Below are positions 1 through 64,000 of a stretch of DNA of 64,000 nt, one piece after another. The DNA lies in the NCBI RefSeq assembly GCF_024139115.2, contig NC_085139.1, positions 930,001 through 994,000 of the forward strand, written 5' to 3'. A program made the translations under genes and the position numbers. The notes under the pieces were generated by a model. The model had not been told where the DNA came from, made no database searches, and saw only the letters and a program-made list of their open reading frames with translations. The DNA is from Armigeres subalbatus (lineage: Eukaryota > Arthropoda > Insecta > Diptera > Culicidae). How positions within the stretch are numbered: the first letter of the stretch is position 1; every line of letters starts with the position of its first letter.

Positions 1-855
1 TATCCAATGTCGGCGGGAGCATTCCGAAGAGCAGCTTAATGATCATGTGGTAGATAACTATAAGACCTACTTTTTGACCCCGGAACCTAAAAGCTCGGGT
101 TCGGAGGGAAACCGGCAGCAAACCCCAGACTGCTGGTCTAGAGCCAACGGCAGTCTTTGGGGCGGGTGCTCAAGACCTCTTTTGGATTCCGGGTCTCAGG
201 GCGTACGGACGCTGGGGAGATTTCGGATCACGGAAACCAGCCCGATAAACCGGGTGATGGATTGCCGAAAAATGTCACGAAACACGACTCGGATCCGTTC
301 GTCAACTCACTGACGGGTTTTTAATCCACCTTTCGCAACCGGATCATTAAAACAAACGTGCGTATACTGCGAGCTACCGGGTATCAAAAAAACCTCTTCA
401 CTTTCGATTTCCTTTTTTCCTCGATGCTTCTCAAATCAGGAGTTAACATCAACTGTCCACTCACGCCGTTTTCCAGCTCTTTCCCGCCCAAAACTCATCA
501 ATCGATTTCATTTTGATCGCTCTTCATCAGTTCAGTGGATCTGTTCACCCACTCGGCACCCAGATTCTACGTGGCGCACTGGTGCGCTACGCGCATATAT
601 CAACTGCCCTGTACCCATGCGCGTCGATATGAAATGACCGTTGCAAATCGAAGGAAACTGAATAACAATATTTGTCCCTATTTTCCGTGATCAATGTTTT
701 AGAATTAGTGACAATTGTTACCCGCCGGTAACACAACCATGGCGGTTTGATCACCAAAATTATGGCTCATATGAACAAAACTATAGATCAAATGACCTAA
801 ATTATGGATCATCATCACGATAAAAATTGCACAAACTTGAAGTTTTCACCGTCCG
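1..855. other. No supported gene
   Basis: The first 320 bases are GC-richer and open in one plus frame for 88 codons, but no domain is recognisable. The remainder is AT-rich with no repeat structure or gene that I can support. Confidence 0.5.
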
Positions 856-1600
856 TTCACCTATTTGGTTTCGCTTTACGACATTGATAATATGACTCGA
901 AACTTTGATAAGATGGAGGACCCCTACATCAGACTGAAGAGGGAGTGTAAGTGGATCGGACTAGTCATTAACACGTCGAAGGCGACTTACATGATAGGAA
1001 GATGTTCATGAGAAGACAACCACCCATTCCAAGTTTGTACGGGTGGTGACGAAATCGAGGTGGTTTACGAATTCGTGTACTTGGGCTCATTGCTGACCGC
1101 CGAAAACGATACCAGCAGATAAATTTGAAGACGCATTGTGGCTGGGAATCGTACGTACTTTGAACACTGAAAATCGATTCGATCGAAAAAAAAAAATCGC
1201 CGCTGTACAAAACTTATTATCCACGGAGCGCTCATTACACAGGTAGTCATCTACGGACACGAAACGTAGACAAGCTCATGGAGGACCCAGGCGCACTTAT
1301 AATTTTCAGAAGAAATGTGCAGCGTATCATATATGGTAGGGTGCAGATGGCGGCCGGTACATGTAGCAGGTGAAAGAACCACGACTTGCAGGGAGCGGTT
1401 GGAAGAATCATCCATCGTTCACGTAGTGGAGATTAGAAGGATTTGATGGGCTGGTCGCGTAACCATAATGTCAGACAATAACCCGCTGAAGTGGTTTTCG
1501 ACAGCGATCTGATGGGCACATGGAAGCGAGATGGGTGTCGGGTGTCGATCAAACCGAGTATCTTGATACAATTCATGGGTAATTATAGTTAGGTCTGGCT
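856..1600 (+). pseudogene. Decayed LINE reverse transcriptase, C-terminal part
   Basis: Conceptual translation gives a broken version of the region after the reverse-transcriptase catalytic motif: FGFA, a damaged DD box, then pieces such as KMEDPYIRLKRE, LVINTSKATYMIGR and FVYLGSLLTAENDTS. It aligns by eye with the better-preserved copy at 54,340-54,720. Several stop codons and at least one frameshift (at the FADD box) show it is dead. Further right, fragments of the LINE tail (a WAGRV motif near 1,450) can be read. The family is RTE-like by its C-terminal organisation; that clade name is inference. Confidence 0.75.
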
Positions 1601-2539
1601 TCACACTAATAAATGGGAGAGCTTATTGATCATTAAAATGAACACTAATAAACACGATCAATCGCGCAAGTGGTATGAATTTCAAAGCAATTTTCCTAAT
1701 TCATAACAAAGTTTGCTATCATACTATGCTAATACATCACTTATGCCCTTTGTATAAGATAGACTATGAAAATACGAGCTTAGTTTATTTAATGCTAAGT
1801 CTGCATACTAAGAAAAACGAAACTTTCAAATGATTATGACCTGCTTTCTTTTCTATTTTCAAAACTTTATTTAGGTGTTTTTTTAATCTTAAAATTAAGT
1901 TCAACATCGTATGACATGCCTTCAATTTTAACTCTGATTTACAAGTTTTTACAACAGATCATAATTTAATTACATTCGTTATAATAATTCAAGTCTGGGA
2001 ATCGAAACATTTAGTTGAGATGGCAAATAAAGTCGAATAACAATTTAAGTGTTCTGCTTTTGAAGTTTCTCCACGGAAACGAAGCCAGGATAATACTCGC
2101 CAAGGATCGACGCGCACTTGTTCGGAATGTTCGAAAGAACGTGACAGACGGAAACGGCGTTATACACGCTTTATATACAATACCTAGTTCTGCCTAGCTG
2201 CATCAGGCAGATTTTGGACTGACTTGTGATATTTTGTTCGTAAAAGGAAAATGGGAATTATTTTATGTCTCAGTTATGGGGATGAAGGATATTTAAACCA
2301 TTTGTGATTAACAGAATTACATAGAGTAACAGTTCCGTTTTCCATCTCACTGAACATATATTCATCTCATAGCGAAACAAAGAAATACAGCACCAATTTA
2401 GTTGCTCCTTTTTGCTAACATGCGTGCTCACTGCTGAAAAAAATCACAAAAAGAAGAAAAAAAAATCAAATTCCTTTCATTGCTTTGTTTTTTGTAGAAT
2501 GAATATCGGAGCTATGAGATGAAATCCAGGAGCAATAAC
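1601..2539. other. AT-rich intergenic DNA
   Basis: No open frame longer than 60 codons with a recognisable product. No tandem structure. Nothing supported. Confidence 0.5.
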
Positions 2540-2790
2540 CCTATATGTGATTAACAAATTTTTTAAACAAAATCTTGGGCAGAAATGTGAATCAGATGTG
2601 AATATGTACATAAGGTGGAAGATTGTGATTTGAAAAATGTATAGGAGGTAACTTCTTTCCTACGATGGGACTCGAACCGACGACCCTCAGTCGTAAATAA
2701 TGTTTGTTTGTAGACCGGGTTTGTTTGTCGTACCCTAACTATGTTGTAGTTGGCAAGTTTGATGTTTGTGTTGTCCATTTTCAGCAGCTT
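2540..2790 (-). mobile_element. Possible tRNA-derived SINE fragment
   Basis: The minus strand contains GGTTCGAGTCCC (complement of 2667-2678), a good match to a polymerase III B box. A degenerate tRNA-like segment precedes it and an AT-rich body follows. No second copy exists in the window, the A box is poor and no target duplication was found, so this is a weak call. Confidence 0.35.
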
Positions 2791-3249
2791 GACGATCCTG
2801 CAGCTTGTCGATCATGTAAGTCAAACACAACATTAAGCCTAAAATTAACTAAGAAATTTGTAATCAACTAATGTAAAAAAAATCATGAAAATCATAGAAA
2901 TCCTTGAAGAAAGTGAAATATACACCGAAACGTCGGAAAATAGACCCAACAACGTTTTAGCTGCTTTATAAGACTAAAAAGCCGATAATAATCAAACAAA
3001 ATAGAGCACAACAGTCGAAAGCATCGCATCTCATAATATGATAACACACATTCCCTTTCATCAACGCAGCCGTCTATAGAATCGTAGAAGGAGGTCTTTA
3101 TAGCAACAATGGAGGCCGTACAATCCTTCTTTTCCTGTGTAATCGTCAAAACATGTTCAGCTGCAGCATTAATTAATTCTCAATCTCCAAGCTCAATCAA
3201 GGGATGTCAGCTCTTAATCCTTCGATCGTACCAAAGAGCCCATTGACTT

Positions 3250-3780
3250 ATTTATGAAGGTTTATTGAATTTTTGCTTTTCTCGAACACAAAGTGTATTC
3301 AGTGATGAACTTAATTTTAAAATTAAAAAATCACTTGAATAAAGATTAAAAAGAAACACACAGTGTACTGAAAAGGCTATATGATCGCTGCAAAAATAAA
3401 CTAAACTTTTATAGAAGCTCCGGAGACCCATAGTATTGTATACCGATCGACTCAGCTGGTGCACGAGTTCGACTAATTGAGGTGATGTATGTGTGTGTCT
3501 ATGCGCAAAAACGTGTCACCAATTGTTTGCGCACTTAGCCTCATCCGATTTGCTCGCTAGTCGCTACACAAATTCTACGCGGAACCTTGTTCCATTGATT
3601 CGTATTGAAATTTGGCCAGATCGGACTATGGGCTCGAACGTTATGGCCAAAATACCCTTTTGCCTTTCTCGTACCACAAAGTTGTACCGAAAGGCTATCA
3701 TTTCACTACGAAAACGAACTTTTTATAGAAGCCTCGGAGACCCATAGTGTTATAAACCAATCGACTCAGCTGGTCCACGA
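3250..3780 (+). repeat. Interspersed repeat family X, two tandem subunits
   Basis: Two related segments (about 3370-3480 and 3685-3780) both read GAAAGGCTAT, then an A-rich stretch, TTTTATAGAAGC, GGAGACCCATAGT and GACTCAGCTGGT. Between them is a GT-rich stretch and TTTTGCCTTTCTCGTAC. The same family occurs at 17,330-18,100, 18,300-18,420, 18,930-19,010 (opposite orientation) and 56,150-56,455. No coding capacity. The second subunit passes straight into LINE coding sequence at about 3780, sharing a CACGAG microhomology. Confidence 0.65.
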
Positions 3781-4375
3781 GCTCGCCCAGCTCTACGGCA
3801 AATCCAGTATCCAGAAGGTAGCTAAAGCCGGAAGGGTACGATGGGCAGGGCATGTTGCAAGAATGCCGGACAGCAACCTTGCAAAGAATGGGTTCACTTC
3901 CGATCCGGCAGGTACTTCTTCTTCTTCTTCTTCTTCTTATTGGCATTACATCCCCACACTGGGACAGAGCCGCCTCGCAGCTTAGTGTTCATTTAGCACT
4001 TCCACAGTTATTAACTGCGAGGTTTCTAAGCCAGGTTACCATTTTTGCATTCGTATATCATGAGGCTAGCATGATGATACTTTTATGCCCAGGGAAGTCG
4101 AGACAATTTCCAATCCGAAAAATGCCTAGACCGGCACCGGGAATCGAACCCAGCCACCCTCAGCATGGTCTTGCTTTGTAGCCGCGCGTCTTACCGCACG
4201 GCTAAGGAGGGCCTCCGGCAGGTACTAGACGGCGTGGATCACAGCGAGCGAGTTGGGCAGAACATGTGCAAAACGACTTGGCGCGCATTCGAGGATGGGG
4301 AGATGCGGCCTCGAACCGTATATTGCCACGCCACGTCAAATTGTTGATTCAGTGTTATCTGTTTAGATGTAAGCA
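3781..4375 (+). pseudogene. RTE-like LINE 3' end, split by a SINE
   Basis: From 3781 the plus strand encodes the C-terminal tail of the family also seen at 16,272 and 46,409: SSIQKVAKAGRVRWAGHVAR and PDSNLAKN. At 3904-3916 the LINE is interrupted by a SINE and resumes at 4214-4226 with the same 13 bases, then continues to the 3' untranslated region (GTCAAATTGTTGATTCAGTG, then GATGTAAGC and AAATAAAT). Compared with the other copies the segment just before the 3' end is shortened. Non-functional. Confidence 0.8.
3917..4213 (-). mobile_element. Feilai-like tRNA-derived SINE, full length
   Basis: On the minus strand the element starts with a tRNA-like head near 4213 whose B box is GGTTCGATTCCCGG. 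It continues through a conserved body and ends in a GAA-type triplet repeat, seen as (TTC)n at 3917-3940 on the plus strand. It is flanked by the perfect 13-bp duplication TCCGGCAGGTACT at 3904-3916 and 4214-4226. The triplet tail and tRNA head match what is known of the Aedes SINE Feilai; the family name is by resemblance. Related copies lie at 26,998 and 27,362. Confidence 0.85.
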
Positions 4376-4617
4376 AAATAAATTAAATGAAATAGCAAAA
4401 ATCACTTTTTTGGCATTTATTCTCATCCGATTTGCTTACAACAAGTTGTGTTCAGCAGGAAATTTTACAATGCGTATGAACAAATGTAAAAATTAATACA
4501 TATCAACCTGATATGGTTATTTCAGACTTATCTCCTCTTCTTCAATGACTCTTTATTCCAACTGGAAGTTGGTCTGCTTTTCAACTTAGTATTCAGTTCA
4601 CTGTTTTTTTCATATTA
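4376..4617. other. AT-rich intergenic DNA
   Basis: No gene or repeat that I can support. Confidence 0.4.
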
Positions 4618-4665
4618 TCACTAGCTGACCCGGCGAACTTTGTCTCGTCAAAAAATGATCAATGT
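4618..4665 (-). mobile_element. Terminus of repeat family H
   Basis: CTAGCTGACCCGGCGAACTT at 4620-4639 is the inverse of the right terminus of the complete family-H element at 43,721-44,616 (which ends CCGGGTCAGCTAG). How far this copy extends rightwards is not clear; similarity beyond about 50 bases was not established. Confidence 0.5.
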
Positions 4666-5104
4666 TCTGATACAATTTGTAGCGTCCACAATTTGTATGT
4701 ATGTCTGTATGTTGTTAGCCACCATCCTAGCTGGAGTCTTGCTTTGCATGCTGTTCCACTTAACAGTAAGGTCAAATTTCAATAACATTTTGAATTTAAC
4801 ATATTGCTGTATGATGGACCAAAAATTGTGATGGTGGTCCTGTGGAGGTCTTGCGGCATCGTGAGTGAAAATACACGTCTTGCTGTATCGTGGTTATGAA
4901 AGTCGATTTTATTCTGTTTTTGTGAAGTTAATTCTTAATTTGCTGTGTTCCGTCATTACATTATCGAACTCTTGCTGCATGCAAATATAAGTTTTCTCAA
5001 TATTTAAGCTGTACATGCCAAAAAGTAAAAAATAAAATCATTGATATTGTGAGTCGAAACAACGCCATAGCAACAATCAGTCTTCTAAGTACGCACACAT
5101 CGGA

Positions 5105-5886
5105 ATGGCCTGTCGGAGCTGTAACGTAACAATAGTCACTGGCGAAGAAGTGATCGTTTGCGAAGGGTTTTGTGCTGCAACGCATCACACAAAGTGTGTG
5201 GGTTTGCCAACGGATGAAAAAATCTGCTGCATAAAAAATCCTCATGTTTTCTGGATCTGCACTCTCTGCAGCAAAATACTACGTGAAATCCGCTATTCAG
5301 AAAATATGCAAACAAAATTCAAAATGCTCTCAACGGAACAAGCAATCATTTCAACGGTAGAAGTGCAAAGTCGTAATGTTAGTGAACGCAATGAGTCTAC
5401 CTGTGAAATTGCGATTTCCGAAATTAAAGCAGATATCGCTTTGATTCGTGAAACGTTAGCCGAACTCACAGCACCTCGTACTTCTGCTTTGAACACGACT
5501 GTTAATGAACAACCAATGGCTCATTCGTCGCCCGCATCATCACATCACTATACGCTTGGATGTCTTTCTGATAGCCGCACAAGAGCAGCTCCACGCAAGC
5601 CAGGAAACACTAGATGCTCTATGAACTACAACGAATTGTTCTGGCTCTTTTTCTCTCGTGTGAAAAATGATGTTACTGAGGATGAAATACGCTTGATTGC
5701 TTGGAATTCGATTCCGATGCGATCACAGTACACAAATTAGTATCTAGTTGGTACATCTCATTCAAAATAGGGATCGATTGCAAACTTCGCGATCGTGCAA
5801 TGAGTACGTCAACGTGGCCCAGCGGTGTATGGTTTAGAGAGTTTAAAGAAAAATGTTATACATGGCACCCTCAAGCTCGAACATAA
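5105..5886 (+). pseudogene. Solitary LINE ORF1 with PHD-type zinc finger
   Basis: The ATG at 5105 opens a 211-codon frame. Residues 3-55 form a C4HC3 PHD-like finger: C3, C6, C19, C23, H28 (or H27), C31, C52, C55, with an aromatic residue (W50) two before the last pair. A polar, helix-prone middle (about residues 70-125) and a Ser/Ala-rich linker follow. The frame breaks near 5697, and a second frame (from 5701) supplies the expected C-terminal domain, including GIDCKLRDRA and WPSGVWFREF, to the stop at 5886. Such finger-bearing ORF1 proteins are typical of CR1/Jockey-type LINEs and bind the element RNA (family knowledge). No endonuclease or reverse transcriptase follows. About 150 bases after the stop is a repetitive AATAAACA/AGTAAACA tail, so this may be an ORF1-only element mobilised in trans. 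One frameshift makes it a probable pseudogene. Confidence 0.65.
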
Positions 5887-6065
5887 TATTGAATGCTAGT
5901 GTTATTTTTGATGATAATTTTGTGCACTAAAATTTTTTTTCTTTGTATATATCCGTGTAGAATAAGTGTTATACGTACTTAGCAATAAGATTCAATTAGA
6001 TCCACTCGAGATCCGTTGAATGTAACTAAATAAACAATAAACAGTAAACAGAGACAATCACACGA
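5887..6065 (+). other. 3' untranslated region and tail of the ORF1-only element
   Basis: AT-rich sequence ending in repeated AATAAACA/AGTAAACA units around 6028-6052, which resembles a short-repeat LINE tail. No matching target duplication was found. Confidence 0.4.
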
Positions 6066-6265
6066 AATCCACGGGAAATGAGAATCTCCTTCTAGCAGTA
6101 TGATCCAAAAAATATCATTATGAAATTTACATTTTTTTGCGTCCACAGTTTATCTAGAAAACAATTCGGTTCATCAGAATGAACTCTCTCGTTTTTTCAC
6201 AACTTTGTTTCATATATAGATGATTTAAATTTAAAAATTACATTCAAATTGTACGAAATTTCACT

Positions 6266-7611
6266 AAGGTACCCGGGGCAAGTGAAAATACGGGGTAAGT
6301 GGGTACTATGGCTGCCGATGAATCGATGAACGTTTTTAATGGTAACAATATTCTAGAAAGATGAAGAACTATCAACGAATGCACCCGACACAAAAATATT
6401 TGGAATTAAAACCATTTGAGGCACCATGCTAATGCTATTGTAGATCATGACTAAAAAATTCCCGAGAAAAGCTATTACTTTTATTTTGATTCAATGGATC
6501 TCCAACAGAATAGTCGTTCCTAAATATTTAATTGATGTGGAAAGCGAATAGGTTGAGCAAATTAATAATTGTGTGACGTCAAAAATGATTTAAAAAATTT
6601 AATTAAAGCCAAAACTTGCAGTTTTCACTTGCCTTTAAGTTTTACCATACATGGGGCAAGTGGGACATATTTGAACAACATTTTCGATAGAACAATTTTA
6701 ACTGCTTTTAGATATTTGTCTAGTGAAAATAACTTTGCCATTCATATATCATATGGATCTGAATCAGATGTGGTTTGATATCATTAGTTTCGTTGTTAAA
6801 AAGTATTTTACAGTTCATTAACAGATGTTTATTTTACATTCTTAAAATTATCTCCCGAATGAAAAAGAGCAATGGTTATAACTATACGATATATTTCCGT
6901 TTACAGTGCAAATAACTCATTTATTCTGCAATAGGTCAGCAGGTTTTGTTTCGTGTTTTGTTATTTTTAAACTTTGCATCAGATTTACAGATGTTCTATT
7001 ACATATTTAGAACACTGCGCATTGTCTGAATGAAAACTTTTCTTTTGAAGTATCTTGATTTATCTTGATTTAATAATTCGTGTTCTAAACAGTGAAATAT
7101 TCATACGAAAAGTGAATAAAGATTTACTTATCCTTTCTACTTTAAGCATTTGGTACAAAAGTAAGCTAATAGAAAGCAAGACAAGAGACAACTGAACAGC
7201 GAGTCGGCTATTGTCTTGTTTTCATTATAACATTATAATCCCTTTCTTGTTGCTAAAACACAAGTCCGACAAACAATCAACCTCCATCCATGATCTGAAA
7301 ATACTATGACTCAGAAATAATATTAACATTATAAATTCCTTTAATTAGTTTCATTTGATAGTATAAAGCAGAATAGGTCCCACTTGCCCCGTTTGAAGGG
7401 GTAAGTGGGTCTTACAGGTGAATTTATTTCTTTCACTACCAATATTTTTTGTAATTGAATAAATGGCTTCAACACGTCTACACTTCAACAACGGAAGCAT
7501 ATAATGATGTATCCCTGGTTAATGTTCTGAAATACCCTGTTTTCTAAGTATGCGTTAACAATTTCGCTGAACTAGCGTTTTTTTAGGTCCCACTTGCCCC
7601 GGTGTACCTTA
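6266..7611. mobile_element. 1.35-kb inverted-repeat element, GGGGCAAGTGGG family
   Basis: The left end reads AAGGTACCCGGGGCAAGTG (from 6266). The right end is its inverse with small differences, GTCCCACTTGCCCCGGTG then TACCTT (7587-7610). TA lies next to both ends, a possible TA duplication. Copies of the GGGGCAAGTGGG motif, in either orientation, also occur inside near 6655 and 7375. Related ends appear at 17,300-17,322 and 33,165-33,185 (GGTACACTGGGG). No transposase frame; non-autonomous. Confidence 0.6.
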
Positions 7612-7723
7612 TATAACATTTTTCCTCGTAAAAAGAAGAAGAAACCGAATATAAATTAGCAAATATTGAGTTGTATATTCTTGAGTTATGCGCGGTCGTA
7701 CAAAAGCCAACTTTGTTATTTAT
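7612..7723 (-). mobile_element. Left-end fragment of repeat family H
   Basis: Read on the minus strand, this begins with a TATATA run, then AACAAAGTTGG, TTTGTACGACCGCGCAT and AGAAT. That matches the start of the complete family-H copy at 43,721. The next inverted-repeat element begins in the TATATA run. Confidence 0.55.
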
Positions 7724-8270
7724 ATACACCTGTGTTCAGAATAATAGCAGCGGAAGTCGTTTTTCATACAAAATGGTCAACTTTGACAAGCTGTAACTTT
7801 GTACCCCGATGACCGATTGAGCTGAATTTTTGGCAGTGAACTACAAATATGTTGAAATTTATACATACTAAGTATCATTTTTTGCGAATGCGTTCATTGA
7901 AAATAGCAGTTTTTATTTTTGATAAATTCGCCAATTCAAATGTCAAATTCCAAAGTTGTGTTTTTTAAATTATAAACTTAGTGTCTCGCAGCACCTGAAT
8001 TCAAATTGATAACATTCCAATTAATAGTTTTCCTGATATTTCTATAACAAAAACTGCTATTATTTTGAACAATTTGACCTAGTGCGTAATTTTTGAACGC
8101 GTCATTCGAAAAAAAATGATACTTAGTATGTGTACATTTCAACATATTTGTAGTTTACTGCCAAAATTTCAGCTCAATCGGTCATCGGGGTACAAAGTTA
8201 CAGCTTGTCAAAGTTGACCATTTTGTATGAAAAACGACTTCCGCTGCTATTATTCTGAACACAGATGTAT
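7724..8270. mobile_element. MITE with about 175-bp terminal inverted repeats
   Basis: The left arm (about 7724-7905) and right arm (about 8095-8270) are nearly perfect inverse copies. Each begins CTGTGTTCAGAATAATAGC, followed by a conserved stretch through CAAAATGGTCAACTTTGACA and ATACTAAGTATCATTTTTT. Only about 190 bases of AT-rich DNA separate them, so a transcript would fold into a very long hairpin. The outermost bases sit in TATATA, consistent with a TA target and Tc1/mariner-type mobilisation (inference). No coding capacity. Confidence 0.85.
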
Positions 8271-11200
8271 ATAGTTCATATAGTTTAACAAGTACGAATT
8301 TCAAACTCATAAGTGAAGCCGCATTCAATGTATCGGACAAGTGTCTCAGTCAAGTCCGTGATTACTTGCTAAACCAAAAGCTATATTTTTTCACCATGAG
8401 AACTCTTGGCATACGCATTAGTTTCTATTCACAAAATGGTCACATTGTTTTGACTGAATTCGTGTTAAATCCGATGATCCAACACAAGTCAAACATCAAC
8501 CATTCGATTCGGGTGCACCAGATGCGAAGGCTACGACCAACCGAAGTCCTACCAACAAAGCCATCCAGTGGCAGCAAATTTTTGCATAATCTCACTGGGT
8601 CATTTATTTCACAAAATAAAGAAACCAAAATCCGCAAGCAGTGGAAAAAAATGTGACATCAGGAAATGAGAGGAAGCCGCTTTTGTTTGGCGTGGCCTTC
8701 CTGCTTCACCAGCGGACTGTGCTCTGGTTTAGTTTCTCTCTGTCGCCTTTTTTTCTGTGTCGAAGAAAATTTTAATTTCCATGGCGTTTTATGATTTATG
8801 GTGTGTTTTATTTTCGCAGATTTCCAGTGCAGAGTACATTGCCACCATGCTGATTCATTGGACATTAGGAGGTCAGCATTCGCTCTTTGTTTCCGATGGC
8901 GTTTCAGTTTTTCTTGTGCGTACAATATATTATTTCGCTTTTATAATTTATCGCAGCACAGGAGTGGTTCTAGTTTTGAGCATTATGACATTCCAAGGAG
9001 CTGCGTGACTTGAGGAATGCTTCATTCATTTCCATGATTTATTTCAGTTTCCAGCAAGAATCCCTCTTGGCGCAGTGAAACAAAAGCACTGTTTGCCAAA
9101 CAAAGTCCGTTTGTCAATTTCTGCTCAATGTGGCTACTCAAAATTTCAATAAATTTCATATCCTTCCATACTCTATTGAATCTGTAAAAGAGCAATTGCT
9201 GCGGAATTTTTTCCGATAAATATCAATTGAAAAGTAATTCAAACTGTGTCAGACTATTTTTCTCTGGTAGATAAATTTAAACTCATGAATTCCAAGCAGC
9301 AATTTTTCTTGTAACTTGGTCGCATCAACATCATGAAGGTATTTTCTTCAGCGCACAAAAACAATAAAGGTGATAATGGCTAAGCGAGATTTCCAAATTT
9401 GAAAATGACACTTTTTATTGCTTCAGTGTTTTAAAAACAATTCCGTAACACATTGATTGATTACGCACTTTGAGTGAGAATCTGGAAGAGTCAACCTCCA
9501 ACTTTGCTCAACAATGAGTTGCTTGGAAGATTTTTTCTGAATGTAATTTATTCTGGCAAACATAAAAACAAAACGCCTAATAAACCAAAGCGAAACGAGA
9601 TGTTGGCATAGCTTCTTCTGAGCTGGAGCGGAAGGAAAATGAATAGATAGCGAGGTAAAATAGATCGAGCTTCGTGGTGAAAGAAATGCAAAAGAATGTT
9701 AATTTAATTGACTCATAAATTTTCCTTCAGCCGCCGCACTGAGACTTCGAATGTGTCTGTGCGCTTCCTGGGAAGAAATTTCAACTTTTTTTTGTCGACG
9801 TTGCTTAAGCCTTCTCGAAACGAAACGTAAAGGATCTTATTTGAATTTGAATTGCATCTCTCGCAAATCCGCAGAATTTCTTCCGGTTTTCCGGTTTTTG
9901 CAGGTTTTCGATATTTTTCTTCCTCTCTCTCGGCAATCCTTCCACAAATGGCAATATTTCTCAGAGCTAATACCATCCACCACCATACGGGGTAGGAGTT
10001 TTCCATTGCTGCTTACTGAATCACCTCACCTTTTTGCTTGCGTTTCCAACTTGCGGTGAAATTCTGTACAACTTAGCTGTAACCGAAAATAAATTGCTAT
10101 CAATTTCTAATCCGTTCACTGAAAACGCCTTAGTTGTTCCCATCCATTGGGTTTCCGATGCGCTTACTCTGTTGCCATCTCCCATTACTTGTACAGATTT
10201 GCATATAAAGAAAAACTCGGCATAAAACGACTTACCAATAAACGAACAAACAAGACCGCCCATGCAGGTACAGTGATGCAACAACGTAGGGAGCGAAAAA
10301 ACACAACGACCTTCATCGTTTTTATGATGTAATAAAACTAGGGTAGACGAAATGACTTCGAAGGACGACCTTGCTGTTTAAATGCAGGTGATATTTGCGT
10401 AACGTCCTCGACAATTTTCGCATTTCTTTGTGGAAGGCCAACTTCAGTTTTAATGATGTCCAGTGACTTTGCATAAATGAGAAGAATCGACCTCTGGGCA
10501 GGTGCATTCAGCTGTTGATAATCGAAATAGCAGTGACGATTGTTAGCTTTGATAAATTGGCCAGCACGAGTGCATTTTGTTCCCCGCTGGATGACCGCAT
10601 ATTCAGCTGCAGGAAGTGAAATAATGAACCAACAACGACGTGCAAATATTTCATAATGAAAAGGATTTCCCGATCTGGAAAATTTTGATATTATTTGAAA
10701 TCTATGGCTGTTTGGTGGTGAGCAGCACTGAGTGGAGTTCGAATTGAGGTTAGCATTACTTTTAGGGTTGAAATTGCTGCCTACAGAGGTAGCAACTTGT
10801 GACGGGAAACGCGCACTAACTTGGCCACAGAAGCGCAAACAAGTATGTCCATCCGTGTTCTGCACACTACATATTATGAATAACAATGAAATGCACCGAC
10901 CCGGGTGGAGCATCGGATTAAAATTATTAAATATTTGAAAAATTAATGTTCTGAATTATTATCACTACACAATGACAATAATTTTCTATGAAAATTAAAT
11001 GAATCAGATCTAATTAAGGTCGGTTGCCACAGAGCTGACCTCACCCGTCGGGAAGGAGGAAATGGTGTACGAATAAAAATCAACAAACCGCGAATGGACA
11101 AATTATGAATTTATGCGAGCGATTTTTGAATATTCTAGCCACCGCATAACGGTTCAGTGTTGGTTGTGCTGACTGGACGTTTGTTGCTGGCACACACCAT

Positions 11201-11984
11201 CCAACCACTCAGTGAACGAACGGTGAGTGTGAGAGCATGTTTATTTTAGTGAACACCCCGCTGCCAGCTTCACCAGAATTTAATTTATCGCTGACCGCAA
11301 CGAACCTAGGAGTCGACGGCTTCGCTTAATCTTTCAAGCGATTAATCATTTTAAGCGGGTAAATTTGAAAAACTGAGCGCATATGCACTTCATAGTGCTA
11401 CAAGTAGCTTTGATGTTTTTGGAAGAACATGTGCGCTACAAATTGCTAATGGCGGTCATCCCACTGGCCCCCAAGACTGCGAACTCAAATGCCATAAACG
11501 CCCTCACAGAACAGATAAGTTTAGCATCACCAGAAGCAGCAGACCGACGATCCAGACGTGATCGTTTGCAATAGTTGCCATAATACATCCCGTATCTGGA
11601 CCGGCTGTCGGTGATGGCATTTCCTTATGGACGTTTCAATATGAATGCGCAAGGGCAGCGTCCGCCGAGCTTGGGATTAGAGGCCTACCAAACCATGCCA
11701 TGCTGTCTTGCGCACTGATAATAAGCGTGAATTGAAACGTTAATGCCGATATGCAGCTTTTGCGGTTGAATTCGAAGCAGGGCGAAAAATTAAGTCTTTC
11801 CGTCTGTGGGCATCGCGAGCATTTCATCTCCTACCTCGCGGCACACCTCGCGCTTTCGTTAGTCATTGACTTTTCGTTTCCCTTATCGAATCTTATTGAC
11901 TTAACCCTTCAGATTTAGACAAAATTCACGTAAAAAAGTTTGGAAAAAAAGTTTTAGTATTTTACATAAAACCAATTGGGGTAA
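8271..11984. other. Mostly unique DNA, no supported gene
   Basis: Several frames of 60-191 codons occur (for example 10,338-10,913 minus and 8,366-8,656 plus), but none shows a domain, codon pattern or splice context I would trust. A sequence resembling a noncoding first exon followed by GGTGAGTGTGAG is present near 11,222 on the plus strand; this is only a suggestion. Confidence 0.4.
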
Positions 11985-12066
11985 AACTAGATACTATACT
12001 GCCGCTAACCGCAAGTCGAGCACATCTGTATATGGAGGCGGTATAGTTCGGGGCAAAATGATAAAT
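11985..12066. repeat. Possible interspersed repeat end
   Basis: TACTGCCGCTAACCGCAAGT followed by TCTGTATATGGAGGCGGTAT resembles a GC-richer repeat module embedded in AT-rich DNA. Only one copy is visible, so the call rests on composition and on general familiarity with Aedes repeats. Confidence 0.25.
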
Positions 12067-13392
12067 TTGAAGCGATTTATAAAAAAAAATGCATGGCAAT
12101 AAGTCAACACCTTTCCATATAACTACGTCGATGTTTATCAATCTACATGGTGAAACATATAAACAGGATTGATAATCCAGCATTGATAAATAGCTAGGAA
12201 ATTACTGGATCGGAACGTCATGTAAAATTCTACTGATTTTAAACGAAAACAAACGCTTGTATTCTTTTTTTTTTTTTCATAAAATCTTATATTATAGGGA
12301 TAAAGTTTTAATTTGAATCCCGAGCAGACTCATTTTTTGAACGTAGGTTTTCCATTGGAGATTTGAATTGCAAACCAGTCAATTTATTCTACCATGGTTT
12401 TCATTCTGCCGCATGCGCCTAAAGGGTTACCATTTTTGGCTCTTCCGCAATATTTGCGTGCACGGCATTTCGTGATCTCGTGCGAGAACCATTCCGTACT
12501 TCTACGACTTATCAGCCATGCAGACCGAAACTGAGCGAGCAGGCTTTCAAGTGGGCCAAAAATACAAGCGTAAAGGATCAGTTTGATCCTCTCAGTTCGC
12601 CGGGACACCCGTTTTGCACCTACTTTGCACTGCAGGTTCCTCGTTTGTCTTTCCGCCGTATGCGAATCAGCGCAATCGCGTCTTCCACGGTCCCGTGACG
12701 GTATTATGTGTGTACGATGAGACGCGCGGCTGAGCATAAATTGTTTTACTTGGTGCGCTTTGTAGTTTTTGTTTTGCTCGACGTCTGCTGCGGGAACCCG
12801 CCAGTTGCGTTTCCTTGCACAACATAAAAGTTATGTTTAAAATTAAATACGAACACAAATGTCGCGTGAGATGCAATTCCCACAATTTTGTTTACATTAT
12901 ATTATACATGCTCTAATGAAGGTCTTCATCAGCAGTGGGCCACGAAGAAGAGAAGCACGTTGCGTTAACTCGGACAGTCCACCAGTAGGGAGCTGTGTGA
13001 TAAGTGGTGTCTCCGTACCATTACGACTGCAATAAGTGTGATCTGATATCAGGATGCGCTGGTAGATTCGTATTCGTTCCTAGGTCATGCAGCAAGGATG
13101 ACCGTAACTGAGTTTCTGTGACAATTAAAAAAGAAATCATATGTTTACCTGTTCAATGCTGAATTTTTTAATGAATAATTTATATCTTCAATTTATATTT
13201 ACAGCACATTTACAGTACACTTACAATGTATTTACATTTGTCTTCTTATCTAATTTAAGATTATTCAGAAGCTAATTTAACGATGGAATATGCAGACTTT
13301 GGTATCTCGTATATAATTGGGAAAAACAGATAATATTTAATATCATATTTATATTCCAAACATGTTTTCTCAATAGATTTACAACCATCATA
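12067..13392. other. Intergenic DNA
   Basis: Overlapping short frames at 12,384-12,885 on both strands are not supported by any domain. No repeats seen. Confidence 0.4.
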
Positions 13393-13475
13393 CGCCAGGG
13401 TTTTTTTTATTGTCTTTATTAAGGAGACTTTCAGCCCTAGGCTGGCTCGTCTCCGAAACACCAGCGTATTTAGTT
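13393..13475 (-). mobile_element. LINE 3' tail fragment
   Basis: The minus strand reads CGGAGACGAGCCAGCC, then TAGGGCTGAAAGTCTC, then TTAATAAAGAC and an A/T-rich tail. The same tail type appears in shorter form at 44,690-44,775, 43,238-43,272 and 24,211-24,233. It is the 3' end of a strongly 5'-truncated LINE. Confidence 0.55.
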
Positions 13476-13517
13476 CCACTTCTATAAAAAAATAGGCAAA
13501 AACAAAGACTAATCCAC

Positions 13518-13990
13518 CTTGCCTTCTTTAAATAAACACCTCATCCCGGTATAAGGCAGAAGGAAGAAAAAATGACTTCTGCAAATAAACGCGTGTGCCC
13601 GGTATAAGGCAAACAGGGTAGATAATGCCTTCTTTTAATGAATGCCTCTTCCCGGTAAAAGGCGAACAGAGGAGATGATACCTCTTTAAATCAATGAGTA
13701 TGCCCGGTATAAGACAAAAAATAAGAAATAATGACTTCTTTGAATGAACGAATTTGCCTGGTATAAGGCGAACAGAGCAGATGATGCTTCCAATCAACAC
13801 ATTTGTCAGGTATAAGGCAAAACAAAAAGAAATAATAGCTTCTTTGAATGAAGGCGTTTGCTAGCATAAGGCAAACAGAGCATAAGGCAATCGTGTCCTC
13901 CCGGTTAAGGCATACAGAAGAAATAATGCCATCTTTGAAAATTAGGATAAAAAGTCAAAAAGAGAAGATAACGCCTTCAAAAATTTACAT
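13518..13990. repeat. 53-bp minisatellite, about nine degenerate copies
   Basis: The anchor CCGGTATAAGGC (with variants) recurs at about 13,545, 13,599, 13,651, 13,703, 13,757, 13,806 and 13,860, spaced 49-54 bases. Between anchors are AACAGA, GATAATGCCTTC and TTTGAATGAA variants. Decay increases toward the right. The minus-strand 90-codon frame across it (with LIPG repeats) is a by-product of the array, since the period is close to a multiple of three, and not a gene. Confidence 0.85.
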
Positions 13991-14005
13991 TGTCTTTCTA
14001 GCTTA

Positions 14006-14127
14006 CCCAAGTAACCAGTAAGCACTATATTTCGCCAAGTGCTACTTTAATACTTATAAGTTTTTAAATTGCCGTATAGTGGCCTTATATGAAGGTTTGG
14101 CGTAATATAGTGCAAATGGTTACTCGG
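14006..14127. mobile_element. Small palindromic MITE
   Basis: The left end CAAGTAACCAGTAAGCACTA is matched, inverted and with mismatches, by the right end (minus strand CCGAGTAACCATTTGCACTA), and both continue into an inverted ATATT(T/A)CGCCAA. The element is about 120 bases and non-coding. Confidence 0.6.
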
Positions 14128-14886
14128 TTGTCGTCTGTCGTTCTTCTTGTCGCAACAAGGTATACCACCGGCATTGCATACAGTATTGAAGCTACATTTC
14201 CACAAAGGATCTTTTAATTTATTCTGTCCAACTCTATGTCTAAAGTATAGTCCAGTCGACGTGGACTTAAGTTTCCTCTTCTCTGCATTTTGCATGAAAA
14301 AATGCTGTTAAATCTACCCCCAATCCTGATAATCTTGAAGGATGGCACACGAAGTAGAATGGGATTTTACGGGACAAGAAATCATTGTTCTAAACTGTAT
14401 TGAAACAATTCCAGTTTGAAGAACGGAATGCATCGTTGAGTGCTTTCAAGTCTTACACGGTGAACCTTGTCGAAAAAAGACACAAAAAGAAGATGACAAT
14501 GGATTCCTATTGATTATCTCGTAAAACAATTGATAATCATTAATTATTCATATGGATTATGAACAAACTTTTAATGAGTAACAATTGTTGAATAAACTGA
14601 GCTTGAGCTTGATTGACTGTTCGTAGTTGCTACTCCATTATGACCAGATCAGCTGTTCTTCCACAGGGAACCAACAGATGCTTGCTTGGGACTAGCAATC
14701 ATCCTCAATGTACAAGTACTGGAATTATGGGTATTGTCGTAGAGTCCATTGTCTATAGATATTTAAAAAATAGTCCATAGATATAAAAGAATGGAACAGT
14801 ACCATCGAATGCAACTTGTTGCAATAATCGGTTAAGGAAAAAAAATGGTCGTACATTCTGAGCCCATATTTCGATCTGATCCATTT
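14128..14886. other. Intergenic DNA
   Basis: No gene or repeat supported. Confidence 0.4.
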
Positions 14887-15000
14887 TTAAGGGGCCGTCC
14901 AGAAACCACGTGGTCATATAGGGGGGGGGGGTTGGAAAATGACCACGATAAGCCACATGGGGGAGGGGGGGTGTTGCTCTCGAACCACGTGGTTTTTTAA
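14887..15000. repeat. Interspersed repeat with CCACGTGG arms and G-runs
   Basis: GGGGCCGTCCAGAAACCACG followed by TGGTCA, then two long G-runs and a second AACCACGTGGTT. The GGGGCCGTCC...CCACGTGG block is a motif I associate with widespread invertebrate repeats (recollection, not tested). The G-runs could form quadruplex DNA. Confidence 0.4.
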
Positions 15001-15828
15001 CACGAAAATTTTTGGTAAATAACAATAGCGGTGTAAAAAATACAAATCATCAAAATTTAATGATTTAATCATTAAACGCAAAGCGCATCTTAGGGCCGAT
15101 GCCCACGTAGCGTCTTTTCAACTCAGTGTTAAAAAGAATTTAGCATTAAGCATCGAGAAAACCCGGTAACGCAGCGTCGGTCGCAACGCCGATGCATATC
15201 TGAGTTATTTGGCCAACTTAGCTTTAGATCCTATCTCCATAAAAAATAAACGAAAAGCAGGTTGCGTTTCAGTCTCCATTTTCACAAAAAAATTGGGAAA
15301 GAAAAATGAAAAATATTTTCTAAAAATTCCGCCGCAGATGGTTTTTGGCATCACGCCGCCGACACTTTTGCATCAGCGGACTACAGCTACAATTTTGAAA
15401 ACTGTTCATGTTTTTACAATAATTCAAGAAAAATCTTCAAAAGAATGTCTTGTGGATATTCAGGAAAAATCCAGTAAAAAATTTCCTGTAAAAACTTTGA
15501 CCTTACTTCATACAATCCTGATAAAGTACTAGCATTCAGAATGTTTTTGAACAATTCTCTCTGGAAAATTTTGCTACAAATTGGTCATGAAAAAACAAAA
15601 TTTCGCCAGTATAAATGCCGAAAAAATTCCATGTGAATTCTGTCTGAAAATTCAAAACAGTCTCGTGGGAAATACATATAATTTTTGGTGGAAAAAAATG
15701 TTCATATTTTCATATTTTTTTTACATTCTAATGAATTTCTTCGACAAGTTCTTCCGAATCTTCACCAGAAATTCTATTTCATTTCCAAAATAAGTTTTTC
15801 GAGCATTTTAGGGAGTGCACTTCAAAAT
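15001..15828. other. AT-rich DNA with weak repeat traces
   Basis: A GC-richer block near 15,090-15,190 (GGGCCGATGCCCACGTAGCG) may be another repeat end. 15,420-15,560 contains GGAAAAAT/TTCAAGAAAAAT motifs like those in the degenerate array at 50.7-53.6 kb. No gene. Confidence 0.35.
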
Positions 15829-16010
15829 TTTTAGTCTCCAGTTAGCCTTACGAGCAAAGGCATAGGATTGCCAATCCGGAGATGACGAGTTCAATTCTCG
15901 TTCCTGTCTAGGATGTTTTCGGGTGTCAAACATTGTCGACACCCTAGGTATAATGTATCCTTCGTACTTGCTACACAAGATATATAATCGTACAATTGCT
16001 GGCATTTAAA
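15829..16010 (+). mobile_element. tRNA-derived SINE, second family
   Basis: A tRNA-like head contains GTTAGCCTTACGAGCAAAGG, GGATTGCCAATCCGGAGATG and B box GAGTTCAATTCTC, followed by GTCTAGGATGTTTTCGGGTG and an AT-rich body. An inverted second copy lies at 55,500-55,695, where the B box reads GAGTTCGCTTCTC. The family is distinct from the Feilai-like SINEs here. Confidence 0.65.
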
Positions 16011-16271
16011 ACTTTCAATTTATAACTGAGGAAATGCTAATAGAATAAACTAAGTTGAAAAGCAGATCAACTTCCAGTTGGAATATGGAGCCATAGAGGA
16101 AGAAGAAGACTTCTAAATTTTTCAAGAAAAAATCTTCTGAATTTTCATGAGAAATTAAATAGCCAATGCTACATGAAACACTTTGATATTACCGTTGATT
16201 TTTTGTTTTTGGATTTTTGTTTTCAAATTTGGAATTTTGAAATGAAATTTTTTACGCTCTTTGTGAGTTTT

Positions 16272-16899
16272 GTGGCGGTGTACAAAAAGACGGTTTGTAG
16301 CGGCGAACAATGAACCACGAGCAAGTCCAGCTCTACGGCGAACCCAATATCCAGAAGGTAGCTAGAAGGGGTATGATGGGCAGGGCATGTTGCAAGAATT
16401 CCATACAACTACCCTGCAAAGATGGTGTTCGCTACCGATCCGGAAGATACGAGACGGTATGGAGCACAGCGAGCGAGGTGGGCAGACCAAGTGTAAAACG
16501 ACTTGGCGAGCGTGGGGCGCATTCGAGGCTGGAGAGATGCGGTATCGAACCGTGAGTTAACGTCGTTGCCGACCGGACTTTGTGAATTTCCATCGACGTT
16601 CCCATCGGTGTCAGCATTTTGGAGTTGGCAACATCAAGGCGCATCAGCAGAACCAGGCGAACGATATCGAGGGCGATCATCAAACCTGTACCTACCGAGC
16701 CAGTGCAGACTTAGCATACTTGTAATGTAGTTAAGTTAAGGATAATAAATCAGTTGGTTATGTACAGTGAAGGTAGTGAGACGTTTATTTTTTTTTAAAC
16801 AGAACTCCGTGTTCTCGAATTATTAACTCGTGTATTGTGGCGTCAAATTGTTGATTCAGTGGTTTCTGTTTAGATGTAAGCTAAATAAATGAATGAATG
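16272..16899 (+). pseudogene. RTE-like LINE 3' end, copy A
   Basis: Starts abruptly at TGGCGGTGTACAAAAAGACG and encodes the damaged C-terminal tail (MNHEQVQLYGEPNIQKVA; several frames), then a long 3' untranslated region ending AAATAAATGAATGAATG. It is nearly identical to copy B (46,409-47,089), differing by scattered substitutions and a few small deletions. Its left junction differs from copy B, so either it was truncated independently or the left side of the composite was lost. Confidence 0.85.
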
Positions 16900-17038
16900 T
16901 GCTGAATTTGTTGAAAACATGGGCCAATATGACCCTTATTTGGCCAAGTGTCACCCCCGATGACGGTAATCACATCATAGTTTTCATTTGTTTTGTTCTC
17001 AATACTATGGCTTTTCAATTTTAACCAATTTTGTAATT
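16900..17038 (+). repeat. Spacer shared with the foldback-like element
   Basis: TGCTGAATTTGTTGAAAACA through to CAATTTTAACCAATTTTGTA is shared, almost base for base, with 47,195-47,332. It always joins the LINE tail to the 15-bp array, so the three parts have travelled together. Confidence 0.75.
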
Positions 17039-17216
17039 TCGACCTTTTGTCCCTTCGACTTTTTGTCCTTTCGACATTTTGTCCCGTCGACCTTTTGTCC
17101 ATTCGACCTTTTGTCCCGTCGACCTTTTGTCCCTTCGACCTTTTGTCCATTCGACCTTTTGTACTTCGACCTTTTGTCTGTCGACCTTTTGTCCCTCGAC
17201 CTTTTGTCATAGATTC
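17039..17216. repeat. 15-bp minisatellite ending at a defined boundary
   Basis: About twelve units of TCGACCTTTTGTCCN. The array ends in GTCATAGATTC, exactly as the right arm at 47,333-47,510 does, after which the two loci diverge. The shared end point marks a real element terminus. The translated CPFDLLS/RPFVPST repeats are artefacts of the array. Confidence 0.85.
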
Positions 17217-17269
17217 GCAAAATTGACTGTTTTTGATAGCCCAGTATAATTGAACGCATTTAAATCATT

Positions 17270-17325
17270 TAAACTGGTTTTACACTAATTCAAACATGCA
17301 CTATCCCCCAGTGTACCTTATTTAA
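17270..17325 (-). repeat. End of the GGTACACTGGGG family
   Basis: On the minus strand TAAGGTACACTGGGG is followed by GATAGTGCATGTTTGAATTA, matching 33,165-33,222 on the plus strand. It resembles the ends of the 6,266-7,611 element. Confidence 0.5.
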
Positions 17326-17329
17326 TTCC

Positions 17330-18100
17330 TGAACCTATAGTCCGGTCTGATTGATTTTCATTAGTAAATAATGGGAGAAGATTCTGCTTCAACATTGCAA
17401 GCATATCGGTTGAGGATAAGCACCAGGAAAGTGAGCTAGAATTTTTCACGCATTTTGTGTGTAATAACGGTATTTTGGTCATAAATTCAAAGCCTTCTAA
17501 GTCCAACCTGGTCAATTTTGGCAAGTGGCAATGGGACAACATTTTCTATCAAATGCAATCTATTGCAAGTAAATAGATTAAAGATAAGTGCCTAAAAAAT
17601 TAGCTAGACTTTTTGCGCACATATACACACAGGCATTGAATCAATTCGTCGAACTGAGTCGTTTGGTATTTAACACTTTGGGTTTCCGGGCCTCCTATAA
17701 AAAATATGGTTTTGGAGCGAGCATATCGCATTTACGTATACTTAGTATACGAGAAAGGCAAAAATGCAAAAACTTCTTCTGGTCTCACAATGGTCCGATC
17801 CGGAAATTCGACCAATTCGGTTAAGAGTGAGTGCTTGAAATATGGGCGAGACTATACTTGGCTATACTTCTGGTTCCATAGTCCGATACGGCAAATTTTC
17901 AATAGGAAACAATGGGGCAGGAATCTGCGTCGAAAGCAATTTGTTGAGAAAAAGATGGTTGAGGGTACGTGTCTGAGAAATGGGCGAAACTTTTTGCGCA
18001 CACACATACACATACATATAACACTGTGGGTCTCCGGGCCTCCTATGAAAGCGAACATTTAACCTTTACGTATACTTAGTATACGAGAAAGGCAATCATA
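17330..18100 (-). repeat. Family X repeat, about two tandem units
   Basis: TCCGGGCCTCCTAT, TTTACGTATACTTAGTATAC and GAGAAAGGCAA appear at 17,680-17,765 and again at 18,035-18,095. Between them is a body with TTTTGCGCACA and a CA-rich stretch. The period is about 350 bases. GTATACTTAGTATAC is itself palindromic. Orientation is opposite to 3,250-3,780. Confidence 0.6.
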
Positions 18101-18299
18101 AAATGTATTGAAAAAATCACAATTAATAGAAGTAATAAAGCCAATAAAGCACTTTAGGGAATTGCATTTTTTCTATAATGTTGCATGTTTCTGCATTAAT
18201 AATTATGCCTTGCCACCATCCATCAAAAATATTTTTTCGATCTTGTAATTTTTTTCCGGGACACTTGGTGAAAAACAATGAATTTTTGAATGCAACTTT

Positions 18300-18420
18300 T
18301 TGCGAGTAAATCGGGTAATACTAAGTTCTAAAAAAGAGTGTTACAGACACACACATACATACACACATACAAACATCACCTCAGTTAATCGAGCTGAGTA
18401 GTAGAAGCATAAGTAGTAGA
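18300..18420 (-). repeat. Family X fragment
   Basis: A CA-rich stretch followed by CACCTCAGTTAATCGAGCTG corresponds, inverted, to GAC(C/T)CAGCTGG...ATTGAGGTGATG at 3,447-3,490. Confidence 0.5.
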
Positions 18421-18929
18421 ATGCTAGTGGCGCTGTAGTCATTTAAATTATTTTGTCAAGTTATGTTTTAACAAGCTGCAATTGACTATAATTAGTGCAT
18501 CATGTCGTAGTGCATGTTTGGTTTCATCACCAACATCGGTTTGACACTTGTAGTACCGGTACTTTGGCTGCCAGGTCAAAGTAACGTAGATGTTAGTCAC
18601 GCAAACAGGAACGACATTAGCAATCTTATACTTTTGAATCAACTAGCTGAGTCGATCGTATATTAGAATGCTAGAGACGCTGTTATCCCATACAGAATTT
18701 GTGAGCAACATGATTCAACCATAGTAATCCGGATTTCGCATAAAGGGTTTGGTCGGTACCTTGAATGTCAAATTTATTGTTTTGGTTTACTAGTTCTTAA
18801 GTATGGAAATACTACTGAGATGAAAACAGGGTTTGGTGGAGGGGTGAACAAAACATGATGATCACATGTTTTGAAGCGCCATTAGCAATATAAAAATTAT
18901 GGATCTACTATCCGTATATATCACTATGG

Positions 18930-19010
18930 GTCTCAGGGTTTTCTATCAAAAGTTCTTTTTTGGAGCCCATTGCCTTCCGGTGCAACTTTGTTGTACGAGA
19001 AAGGCAAACA
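18930..19010 (-). repeat. Family X fragment
   Basis: CACTATGGGTCTCAGGG through to CTTTGTTGTACGAGAAAGGC is the inverse of the segment at 3,660-3,750. Confidence 0.55.
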
Positions 19011-19290
19011 TATAGGCCACCTACCTCCTCGTTTTTTTAACCAAAAATAAAAATTTGAAAGGGTAACAATAACATTCCCGAAAAATAGAAAATTTTCAAA
19101 ACATTCTTCAACTTCTCGACCTTTCGGGGATCAGTAGGCCACATTTTTATTAAATATTTCCAACTACCTTATCGTCCTTATCGCTTAAGATCGTTCCTCA
19201 TAGAACCCAAAATTAAATGCACTCGCGTTTTCGAGGGCACTCCACTCGACACAGAAGCAACGCACAACTGTTATATTTATTATTTGAGGC

Positions 19291-19682
19291 CAGTGTTGGT
19301 AAAATCATTCATAAAACTCACTCATAGAGCTCTCCCGCGCGAACAAACTCGTTTGGGAATTTAAATATTTGCATCATGCCTGAGTTTTTTATGCCAAAAC
19401 GCATCATTTCACTCATTTGCCAAAAAATCATTTCGCTCTAAAAAGCGTTTAAAATCAATTTGCTGGCAATTTATTGTTTACACAAGCAAGAGTATTCATT
19501 GTTCTATGCGACGAACGTCAATTAACGGTTTTTAACGAAGGAGAATAAAAGAAAACTTACGATGATTCAAATGGATGATTCAACTCAGCCATGAGTTTTT
19601 AGGTGCTGAGTTGATGCGTTTCAACTCACGATTGATTTGAATCATCCATGAGTTTTGAGATTTTGAGTTTTTCCCAACACTG
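19291..19682. mobile_element. 392-bp hAT-type MITE
   Basis: The ends are CAGTGTTGGTAAAATC and the inverse of CAGTGTTGGGAAAAACTC. The exact 8-bp duplication TTTGAGGC flanks it at 19,283-19,290 and 19,683-19,690. Inside are several inverted CAACTCA/TGAGTT modules. An 8-bp target duplication and CAGTG ends fit hAT transposons; no transposase is encoded. Confidence 0.9.
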
Positions 19683-19774
19683 TTTGAGGCATGCTGCGAC
19701 ACGAAGAAGCGAGAAGTGCGAAGTGAGTAGTGATAAATGAGGAGTGAGAAGCGAGACGTCTCACTTTTCGAATG

Positions 19775-20010
19775 ACCTATCCGGCCAAATGACCCTTTCG
19801 GCCAAACGACCCTTTCGGCCAAACGACCTTTTCGATCAAATGACCCTTTCAGCCACATGACCATATGGGCTAAATAACCCTTTCGGCTAAACGACTCTTT
19901 CGGCCAAAAGACCCTTCCGACCAAATGACCCTTTCGGCCAAACGACCCTTCCGGCCATATGACTTTCGGCCTAATGGTTTGTTCGGTCTAGTGGCATTCG
20001 GCCAAACGAC
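19775..20010. repeat. 16-bp minisatellite (TTCGGCCAAACGACCC)
   Basis: About fourteen degenerate copies of TTCGGCCAAACGACCC. The minus-strand frame with repeats such as FGRKG and LAERVVWPKG is an array artefact. The unit differs from the 15-bp TCGACCTTTTGTCC unit but shares its CGACC core. Confidence 0.8.
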
Positions 20011-23000
20011 CCTTCCCCGTCTGCACTCGGATTCCTTCTTCATGCAGTTGATATAAATATCCTAAGACCATGCAATAGCGTTATTAAAAAAAATATATAT
20101 ATGCATTTTGCTGACAACATCGAGATGGCTCGAGTCCATCATCATCGGCAACATCTGACTGAAACAAAAATAAACAGCAATGTTGGATCTTGATTATGAA
20201 ACTAGAGAAACAAATGTGGAGAACAAACAGTAGAAAATAAATCTGGCAATGAGTGATATCAACGAACAACAATCGCTTGTTGGCTGATTGAACACGTTTG
20301 ATAAACCCAAACGTGCACAGTGCGGTTGGTTTTTCTTTCACTCCCCAAGCTCCTATCGAGTGGTGGCCCTCGCGAGTACCACTCTCCCCGCGCTGACTGG
20401 CTGCTGATACGATCGTTTCACAATTCTTTGGGCCAAGTGGGGTTACACCGATTGTGATAGCTCCGTGAGTTGCTGACCCGGTAGTCGATTGAACCTCTGC
20501 TGTTGAGCTGAATTGAACGGAGCCGCGCACACAGAGCTAGTACAGGGCGCATCGAGTATGTTTATCTTGTTTCAGTTCACTGTTTTATTTATGAAATATC
20601 ACTTACTAAATTAAAAGTGGACGTGAATGGAATCGATAATCGCGCCACCGCACCGCGCTTCTACGCCGTGACTCGCACTCGAACAAACAGAAGAGGCCAG
20701 CTGGACTGCAGCCAAGCAGTGTTGATGCGATCAGGATTCACGATTGAAACGATGGCCAAGGTGTGATGTGGTCGCTACTAACTTGTGTACAACCACCGGC
20801 CGATTGAGACCAGGGAGCCAGCGGGAGAAACCCCGTATACCTGCTATTAGGGGTATGCGAATTTTGCTAAATTTCTTCAAATAGTGCTAACACAGTGTAT
20901 AAAGAATTTATACACTTTCGTCATTCGTCATTATCGGGTAAATAAATAAAAAAACAACTTGAGTTAAATTGAAAGCTATCTTTTGCTAGCAAACTCAAGA
21001 TCTAATTGATTCAAGAAGCAGTCCCATTGAGCAAATATAATACAGTACAATCTTTTGTTTCATTCGTAAATAACTAAATCAGAAGCAAAATCAAAACTAT
21101 TTTTTATTCACACAGATATGGTTCCGACGTCAAATATGTTCATATCACATACCCGTGCGCGGTACATATGCTTGGCCAGAGTACATCACCTGAATACAGC
21201 AAACAGCAAGGAGCACAACTTGGCTCTACTTGGCCGGAGAAACCAAACTCAATTGTTGCTGATGGGTGGCTACCTGCCCGGCGGATTAGCATGCAAGTGA
21301 GACATGATGCGATTATATGCATGTTCGGCAAGAGATGGAATTTAAATTCATTTTGCGAGCTACGACAACAATGCGCAATTAAAATTGTTTGGTGTTTTAC
21401 GCGCGACTTCAATGATGTGCTGCGCACTACTTGCGATTTCTCGCTGTGGGTGATTATTTTCGTATTTAGAATTTAATATGTCCGGCTAAAAAGCATAAAA
21501 TTTTAATGATTTATTGTATTTGAGTTGAACTTCTGCTTGTTTATGGCTACCACCGTGCAAAACATGGTGAGGGCGCTCGCTCGCTGGGTAAAAACGGTCA
21601 ATTATATGCGGTTGGTCTTATTGATTGATTCGCGCCTTCCTTGCAATAAAATGTATGAAAACAACGACAATCGTGCACTTCTGCGATAAATTTATTCAGT
21701 GATGATTTGTTGTTGCACGTTCAGAAATTTGTCATCATTAGCATTTCGCCAAACACTTCATAAATCGATAGCATGCTTCTAGTCACTTGTGAATTCCATG
21801 TGATGCCCAGTTACAGAATTCAACTCACAACATACAAGTTCACAGGAATCAATGTGAAGCAATTGATTTATGCTCATCGATAACGGCTCAATCCTATTAT
21901 ATATCCGCGATTGTATTGAAAATGCATGGAAAACGTAGCGGTGATATAGAGCAATTTACTTTTCGTTTTCAATCGCAAGTTTCTGTATGTGCGTATGTGT
22001 ATAAGCATCGATTTCGGCGATTTCCCATTCACTATCAATTAACATTTCTCTTCATTAGTCCGGCGTCTACTGCTATCTTTGATTTATTGAAAGCATTGAT
22101 TGAACTGACATTGAGTTCCAGTCAAGTGGAACTGATCTTCCAGTCGGAGCGCCATGCATAATAGTTAAGAATCAATCCACCAGTTCTAGTCATAATTTAT
22201 AGCGTATTAATTGACTCACGTTGCTTCAATTATGTAGGAGTGCAACAGCTAACCAGAGAACGATCACAACAAAATTTCTGTAGAAGTCATGAATAAATTG
22301 ATTTGAATAGTTTTAAAATTTTGTTATAAAAACAAATACGTTTGAAGTAGTGAAATATTCAACGCCGTGTGTATCATTAAATACTTTAAATAACCATAAG
22401 TTGTAGTCCTTTCACTCTAGTTAGGAAGTGACATCCTGATGAAAAATGCATAACAACATTTAAAATGGGGCAGCGAAAAATGCTTTGAGGCGCCATCCGA
22501 AATTTCAACCGGAACAGCTACGAGTGGTACGATACCACTATACATAAGGCTAAAATGTGTATCACCATCATCAGAAACTGAATGGAGCCAAACTGTTGAA
22601 TTTTTGAGACTGGTTTGCACTGGTCAAAGCAGCTAATATTGTCACCATTCCATCTGTCAGTGCACACTTCGAAAAAATCATGTAAATATAAGTGTTATTG
22701 AATGCACATAAAAGGAGCGAGCCGTTGGACTTAATTTTACGTCTGATCAATATTACATGACACTGAAAATGAAGCATCAAAATCATAATTTACATTCGAT
22801 GACGTAAAAATATGCCTCGTATGACTCAAAATTTCTTTCTAGTCACCGTTAATGTAATTAAAACCACATAAATTTGAGTAAGTTTATTGTTTACATCATT
22901 AAATATTAAGGTATTATGATAATTAAGTCACATGTAAAATTCAATATTTTTAAGAGTGTGCGTCTAAATCAAACCCATGTAACTTTTTTAGTTTTATTAC

Positions 23001-23265
23001 GGTCTTGAAGGCCATTACCCTCTACAGGGTGGTAGTGATTATAAAAACGAGATGTTACTGGGGAATGAACGAAGTCATCGAGAGGTAAGCTACGTACACA
23101 GTAAAATATTATGAAAATTAGGCACGACGGAATTCACAGTTGAATGTAAAATTCGGTAACATAATGTGTACTAGACCATAATTTTAATTTTCTGTGATGT
23201 AAATGATAAAATCATTGCAAATTTCAATTCAATATATTCTTATTTTACATGATTCTGCCAGAAAT
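20011..23265. other. No supported gene
   Basis: The minus frame 20,084-20,530 (148 codons) and the shorter frames at 21,118-21,476 have no recognisable domain. 22,985-23,250 includes a CCATTACCCTCTACAGGGTG segment and many ATTTTAATTTT-type motifs; its nature is unknown. Confidence 0.4.
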
Positions 23266-23269
23266 TTTG

Positions 23270-23861
23270 GTGTGCAAGCTCGAACAAATGGAAAGATTTA
23301 GACGGCTCTTGCTGAAGGACTTCTCCTGTATTCAAAATTGACATATTAAAGTCGTCGCAGAGATCGAATATCGTTGTTGAACGGTTGTCGCCGTACAGTT
23401 CCCCCAGCCTGTTCCGTGGGAGTTAAAATCTCCCAGGAGCAACCGTGTCTCGGGAATAACCGAGCAGATGTGCGAGAGATCTCTACGAGATAACGCCGTG
23501 TTTGGAGGAAGATATATCGAGGCGATACTGACGTCTTTTCCTCGAATAGTCACCAGACATCGGCGCAAGATCGACTCTATAGAAGGAGTGCTGTTTTTTG
23601 ATCCCTAAAAGCACTTCTCCATATCGATTTGCCCGATCGCGACGGATTATGTTGAAATTAGGAAAATGGTTCTGGTGTTAGCCAAGTTTCACATAAAGCA
23701 AAAGCATCGCATTGTAATTTGTTAACTAAAAATTTGAAAATATCTAATTTTGGGAGAATACTTAGACAGTTCCACTGTAGAATCGAAATCATGTTATCTG
23801 TTAACGCTTTAGTAGTGCCTGGTACACAGGCTACAGGATTAAGGAATCCGAACCCGGCCAA
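23270..23861 (-). pseudogene. I-clade LINE ORF2, APE endonuclease fragment
   Basis: The frame starting at 23,861 holds NMISILQWNCLSI, a leucine-rich helix and DAFALCETWLTPE, the N and E motifs of an APE-type endonuclease. After a stop and a frameshift, 23,568-23,332 supplies SIYLPPN and RLLLGDFNSHGTGWG (catalytic D and N). No reverse transcriptase follows; the copy is truncated near 23,270. It lies downstream of the ORF1 at 24,500-25,820 in the usual ORF1-ORF2 order, so both are one insertion. Dead copy. Confidence 0.75.
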
Positions 23862-23962
23862 CTGACCGGGGTATAAGGAAAACGATCTGATCCACTGGAT
23901 GATTTATTACGAACTAACTTTTCCTACATAGTACGGTGTCTTATTTATAGTAGCTCTACCCT

Positions 23963-24134
23963 ATGAAATGTTGCAGAATTGTATACATTTATCTGTCTAA
24001 CCTATTGTATGCGAGCTCTATTATTGTACTAAAGATATTGTGTCTCGTGTTTGCTTGCCTGGCTGTTCTGGAAGTGTCAATAACAATGCATTGTACACAA
24101 ACAAATGTTGTTGATCTACAGAAAGATTGTAAGG
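23963..24134 (+). CDS. Candidate small secreted-protein exon
   Basis: An ATG at 23,963 opens a frame whose residues about 23-42 are strongly hydrophobic (IIVLKILCLVFACLAVLEVS), like a signal peptide or membrane helix, followed by HCTQTNVVDLQKDCK with two cysteines. At 24,135 an intron-like GTAAGTAATTT begins, ending TTTCAG at 24,198 (64 bases). The following sequence codes for a Cys-containing peptide (ICNAPKVEVCKKG) only if a second donor four bases later is used and a LINE tail is removed. I do not recognise a family. It lies in the interval between LINE ORFs on the opposite strand and could be fortuitous. Confidence 0.22.
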
Positions 24135-24210
24135 TAAGTAATTTACATTAATTATTGTGTTTTCTATGTGATAATAATAATGTTTTGTATCGTTTCAGGT
24201 ATGATATGTA

Positions 24211-24233
24211 TTTTTTTTTTTAATCTTTATTTA
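24211..24233 (-). mobile_element. 23-bp LINE tail micro-insertion with 12-bp duplication
   Basis: On the minus strand the insert is TAAATAAAGATT followed by eleven A residues. It is flanked by the perfect 12-base duplication GTATGATATGTA at 24,199-24,210 and 24,234-24,245. This is what an extreme 5' truncation during target-primed reverse transcription leaves. Confidence 0.7.
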
Positions 24234-24499
24234 GTATGATATGTAATGCTCCAAAGGTGGAGGTATGCAAAAAGGGGTAAGTGTTCAATGACATTTGAAG
24301 TGGCGAAAAAGTGATTTGTTGGGTCCTCAGCATGAGGCATGTCGTCCACCGGCGCGGTGTGATGAAAACACCCCGGTGGCTTGCTAATGGCCTTAACATT
24401 ATCCTTATTGTTAAGAAAATAATTTTGAGCTTTTTAGTGGAATGTCTTCACTTGTCATGGTGGAATTAAATGGGATTGTACAAACTGGTCTTATGACAA

Positions 24500-25820
24500 G
24501 TATCCTTATTGACTAAGTTAGCCATCGAAGGATACAAATGACTCGAGGAGGGGCATCTTTGAAGCCAGTTGCTTCAGGAGAGGAGTCAGAATAGGAAGAA
24601 CAGTTTTGACCATGTTCTTCACTGGGTCGGAAGTATCAAAGAAGTTGAGGATGAGCTCGATCATCCCGATGTGAAACCACAAAAGTTGAACGTTTTTGAG
24701 TATTTCCACCCGCTTTGAATTTGACCATGACCATGGGGCTCACTTTGAAGCTGTTTTCAAGGCTTTTTCGAGGGTCGCTGGCTCTGTTTTATTCTCTTCC
24801 TCGTTGAGCCATTGAAAACAAAGGGAACCCCATTTCCAACCTCGGAGTCAGAGCTACCTTGATCGTTCAAAGGAAGAGACGAGTAGATGGTGTCAGAAAC
24901 GGCTGGAGAAGTGGCCCTCCTCAACATTTCAGCGTAACTTAGCCGAGAACGCTGCTGAAAAGACCGCTTCTGGTGGATTCGCTGCTGTATGTACGTTGGG
25001 CATGCTTCAAGAGCATGTGGAGGGCTTTCGTTACAATAGACACATTTTGGTGCCGTCTTGCACGCCCCCTCCACATGCTTCTCTCCGCATGATGCACAGC
25101 GAGGTTTATTGCAGCAGTACTGAGCGGTGTGGCCCAGCTGCTTGCAATTGACACAATTATTCACCTTCAGCACATACAGCCGAAGAGGTAGACGAAGTTT
25201 GCCAATCACTACGTAGTCAGGCAGTGCGAACCCGGAAAAAGTGACGCAGAAAGAGTCAGACGGGGAATAAATCCGATTCTCTCTCTCCTGCGACACCGAA
25301 TACATTTGTTTGCAATCCAGTATCGCAACAGGAGGCAAAACAACATTCTTGAAACGACCCTCCGTCACCACCCCCGCGATCTCACACACTGCTGACGGTA
25401 AATAGACCTTATATTCGAGAGTGAAAAGCTCGCAGGTGGCAATCTCGTTGGCCTGTTTGCGATCACTGACCGTGACGCGAAGTTTACTGGACCCAACTTT
25501 GTCAATGGTCGTGACAGACGAGAATCACTTTTCCAGATCTTTACTAATCTGGCTGATATTCAAACGTTTGACTTTGGGACAAAAGAAAACAGCATACGGC
25601 CCACTAGAGTCGTGAGGGTAGACCTTGGGACTGGGGTTCGTAGAGGAAATTTTAGCGTTGCTGGTGTCCATTTCGTTTTGGTTTGGAACACCCGAATGCA
25701 ACGAAACATCTGACATGGAATACGAAGTACCCCCACCATCTCCGCCTTCGCGCATTGCGGACAAGAAATGCGCCGCTGCAGCGAAGCACAATCTATTTTA
25801 AAACTAAACAATTATCAAAA
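24500..25820 (-). pseudogene. I-clade LINE ORF1 (gag-like, three zinc knuckles)
   Basis: The frame runs from about 25,791 to 24,757 with a single in-frame TGA at 25,527-25,525, after ISKDLEK. The part after the stop (first Met 25,389) contains three zinc knuckles: C79-x2-C82-x4-H87-x4-C92, C98-x2-C101-x3-H105-x4-C110 and C116-x2-C119-x5-H125-x4-C130, counting from that Met. A Ser-rich, basic tail (RKRIKQSQRPSKKP) follows. Related sequence in shifted frames continues to about 24,500. Knuckle-bearing ORF1 proteins coat LINE RNA and are typical of the I/MosquI/Loner group in mosquitoes (family knowledge). Otherwise well preserved, so the copy is not very old. Confidence 0.75.
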
Positions 25821-26135
25821 GGACAGAAAGCACAAAATGAGAGAGGGATGACGAGTAAAAAAACAAAAAAAAACTACTCCAATAAAATGAAGAAGATAGG
25901 GGAACAATGAGAAGGAGCTCAAGTAAACGCTGTGCCGCCGACTAACGGTTCTGGCAGCACAAACTGGCTGGATGTTGGTGTTCTCGCCGAAGACAACACT
26001 GCAACTGGGTGGATGGATGGTGGCAGGACGCCAGCGTCTGTGTTGATGGAGACGCACGATGGATGATGACTGTCGGCGTGGGGCGATGATGCCTGCGCCT
26101 GCGATGGACTCCGAAGAAACTGCAAACTTTTGCGT
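25821..26135 (-). other. Probable 5' untranslated region of the I-clade LINE
   Basis: GC-richer, with CCATCCATCC and CGCCCCACGCCGAC segments directly upstream of ORF1; composition changes to AT-rich near 26,135. The precise start is not visible. Confidence 0.35.
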
Positions 26136-26997
26136 TGTCTTGCAAAAAGCAACGAAATAGCTACTTAACAGTTTCATCTAATCACCACTTCCACTCAAGC
26201 ACTGGGCTTCCAAACACTTTTGAAAAAAGAAAAACTCTACCTGTACTAAAACTAAACCTAGACAAAAGAGAAGCAGACCGTACGCGGACTTACAATCGTC
26301 ACGCTCGGATGCTCGACGTGCAATTCTCAGCTTTCAATTACATGAACATGTTGATAATCATAATTGAAACAGATTTTACGACTGTAATTGTGGTGAATGA
26401 TTTGTTTATCGGCTTTATCGGTCATTTCTACTCAAAGTATGAGGGAGTAGATAATCGAAAGATAATTGAAAATCATCAGATTGAAAGCCGTTTACTAGGG
26501 CGCGAACAAGTATAATTGCAATTAATTTTCTGCAGCGAACAATTTTACTTATGTGCAGCTGAAGTCAAAGGCGAAAATGAATTTCTGTTGGAGCCGCTAT
26601 CGATGCGATCGTTGCGAATCTACTTTTTACCGTCAATTGCTCGATAGTTTCCCACTATCTCCGCAAATGCCTCCAAAGCTGAAATATTTTATGCAGGATC
26701 CGCTGCCGATAAACGCCACTGATATTGACACTAATACGCCATCGATACAATTAGTTTAACGGTGGATCACTACGGACGCAATCATTACGATTGAATTTTC
26801 AGAAGTAGTCGCTGCGCTGCCGTTTCTGCTCGTTTCGAAATTGTATTGATCGTTTTGATCGAATTGAAGTTTGAACTAAACCTGAAGTTGCATTAATTTG
26901 ACGTCTATGCTTACGATGCACTTATGACATTGGTTGATTTACCGAAATCGATAACTAAACTGTTAGCAAATTATCAATAGTAAATAATTCTATAAAC
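26136..26997. other. No supported gene
   Basis: Frames of 126 codons (26,135-26,515) and 68 codons (26,553-26,759) show no domain. Confidence 0.4.
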
Positions 26998-27240
26998 AAG
27001 ACCATGCTGAGGGTGGCTGGGTTCAATTCCCGGTGATGGTCTAGACAATTTTGGTTTGGAAATTGTCTCGACTTTTCTGGGCATAAAAGTATCATCGTGT
27101 TAACCTCATGATATACGAATGCAAAAATGGTAACTTGGCTTAGAAACCTCGCAGTTAATAACTGTGGAAATGCTCAATGAACACTAATCTGCGAGGCGGC
27201 TGTGTCCCAGTGTGGGGATGTAATGCCAATAAGAAGAAGA
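26998..27240 (+). mobile_element. Feilai-like SINE, 5'-truncated
   Basis: Begins within the tRNA-like head (GGTGGCTGGGTTCAATTCCC, B box), continues through the same body as the 3,917-4,213 copy and ends AATAAGAAGAAGATAA, the triplet tail. The first part of the head, with the A box, is missing. Confidence 0.8.
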
Positions 27241-27361
27241 TAAAAAATAATTATATATCAATATTTCGAAAACCGGATATGAAGCGTTGACCCTTGATCG
27301 AATAGTCCGTCATAGATCGTCATACCACAATACTATCTGAATCATGGTTGATCGAATGATA

Positions 27362-27572
27362 CAGCCGCGTCGCAGCTTAGGGTTCATTCAGCACTTCCAC
27401 AGTTATTAACTGCGAGATTTCTAAGCCAAGGTACCATTTTTGCATTCGTATATCATGAGACTCCCAATCCAAAAATTGTCTAGACCAACACCCGGAATCG
27501 AACCCAGCTACCCTCAGCATTGTCTTGCTTTGTAGCCGCTTGTCTTACCGCTAGGTTAAGGAGGCCTTCTGA
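27362..27572 (-). mobile_element. Feilai-like SINE, inverted neighbour
   Basis: The inverse of the same family. The tRNA head lies at the right (minus strand AGGCCTCCTTAACCTAGCGG, B box GGTTCGATTCCGGG) and the body runs left to CGCAGCTTAGGGTTCATTC. The triplet tail is missing. With the preceding copy it forms a tail-to-tail pair about 120 bases apart. Confidence 0.8.
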
Positions 27573-29800
27573 GTGTTGAACCACAATCCAAACAAAAAAT
27601 AGCAGTAGAATTATAAACGTATGACAATACAAACTGAAACAATCAATCTACAATTCCCCTTGGAATCGTTTTACTTTCTCGGATGTGAATGTTATCCAAA
27701 ATCACTGTGCTAGAGTAAAGAAAAAACCTAACTCTCCTATTCATGTCTTTCAGCGAAGAACAAAAAACCACATGAGCATGAAATGTAAAAATACATTTTA
27801 ACATTGGAGCTCATCAAACAGAATTTCGCACTAATAAAAGCTGTTTTACATATGTAACAAACAATTAAATCAAGGTAATATTCATATCTACTTATCATGA
27901 AACCTAGACTATTGCGCCAAATACATCGTGGAGCATTCTTCTGAACACGTGTGGAACAATGTTGATATTTCACATGGCAGCAATCATCGGGATGATGTTC
28001 CCTAACACGTGCAAAGCAGTAACTACATAACATGTATATTTCGAAACGGGAGCTGACTAGCGATGAAGACATGAGCCCGACGCTGAAGTAGTGTAAAAAT
28101 AGTGCTCTAACATGCAACTGCTCCACTCTTTCCTGTTCTGCACACGGTGGATTCCTACACGACAGTAGCAAAGCCCGTAGTGCCGAGAGAGTGTGCCGAA
28201 TGATGAATCTTGCCCGACGGAACTCCGACTCTACACGCCTCTTGAATGGGTGCAGACTAGTGTATCAAATCATAAATAAATTTGTCTCATTCGCACCTCA
28301 GCTGGTTAATATTTATATGACACGATATCATAAACATTAAAATTTCCATGCCTATCGCGGGACTCGATTGCCCTTTGGATATGGAAAATGCGCATCACAC
28401 TGTAGAAAGAAGGAAAAGAAAATCAGTCAGCCCCCAAAGGAGAATATTCACCAAAACGGAAGGTGGAAACGTTTCCCGCTCATTAATCATTCAATCAAAC
28501 TGTTAAATGATATATATGCTTCGAAACATCCATTATTCATAAAGCTATTTCTGATCGCGCGAAATGAAGTCATTAAATCAATTCCTTACGCATAATAAAA
28601 CGATTTAGGAAAATAAGTTCATTTTTGATGCCGCTCTCAGATGTGACGGGAATGCCTAAGAAGCGGGCCAGAAAATGATAATGCCCGAGCGCCTAGTGAA
28701 TAGCGAAACATGATAAATAACATATTAATATAAATTGTAAATTTGTGAAATAATTAGTGAATCTCATAAATGCGTCAACGTGTAACCACAATATGCTAAA
28801 TTTCCACCGTCTTATGAACATAATTCTTTCGGTTGTTGTTGTACCGTCGTACTGCTCGGCTGGAAGCGAGTGAGAAGGAAATTTTCTTTCCCCAGAGCAG
28901 TAGTCCTACCACTTTCTGTCCCAGAGGGAACTTAGTAGGAAATACTGTTCCTTGAATGATTCATGAAAAATTGAAAAATGCATTTTTATACTAAATTAAT
29001 CAAAAGTAAACAGAACAAATTGTAAATTCACCAGCCACTCTAGTATTGGAGATCTTGGGTCCACTTATTTCTGACCTCTGAATTGTAACCTAAGGGCTCG
29101 AAGGAAGATAAACGTTTTATAAAATTTCATCCTTCTGGGTACGCACCAGATCAGTAAGTGTTTCCAATATACCAATCGTTCTAGTACCCTTCCTTTTAAT
29201 AACTTAACCAATATTTCAATTATGTGTGAACCAAAATATTCAATACATTTGTGAACCATTCACATTTCCTCAGCAGCGGGCGAAATTCCACCCTAGATCC
29301 ACTTCAAAACACTTGGCAAAGTGTGCCTCACTCATTAATCATTCTGTGTGAGTTTAAAAAACCCGAAATGCTTTATTGGTGTGCACGCGTGGATTGTTTC
29401 GTCGTCGTCGTCGAACTCTGTCTCACTTTATCATACCATTTTCCCGAGATCTTCGCTTCCCGCTCTAATTCTCTCGTTCTGGGATGACGGCGCGGTAGGA
29501 TCGCTCTGCCATACTTTGGTTCCTTCCATTCAAAAATTTCACTTTCATACGCACCCATCACCATATCACAACTGCTGCCGTCTGTTCAGCCGTATCCCGA
29601 CCATGTGCGGGAAGAAGACACCAACCCGAGCAAGACAACAACAGAACTATTAAAATGCTTTATGGCCGACAACCAATGCTTTATTGCCATTTCCCGGCGG
29701 CAACCCCAATCGGACGCACGCACACCATCGCCTATAGAAGGGGAAACGAGACCGTATATCGTAAATTAATTTGTGCGATAAAGAAGGAACGATTATAGTT
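27573..29800. other. No supported gene
   Basis: The minus frame 27,737-28,171 (144 codons, Cys- and His-rich in the middle) is the longest, but no family is recognisable and no splice context supports it. 29,380-29,600 is GC-richer with a run of GTC triplets. Confidence 0.35.
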
Positions 29801-30277
29801 ACTTGAGAAAGTCATAAAAGTGTCCGCCTCTTGGGCTTCCTTGCTTTATTCGTTTTGATTTCCCCGCCACGAGCGAGAAGATCGCCAGGAGAGGTGAGTG
29901 ATTACGTCGAATGAGTTATCTTCTCCACGTGAACGAGGGCGATTTACGAGCTCGGTGCCGCCGTCCACGTGGTCGCACATTGGTATCAGTGTGGTGGCAC
30001 GACAGGTTTGGCTCAATGTTCCACAGGCAGTTTTCCCATGCAATATTCGCTTGCGTGAGCGCGAGAGCAAAAGCAAGGCACTCACGTGCTCTCGGAGAGT
30101 CTTTCGTGGCGAGTTACTGAGTAGCGTAGTCGCGAGGTTTTGCTTTTTATTGTGTGGCACATTCTAATTTTGGATGCCTCGGAGCCAACGAGCAGCAGCG
30201 GCGGTAGCAGCATGGCTGACGCAGTTTTCCAATGGAGGAAAAACATGGCAGGATCATCACTGTTGCTTCAGTATAGC
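29801..30277 (+). promoter_or_regulatory. Possible promoter and first exon of a host gene
   Basis: This is the longest GC-rich non-repeat stretch of the window. A donor-like GAGAGGTGAGTG occurs near 29,893. At 30,212 an ATG begins a 22-codon frame (MADAVFQWRKNMAGSSLLLQ, then YS) that ends exactly at C|GTGAGT (30,278). No downstream coding exon was recognised, so the gene, if real, would continue outside the window on the plus strand. Product unknown. Confidence 0.28.
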
Positions 30278-32217
30278 GTGAGTCCGAAAGGATAACATTA
30301 TCAGTGTGGTTGTGTGTGTGTGCATAGAAAATAGTAGGGGTGAGTGTGTGTGCCTAGCTCTTGTTTACGACACGATGACGATTATTGCGGTGATGATGGA
30401 AGGGTAAGTTGTAAAGTAAACGCAATTATGGCGTCGTCAATCTGTAGTTAAGAGGATTTTCAGCTCGTTTCAATAATTGTTACGACACTTGTTGGGAGTT
30501 CTTCTTGATTCGCTCAATGATAATTGTTTTATCCAATAAAACATAATTGAAAAATTATTGGACGAATCGCATGCTGGCTGTGTTTAGATAGAGACAAAAG
30601 GCAAAGCTTTATCGAAGTGGGTGCCGTCGGGGGACTTGATAGAAACGTTTGTCATATCGTGTAGCAAATATTTACAAATTTTATGTGGCAAGAAGCAAAA
30701 TGATTCTTTATTAACGTTTTATAGGATTTATATGTGTGTCAATGTCGTGTTTTGTAATTGATGATATGAAACCAACAATAAATTGTCTTTCTTTGAAAAT
30801 TTGTTCCGCCGGCAAATCGCAACGATGACTTCTCGAGTTCATTTTGTCAAGAAAATGAATACAAGCTTAATGTTAAATGAATTCATATATATGTAAAATT
30901 CGCAAGGGAAATAAATTGTGCTCATAAAAGTTTTTTTTTGTCTTTTCGGAAATTATGATGTCGTAAATTTGATTATATTCTGGGAGATTTTCTATAAAAT
31001 CGAATAAGAATCGTTTTTGTTGTTTCATGACGGGTCTAATAATAACAAATATCCACAACATTCATTGCTTCGGAATTTCACCAAGTACTGATTATGATTT
31101 GGTCACTATTGGGCTGCTTATAACTTCGGAAGCTCCTAAAAAATATAAATTATTGAATCTACACATTTACAAATGCATTGTGAGAGTCCAAGTGGGTATA
31201 ACGTGCCGAACTAATTAGTAATCATTCAACTAAAGATGAACCGAAAATAATCAGCGGCGGCGTTTGTCGGGATTTGACTCGACAGCGGAGCCTTTACGGC
31301 ATCGCATAAATTTGAGTCAGCGACGGCGTGTACCGGTTTATTGATTTTTATCTGTATCTACGAAAATTTTTTGTAGTTTTCGTAGATTTTATTTCTTCGA
31401 AGAAATCGGCAGAAAAAAGTCGACCCCTGTAAAAAGCGATCCCAGTTTATATTCAAGAAATTCTTTACATTTTCAAAGGAAAGTTAAAGTGCCAAATGAT
31501 CTCAGTTGCTTCTGATCTTGTTTTGCTGAAAATTTAACCAGAGTTCAGATATATTGAATTTTACCATACCAAAATTTCATTCAATAGAACTAGGAAAAAT
31601 AAATTTCAAACTGTCTTCAGGAGAAACGCATGTTCAAGATACAAAATCATCATTCCCTCTCAGTATCAATCACTTCTGTAAATTCAGTTTATGCAAGTTT
31701 TACAAGACTCTTGCAAATTTGAACCGGCGTGAGTAATTATAGATCAGCGACGGGACAAACTTCATTCAACCACGCTGATTGAAATTCACACCATACTAGG
31801 ATAAAGGCATCTGTAAAAAACGAAATTATTGCATCTACTTAAGACAAAATTTGCACCATCTGTTGTAATCAAGAGTACAACTAGCTGTTATCCATTTGAT
31901 CGGTGGAAATCAAAAACATACTTTGGAAGTTATTACCAAAAACTCTTTTTTTGCAAATTCCATCAATTGAAGTTTTGACAACTCTTAATATGATTTTATG
32001 CTATTCATTCATTTATATCAATATTTACAAGTATTTCGAATCTACAATCATCCATATCGATAACATTTGTCAGATTCTATTACAAAATTTATGTTTGTCA
32101 CACATGGTGAAGCCCATAGACGAGGCCCAATGGTGGACGGCACTGACTGCAGCTTGTGTTCGGATTCGTTTTCGAGCTGGTATTCCCGGCTACCACAATC
32201 AACATATTATACGGCCA
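30278..32217. other. No supported gene
   Basis: AT-rich except for a GGCGGCG block near 31,250. A GT-dinucleotide run is at 30,306-30,322. If the first exon above is real, this is intron. Confidence 0.4.
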
Positions 32218-32590
32218 TACTTGATACTTAATGGGCTACAGTTCCTTGATGAGCCTACGCCGAATGGAGTATCCTCCTCCACTGGACTCGATTCTGGGCC
32301 AATCGCTTCCAGACACCCAGACACCCCTCTTTTACTGGAAAAAGCCGCTTCTTCCGGCTTCTCTACTGAATATTAAATTCGCTTGGCGCTTTTCTGACAT
32401 ACGAACAACGTGTCCAGCCCACCGTAGTCTGCCGTGTTGTATACTTGATACTTGATGGGCTACAGCTCTTCGATGAACCTACGCCGAATGGAGTATCCTT
32501 CTCCACTGGACTCGATCCTGGGCCAATCGCTTCCAGTCGCCCTGAACATTGAGCGCCCTCAGGTCCTCTTCAACTGCAAAAAGCCATTTA
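32218..32590 (-). pseudogene. LINE C-terminal end, duplicated in tandem
   Basis: On the minus strand 32,590-32,440 encodes VEEDLRALNVQGDWKRLAQD then RVQWRRILHSA and a stop, the usual end of an RTE-like ORF. A second copy of the WKRLAQ/RVQWRRILHSA segment lies at 32,330-32,218. The two are about 221 bases apart and differ by scattered substitutions. This subfamily differs from the one at 3.8, 16.3 and 46.4 kb, whose C-terminus is not the same. Confidence 0.7.
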
Positions 32591-32747
32591 GCTTGCCGTG
32601 TTGTATAAGCTAAACAATATCTAGCTCTTTATACATCTGATATAACTCGTGATTCATGCGACGCTGTCCGATGCCATTATCCGCCTGCACAGGATAAAAA
32701 TATTCGGATAAATTCTCGGAAAACACCATTCATAACGGCTACAAATA

Positions 32748-32800
32748 GAGTCACCTAGCGGTGATGGTGCCTTTCTCGTGCATTTAAAAATAGTATTCTG
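32748..32800 (-). repeat. End of family X/Y repeat
   Basis: CACCTAGCGGTGATGGTGCC followed by TTTCTCGTGC is the inverse of the sequence at 56,415-56,452. Confidence 0.5.
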
Positions 32801-33164
32801 CAGTATAGAATCCATACAGAATCTATTTTTAGACTTTTATTACCAATTATTGTTTTCGTTGCCGCTCCACTAAGGAGTATTTCAGCCCAAATCCTGGTCA
32901 AAAGCAAAAAAAAAACAATATTTTTAGATATGTCCATATTGTTTTTCGTTTTTGTACTCTCAAATATTAATAGTAATTTGTCAGGGGAATTTTGGATCAA
33001 TATTGATTACTTGTGAGCAATGCTGGCTCCCAAAACTCACCATAATCTACATGCTAGTTTTATCGCAATTGTCCATGCGAAAATGTTCATGTTTTATCGT
33101 GTTTTTCTGGATTGCCATTGAATTTTAAGATGAAAATCAATATAAGTACCAATAATTAGGGTAA

Positions 33165-33225
33165 GGTACACTGGGGGAAGTGGAAGCGGAAAAATCGATA
33201 GTGCATGTTTGAATTAAACAAATTT
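33165..33225 (+). repeat. End of the GGTACACTGGGG family
   Basis: GGTAAGGTACACTGGGGGAA followed by GATAGTGCATGTTTGAATTA; compare 17,270-17,325 inverted. Confidence 0.5.
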
Positions 33226-33342
33226 TGCCGATGTAAGCTTCAATATGTTAAATATAACTATTATTTATGTATGTATCGCGTTGTAGAGAATGTTTTGTTT
33301 TGTCATCTACATTACCTGGTCACTTTAAGTACTGGTACTTAA

Positions 33343-33470
33343 CCCTTAAATGCGCAATGTTGTTTTAAAACAACAAACCGAAAATACGTTTAATGTTAAT
33401 AATTCCAATGGTTATTTACGTTAAAAATATTTCCGACGAATTCTAAAAAAACGCCTTGCGCCTTTAAGGG
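33343..33470. mobile_element. 128-bp piggyBac-type MITE
   Basis: The left end is CCCTTAAATGCGCAATG; the right end on the minus strand is CCCTTAAAGGCGCAAGG (15 of 17 identical). Both outer sides are TTAA (33,339-33,342 and 33,471-33,474). TTAA plus CCC ends are the hallmark of piggyBac-superfamily insertions. No coding capacity. Confidence 0.85.
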
Positions 33471-33656
33471 TTAAATTACCTTGGTATTTACCTCATAAAC
33501 ACAATACATTTGAATGTTACAATAAATTCTTTAACATGTTTATTGTTTGCCCATGTTTTGTATTGTACATCATACATCAATTAAAGTTGACGTATTTGCA
33601 CAATGAGACAATCTGTTTTGAAGATACATGTGAAATGATTTCTATAATCTTCTTTC

Positions 33657-33905
33657 TATATACATAAAAATGAGTTTCTGTCTGTCTGAACCTTATAGAC
33701 TCGGAAACTACTGAACCAATCGGAGTGAAAATTTGTATGCAGAGATTTTTGGGGCCGAGGAAGGTTCTTAAGATGGCTCGAGACCCCTCCCCCTTTGCGA
33801 AGGGAAGCTCCCATACAAATGAAACATCAATTTCTTCATAACTCGAGATCTTATCAGAGAATAAATCAACTTTGGGCGAAACAAAGTTTGTCGGGTCTGC
33901 TAGTA
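33657..33905 (+). mobile_element. Repeat family B, left copy
   Basis: Starts CTATATACATAAAAATGAG, contains TTTCTGTCTGTCTGAACC, GGAAACTACTGAACCAATCG and GACCCCTCCCCCTTTGCG, and ends TTTGTCGGGTCTGCTAGTAT. Nearly identical copies in the same orientation lie at 40,927-41,176 and 41,296-41,547. Ends within TATA-rich DNA and the GGGTC(T/A)GCTAG terminus resemble family H and may be Helitron-like; that classification is tentative. Confidence 0.75.
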
Positions 33906-35476
33906 TAAAATATTATATATAGAAGAAGGATCACCCTAAGGTTGAGTTCGGTAGCAGCATCCCTTCGGTCGTCTGGGGAAAGTGCGTTTTTGCTGCATTT
34001 TTTAATCCGTGATATTTCCAAAAATAGTTCAATTACTTTAAACGGAATGTGATTTGCCCGGAGAGCATGAAGGATTGCCAAAAGGTGTATCGGAAATGGG
34101 TTCTAAGTGTTGTTTTTCTGGATACATGGGCTCATAGAAAAGGGAGCCGCCATGACATTTCTTTTCAGGTGATGGTGATGCGATGTTTTTATTTAGTATG
34201 TGATCAAAAACGGAAGCGATGTTTTACATCATATTGATAATTAGGCAAGGCGTATACGTGAGTAGATGGAAGACGAATATGAAATATGTTGGTGTGGGTA
34301 AGAATGTCGAAACGGTAAAAATGGATAAAAGGTAGGGTCATTATAGTATATGTGAAAGTGAAAGATGAACGAAGCAGTATCTAGACAGAAGAGAGAAAAC
34401 ATTTACATACATATACATCATACTGATTACGTCTTTCATGATTATGTCAAGGGCTGTATTGATGGATTGTGTGATGATGGTTTGAACATAGATGAAGGCG
34501 TGCACCGCGTATAACGGGTCCTTGTGTTGAAACACCTACAGAAGACTAAGTTGCTGTATGCTCTTTATACTGGGTACAATTTGTATAGATGTGTAATCAT
34601 ACAGTTGTTGGTAACATCTAGGCATGCACACTTCCACCGCCGAGACAAAACAGGCACATATGAGTGCGATGGTGTTTGTATAATTATGTATCGATATGGT
34701 GTCACAATCAGGGGCGGCACGGACTTAGGTGCAACAAATATTCTAACACGTAAGTACAAAACACCGAAGAAAATCATGTGAATTTGCACCAATACCATAA
34801 AATGGGTAAAGATTATCTGATCTATTTGTTATTATATTGTACGGTTACGAGATAAACAGATGGCCTAAACTAAGCAATATAGTCATTACTACAGTTCTCG
34901 GGTGCTTGTTCGGGGGGACGTGTGTGGTTTTGTAGACGGGGATTCGGACGCCGATTTGTCCAGTCTGGTGGCGCTCCCGCGCGGGCCATCACCGCAGACA
35001 GATAGGGGAAGCATTCGGCTACCTGTTGGTGGTGTTGGTTTGCGTGGGGGTGCCGTCGGATTGGGCGGGTCGACGTTTGAGTCTTTGTTTGCAGGATCGC
35101 ATGCGTCCTTTTGAGTAGGTACCCGAGAGTTCATTATCGTACTATGACGGAAAGCAAAACCTTCAAAAATCACAACAAAATTTAAACATTGGTATAAAGA
35201 CTAACATTGAAGAAAAAATGATGAATAATGGAAAATGTAAAACATATAGTTTTTCTTTTATTTTTAATTCCATTCATTGGATTTTTATTTAGCCTAATGC
35301 AGTATTCTATACTGTTCTAAAGTAAAACGATTCGCCAAAAATCATACTTCTTCCTCACGAAATAAATAGCAAAGAATACAAAAACAACTTAAAACAGAGA
35401 ATTTTGAAGAAAGAAAAGTAGGAAATTATCATTTTATGGAAATTGTCCACATATCAGGGTTCATCAATCAGTGATT
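33906..35476. other. DNA between family B and the OTU-LINE
   Basis: Contains only short frames. The minus frame at 34,341-34,535 and a proline-rich minus frame at 34,889-35,173 lie downstream of the OTU-LINE on its strand; neither has a known domain. 34,900-35,110 is markedly GC-rich. It could be 3' sequence of the element or flanking DNA. Confidence 0.35.
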
Positions 35477-35541
35477 CTGAAAAATAATAAATAAAATAAT
35501 TCAATTATAATGCAAAAACAGAATAAGTATTTATCTTTCAC
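35477..35541 (-). other. Possible terminal intron (65 bp)
   Basis: GGGGTAG|GTGAAAG ... ATTTTTCAG|AATCAC. Splicing would change only the last residues (after DFSDWGR) and bring a stop a few codons later. The acceptor tract is strong. Confidence 0.35.
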
Positions 35542-38500
35542 CTACCCCAATCGCTAAAATCAGATTCATCTTGGTCGTAGATTTCATTTAACTTCTGATT
35601 GAACCTATCTTTATCTAAGGCTAAATTTTTCCACTCTTCATAACCAAAATTCCCGTATCGCTGCATCGTTTGCTGTATACTATTCCACCAGGTAAAGCTA
35701 GGTCTACAGGAACGAAGACGTTCCGGGCGTAACCGGGCAGCACACCGCAGCGGATGAGAGCGGTCGCGCCGGCGAACATGTCCCCACCAACGCATCTGGT
35801 AGACGCGAACCTTCTTTGTTATTCTTTTCTTATTCAACAGTCTATTGACGGAGCTGGTAGCAGAAAAACCATCTGAAACACGGCACAATCCCGCGAAATT
35901 TCTAACGATTTGCTTCTCATATCCTCTTAAAGACTTGCGGCTGTATTTCGTTAATACTGAAACTTGAGTACCATAAATCATGGAAGGAGCAATTACAGAT
36001 TCATATATAATGCGGCCCAACTCCCAGGAGGGTGTATACTTTTTAAGGAAATCCATAACAGCTCTGGACACGCGTACCGCATTTCGACAACGGGTTCGTG
36101 TAGTCATCGGTCGCTCCAACCTTGCAGTAAAATAAGCCCCCAAATACCTTAAGGGCTCTGTCGCATTATACAATCGTCCACCAATTAATATTTCCGACAC
36201 AGCGTCTCCGGTGGGTTCCCTGATTAAAACCTTACACTTCGTTTCATTTAGGTTGAGTCCGACATACGCCAAATACTCTTTGATCGTCGCCAATATTAAT
36301 TCTAAATCCTCAACGTTGTCAACGATAATAATAATATCATCAGCAAAAGCCAAGATAATGGGAAGCGAAAGGGTATCAGTCTGATTCAACCGCAAACTTG
36401 GAATAACATCGGCAACCGATTCTAATACGGCCTCCATTATTAGATTAAAAATATATGGAGACAAAGGACAGCCTTGCTTTATCCCCCGACGACGTTGAAT
36501 TGGCCTGGTCAGCTGACCCTTCCACAAAATCTGCTGCCTTTCGTCCCGCAAACACTCCAAAATTCGATTAATAAAGGAATCCGGAGCACCCTTTCCTGAA
36601 ATCAACATGTAATCAATGAGTATGCTTCAGTTTCTTCAAATCTAGTTCGGTAAAATACCTCTTAATATAGCAGGCAATGATTCCAACGATACTCGATCGA
36701 AAGCTTTTTCAATATCCAAGGACATTATTAATGTAGATTCTCCACCATTCCACCTCTCTTGTAAGACTCGCTGCAACACGTGCAGATGATCAATGGTTGA
36801 TCTTTCTGGTAAGAAAGCAGCCTGATGAAAACCGATTGTAGGTATCTGGTTCTGCAATTTCATCAAAATCCAGCTGGCATAAACCTTGTAAGCGGTACAG
36901 CTCAAACAGATCCTACGATAATCATCTATAGACTTGGGTGACTTTACTTTAGGAATAGGCACAACCAACACACTCTTCCAATCAGCTGGAATCTTGTTCT
37001 CTGTCCACACACGAACAAGAAGCTGATGGAGCTCTTCCAGGGTTCCACTATCACAATATTTGAAGTACTCGGCATACAGTGAATCCACGCCCGGAGTTTT
37101 CCCATTCTTAAGACTGCTCACAATATTCTGGATTTCCAAAAGAGTAGGAGGAGACAATAAAGGAGAATCTTCTAATTCCTCTAAAGCCGGTGGAATATGT
37201 AGGTCGCAAGTTGGAGCATTATCTTCGGAAATCCAATCACTCAACCGAATGGTGGAAGGAGCAGACCGGACACTTTTCTTTTTGTTGAACCGCTTGAGAT
37301 ATTTGAAAGTGCGATTTATGCGTTCTCCAGCTGGATACTGATGGAGACTTTCAAAAAAAAGTCGGATTTCGTTCTCCTCATATTCACGAATCTTCATACG
37401 CAATATCTCCCGTGCCTCGGATAACTTATACGTCCATTTTGGATTTGAAGAACGGTTGTACCAAAATAAACACTTTTTAACATCAGCCAAAGCTTTTCGA
37501 CACTCCCTAGTAGGTGGAATGGATGATTTTTTCTGCAAAATATCTTTAGCGATGTTTTGAACTTTGGTTTTCAACAGATTCCAAGAATCTTCAATAGAAC
37601 TCGATAGATTTGCTGGAAATTGAGCTTCGACCAGACGAGACAGGAATTGCTGACGCACATCAGCCCTTTGGAGCAGAGCAGGATCTGCATTAATCCTAGG
37701 TTGTAAGGTGGCATCTGGTCTTACTGTGGAAGGCATTGGCATCGAAGGATTTGAAAGGGTATCAATGACGTTGCATAAAAGCAATTTATGATCAGTGCGA
37801 ACATCTTTTGATAAAACGCACTGCAGCCGCCGTAGAAATAATCCTGAATGCAACGAAGTTAGCAAATGGTCCACCTGGCTGCGAAGAGTTCCATTTGTCC
37901 ATGTCCACCGAAAACTTTCGTTTGAATTGAATTGAGTAGAGCGAACAGCAAGCACATGTAAACAAATGAACATTTTCATTTGTAAACCATTTTCATTAAA
38001 ATATTCATGCCCGGCATACCGACCGATTAATTGCACTTCGTCTGGACTTAGCCTGGAATTCGATAAATGGCTGTTGAAGTCACCTGCCACAATGAGACGG
38101 TGTTTACTATCTAGTTGACCAACTATTGAACCAAGTCGACTGAAGAACGTATCGGATCCATGATTAGGGCCGTGCACGTTGATAATGTCCAGCTCTCGAA
38201 GATCGGAACCAACCTATCCAGAAAGACAGTAAAATACAATAGTAATACATAAATAATAAAGCTTTACCTGGTATAAAATGTTGGCATGTTGAATATTTGA
38301 CCCAGCATAGATACTCTTCTGGTGCACAGCATTCAAATCACGACGAATCAAAATAGCTAAACCTCTTCTTCTATTGTTCGCTCGTCCACTCATATGCCAG
38401 TGAAAGTTATTTGTTATAGCAGACTGGCAATCTAGATTGACCTCCTGCAACACAGCTAGCTGAACTCGATATAACATTAACAAGGAGTCAATGGCATTTC

Positions 38501-39734
38501 GTTTGTCCAAGTTTCTACAACCATTGACATTCAAAGAAGCAAAACGCAATCCGTGCTTTGGATCAATTGAAATAAGAGAAGGTTCTGTCATCTGAGAATC
38601 AGCTAGCTCTAACCTAGACACTTTCTGGGCAACCATCATAGGATCAGGCAAATTTCGGCGTGGGGCAACGATGCGACGATTGACACATTCGCTAGGAAAT
38701 ATACTTCCATACACGTTATTTGACTGGGTAGGATCTTCAAGCACATTGATTGACATGGTTGCCAAGCCATCGAATGGATCATATCTTTGAATGCCGTTAT
38801 GTACATTATGTACGAGGATGGATAGCATCAAAACATTCGACAAAACGATCAGAGAGGCAACGCCACCGTTGTGGCTTCCGAGTCGAAGACGAAAAGCGAA
38901 TTGTGAAACGTCCTCAGAAGAGTGTAAAGAAGAACCACATGCAGTTAAGAATACGGAAGGTTGATCTTCAATCTCATCGGCTACTAGACATCGCACTAGA
39001 AATAGTGTTTCCTCAGAAGCGATCGCTTTGGTGAGCTGGTGCAATATAGCGTTCAGCAGGGCGTTAGGTGCGCTGCCAAAGAACTTGACACGTGTTGCAG
39101 TTGTAGAAGTAGAGAGCTGAATTAATTGCTCATCACGATCATCCTGAACACCTTCCATGAGACGCATGAAAAGAACGCTGTCATAGTGAACTTTTCGTCC
39201 ATCAGCACCAATCTGACAATCAGAGTCGTTTACTCCACAACTTCGATAGAACAAATGGTATTGACGAGGATTGGGATTTGTGGAATTAGTGGGAGTGAAC
39301 TCAATACTGGTAACATCTTGATGCACGATGAAGGACACCTGGAAATCAGCACTGTTATAGTTATGTTTACAAAATTATGATTCATTACTGTAGACCTGGA
39401 AATGATTAGACAAAGCGGCAATCGAATCGGATCCACCCCAATAACCGGTAGTTTTCAACTTAGATAAGTATTCATCCACTTTATCAGAAACTGAACAATC
39501 AGATGCTATTACTTCATTCGCAGTAGACGATACAGTTTCATAGTAGAGATGTAGGTTATGTATAATTTCCGTGACAGCGGCTTCTCGAACTAATTGACTG
39601 TATGTTTTAAATAAACGATGTTTAGGTGTCATACCATAAATCTGATGGACAATCGCCCCAAAAAGGCAATCTCCATCGCCAGGAATATTTAAAATCCAGA
39701 ACAGGTTTCCACGGATGTCACTAAGTTGTTCCAT
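35538..39734 (-). CDS. OTU-endonuclease-reverse transcriptase protein, four exons
   Basis: Exons on the minus strand: 39,734-39,396; 39,338-38,268; 38,213-36,659; 36,595-35,538. Splicing gives 4,023 bases and 1,340 residues with no stop or frameshift. Domains: OTU cysteine protease, residues about 10-145 (DGDC 20-23 with C23 as nucleophile, H141 as likely catalytic His); APE endonuclease, about 378-620 (SLNVNG, LQE at about 410, GDFNS 514-518, VDH at 584-586, TDH with H612); reverse transcriptase, about 800-1,110 (DIEKAFD 970-976, GIKQGCPLSP 1026-1035, FADD with D1074 and D1075, GLNLNETK); C-terminal RWWGHVRRR region as in RTE-like LINEs. Intron 1 lies inside OTU, intron 2 inside APE and intron 3 inside the RT palm; each split motif becomes complete after removal. 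The OTU would act on ubiquitin-like conjugates or process the polyprotein (family knowledge). All key residues are intact. It may be an intron-bearing retroelement or a domesticated copy. The start is the first Met after a possible leader intron. Confidence 0.82.
36596..36658 (-). other. Intron 3 (63 bp) inside the RT palm
   Basis: TTAAGAG|GTATTTT ... GATTTCAG|GAAAGG, phase 1. Removal joins LPAILRG to KGAPDSFINRI, the normal helix after the first catalytic aspartate motif. Stops occur in all readings through the gap. Confidence 0.8.
38214..38267 (-). other. Intron 2 (54 bp) inside the APE domain
   Basis: TACCAG|GTAAAGC ... CTGGATAG|GTTGGT, phase 0. Removal joins ANILYQ to VGSDLRELDIINVHGPN, restoring the strand and HGP motif of the endonuclease. 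Confidence 0.8.
39339..39395 (-). other. Intron 1 (57 bp) inside the OTU domain
   Basis: TTCCAG|GTCTACAG ... GATTTCCAG|GTGTCC, phase 0. Retention ends the frame after HFQVYSNES; removal joins NHFQ to VSFIVHQD, the expected beta strand before the catalytic His region. Confidence 0.8.
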
Positions 39735-39765
39735 TCCAACAAATCTACGTGTTCGAAATAATGAG

Positions 39766-39821
39766 CTAAAAAACTTAGCAGGAACTAAACAAATTGTATT
39801 ATTGATTAGGTTATGCATTAC
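39766..39821 (-). other. Possible leader intron (56 bp)
   Basis: CACCGAG|GTAATGC ... AAGTTTTTTAG|CTCATT. The size matches the other three introns. If used, translation starts at the ATG at 39,734; if not, an extra 28 residues precede it. Confidence 0.4.
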
Positions 39822-40462
39822 CTCGGTGGTGGTTGTGTGCGTGCGGGTGGAGATTTAAAAAAAAGGTATCATCAATAATTCTAATGCTACATATGATACG
39901 AAATCATAATTTAACAAATACAGGATCATACTGGGAATAAATGAATAGGGAATACAACATAATTAATTTCAATCTAAAAATATGCGAATGAATAATATAT
40001 GAAATTCCAAACTAAACCAAATATCTATTTAAAAAATATTCATTCAACCTATATAACACATATTATGCATCATAATACCTATCGAGGATTGGTAACATTC
40101 ATTCATTCAGGATTGGTAACATATAACACTATTAATTCTATTGAATCCTTTGTCCTTGAACAAGCCTACACCTAAAAATCATATATTCAGGTCCTTTCTT
40201 CTTTTAACACTCCTACAAAATAAAAGTTGAATGGTTCGTCACAACAAGTGTCGGCTTAAGAATCGTTAGGAACATACAAAAATGTGAAAAGATAACAAAT
40301 ACATGAAATAAGATGAGGCTCAGAAAATTCATTATTTTACTACATCAAAAATGAATAGTTCGTCATCGTAAGGTGTCGGCGTGTACCTATAGACTATACC
40401 AGTTATCATTGTTAAAAGCACACTATCCTATTTTATTAAAGTTGCATGAATCATATCACTTA
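39822..40462. other. AT-rich leader or intron region
   Basis: No frames. If the exon at 40,463-40,737 belongs to the OTU-LINE, this is intron; otherwise it is 5' flank. A GGATTGGTAACAT(A/T) pair at 40,088 and 40,112 is a short direct repeat. Confidence 0.35.
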
Positions 40463-40737
40463 CCAAGGTGAATCCTGATTTCTGTAACTACACACCCCAT
40501 CCCACTAACAAAAACCCCTCCTGTGACATCTGTGGAGATGCAGAGGTGATCTCGGTCTCTAGTAGCAACGGATGTCACGCTAATATTCCCTCCTATCCCA
40601 GATGACCGTAAGGACGTGGCCGGCGCCGTTATTGATTCTTCTATTTCTGGGCTCTTGACTTGTGCACATTGAGGTTGGACAGCTATTCCCAAGCCCCAAC
40701 TATTGGTTCCCTGTGCAATTTCAATTGTCCTGATCAA
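40463..40737 (-). CDS. Candidate upstream exon of the OTU-LINE or a separate ORF
   Basis: A 92-codon minus-strand frame that ends at a canonical donor, CACCTTG|GTAAGTG (40,462). It is GC-richer than its surroundings and reads like coding sequence (TRDRDHLCISTDVTGGVFVS), but no domain is recognisable. It lies about 700 bases upstream of the OTU start on the same strand, so it could be a 5' exon or an ORF1. No clear matching acceptor was chosen. Confidence 0.3.
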
Positions 40738-40770
40738 TCACGGAGTAGCAACTACGAATTGTACGGTCAT

Positions 40771-40798
40771 CAAGCTCAATCAAGCTCAAGCTCAAGCT
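40771..40798. repeat. CAAGCT short tandem repeat
   Basis: CAAGCTCAATCAAGCTCAAG followed by CTCAAGCT, at the boundary with the 370-bp array. Confidence 0.6.
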
Positions 40799-41665
40799 CT
40801 GCTAGTATAAAATATTATATATAAAAACAGTTGAATAAGAATACACTTTATCGTAAAAAGAAAAAAAATATTAAAAATGCTATATATAGTTGCAATTTTC
40901 AAAATTTTCGGAATACTAACTAAAATCTATATACATAAAAATGAATTTCTGTCTGTCTGAACCTTATAGACTCGGAAACTACTGAACCAATCGGAGTGAA
41001 AATTTGTATGCAGAGATTTTTGGGGCCGAGGAAGGTTCTTAAGATGGCTCGAGACCCCTCCCCCTTTGCGAAGGGAAGCTCCCATACAAATGAAACATCA
41101 ATTTCTTCATAACTCGAGATCTTATCAGAGAATAAATCAACTTTGGGCGAAACAAAGTTTGTCGGGTCTGCTAGTATAAAATATTATATATAAAAACAGT
41201 TGAATAAGAATACACTTTATCGTAAAAAGAAAAAAAATATTAAAAATGCTATATATAGTTGCAATTTTCAAAATTTTCGGAATACTAACTAAAATCTATA
41301 TACATAAAAATGAATTTCTGTCTGTCTGAACCTTATAGACTCCGAAACTACTCAACCAATCGGCGTGACAATTTTGTATGCAGAGATTTTTGGGGCCGGG
41401 GAAAGTTCTTAAGATGGTTCGAGACCCCTCCCCCCTTTGCGAAGGGGGGCTCCCATACAAATGAAACATCAATTTCTTCATAACTCGAGATCTTATCAGA
41501 GAATAAATCAACTTTGGGCGAAACAAAGTTTGTCGGGTCTGCTAGTATAAAATATTATATATAAAAACAGTTGAATAAGAATACACTTTATCGTAAAAAG
41601 AAAAAAAATATTAAAAATGCTATATATAGTTGCAATTTTCAAAATTTTCGGAATACTAACTAAAA
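40799..41665 (+). repeat. 370-bp tandem array, A-B-A-B-A
   Basis: CTGCTAGTATAAAATATTAT starts at 40,799, 41,168 and 41,539 (steps of 369 and 371). Each A segment (about 128 bases, ending CGGAATACTAACTAAAAT) is followed by a B segment (family B, about 245 bases); the last B is absent. B in the second unit has several substitutions and an altered poly-C/G stretch, so the array is not brand new. Segment A contains an AAAAAGAAAAAAAATATTAA tract. Confidence 0.9.
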
Positions 41666-43230
41666 TATAAAAATATTTAAAAGATATTTTTTATATAAAT
41701 TTGTTGCAAAAATGCAATTTGGAAAATATTGTTTTATTATTCGTTTTTTGAGTGATTCTCTTTGAGAATGTATGATGGTACTCACCACATTTACAGTTCA
41801 ATCTTGATGTTAATGTTTCCTTTGGAAAACTAAGCTGAAAAACAAAATATGCGGTGTTCAGACATTGTTTCATCTCGTTGTTGCTTCTACAGAAGTAGAT
41901 ATGTAAATGAAAATAGGCTGCAATGAAGGTCGTGGAAAACAAATAAATGGTGCCATTTGGCAAGAAGTGTAGGTCAGTTCTCAAGTTCAGCATAGTCTCT
42001 TTCTTTCTATAGGTCGACATTCTTAAATACAGTTTCGAAACGAAGGTTAATGGTGACTCAGGCAAAATGATTAGATTTCTAGCAAGAAAATACGATGATT
42101 ACCGTATCGAAATAGATGAAATAATCATGAAAATTGTCCCCCGTCAGGCAAAGCATAGCCTTTGAGTACATAATTCATGATGGAAGTCATCAAAAATTTG
42201 ATATTCAACCAAGGTTATGTCCATCTTCATTTGAATGGGTTCAAAAGTGAGTGTTTGTTGATTCGCGAGTTCCACAATACAAAACAGAATATGTTTTTCT
42301 TCTAAACTATAGGAATACTTAATCATAAGAGGTGCACAAGCGCCATAATGGAATGTGTGAATGAAAATGTCCGATAAAAAACCAGAACAGTAATGAGGAA
42401 TATAGTTATTATTTACTCGATTTTGTTCTGTTCGCGCTGCGCACGAACCGAAACAAAAAAATCTCATGCAAATGCTGACCGCACCGACGCGACGGCTCGA
42501 CTATCACGCAGCAGCAAAAAAAAACAGTTTGCCTCATCGACAAAAAAATGTCACAATGAGGCATACATTTTTTTTGTAAAACCGTTTCGGTTTGTGCGGG
42601 GCGTGAAATTTGACCGGATAAAATGTAAACATTCATAATCACAGTGTTTTACTGTACATTTCCCAACACTGCACCTGCGGGTCTCGTACGATGCGTTTGT
42701 TTCTCAATCGTCTTTGACGCGTGGTTCAGCACAAGGACAAAATAGATGAACTTAAAGCATGAACTTTGAAAAAGTGATATGTTTTCTTGTACAATCGAAT
42801 GAAATTGAAATGAAATATTTTTGTTTTGATCAATATAGGGTAAATGGTTCAATAGTGGAGGAACTAAGCACACCCCAACACTATTCAATCGTTTAGAATT
42901 GATTACAGCTAGACTGGGGTGTTTATTGATATATTTTGGCTTTTTCAGTCTGATTTATTCAAACGGGCTTATATTTGCATTGCCCGACGTTTCGGCCTGT
43001 TTATTGGGTCTTTTTCCCTTGAAAAAGTTTATAATTTAAAGATATCTCACTCCACCAACCTTACGGAGTATTTCCAAACCTTTTTCACTCCTCTTTGGTG
43101 TGAGAATACATCGGTTCCTCCGGGATGTGAATGTTTCACCTAAAATGAATCCTCCAAGTATTGGTACACTGCTCCCATAGTTGCGGTAATTTTTAATTTG
43201 CGTTCCTATATTTGCGAATCCCATTGTTTT
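41666..43230. other. No supported gene; ORFs and repeat traces
   Basis: Minus frames 42,467-42,144 (107 codons) and 42,065-41,691 (124 codons) are consecutive on one strand and moderately hydrophobic, but I cannot assign them. 42,985-43,030 contains GACGTTTCGGCCTGTTTATT, a motif resembling repeat tails (compare 2,925-2,940 inverted). 43,150-43,500 holds several CATAGTTGCGG/CGCAACTAT modules in both orientations, possibly a decayed MITE. Confidence 0.35.
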
Positions 43231-43237
43231 CTCAAGG

Positions 43238-43272
43238 ATTTTTTTTTGTTTCTTTATTAAAGAGGCTTGAGA
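43238..43272 (-). mobile_element. 35-bp LINE tail micro-insertion
   Basis: The minus strand reads CCTCTTTAATAAAGAAACAA and then an A-run. It is flanked by TTTTCTCAAGG (43,227-43,237) and TTTTCTCATGG (43,273-43,283), an 11-base duplication with one mismatch. The fragment carries the same AATAAAG-type tail as 24,211-24,233. Confidence 0.6.
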
Positions 43273-43720
43273 TTTTCTCATGGAGCTCGCAACTATAGGA
43301 ACACTACCGCAACTATTGGGGCAAAGGTGATAAAATAATAAAGTAATTTGTATAATGATATTTACCGATTTATATCGAATTTCACGTCTGCAATTTGTTG
43401 TTTCAAGATATGGTATGTCAATAAATCGATCAACGAAGTAGGTTGCTGCGTTAAATCCGCAGTTTTTGCGTAAAGTGCACTACCGCAACTATTTGTATAC
43501 CCACAACCATCGGACGTTTACCATATCCGTTTATTCTTATGAAGCAGTTCAATATCCGGACCCTGTACATAAAACATCACTCGCGCATCACTCAAGACCA
43601 ATTTTTGCTAATTATAAATCCCTTTTCTTCTTCTATTTACGTGGAAAAATGGTCTGATGAAACTGGAATGTTGAAATGGTATTTCGTACAATTTGCATGA
43701 AATTGTTCAATTTTGATCAT

Positions 43721-44616
43721 CTATATATATAAAACAAAGTTGGAATTTGTACGACCGCGCATCAAGAATAGACTTTTCTTTTGTATTCACGATGAAGCTA
43801 AAAAAAATGAAAATCAAAATCGTGGTTTGTCGTGCATTTTGTACGGTAATTTCAAATCATGTCATCTATGTTGACATTATCATCAGATACCGGAAAGATC
43901 GTTTTGTGCTAATTTTGATTTGGTCATAAAATTGATAGAAAAAGTGTTATGATATGGAAATGCTGATATCATCTTCCAAACTTAGACGTACATGTTCATG
44001 ACAGAATTAGAGGCGAAAGTATTGAATTAATAGTCCCGTTAGAATACGGTAGGCATGAAGAATGTTTTTTTTTTATAGAAGTCGATTTGAAAGCGAACGG
44101 AGGGCAATAATTGTGATGGTATGTATCGCATGACCTTCCTTCTGCCAAACTCCCATGTGAAGGGGTTTGATTTGCTCATTTGCCTTCGCGTGCGGAAGGG
44201 TTTTCTATCGACGAAAACTGTCTCCAAATTTCTAATATGACATCAGCATCTAGTCGAATAGGATTTTTATTGCGCAGTTCTGTTTTCTCCATACGTGTTA
44301 GTGTATTATGATGAAAAAGGCAAAAAAAAAAGATTTTTTTTGAATAACCGTTTTTTTATGGGAAATGACGGCTTTGGCAGGTTTTGTTCTATTATTGTCA
44401 GGGGATTTTCTATAACTAATTATGTTAAAAAATTTCTTCATCAAAGAATATTGTGGCCAAATTTCATAAAATTTGGTCAACAAAAACCTCCTTGGCAATA
44501 ATAGAACAAAAAATGCCCAAGACTTCATTTGTCATAGTTAAATTGTTTACGTAAAAAAATATAGAGCAAATTGATCAGTTTTGGGCGAGACAAAATTCAC
44601 CGGGTCAGCTAGTCAT
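43721..44616 (+). mobile_element. Family H non-autonomous element, complete
   Basis: Starts CTATATATATAAAACAAAGT and ends AAATTCACCGGGTCAGCTAG. Both termini recur separately elsewhere (4,618 and 7,612-7,723), which defines the ends. Near the right end is a perfect 16-bp inverted repeat, TTTTGTTCTATTATTG (44,382-44,397) with its inverse at 44,496-44,511. The architecture (TATA-rich start, GGGTCAGCTAG end, internal hairpin, no long inverted termini) parallels family B; a Helitron-like origin is possible but untested. Confidence 0.6.
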
Positions 44617-44689
44617 ATAGTTTTTTTTAACTTCAATAATTAATAGTGTGCATCGCTAGATATATTATTCGAACCAAGTCCATAATTAA

Positions 44690-44775
44690 ATTTGAAATTG
44701 AATTGAATTGAATTGTCTGATTTTGATTTTCGGCCCTAGGCCGGTCCATCTCGTGATTCGAAATTAAAATAAAAT
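44690..44775 (-). mobile_element. LINE 3' tail fragment
   Basis: The minus strand contains GAGATGGACCGGCCTAGGGC then CGAAATCAAAATCAGAC and a CAATTCAATT repeat. The CCTAGGGC core matches 13,393-13,475. Confidence 0.45.
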
Positions 44776-45563
44776 AAAATTGAGAGCAAGTTTAAGCTTG
44801 GTGAGGAATTAAATAATTTGCGGGCAGCAGGGACTATGTCCAAGGGCTTGACGATCCCTCCCCAGGCCATCTGCGAGTTGTGGCCCTTGTCTAGGCTTGT
44901 CTAGGATGTGGTGGGGTTTGACAGTGGGCCCTGTTAAATTCCTATAAAAAGCTGCATGTATCCGCAAGTAGACCCCACCAAAGCGACTGTGTGCCGCTCA
45001 AAGCGCACAAGCCCAAGTCCTGGTGTTAGGTGGGACGTTAAACAGCCCTGACACGACGGTCCTCCGACGAGACAGGAGGTTTGCGCAGTCCCAATAAGCC
45101 GCCTGGAAAACCAATAATTACGAACAATATAAGAGATAATGCGACACGATATAATCGGCAAAGACCTAGGCGACGAATAAAGGATGACGATTGGAAGGTT
45201 GGAACATGGAACTGCAAGTCGCTAGGTTTCGCAGGTTGCGACAGGGTGATCTACGATGAATTACATCCCCGCAACTTCGACGTCGTGGCGCTGCAGGAGA
45301 TTTGATGGACAGGACAGAAAGTGTGGAAAAGCGGGCATCGAGCGGCTACCTTCTACCAAAGCTGTGGCACCACCAACGAGCTGGGAATTGGTTCCATAGT
45401 GCTGGGTAAGATGCGCCAATGCGTGATTGGGTGGTAGCCAATCAACGTAAGGATGTGCAAGCTAAGGATTAAAGGCCGTTTCTTCAACTACAACATCATC
45501 AACGTGCATTGCCCACACGAAGGGAGACCCAACGACGAGAAAGAAGCGTTCTACGCGGCTTTG

Positions 45564-45747
45564 GGACAGAATGTCGAAAGACAAAAGGTCGAAGGACAAA
45601 AGGTCGACGGACAAAAGGTCGAAGAGACAAAAGGTCGATGGGACAAAAGGTCGAAGGGACAAAAGGTCGACGGGACAAAAGGTCGAGGGGACAAAACGTC
45701 GACGGGACAAAAGGTCGAAGGGACAAAAGGTCGAAAGGACAAAATTT
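45564..45747 (+). repeat. Left arm: GGACAAAAGGTCGAA array
   Basis: About twelve units of 14-15 bases, GGACAAAAGGTCGAA with GAC/GGG variants at the junctions. It is the inverse of the right arm. The frames in it are artefacts. Confidence 0.9.
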
Positions 45748-46408
45748 AAAAATCTATAATTCTGTATACATGAAAAATACTAAATATACGACAAGTTTGA
45801 AAACATGTTTCTGAAAAAAATTTAGCTTGTTACATTTCCCAGAGATTTCTCCTTCTTTATTTCATGGGCAGTTCTTTAACCAATTCACGGTGAATATTCA
45901 ACAGCCAGGCCGAGCATTATATGATTTTGATTAGTTCTCGGGACGAGAACTGATAAATGTTTGAGTGAAATACGTTGGTTTTGGTATCTTTGATTCAGTG
46001 TCGTATAATTAATTATTTCACCAACGCGACTTCCTATACATTTCTATACATTACATTCCGATATCGATCATGGAGAATCAGAAGTCTCTTGTGTAAATGT
46101 GTGTCAAATTCATTTTCCACTCATCATCATGTATTAGATGGGAATATTATTGGTTTTAATTCAACGTGGCGTTATTATTGGTTTTAAATAAGAAATAAAC
46201 ACTGAATCATGTACACAAAGACTGGCCTTAAGCCGTACATAACAGTTTACATTATGCACATTATTCGGTGATTCAGCCGTACGAATCATTTTAACACTCA
46301 AACATGCGTGATGTTGTATATTGTACAACATTACGAAAAAATCTCTCTTATGGTACACAGCATGAACGATCCTGCATTAGTGTTTCAGGATAAAATCATG
46401 ATTGTGCA

Positions 46409-47089
46409 TATGCAAGCACTCGGAGTATTCGAGAAACGGGTGCTGAGGACCATCTTTGGCGGTGTACAAAAAGACGGTGTGTAGCGACGAACAATGAACC
46501 ACGAGCAAGCCCAGCTCTACGGCGAACCCAGTATCCAGAAGGTAGCTAAAGCCGGAAGGGTACGATGGGCAGGGCATGTTGCAAGAATTCCGTACAACTA
46601 CCCTGCAAAGATGGTGTTCGCTACCGATCCGGCAGATACGAGACGGCATGGAGCACAGCGAGCGAGGTGGGCAGACCAAGTGTAAAACGACTTGGCCTGC
46701 GTGGGGCGCATTCGAGGCTGGAGAGATGCGGTATCGAACCTTGAGTTAACGTCGTTGCCGACCGGACTTTGTGAATTTCCATCGACGTTCCCATCGGTGT
46801 CAGCATTTTGGAGTTGGCAACATCGAGGCGCATCAGCAGAACCAGGTGAACGATATCGAGGGCGATCATCAAACCTGTACCTACCGAGCCAGTGCAGACT
46901 TAGCATACATGTAATGTAGTTAAGTTAAGGATAATAAATCAGTTGGTTGTGTACAGTGAAGGTAGTGAGACGTTTGTTTTTTTTTAAACAGAACTCCGTG
47001 TTCTCGAATTATTAACTCGTGTATTGTGGCGTCAAATTGTTGATTCAGTGGTTTCTGTTTAGATGTAAGCTAAATAAATGAATGAATGT
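46409..47089 (+). pseudogene. RTE-like LINE 3' end, copy B
   Basis: Starts at QALGVFEKRVLRTIFGG and continues MNHEQAQLYGEPSIQKVAKA, RVRWAGHVARI and PAKMVFATDPADTRRHGAQR, then frameshifts, a 3' untranslated region and the tail AAATAAATGAATGAATG. It is carried inside the foldback-like element. Better preserved than copy A. Confidence 0.9.
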
Positions 47090-47332
47090 GCTTATGCATA
47101 TTGCATATTAGTGGCAGAGTTTTGTGTAGAAATTAGAGTCATTAGGTCGGCTATCTGAATCGTTCGAAAAGGGTCTTATATTACATTTTCCTTGTGCTGA
47201 ATTTGTTGAAAACATGGGCCAACCTGACCCTTATTTGGCCAAGTGTCACCCCCGATGACGGTACTCACATCATAGATTTCATTTGTTTTGTTCTCAATAC
47301 TATGGCTTTTCAATTTTAACCAATTTTGTAAT

Positions 47333-47502
47333 TTCGACCTTTTGTCCCTTCGACTTTTGTCCTTTCGACATTTTGTCCCGTCGACCTTTTGTCCATTCGA
47401 CCTTTTGTCCCGTCGACCTTTTGTCCCTTCGACCTTTTGTCCATTCGACCTTTTGTCCTTCGACCTTTTGTCTGTCGACCTTTTGTCCCTCGACCTTTTG
47501 TC
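47333..47502 (-). repeat. Right arm: TCGACCTTTTGTCCN array
   Basis: About twelve units, in the same order of variants as the array at 17,039-17,209 (CCCTT, CCGT, CCATT, CCGT, CCCTT, CCATT), which shows common descent of the two arrays rather than independent expansion. Confidence 0.9.
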
Positions 47503-48975
47503 ATAGATTCTTCTACGCACAGCTGGAGCAGACATACGATGGATGCCCACTGCGGGACGTCAAAATCGTCATCGGTGACATGAACGCACAGGTAGGAAGG
47601 GAGGAAATGTATAGACCGGTCATCGGACTGGATAGTCTGCACACCGTATCGAATGACAACGGGCAACGATGCATAAACTTTGCAGCCTCCCGCGGAATGG
47701 TAGTCTGAAGCACCTTCTTTCCCCGCAAAAACATCCACAAGGCCACATGGAGATCACCTAACCATGAAACGGAAAACCAAATCGACCACGTTCTAATCGA
47801 CGGTAAATTCTTCTCCGACATCACGAACGTCCGCACTTACCGCAGTGCGAATATTGAATCCGACCACTACCTCGTTGCAGTATGCCTTCGCTCAAAATTC
47901 TCGACGGTGTATAACACACGTCTAAGTCGGACGCCGCGGCTTGATATTGGGCGGCTACAAGACGGTAGACTAGCCCAAGAATACGCGCAGCAGCTGGAAG
48001 TGGCACTCTCAACGGAAGAGCAGCTAGGCGCAGCGTCTCTTGAAGATGGCTGGAGAGATATTCGATCCGCCATTGGTAGCACCGCAACCGCTGCACTTGG
48101 CACGGTGCACCCGGATCAGAGAAACGGCTAGTATGACGGCGAATGTGAGCAGTTAGAAGAATGCAGCATGGGCGAGATTTCTACAACACCGCACGAGGGC
48201 GAACGAGGCACGATATAAACAGGCGCGGAACAGACAAGATTCGATTCTATGAGAAGTTGAACCGTTCACGTAAGGGTCTCGTGCCACATCCTGATATGTG
48301 TAAGGACATAAACGGGAACCTTCTTACGAACGAGCGTGAGATAATCCAAAGGTGGCGGCAGCACTACGAAGAGCACCTGAATGGCGATGTGGCAGACGAA
48401 GATGGCGGTATGGTGATGGACCTGGGAGAACGCGCGCAGGACATAATTCTACCGGCTCCGGATCTCCAGAGAATACAGGAGGAGATTGGCCGGCTGAAGA
48501 ACAACAAAGCCCTTGGGGTTGACCAACTACCAGGAGAGCTATTCAAACACGGTGGTGAGGCACTGGCTAGAGCGCTGCACTGCCGCAGGAGTGGATGGAA
48601 GGTGTCGTGTGTCCCATCCACAAAAAGGGCGATAAGCTGGATTATAGCAACTACCGCGCAATCACATTGCTGAACGCTGCCTTCAAGGTACTCTCGCAGA
48701 TTTTATGCCGTCGACTTGCACCAATTGCAAGGGAGTTCGTGGGGCAGTACCAGGCGGGTTTTATGGGCGAATGCTCCACCACGGACCGGGTGTTCGCCAT
48801 TCGCCAAGTACTGCAGAAATGCCGCGAATACAACGTGCTCACACATCATCTATTCATCGACTTCAAAGCCGCATATGATACAATCGATTGGGACCAGCTA
48901 TGGCAGCTAATGCACGAACACGGATTTCCGGATAAACTGACACGGTTGATCAAAACGACGATGGATCGGGTGCTC

Positions 48976-49080
48976 GAGCAGCACACATTTTGTACATAGA
49001 TCACAGAAGCTTATATGTGACCCGATTTAGTTACAATTAGGTTGCTGTAACCAGTTTCATTAGACTTGTGCTGCTTGGGT
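48976..49080. mobile_element. About 105-bp insert in the LINE, short inverted ends
   Basis: The LINE reads GGATCGGGTG, then this insert, then GGGTGATGTGCG, so GGGTG is a candidate 5-bp duplication. The insert ends are GAGCAGCACA and the inverse of AAGCAGCACA. It is absent from the copy at 63.5-64.0 kb, although that copy has its own deletion here. Confidence 0.5.
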
Positions 49081-49249
49081 GATGTGCGTAGTTCGAGTTT
49101 CAGGGGCATTCTCGAGTCTCTTCGAAACCCGCAGAGGGTTACGGCAAGGTGATGGTCTTTCGTGTCTGCTATTCAACATCGCTTTGGAAGGGGTAATACG
49201 AAGAGCAGGGATTAACACGGTGGTTTTCAATTAGACCTGTGCGCCGGTC

Positions 49250-49365
49250 ATATTATCGGCGGCGGCGGCGTAGTGGTCACTTTTGCCTCGGCGGCGGCGG
49301 CGTCACGGCGGCGCGCCGTTGACTTTTATCGGCGGCGGCGGCGGCGGCGTGAACCGGCGTGGATG
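49250..49365. repeat. CGG-rich subterminal repeat, left
   Basis: Runs of CGGCGG interrupted by TAGTGGTCACTTTTGCCT and GGCGGCGCGCCGTTGACTTT. Sharply GC-rich against the AT-rich interior. Confidence 0.85.
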
Positions 49366-49804
49366 AAAAAATTAATGGCTGAAAAAATCAATTTTACGCG
49401 GTTTTGATTCACGGTTTTGAATTACGCGGTTTTGATTCACACGGTAGGAATCGTCCGTATGAAAACCGACTTCAGCGGATTAAAATTGCAATATTCTGCG
49501 TTTGCCGATCATAAAACAGCACATTCGAAATAGTCAATAGCCGGTGATACTAATCAATACCTAATTTCAAAATGTTATTTGAATTACCACTATTTTGTTA
49601 TTTTTTGATCAATCAAATTTTAACAATAAATCCTGCTTCACTGTTTCCTGACCCCTAAGTGTTAAAAATTAGATTTCGGTGTCATAGAACTAATTTGTTA
49701 ATAACTTTTTTCAAAAGTTATTTCCAACTCAGGATTTTGATGCACTCCAGTTGTTTTGAAATATCTAAATTTCAGAAAAAATCTAATATTTTTCCTGAAA
49801 TTTG

Positions 49805-50727
49805 TGAAGCGAAGCCGCGTCCTCTCTGGAGTGGCCCCAGCCATCTCCAGCTCCTAGGGAATGTGATATTGTCGGTGGAGAGAAGAACAAGCTCTACCTT
49901 AACTCTAATTTTATTATCTACTTACATACTATATATATACATGATCAGGTAACTATCGAGAGGTAAATATTTATAATTATTTACCTATCGATGAGCTGCC
50001 TGGTTTTCATTGTCCTGATCTACCTTGACGGGTAGATGCTTTGAGACAATGTAGTGGTAGATCACCACATTACTCATCCCCTATGAGAAAATAAATGATT
50101 TATTATTTAAATCATTTATTTTTTCGGATTAGCTGCTTCTTCTTCAGCAGGATGTGTCGGTGTGCAAATAATTATGCAACAATGGTGTTTTGGCAATCCT
50201 GCGCTATGAAGGTACCTCTCGAGGACCGGCAGTGATCAAAGGATTGCAATAACGCCCTCATCTCGAGAAGGATCATTACATCCTGCCAAGAATACCTACC
50301 TTTACAAACTGCTGTCAATTCGATGCGTGGACCTGGGTGCAACTTTTACCACATCTTCTATCGTATCGGCACTGCCGACTTCCGACTTCTTCGAACCTCA
50401 GTTCCGTTTCCTGTTCCGTTTATGCTCCTCTGATGTCCAACGCATCCCACCGCTGCCACCAATGAAGCGAAGCCGAGTCCTCTCTGGAGTGGCCCCAGCC
50501 ATCTCCAGCTCCTAGGGAATGTGATATTGTCGGTGGAGAGAAGAACAAGCTCTACCTTAACTCTAATTTTATTATCTACTTACATACTATATATATACAT
50601 GATCAGGTAACTATCGAGAGGTAAATATTTATAATTATTTACCTATCGATGAGCTGCCTGGTTTTCATTGTCCTGATCTACCTTGACGGGTAGATGCTTT
50701 GAGACAATGTAGTGGTAGATCACCACA
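49805..50727 (-). mobile_element. TRIM: miniature LTR retrotransposon
   Basis: Two 265-bp direct repeats (49,805-50,069 and 50,463-50,727) differ at one visible position. They have TG...CA ends and are flanked by TTTG at 49,801-49,804 and 50,728-50,731. On the minus strand the first LTR is followed after one base by TGGTGGCAGCGGTGGG (50,446-50,461), placed and shaped like a tRNA primer-binding site, and the second is preceded by the purine tract AGGGGATGAG (50,073-50,082). The interior (393 bases) has no gag or pol. A TATATATATA and an AATAAAA lie within the LTR. The near-identity of the LTRs means recent insertion. Confidence 0.85.
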
Positions 50728-50739
50728 TTTGGTTAAATA

Positions 50740-53560
50740 TGCCAACAACGTTCATGGTGGAGTTTCTGAAATAATCGAAACCATGATTTTTTTTAAATTC
50801 CTACAGGCATTTCTCAGAAAATTTAGCTGGGAATTCCTTTGTAAAATCCTATGACAATTTCTGCAGAATTTTTTGATTTAAGAAAGAATAATCCATTCAG
50901 GTTCTCTTTGGGAAATTCCTTAAGTAAAACACACAAGGAATTAATTCGGAAATTTATTAAAGAATGAACTATGTTTCGATGTAATTCCTAAAAGAATTTT
51001 CTGAAGGACTTTCCGAGAGAATTCCTGAAGTAGTGTGGGAAAGTGGAGTAGGAACCTTTTGAGAAAATATTGAGGAAATCCCCACAGACATTTTCGAAGG
51101 AATTCCCAACAATATTTCCAAAATGCATCAGAGGCTGCTCTTCCTCGATTGCACACCCCAGAGCCAGGTTCTCTGTAAATTATTTAGCTGGTCTCTCTTC
51201 CTGCATTCGCACCTACATGGCCAACTCATTGTAATCTGCCTTATTTTATCAACCTGCCTATATCTGCATTTTTGTATACTTTGTTTAACTCGTGATTCAT
51301 TCATTCGTCTGCGCCATTTACCATTATCCACCACGCTGCCAACTATTGAGAGCACTATTATCAACTCAAACACCTAGATAATTCGATAATCTGCATCTTT
51401 TTACGTCCATAACGATGTGTATAGAACTAGTTTTGTCAGTGCCTGTAGGTAGCTTCATAAAATTACAAAATAATTTACTGGTGGAATTTTCAAAGGATTA
51501 CCCGGAAAAATTCTCTATAAATTGCTTAACTTAGTTTTGGAAGAATTCCTATGGGAATTTCAGGAAAAATTGTCGAGGAACTTGCTAATGAACTTCTAGA
51601 GGAATTACTGAAAAAAACCGAAGAAATTATTAAAATTATCTTCCGAACAAATAACAAATAAATTTTCAAAGAAATTCCAAAGCTTATCTCCAAAGTTGAA
51701 AGAAATTTCCGAAGTAATCCGTAAATAAATTTCTGAAGGAGTTTTTAGAGAATGTTTTGGAATTCTGAAACAATTTCAAAGGAACTCCTAAAACATTCTC
51801 TGTAGATATTTCAAAAAGAATTTGCGAAAGATTTTCAGAAGGTATATCCGAATTTCTGAACGAAGTCTTGACGGAATGTACAAAGGAATTTTCGGAGATA
51901 TCTAAGACTGTCAGAAGTTCCTTAAGCAGTAACTTTGAAAAAAAAAACCTTCAGGGACTTCTTCGGATATTCCTTCAGGAATTCTTAAGAAAATTTCGTG
52001 CTAGAACTTCTTAAGAATTTCTTAAGGAATTACCGGGAAAATATCTTTACGATTTCCCCAAGGTTTTCTTAAATAAATATCTGAAGCAACTTTTTCCTAA
52101 CTAATTCCTGAGAAAAATTCCAAAATATAGCTGAGAGAATTTCCGAAAGATTTTCTGAAATTCGTTTCCGGAGGAGTTTTTGTAAAACTTCTTGAGGCAA
52201 TTTCCTATGGAATTCCTGGACGAATCTCCTATGAGTTTTTGGAGAATTATAAAACAAATCTGAAGGAATTCCTGGAGAAATCTAGGATTTACTTCAGAAT
52301 TACCAGTAGGAATTTCCTCTGAAATTCTATTAGAAATTTCTTCATAAATTCCTTTGAGAATACCTCAGAAAATTCCTTCAAAAATTTCTTCTGAAATTCC
52401 TCTATGGATTCCTATGCAAATTCCTTTAGGAATTCTTTTGGGAAGTCGTTCAGAAATACCTTCAAAATCTCTTAAAGTAGTTCAAACGTTATTTTTGAAA
52501 ATCCAATCAGCCCCTCTTTTAAAAATGTCTTCGGAAAGACATTTAGAAATTCCTGCACAAACCCTCCAAGAATTTCTTCAAAACTTCTCCAACAATTAAT
52601 TAACCTTCCATGACTCGCTTGGCCCTCAACCACTCACGCAGTCCCACTTCTGTTGTGAACGAGAAGCGTGCTTTTTTCAAAAATGTTATACCTTTTACAT
52701 CGGCGTGAGTCCCCGAAGGTTAAGAGCACCTTAAAAAAATTTCCTTGAATAATCTAAAAAAAAATACACCAAGAATTTCTTTGGATATTTCACAAGGGAT
52801 TTCTTTAAAGGTTTCTTCGAAAAGCCTCCGGGATTTCTACTTAGATTTATTCCAGGAAATCCATTGAAAATTAATTAGAGAATGAAATAGTTTTCGGTGG
52901 AGTTGCTAATTGAATTTTCGAAAAAATAAAACAAACAAAATAAACAACTAACACTGAGAAAATCCGAAGGTATTACTGAAAGAATTTCGTAAAAAACCCG
53001 TGAAGGCATTTTCGATGGAATTCCTGCAGGAAGTTCTGGAAGAATTCCCGGATAATGTTTTAAAGGAATAGCTGGAAAAAGTTCTGAGGAAATTCCCTAG
53101 GAAAATTTGGAAGAAATCTCTAATGCAATCTCTTAAAGAATTTATTTATGGAATTCATAGAATAATTGCCGAAGAAATTCATAAGGAGGTATTGCTTTAA
53201 AAAATTAAAGAGTTGCTAAACAGTTTTTGAAGAAACTCCAAATGGAATTTCTTGAGAAATTTGTTAAAAAATATCCGGAGGAATCGCTAAAGAAACTTTC
53301 TAAGGAATTCCTCAACGATTCACCTAAGAAATTCCTAACATCATTTTCGTAGAAATTACTGAAACATTTTTTTTATGCATTCCATAAGGAATTTCCTGAA
53401 GAAATTCGTGAAGGATTTTCTGAAGAAATCCGTAATGGAATTTCTGAACGAATTTTCGGAGAAATTTCGTAAGACATTTCCAGAAAAATACATAGAGTAA
53501 TTTTCTGAGGTATTTTATTGAAACTTTTCGGACGAATATCTGGAGGAATTTACTAAGAAA
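50740..53560. repeat. Degenerate GGAATTCCT/GAAGAAATTT array
   Basis: About 2.8 kb of diverged short units built from AGGAATTCCTG, GAAGAAATTTC, AAATTCCTTC and TTCTGAAG, with local periods around 20-30 bases and orientation changing near 52,300. Frames across it (for example 51,156-50,941, 52,257-52,069 and 53,590-53,324 minus) are artefacts. Non-repeat islands lie at 51,130-51,420 and 52,600-52,735. Confidence 0.8.
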
Positions 53561-53671
53561 TATACCAAGTGGTTTTGGCGTTTTGGGCATGTATTCAAGC
53601 CTTCACAAAAGCCTTTGTACCACAACAAACATCATTTGTGAGTCACCTACAGGCAGTGTTGTCTTACAGTG

Positions 53672-53776
53672 TTGATTTTACTCCATCCAAACGATATGGA
53701 CATTTAGAAAATTCAAATAGCCTTCTAGCATTTACTTAGTAAAGATTGTAAAATCGTTTGGATGGAGTAAAATCAA
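53672..53776. mobile_element. Hairpin with perfect 24-bp stem
   Basis: 53,672-53,695 and 53,753-53,776 are perfect inverse copies (starting TTGATTTTACTCCATCC), separated by 57 bases. Short MITE or hairpin-forming transcript; no second copy in the window. Confidence 0.7.
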
Positions 53777-54234
53777 AGAGCAGAATTTTTTGCACAGAGG
53801 GTTGGACGGACACATTGCCTACAGATTTGGGTGCCCGACTGAATGAGGCTTTGGCTTAGGCGAATTCCAAAGACCAGTTAAACATTTTTTGTATTATTCT
53901 ACTAAGTAGATTAAATTCTAGTAGACAACCTAATTCAAATTCACAACTAATCAACCAACCTATTCATTAACCAATGTTTGTCACCACACTGTCTTAGATA
54001 CACCATCACATGAGGTAGATTTGAAATTGAATTCTGACGAGTTCCACCTCAACAACATTCTAACGACTAACTAACAACAACAATCATAACACGAGCTCAG
54101 TACTATTCAAATCAATTCCACCACGATGTATTGTATCACAACTGTAAGGCCATCTTCAGTGTCTCTTATTTTACTAGACTCGACTCCAGTCAATTGATTT
54201 TTTTATTGCGATTAGTCATCGGCGTGGCAAAATT

Positions 54235-54310
54235 ATGATCGGCGGCGCGCCGACCCAAAATCGTCGGCGGCGGCGGCGTGTGTAAAACCACCGGCGGCGG
54301 CGGCGCACAG
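54235..54310. repeat. CGG-rich subterminal repeat, right
   Basis: GATCGGCGGCGCGCCGAC, GTCGGCGGCGGCGGCGTG and CCGGCGGCGGCGGCGCAC blocks, echoing the left end. Confidence 0.85.
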
Positions 54311-54725
54311 GTCTATTTTCAATAAGTCCGTCCAGCTATTTGGCTTCGCCGACGACATAGATATTATGGCACGTAACTTTGAGAAGATGGAGGAAGCCTA
54401 CATTAGACTGAAGAGGGAAGCCAAGCGGATCAGACTAGTCATCAACACGTCGAAGACGAAGTACATGATAGGAAGAGGTTCAAGAGAAGACAATGTGAGC
54501 CACCCACCGCGAGTTTGCATCGGTGGTGACGAAATCGAGGTGGTAGAAGAATTTGTGTACTTGGGTTCACTGGTGACTGCCGAAAATGATACCAGCGGAG
54601 ATGGAAATGTGGCTGAAATTCGGAGATGCATAGTGGCTGGAAATCGTACATACTTTACACTCCGCAAGACGCTCCGATCGAATAGAGTTTGCCGCCGTAC
54701 CAAACTGACAATCCTCTTCCGATTC

Positions 54726-55499
54726 CGCGCCACTGGATTGTCTGTATTGGATGTTCCATTTCCGGTTCCACTTCTACCGACAGTGAAAAATCACACCAAT
54801 GAAATACAATCGTCGCTCACGTTGAAACTTCAAATGCGTTTTTTTTTTCAATTTTCTCGTTTGTAACATGAGACATTTATGCGTCGGACGGCAGTTAACA
54901 ACGATCCTTCACATACTCTTTTTTAACAACGTCCAAAAGAAAACTTGAGGGTTATAGTTCTAGCCTGTCGTAGAGTAAATAAATTATTTTGAAACAAATA
55001 TTATCACGAACAACTTTGCTGTAGATGCCGAGAGTCTATTTCTTACACTATCTGTACACGTTTTACGTAGAAAACTCCTCGTCGGAGGACCGACTTCTAT
55101 ATAGCAATTGACATAGCTAGCCGAGTTGAGGTGATGTTGATTGACTTTACAGTTCAAAGCTGGGTTATTTCAGACGACCAAATGAAGAACTAACTTAGAC
55201 ATATTCCTTTTTTGTAGCTGTTAAGTACAAAGTTCATCACTTTTCGACCCCTTTCCTTGATTCAAAACCCATTCTACGGCGGACGGATTTTTATTCAAGA
55301 AGTGTTTATTTTTTTCTATTTTACCAAACTTTTCGTTATTTATAATTTGTAGTAGTGTAATATTTTGACAAACGGTTAATGTTTTTGATGTGCCCAAGAT
55401 GATTTTGGTGCCCCACGGTATGTGTTTTTTGTTTTGACGCTACATTCCAACTGAAACTTGACCGTCTTTTTAACTAAGTAATCTATAAGCATTTCCTCA
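54726..55499. other. Intergenic DNA
   Basis: No gene. GAGTTGAGGTGATG near 55,125 may be a scrap of family X. Confidence 0.4.
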
Positions 55500-55695
55500 A
55501 GCGTTAATTGAAAGCTTTTATATGCCCACCATTGCATAAGTATGTATCATGTGTTGTAAGTACAATGGAAACTATGTCCACGGAATCGAGAATGTCTCCC
55601 ACCCGAAAACATCCTAGACCGGACCGAGAAGCGAACTCGCCATCTCCGGATTGGCAACCCTACACCTTTGCTCGCAAGGCTAACTGGAGAGTGGT
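55500..55695 (-). mobile_element. tRNA-derived SINE, second family, inverted copy
   Basis: On the minus strand CTCCAGTTAGCCTTGCGAGC starts the head, followed by GGTTGCCAATCCGGAGATGG, B box GAGTTCGCTTCTC and GTCTAGGATGTTTTCGGGTG. Same family as 15,829-16,010. The best-preserved tRNA-like head of the two. Confidence 0.65.
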
Positions 55696-55835
55696 AGTAC
55701 ATAATTATTGTTATCAAAACTTATAACGATGAGTATTAAATCATACTTTATGAATTTCTGGATAGTCAACTGTTTTTGAGGTCAGATATCAAAGCTTTTT
55801 CCATTATATTGAATAAATATGGTTATCGTGATTAT

Positions 55836-55979
55836 ATATCTGGACCAACATTTGAAAAGGGCATAACAGTCAGAATAGATTCGTTCTGATTCTTTGCCCA
55901 CATGTGTAGCTATATATGTAAACGAATAATCAGAAGGGATCGGGTTGTTACGCCCTTTTCAAATATTGGTCTAGATATA
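55836..55979. mobile_element. 144-bp palindromic MITE
   Basis: The arms ATATCTGGACCAACATTTGA and (inverted) ATATCTAGACCAATATTTGA both continue into AAAGGGC(A/G)TAACA. The middle also pairs loosely (ATTCGTTCTGATT with AATCAGAAGG). Located in TATA-rich flanks. Confidence 0.7.
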
Positions 55980-56149
55980 ATGACAAAATCCACTGTTGTT
56001 TCTCTAGATTCCAATTCCGAGACCCAGGATTTTTCGTGTATAAAACATTTAAAGTAAAATGTTTGGGTTTACTTTTCACATTCTTCTTCTTTTTCGTTCT
56101 TTAACTCTTCGACTTTAGTCTCTTTCTTTTTCGATTTGTTTTTTGCGTA

Positions 56150-56455
56150 TACTATACTAAGTAATAAGTATACGTGAAGGCTATAGGATCACTCCAAAAC
56201 CGAACAGGCCATTGCGTTCTGGAGTTATTGAAAATACATTGTTTTTTTTTTCATTTTTCCCAAGGATTTTTTTTCAAAAACTGCTGCAATGCATTCAAAT
56301 GAACGCAAATAAATGAGAATTGATGGGAATAACTGAATCTATCTCCCTAAAGTGCAATTTTGACCTCTCTTATGTGCTTTTCTTGTTACTCCTAATTGTT
56401 TTCTTGTTTTATAATACATGAGAAAGGTACCATCACCGCTAGGTGGATTATTCTG
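56150..56455 (+). repeat. Family X/Y repeat
   Basis: GTATACTATACTAAGTAATA, AAGGCTATAGGATCACTCCA, then a body, ending GAGAAAGGTACCATCACCGC and TAGGTGG. It supplies both ends of the family, whose termini (GCCTTTCTCGT/ACGAGAAAGGC) are mutually inverted. Confidence 0.55.
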
Positions 56456-59400
56456 GGTTTTTTTTAACGGAAATGATTGATAAGAGGCTTACTTATTCTG
56501 CTTTTCATATTTTGTTTTCATTCATCTGTTTTGGTCGCTTTTGAACGGTTTCGCAAAACTGCTTGTTGGGTGACATTTGAAGTTCTTTTATATGGCTCAG
56601 GATTATAAGCTAATAACATTTCTCAAATATAAAAGGGATATCACAACCACCTAATCTGCAGTACCATTTTAAGGGAGAATTCAAAAACAAAAAACCGGAC
56701 AGTAATAAAATGATAAATGTACGACATACTTTGGAATTGAAAAAAAGAACTTCCGCTACCCTGCTACTTATACCAAAGTATATAAAGACGCGCAAAAAAT
56801 AGCAGTAAAGAATGTGATAATTATAACATACTGGTCGTTTGATATTTTAAACGATACTCATGAACGAAGTGACCGCGTGCCGTACCAACTTACACATTTA
56901 ACGATGTACAAATTGGCGATTGCGATTTTTTTTGTTCCGTTTTGCTCATTGTTCTACGTCCACGTATTCCAACCAGGTGTAATTGGTGTTATCATGTGCA
57001 CGCGACCATTCTTACAGAGCAACAGTTCAGTTCCGCCGTCCAGCTGCAGCGACGATGCCATTACATAATTCCATGAAGACAAAAAATATTTGCTCACATA
57101 AATTTCTGATTCTCCCGGCAAGATTTACCAAACAAGAACCATGGTTGATGAAGCCAGAACTTGGATAAAAATTCACACAATGTGTCACTTTCAGTTTGGC
57201 TCTTGTCACTCCATATCTCTTGCATACGGAGAGCGAAGACGGCACGACGATTGACGGTTGACAAATAAACAAAAGACGGCTGGAACGTGATCAGAGGATT
57301 GAATGATTTTGCGACTCCTCGCTTCATAGGTCCACACTCGATGGTAAACAGCCAACGCCAAAGGCTTTCGACTATCGGCTCTCCGATGGTCGTCTTCTGC
57401 TGGCTGTGCACCACAGTTTAAAATTATGGTGTGTTGGGAATAAAATTTATTTGCCGAATGAGACATTAAATTTGCATGTTTTGCGGAGTATGTCACTTGT
57501 TTGAGCAACGAGTTTGCATCGTTCTTACGGCTGTTTGTATACTTGTGTGTTTCTTGAATTCCGGTGATTTATATGGCAATCATTCGTTAGTCCTGTTGGG
57601 TGGATAGGATTTACCATAGACGTCACTAGCGAAAACTGTTGAAAACATTTAATAATAATTGGTTAAGTTGAAAGCAAATAACAAAATATGCTTAGTAATA
57701 TTTTTATCTATTTCCATATAACAAAACTAAAATTGAATAATCGAAAATTTACATTTTATTTAACAATCTGTTGAAAGAACAAACACGAGCAGATGAAGCA
57801 AAAGTAAAAAAAGGACGATATAAAACAAACATATTCTGACTTACAAAACATTGCGAATGTCATCCTTTTATTATTCCAAATTACAAATCATAATTAATGT
57901 TAACCTAGTTTGAAGTAATACAAAATGCATATATTAAAACGATAGCAGACAGTGGTCAACTGCCTAAGCAATATGAACCAACATCTTTCGAGCAAGCTAG
58001 AAGAATAGTGCTACATATCGAAACTAATAACTTAGATTTGAAATATACGCTCATAAAGCTAAAATAAACGATTCCGATAATGAATTTATACGGTGAGCAA
58101 TTTTGCCGTACAGGCGCTCTTAAGTTTCCATTTATGGGTTTTATAGCACTCTTAAGATCGCCTTCCCCTTTTCAGTTAGTATTCCAATCAATTATGTAAT
58201 CGAACATGTGCCATGAACAAAATATGTATGCTGTACATCGTTCATTGATAGATAAGAATCTAATGCAGGTGAGTGAAATCATGTAGTGATTGATTGATTA
58301 TGGGTCCGGATATAAGGGATTAAGCAATCAATCACTCGCAATTTTTTCGAGACTTTGTAATTTTTCAAATTAGTTCAATTTACTCCCACTTTGTCATATT
58401 TTACAATCTCTACATTTATGGATGAACCTTACTACGGCCATGATAAACTTTCTTACAGTACATCGCTTCACACCCGAAACGACTCGTCCAGCAACGTACA
58501 GGTGGCTAATAAAAGACGCTTCGTCAATTGCTCAGCGCAATGGGTTAACTTTGATCGTTATCTCGATTGCCTCGTCGCCGTGTCCTTTGCTGGGCCGGCC
58601 AAACCCGGCGGTAATATTGTTTCATGGGAAACTCTTTCATCCCGATAAATCTCACCGCTTCATAAAGGAGAAAAATACGGCACCATCACGAAACGAAAAC
58701 GGTACGCGGCTTCGACAGAAACAAAAGCTGCGCTCCATGAACAGTCCAAAAGCAGCAACGAAATCCCTGGGATATTTATAATGTGTGAAAAATATTACTG
58801 CACTCTCCAATCCAATTCAGCAATATTTTTTGCGATATTTATTCCATCCGTGCTGAGGCCGGTGGATTGGGGGAGAGCATTTTAGAAACGATCTGGCACG
58901 CGGAAAGCCGGCGAAAAAATTTTCCATCCCGATCACATAATAATCCCATAAATAAAATATTATTTATTAAGATAAATAAAGTCATAATAATAATCTTATT
59001 TTGCTCTCTGACGATTTTGTTCTAGCAATATATCTCGTCTTTCATTCCCTCCGCGATGTGCTCTTAGGTCGTGTTTTTAACATAACTTATTTATTTGTTT
59101 TATATTTTATCGTTTATCACCCAGCTCCACAATCAGACCGCGTTCGTATTCTAGAGGTGTAAGGCACAGGAAAAGGTGAAAAGTTTCAGGTTCCCCTGAG
59201 CAGCAAACGAAGAGCAGCACAAAAACTTTCCGGCGTTGTACGAACGAGAAAAAAAGTAAAGCACCGTTCCCTCAACGTCAAACTGGAATGCCTCTCCTCG
59301 AAGAAGAACAAAGCAATTCGAGTGAAATGAGCCTGAGTTGGCCTGGCCAGAAAGAAACGTGCCGCTGATGTGGGGTCAGCTCCAAGAAGTCTTCTTTTGC

Positions 59401-60880
59401 CTTCGCCGAAAGAGAAAGGAAAAAAATCTCAAATAAAAATTGCCGACACACTCTTGCAATATATCTTCTAGATCCTTTATAAATCACAATGTAATCCCTC
59501 ATGCTGTACAGAAAATAATGTATAACAGCAAATATTGTATCGCACACACCATCCCATGGCTTTCCTGGGGATGCTACCACCGCCACCCACAAAGAGCCAC
59601 CCAATTTTGGCAGCAGTGCGAAAACACCTTGTAGCCACGATGGCGACGGCGACCCTTCTGTAATTCGGGTGCTTTTGCAACTCACCCCCTCCCAGTTCGG
59701 TAGCAGCAGGCACTGAAGCTGTGTTCCAAAATAGAAAAGTGGTAGCAGTGGAGGGTAGAGATGAGAAGCTGTCCTGCTTGGAAGAGAGTAGAACGACGAC
59801 CGAGGTATTTTCTGTGGTACGCCATAAATACAGTGCCACCGCAGCTCGAGCAATTTATTCACGACCATTCGGTTCGTCAAATGAACATTGCTTCCATGAA
59901 AGATATGTAGTTTTAAAATTCTTTCCAATTATTTTAGTTAAAACCTCAAATTTAGTTAGCGAGAGATGATTCTCAAGCAGCATAAGGAAAACAAAAAAAA
60001 ATGAGAAAGTTATTTCAAATATAGAATTAAAACAAAAGTTAATTACTGAATTTTATTGTTCTTATTATTGATTTTTTATAGCAAAATTTTGCATTTGCAT
60101 TAATCTTTTGTTTTTGTAGTGACTCTGATCCCTTCTGGGCATAGTTTTTAAAATTTTACCTACCATTACAATTTTTGAAACCATAACCAACGTTGAAATT
60201 ATATTTCTTATTTCCTCACCTCAGATGAGTAACCTCCTCCATCACTAAGTACGCCCTAATCGTCGAGGCTAAATTTTCCCAATCACCTGCTGGCCCGGCA
60301 ATTGAAGAATCTGTCGAGGGGTTGCAAAAGGCGGAATTCGACTTTCCTCACGAAGAAGTTCGGCGCTCATCTCCCCTTCATCAGGTAGTGGGATGAAATA
60401 AAGACATAAATTGTTATTTAGAGCACGTGTAATATTATTTTCACATTAAATTTAACTTATTCTCGCTGTTTTCGCTCTTCAACGCTCGGTTTGAAACTCA
60501 TTATTCTTGAGTTTCGTGTCCCGTCTGTTGCCTTGGGCATTAAAAGGAGGATCAGATGCGCTTGCTGTTGTTGTATGTTGCTGGTCGTTTAAATCTCCCC
60601 TCTGCAAGAAGCCGTACCGAGAAACTCGTTTGTTATTCTATGTATACAGCCGAGCAATAAGTATTTTTCAACGGAAATTTTAGGCTGTTTGATTAGTAAC
60701 AAATCGAACACTCAATTGTGATTCATATTTGGTCTATAAAATGTTTTTGTAGGCAGTGTTTTCATATCCTGTACTAATCACATGATATATGCATTTACAC
60801 TGACGTCGGTTTTACGCGATAGCCTTTACTTTGTACCGTTAAACGTGTAAAAACGTTCTATAAAAAAACTATCCTTAAAT
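56456..60880. other. No supported gene
   Basis: Frames include 57,508-57,206 minus, 58,422-58,781 plus and a 216-codon minus frame 59,928-59,278, the longest non-repeat frame here. None has a recognisable domain, and the last lacks coding-like composition. 58,860-59,000 and 59,150-59,300 are ordinary intergenic DNA. Confidence 0.4.
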
Positions 60881-61620
60881 AATATCTGAATGTTTCATAA
60901 AACGCTACCATAAATCCATAAAATAGTTCAGAAGTATCCATAAAGAATAATTTTAAGATCCGTAACTAAGAACATATTTAGCAATTAATAGCAAAATACG
61001 CTCCTTCAGACATGGACAAGAAAAGAATAATATTCCTGTTATTTTCCCATAAACGTATGAGAAATGATCCATAAATCTTTGGAAAATGATCCATAAAAAC
61101 TATATTTTAATCCATAAAAAAATCAAAATTGTGCGATATCTATCGTGATGATGATCGTTAAACATTTTTAAGGTCTTGACCCCTTCTTTGGTCAGCCATG
61201 GAAAAATGCTCTGTTTTATTGCTTTTTTATATTACTTTATGGAAATTTTTATATTTTTTATCGCTCTTTTTATTTTTTTTCGCGCGAAGTTTTAATTTTT
61301 TTTGTAGAAAAAATTATTTATTTTGTGGAAAGTTTTGTAATTGTTCGTTGCTAATATTTATTTATTTATGTACATTTTTATCGTGGTGAATTTTTATTTC
61401 TTTATGGAAACTTCTTTTTGATTGCACTTTTTGATTTTAAAAGTGCTTATTTTTTCTTGTTTGTGAGTAATTGTTCATGGAGATTGCATTATTTGTGTTA
61501 ATTTTATATTTATTTATTGCTCATACCCTGATTTCTCTATTGGAAATTTCTTATATTTTTATGGAAAATTTCTCATTTTTTAAGAGGTGTTTTTATTTCA
61601 GTCACGGAAGAGGGACGCAA
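60881..61620. repeat. Low-complexity ATCCATAAA and TTTATGGAAA tracts
   Basis: ATCCATAAA and CCATAAAA recur irregularly from 60,900 to 61,120. From 61,195 the plus strand becomes T-rich with repeated TTTATGGAAATTTTT motifs, the inverse word. The two halves form a loose inverted arrangement of degenerate short repeats. Confidence 0.5.
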
Positions 61621-61689
61621 TGTTCCCCTGCTAGCTATTTAGTAAACGCTAATTCTGCGGAGAAATCTTTCCGTTAGCACCTCTGGGCC

Positions 61690-62930
61690 ATTTGTTCTGG
61701 GAGGTTAGTCCCCCTCTTCACAAGCCCACCTCCACCCGGGGCATAGAGTACCAACAGACACAGCATTCAGAAAATCGGGCTAAAAATCCTTTCAATTCCA
61801 GCAGTTCACCGTCTTTCGTTTTCGAGGACCTTCAACAGCATTCCAGTTCGTTTCTCTTGGTCCAGATGCCACCCAAATCAAACCTCATTCTTCCTTTTAA
61901 ATCAACAAAATCCAACTGGTACATCTCCAATATTACCTTTTATATGTCTTTATTAAGTTGTTTTTTCAATCCTAAAATTAATTTCAACACCACTCAATAC
62001 TACCTTCATCTGGAACGGACCAAGAAAGCCTTGCTATATTTCCAGTTGACATACCACGCTTCCTTGGAAGTCAAATTCTGCCACCAAATTCTGGGATATC
62101 GATGGGTACTGGAAAAACTTGGCTAACCTGGAACTATTAACCAACGATAGATCAACCGTGTCTCTCTTTATTCCATTTACCGATCCTTAGGAAGTGGGTC
62201 AACAAAATGGGTACCAATATTCGGAAATCCATACCGATACCGTCTCTCTCGAAATACTTCCAAATACCGACCAATCTCTTTGACCTCCTACGTTCCGTCG
62301 GAAGCACGCTTTCCGCTGTGGAACGGACACTTCTTATTTTATCAAAGATAGGGGCTTGTGTCGCTTAATATAATTGTTTAGTAACAACTGCCCCTGATCT
62401 ATCCGGTTGTAAGTCCCATTATCGGATTCCTAACTGCAATTTTTTTCAACAAGGTTTTTCAATTTAGTCGAGGCCGTAAATGGCCGATGCAGCGTAAAGT
62501 TAACAATGTGGAATAGCATATAATAGTTACGGTGTACTTTTTAGATTGGACACTAGTGATACTCATGTTTTTCTTTTGAAATCTCCATTCAGATTACTAT
62601 TAGAATTTAAGGAGGCTGTCGTCCTTGATTTCAATCTAGGATAAAAATCATAAAATCATAAGGATTACTTCTCCAGGCCTCGCCTATCTTCACCGTAACT
62701 TGGGAGGGAAAGGAAGTGTTGATCTAGTAATTACTTCACGATTCGGCTGCACCCTCATAAGTACAACGGAGTAGGATATTGGGGAAGGTATTAGTTGGGT
62801 CAGGATTTGCCTGTAGCTGACAATGTGACCACGGTAGATCTTACACCGTAACACACCATGCAAAAGCGTCAACCGTGATCATAATGTTAAGATTAAAAAC
62901 TACCTTAATAAAGATTTAAAAAAGTGTCTA
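61690..62930 (+). mobile_element. Possible decayed LINE with 3' tail
   Basis: A 144-codon plus frame (61,692-62,126) of unknown identity is followed by non-coding DNA ending ACCTTAATAAAGATTTAAAA at about 62,903-62,922, a tail of the AATAAAGAT type seen in several LINE remnants here. AGTTAACAATGTGGAAT occurs at 62,498 and again at 62,953 beyond the tail, hinting at duplication. Confidence 0.35.
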
Positions 62931-63544
62931 CCCAGCGTTACGGGGGTCGTGAAGTTAACAATGTGGAATGTACGTAAACCGATCTCGATATTGCCTCCGT
63001 TCTGGGTATTCCATTGCTCACGCACAATTCACTGTCTGTGAGGGAGATCTGTAAAAAACAATACCCGGTCATAGTTACTTCAGAAGTATGTGAAATTGCG
63101 CACGGATCAACGGGCAACCTTATTGCCACTACACGAGAGAATAACGAATTCTGCAAATTGTTGAAACCCGTCACATTTTCGCGTTTTTGGGTCCTAAGTG
63201 GTAGCGCATCAAGTGCCTAAGGAGAAAATTCATTTGTTTATTTGTTTATATATTAAAATACAACTGACAATAAAATGTCTAAATGAATAAAAACTTAAGC
63301 TAGTTGGTTACGGCCAACAGTACGGAAAGAGCCGAGTATCCGATGACGAAACACGTCGACTGGTTGAAGTCAAACAGGTCAAAAAACACGTTGAAGCGCC
63401 TGCTGATTGACCTCGTGTAGTGCATAATTGCAAGTCTGTTGTTCTAGTCTAGATACACAAAAGAACGTTGCTGAGGTCTTTCAGGTGCATACAGATTAAG
63501 TTGCGACAGTAATTTTGGACAATCGATATTTCCGGTGAGCAGCT
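62931..63544. other. No supported gene
   Basis: Plus and minus frames at 62,938-63,220 overlap and neither is recognised. 63,240-63,540 shows no repeat evidence. Confidence 0.35.
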
Positions 63545-64000
63545 TTCCAGCGTGTTCCCTGTCGTGTGTCCCATCTACAAAAAGGGCGATAAGAGAGCTG
63601 AACGCCGCCTACAAGGTACTCTCCCAAATTTTATGCCGTCGACTAGCACCAATTGCAAGGGAGTTCGTGGGGCAGTACCAGGCGGGTTTTATGGGCGAAC
63701 CTCCACCACGGACCAGGTGTTCGCTATTCCCCAAGTACTGCAGAAATGCCGCGAATACAACGTGCCCACACATCATCTATCCATCGACTTCAAAGCCGCA
63801 TATGATACAATCGATCGGGACCAGCTATGGCAGCTAATGCACGAACACGGATTTCCGGATAAACTGACACGGTTGATCAAAGCGAGGATGTTCCTTCGAA
63901 ACCCGTAGAGGGTTACGGCAAGGTGATGGTCTTTCGTGTCTGCTATTCAACATCGCTTTGGAGGGAGTAATACGAAGGGCAGGGATTGACACGAGTGGTA
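63545..64000 (+). pseudogene. RTE-like LINE reverse transcriptase, runs off the window
   Basis: From GTGTCCCATCTACAAAAAGG the sequence follows the copy at 48,605-49,220 closely: LCRRLAPIAREFVGQYQAGF, QVLQKCREYN and DFKAAYDTIDRDQL. It lacks about 30 bases near 63,597, one base near 63,700 (frameshift), and the segment between LIKA and the arginine-glycine motif near 63,890. It has no insertion at the site used by the 5.08-kb element and ends at the window edge just before that site. Confidence 0.88.

Follow-up and report, generated by a model that had tools for sequence, protein, structure and literature searches.

Loss of introns is an accepted signature of retroposition, and SINE tails are usually copies of the 3' end of a LINE in the sense orientation. 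In RandI/Dualen an OTU domain is found with a mobile element. LINEs of the APE type carry APE and RT in one protein, generate target duplications, end in a microsatellite at the RNA 3' end, are truncated away from that end and share their tail with SINE-like families. Penelope-like elements keep introns, and in the available text of PMC3846280 an antisense template is one possibility proposed for them and their endonuclease is of the GIY-YIG type. Some Helentrons, which are rolling-circle elements, encode an OTU domain and an APE-type endonuclease according to the accessible parts of PMC4067079 and PMC6431247, and an OTU domain accompanies the mobile element Ginger1 in that of PMC2836005. The Repbase clade Ambal was considered because of its name and dropped, being placed only under 'protists' in the portion of PMC4438587 at hand (Table 3).

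The window analyzed here, a 64,000-nucleotide stretch of the Armigeres subalbatus genome, contains a four-exon gene on the minus strand (39734-35538; ATG at 39734, last base of the stop codon at 35538) with a spliced OTU-APE-RT product of 1,340 aa. Exon 1 (39396..39734, 339 nt) encodes the OTU motif PGDGDCLF, exon 2 (38268..39338, 1,071 nt) the end of the OTU domain with HYDSV and the start of APE, exon 3 (36659..38213, 1,555 nt) the second half of APE and the first half of RT with SLDIEKAFD, and exon 4 (35538..36595, 1,058 nt) the RT motif FADD and a C-terminal part with WWGHVRRR. The three minus-strand introns all have GT-AG ends: intron 1 (39339..39395, 57 nt, phase 0), with its splice sites within the direct repeat ATTTCCAGGT, intron 2 (38214..38267, 54 nt, phase 0) and intron 3 (36596..36658, 63 nt, phase 1). 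The sequence-only reading had proposed these four open segments, gaps, phases and product length, all of which were confirmed by the spliced protein and by Pfam, which places OTU at residues 18-129 (E 1.8e-11), Exo_endo_phos at 380-591 (E 7.9e-15) and RVT_1 at 896-1142 (E 1.4e-32). For each of the three domains the joined version outscores the pieces, and a PDB search aligns the spliced protein to LINE-1 ORF2 chains (best E 4.6e-31). The Pfam scan of this protein gave no Rep or helicase family, unlike Helentrons; no GIY-YIG, the endonuclease here being APE, unlike Penelope-like elements; and no integrase or second endonuclease family, unlike Ginger1 and RandI/Dualen. In contrast to APE-type LINEs, the gene encodes an N-terminal OTU protease, gives no RNase H match and keeps up to three spliceosomal-type introns.

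The reading frame by itself is no proof of these introns, since 84 combinations of GT/GC...AG pairs, among 9 x 21 x 9 candidates, stay in frame. The comparison between families goes beyond chance. We scored 83 of 56,079 candidate relatives, so that copy numbers are lower bounds. Introns 2 and 3 occur at the identical position in L045, L047 and L049, families that are 55-68% identical in exon 3, with GT...AG ends and dissimilar intron sequence. L046 has intron 3 and lacks intron 2. Intron 1 is found only in the window's own family, being absent in L046, L047, L049 and P0002, while L045 is decayed there. At the position of intron 3, L053 (C3:226780521) has a similar-sized stretch without a clear acceptor, which is retained in-frame in an open frame of 1,199; open-frame length was rejected as a misleading test for introns. 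Where dispersed copies of an APE-type non-LTR retrotransposon would be expected to lack introns, every copy found that spans one retains the intron sequence (4/4 for intron 1, 3/3 for intron 2 and 4/4 for intron 3). The many intronless copies that the sequence-only reading had named as the outcome against it were thus the opposite of what was found, and its proposal that a mobile LINE-like element retains introns is supported by these copies. We infer that the three introns are spliced from the mRNA.

The OTU fusion, earlier thought unusual in insects, is not private to the window copy: it occurs as well in L045, L046, L047, L049 and P0002, and the Culex protein P0001, with APE and RT, starts after the OTU part. 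By comparison between families exon 3 is under constraint (pN 0.22-0.35, pS >0.80 and saturated); dN/dS relative to the two youngest copies is near 1, based on few changes. Open frames are present in two distant families, those of the window and L049. In a tree of 21 hand-chosen rows the Culex row is nested, with weak support (83/88 and 88/96).

The gene lies antisense within a transposed unit of 6,876 bp (33922..40797, plus strand in the putative orientation of the mobile RNA), which begins with a 5' G at 33922, ends in a 3' microsatellite at ~40797 and sits in a 371-bp tandem array. The sequence-only reading stopped short of this larger unit (33922-40797) and of the region upstream of the ATG. 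A 26-bp direct repeat flanks the unit as a target site duplication, with the left copy TCTGCTAGTATAAAATATTATATATA at 33896..33921 and the right copy at 40798..40823; the latter shares its first bases with the microsatellite's terminal GCTC, which leaves the edge ambiguous by 2-3 bases. The conserved 3' tail of the putative mobile RNA, with its terminal (AAGCTC)n microsatellite, covers 40429..40799 on the plus strand and is a 'leader' upstream of the ATG in gene orientation. At the other end the 5' region (33922..35537, plus strand) follows the stop codon when read in the direction of the gene. With 40 of 782 candidates scored, 33922-35469 is single-copy apart from a nested palindrome, and the only matches to 33922..35537 elsewhere in the assembly are to this palindrome and to ~68 bp by the stop codon in L013. 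A comparison of the RNA 5' regions between families revealed no evident common promoter, and Rfam gave one match over 33600-41700, far below its gathering score.

The window's family has at least seven other copies, dispersed in the genome (40 of 4,454 candidates scored). Five of the seven (L009-L012 and L016) keep the terminus of the tail and none keeps the far end, a pattern of a common RNA 3' end with truncation opposite it, as in APE-type non-LTR retrotransposons. L009, a truncated copy holding intron 1, is flanked by a 25-bp duplication, and L045 is a 6.4-kb insertion that spans the whole (decayed) gene between perfect 25-bp duplications; related tail copies have duplications of 16-30 bp. 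The flanks of L010, L011, L012 and L016 gave no convincing duplication, and the ends of L046 were looked for and not found. In a flank-repeat test 13 of 20 tail copies score >=16. No control reached that score: the highest was 13 among 380 permuted pairs and 14 among 20 reversed flanks. L040, one of the seven that fail, passes with another start position, and L023 and L030 pass but sit in tandem arrays and hence are ambiguous.

Read on the plus strand, the unit's terminus on the upstream side of the gene resembles the 3' tail of a LINE, with a ~350-bp conserved block followed by a (GCTCAA)n microsatellite whose length varies between copies. A 25-mer from the conserved block occurs 1,744 times in the genome without mismatch. 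Three of 12 tail copies examined (the first listed on contig C1, leaving out the window and L028) form one ~795-bp family, 97% identical (L040, L043 and L044), of which a related tail is the 3' end. With its threshold relaxed, ARAGORN recognizes a tRNA-Met(CAT)-like head opposite the tail in two of the three, L044 being the exception; it then also predicts a tRNA-Ser on the other strand of both L043 and L044, and with default settings it predicts no tRNA in this family. Rfam on six tail loci returned 13 microRNA-hairpin matches, all under their gathering scores. The tail is upstream of the gene and antisense to it in five of seven families examined: those of the window, L045, L047, L049 and L051 (for L051 the stretch upstream of the gene was read, leaving out the first exons). 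In L046 the 3.2 kb preceding the OTU frame, and in L052 the 1.1 kb read, revealed no tail, and control loci gave 0 matches over 54.6 kb. Similarity between the window's tail and that of L045 is 82% over 358 bp.

Since the LINE-like tail precedes the gene, and a related tail forms the 3' end of the short family, the RNA that moves seems to be the antisense of the gene. Judged from this anatomy, the protein would be encoded antisense to the apparent mobile RNA, unlike in APE-type non-LTR retrotransposons, whose ORF has the same sense as the RNA that moves. We propose that the element is probably an ambisense ('negative-sense') non-LTR retrotransposon, in which the spliced mRNA of one strand makes the RT and the unspliceable antisense RNA is the template. 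The minus-strand sense mRNA, spliced at the three small introns, would be translated into the OTU-APE-RT protein. As the anatomy suggests, reverse transcription would instead use a plus-strand transcript running from 33922 up to the (GCTCAA)n tail at 40797; the introns are backwards in it and would therefore be unspliceable. Reverse transcription may be primed at the tail on the nicked target, leaving duplications of 16-30 bp, and priming there would explain why incomplete copies lose the gene's 3' side. Non-coding families that end in such tails, the SINE-like ones included, may use the same machinery, presumably the element's own RT, by which the element would also mobilize itself. Introns are likewise kept in Penelope-like elements; what differs here is that the tail, the tRNA-like head and the truncation speak for antisense polarity.

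The main rival, which we think unlikely but worth weighing, is that the RT comes from a different, ordinary LINE bearing a 3' tail of this kind in sense, and that the OTU-APE-RT gene is carried along as antisense cargo. The bodies of the seven non-coding tail copies read lack any long frame, and the matches listed include no RT match inside such copies; trans-mobilization therefore occurs, and the usual sense orientation of SINE tails also speaks for this rival. Against it stand the same antisense association in five of seven families, the constraint on the protein, the open frames in the distant families of the window and L049, and the absence of a sense-tail LINE from the loci read. In addition, individual coding families have their own counterparts among the non-coding tail copies: the tail of L049 matches a non-coding repeat in locus L009 (91% over 353 bp) and that of L047 a non-coding tail copy at 14.6 kb of the window (87% over 124 bp).

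Distinctly improbable is a sense, unspliced template, with the shared upstream block as its 5' leader. Such a template would keep intron sequence, as retroelements such as Penelope-like elements are known to do (PMC3846280, as far as its available text goes), but none of the seven copies has a common end on the gene's 3' side, the microsatellite and conserved block lie on the opposite side, and the family with the tRNA-like head has this block at its 3' end. A sense 5' leader holding a fourth intron, suggested by a consensus splice donor in the tail near 40464, was set aside. The earlier suggestion of copying from unspliced RNA thus holds in effect and fails on the strand, the evidence pointing to antisense RNA with unrecognizable introns. 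We give little credence to DNA-level movement, e.g. by a Helentron, although OTU and AP endonuclease occur there (PMC4067079 and PMC6431247, accessible parts): the protein is without Rep or helicase and has a full RT domain, and the 25-26 bp target duplications, variable terminal microsatellite and one-sided truncation differ from that expectation. DNA-level movement, also raised previously, is unneeded because the duplications (16-30 bp in all), the terminal microsatellite and the truncation on one side are typical of retroposition. Host-gene domestication or open frames assembled by chance would fit the open frame and introns but are hardly credible and unsupported, because there are seven other dispersed family copies, target duplications on the window copy, L009 and L045, and many relatives in the genome.

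On balance we lean toward the ambisense element belonging to a self-sufficient negative-sense LINE lineage that predates the present families of this genome and of Culex, has kept its introns lifelong and spreads, by the same machinery, the non-coding families behind >1,700 tail copies. The age of the lineage depends on where the Culex row nests in the tree, a placement with weak support, and the antisense tail is known from the window's genome, Culex from protein. We know of no other such element in which the mobile RNA strand is opposite to the protein-coding RNA and, to our knowledge, a replication strategy in which the moving RNA is complementary to the mRNA is undescribed for any known retrotransposon. 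Our literature search found no antisense-coding LINE, its coverage being partial and no proof of absence from print. If the proposal is true, an element with an antisense template escapes the intron-loss rule and carries introns through the divergence of whole families, and therefore 'has introns' would no longer mean 'not retroposed'. A retrotransposon's messenger would be separated from its genome, like in negative-strand viruses, and intron keeping by retroelements, a question raised for Penelope-like elements, becomes directly testable.

At the ends of the insertions the presumed nick shows little base preference, with T in 9 of 15 tail-side ends and A in 8 of 15 far-side ends.

On the minus strand, between positions 39734 and 35538, four open segments are separated by gaps that have GT-AG ends and measure 57, 54 and 63 bases (39395-39339, 38267-38214 and 36658-36596; phases 0, 0 and 1), and joining the segments gives 1,340 residues. 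OTU, APE-type endonuclease and RT domains were found with Pfam; one gap falls within each, and each match is stronger once the segments are joined, in agreement with the intact, intron-bearing frame proposed by the sequence-only reading. The predicted protein has catalytic-looking motifs that we take to be those of the OTU (PGDGDCLF and HYDSV), APE (LQE, GDFN and TDH) and RT (LDIEKAFD and FADD) domains. By sequence comparison, its nearest solved structures are LINE-1 ORF2 proteins.

The gene lies within a transposed unit of 6,876 bp (33922-40797) that interrupts a 371-bp tandem array (33655-33921 and 40798-41666) and has a 26-bp direct repeat on either side (33896-33921 and 40798-40823). We searched the 1.336-Gb assembly, which has three large contigs and contains the window at C1:930001-994000, and identified at least seven further copies of the unit (L014 and L015 being treated as a single copy). 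All are fragmentary, with aligned pieces mostly 77-98% identical and some as low as 66%. Every copy found that spans an intron keeps intron sequence (intron 1 in L009, L010, L011 and L012; intron 2 in L011, L012 and L014; intron 3 in L010, L011, L013 and L015), and none shows precise excision; the many intronless copies that, by the earlier reading, would refute its claim were not encountered. L011 has deletions within intron 1 and on the 3' side of intron 3, and both L011 and L012 carry splice-site mutations. The copy L009, 98% identical to that of the window, has a 25-bp flanking repeat and an unaltered intron 1; it ends near residue ~371, shortly ahead of the endonuclease domain, and lacks poly(A). 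The dN/dS of the gene against copies of its own family is 0.42-0.52 for older copies and 0.94-1.20, from few changes, for L010 and L009.

Read in the gene's orientation, the unit opens with a (TTGAGC)n run followed by a block of 350-450 bp (40429-40799 in the window) upstream of the ATG. One 25-mer taken from the block matches the genome exactly at 884 + 860 places, as against none for a reversed-pattern control. We examined 20 copies of the block (12 in listing order and 8 picked for similarity). Where a direct repeat is present, it abuts the microsatellite end, with 0.5 to 3 kb between this end and the opposite one. When the start was defined automatically, the flank-repeat score reached 16 or more in 13 of 20 copies (5 of the 12 in listing order), as opposed to 0/380 permuted flank-tail pairs and 0/20 reversed flanks; L023 and L030, which are among the 13, sit within tandem arrays. 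L040, L043 and L044 form a single SINE-like family of ~795 bp whose shared tail is unusually long, about 330 bp. With the ARAGORN threshold relaxed, L040 and L043 start, at the end opposite the block, with a tRNA-Met(CAT)-like fold, no tRNA-Met is found in L044, and a tRNA-Ser is called on the other strand in L043 and L044; the default threshold gives no tRNA in any of the three. We interpret the block as the 3' tail of a retroposed RNA, which would place the gene antisense within that RNA. This polarity agrees with the copies of the window's family, five of seven of which (L009, L010, L011, L012 and L016) retain the tail terminus and none the other end. A G at the RNA 5' end is frequent among copies, not general. 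Aside from a nested palindrome, the 1.55 kb at the non-tail end of the unit is unmatched in the assembly among 40 of 782 candidates scored. This palindromic, MITE-like repeat (34896-35128), which lies within the presumed mobile RNA's 5' region, has dozens of matches in the same scored set, many hitting both strands at one place.

An exon 3 protein search of the assembly gave at least 91 matches (83 of 56,079 candidates scored), including a group at 53-72% identity. Two decayed loci, L045 (68%) and L047 (58%), have introns 2 and 3 and, upstream of the gene, a related tail in antisense orientation, and L049 (55%) has the same tail and intron layout with open exon frames. L045 lies between the two copies of a perfect 25-bp repeat, which are 6.4 kb apart. 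In L051, where the upstream stretch rather than the first exons was read, a tail lies upstream of the 54% match at C2:335580242 in the same orientation (71-73% over 300-350 bp, with a TTAGC run). No tail was found within 1.1 kb upstream of the 63% match at C1:14969799 (L052) or within 3.2 kb upstream of L046 (41% in exon 3), which has the OTU and intron 3 and lacks intron 2. The tail is thus present in five of seven families examined, the window's included. One further relative, L053, has an in-frame stretch at the intron 3 position with no clear acceptor. Exon 3 differs between families with pN of 0.22-0.35 and saturated synonymous change.

Two clear relatives were found outside this genome: P0001, a partial protein from Culex pipiens that matches at 57% across 52% of the query, and P0002, an OTU-APE-RT protein from a 5.7-kb contig (44% across 74%). 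In an RT tree of 21 rows, both group with the window, L045, L046, L047 and L049 (100/100), the Culex row being nested among the others with lower support (83/88, 88/96). P0002 is continuous across the intron 1 site and diverges from the window protein at that of intron 3. At the intron 2 site it has 23 additional residues, which resemble a read-through intron since they start with V-R and end with F-Q. Intron 1 (39339-39395) was detected solely in the window's family, and it begins and ends inside a 10-bp direct repeat (ATTTCCAGGT), suggesting that it may have been gained by local duplication.

The anatomy, microsatellite-ended tail, intron retention, duplications and recurrence across families are read directly from the sequence. 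They are most simply explained by a retrotransposon that would make its protein from a spliced mRNA of one strand and use the other strand as template: both strands would be transcribed, the mRNA of the gene strand spliced, and the element's own protein would prime at the tail. It is also conceivable, if rather unlikely, that the antisense gene is cargo mobilised by another LINE. However, non-coding tails pair with particular coding families, which is unexpected for a chance cargo and fits self-mobilisation by the element's own protein. The window tail pairs with the non-coding copies L024, L027, L028 and L029 (87-90%), that of L049 with a second repeat in locus L009 (91%), and that of L047 with a tail-like repeat at window 14599-14717 (87% over 124 bp) with a (GAGCTT)2 end; the tails of L036, L040 and L033 are 4-5 points closer to L045 than to the window.

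Intron keeping is shared with Penelope-like elements, for which an antisense template has been proposed as one possibility (PMC3846280). Helentrons carry OTU and APE domains (PMC4067079, PMC6431247), and Ginger1 transposons carry OTU (PMC2836005). Repbase clade lists are given in PMC4455052, PMC5753468 and PMC4438587, and passages of two mosquito papers hold nothing on such an element (PMC7728395, PMC5248466). A search that reached part of the literature found no antisense-coding LINE.

Elsewhere in the window, arrays of a 16-bp minisatellite (GGGACAAAAGGTCGAA) are found at 17038-17208, 45563-45744 and 47333-47502, and plus-strand open frames at 47709-48999, 54216-54866 and 63475-63908 resemble, by eye, pieces of ordinary LINE reverse transcriptase.
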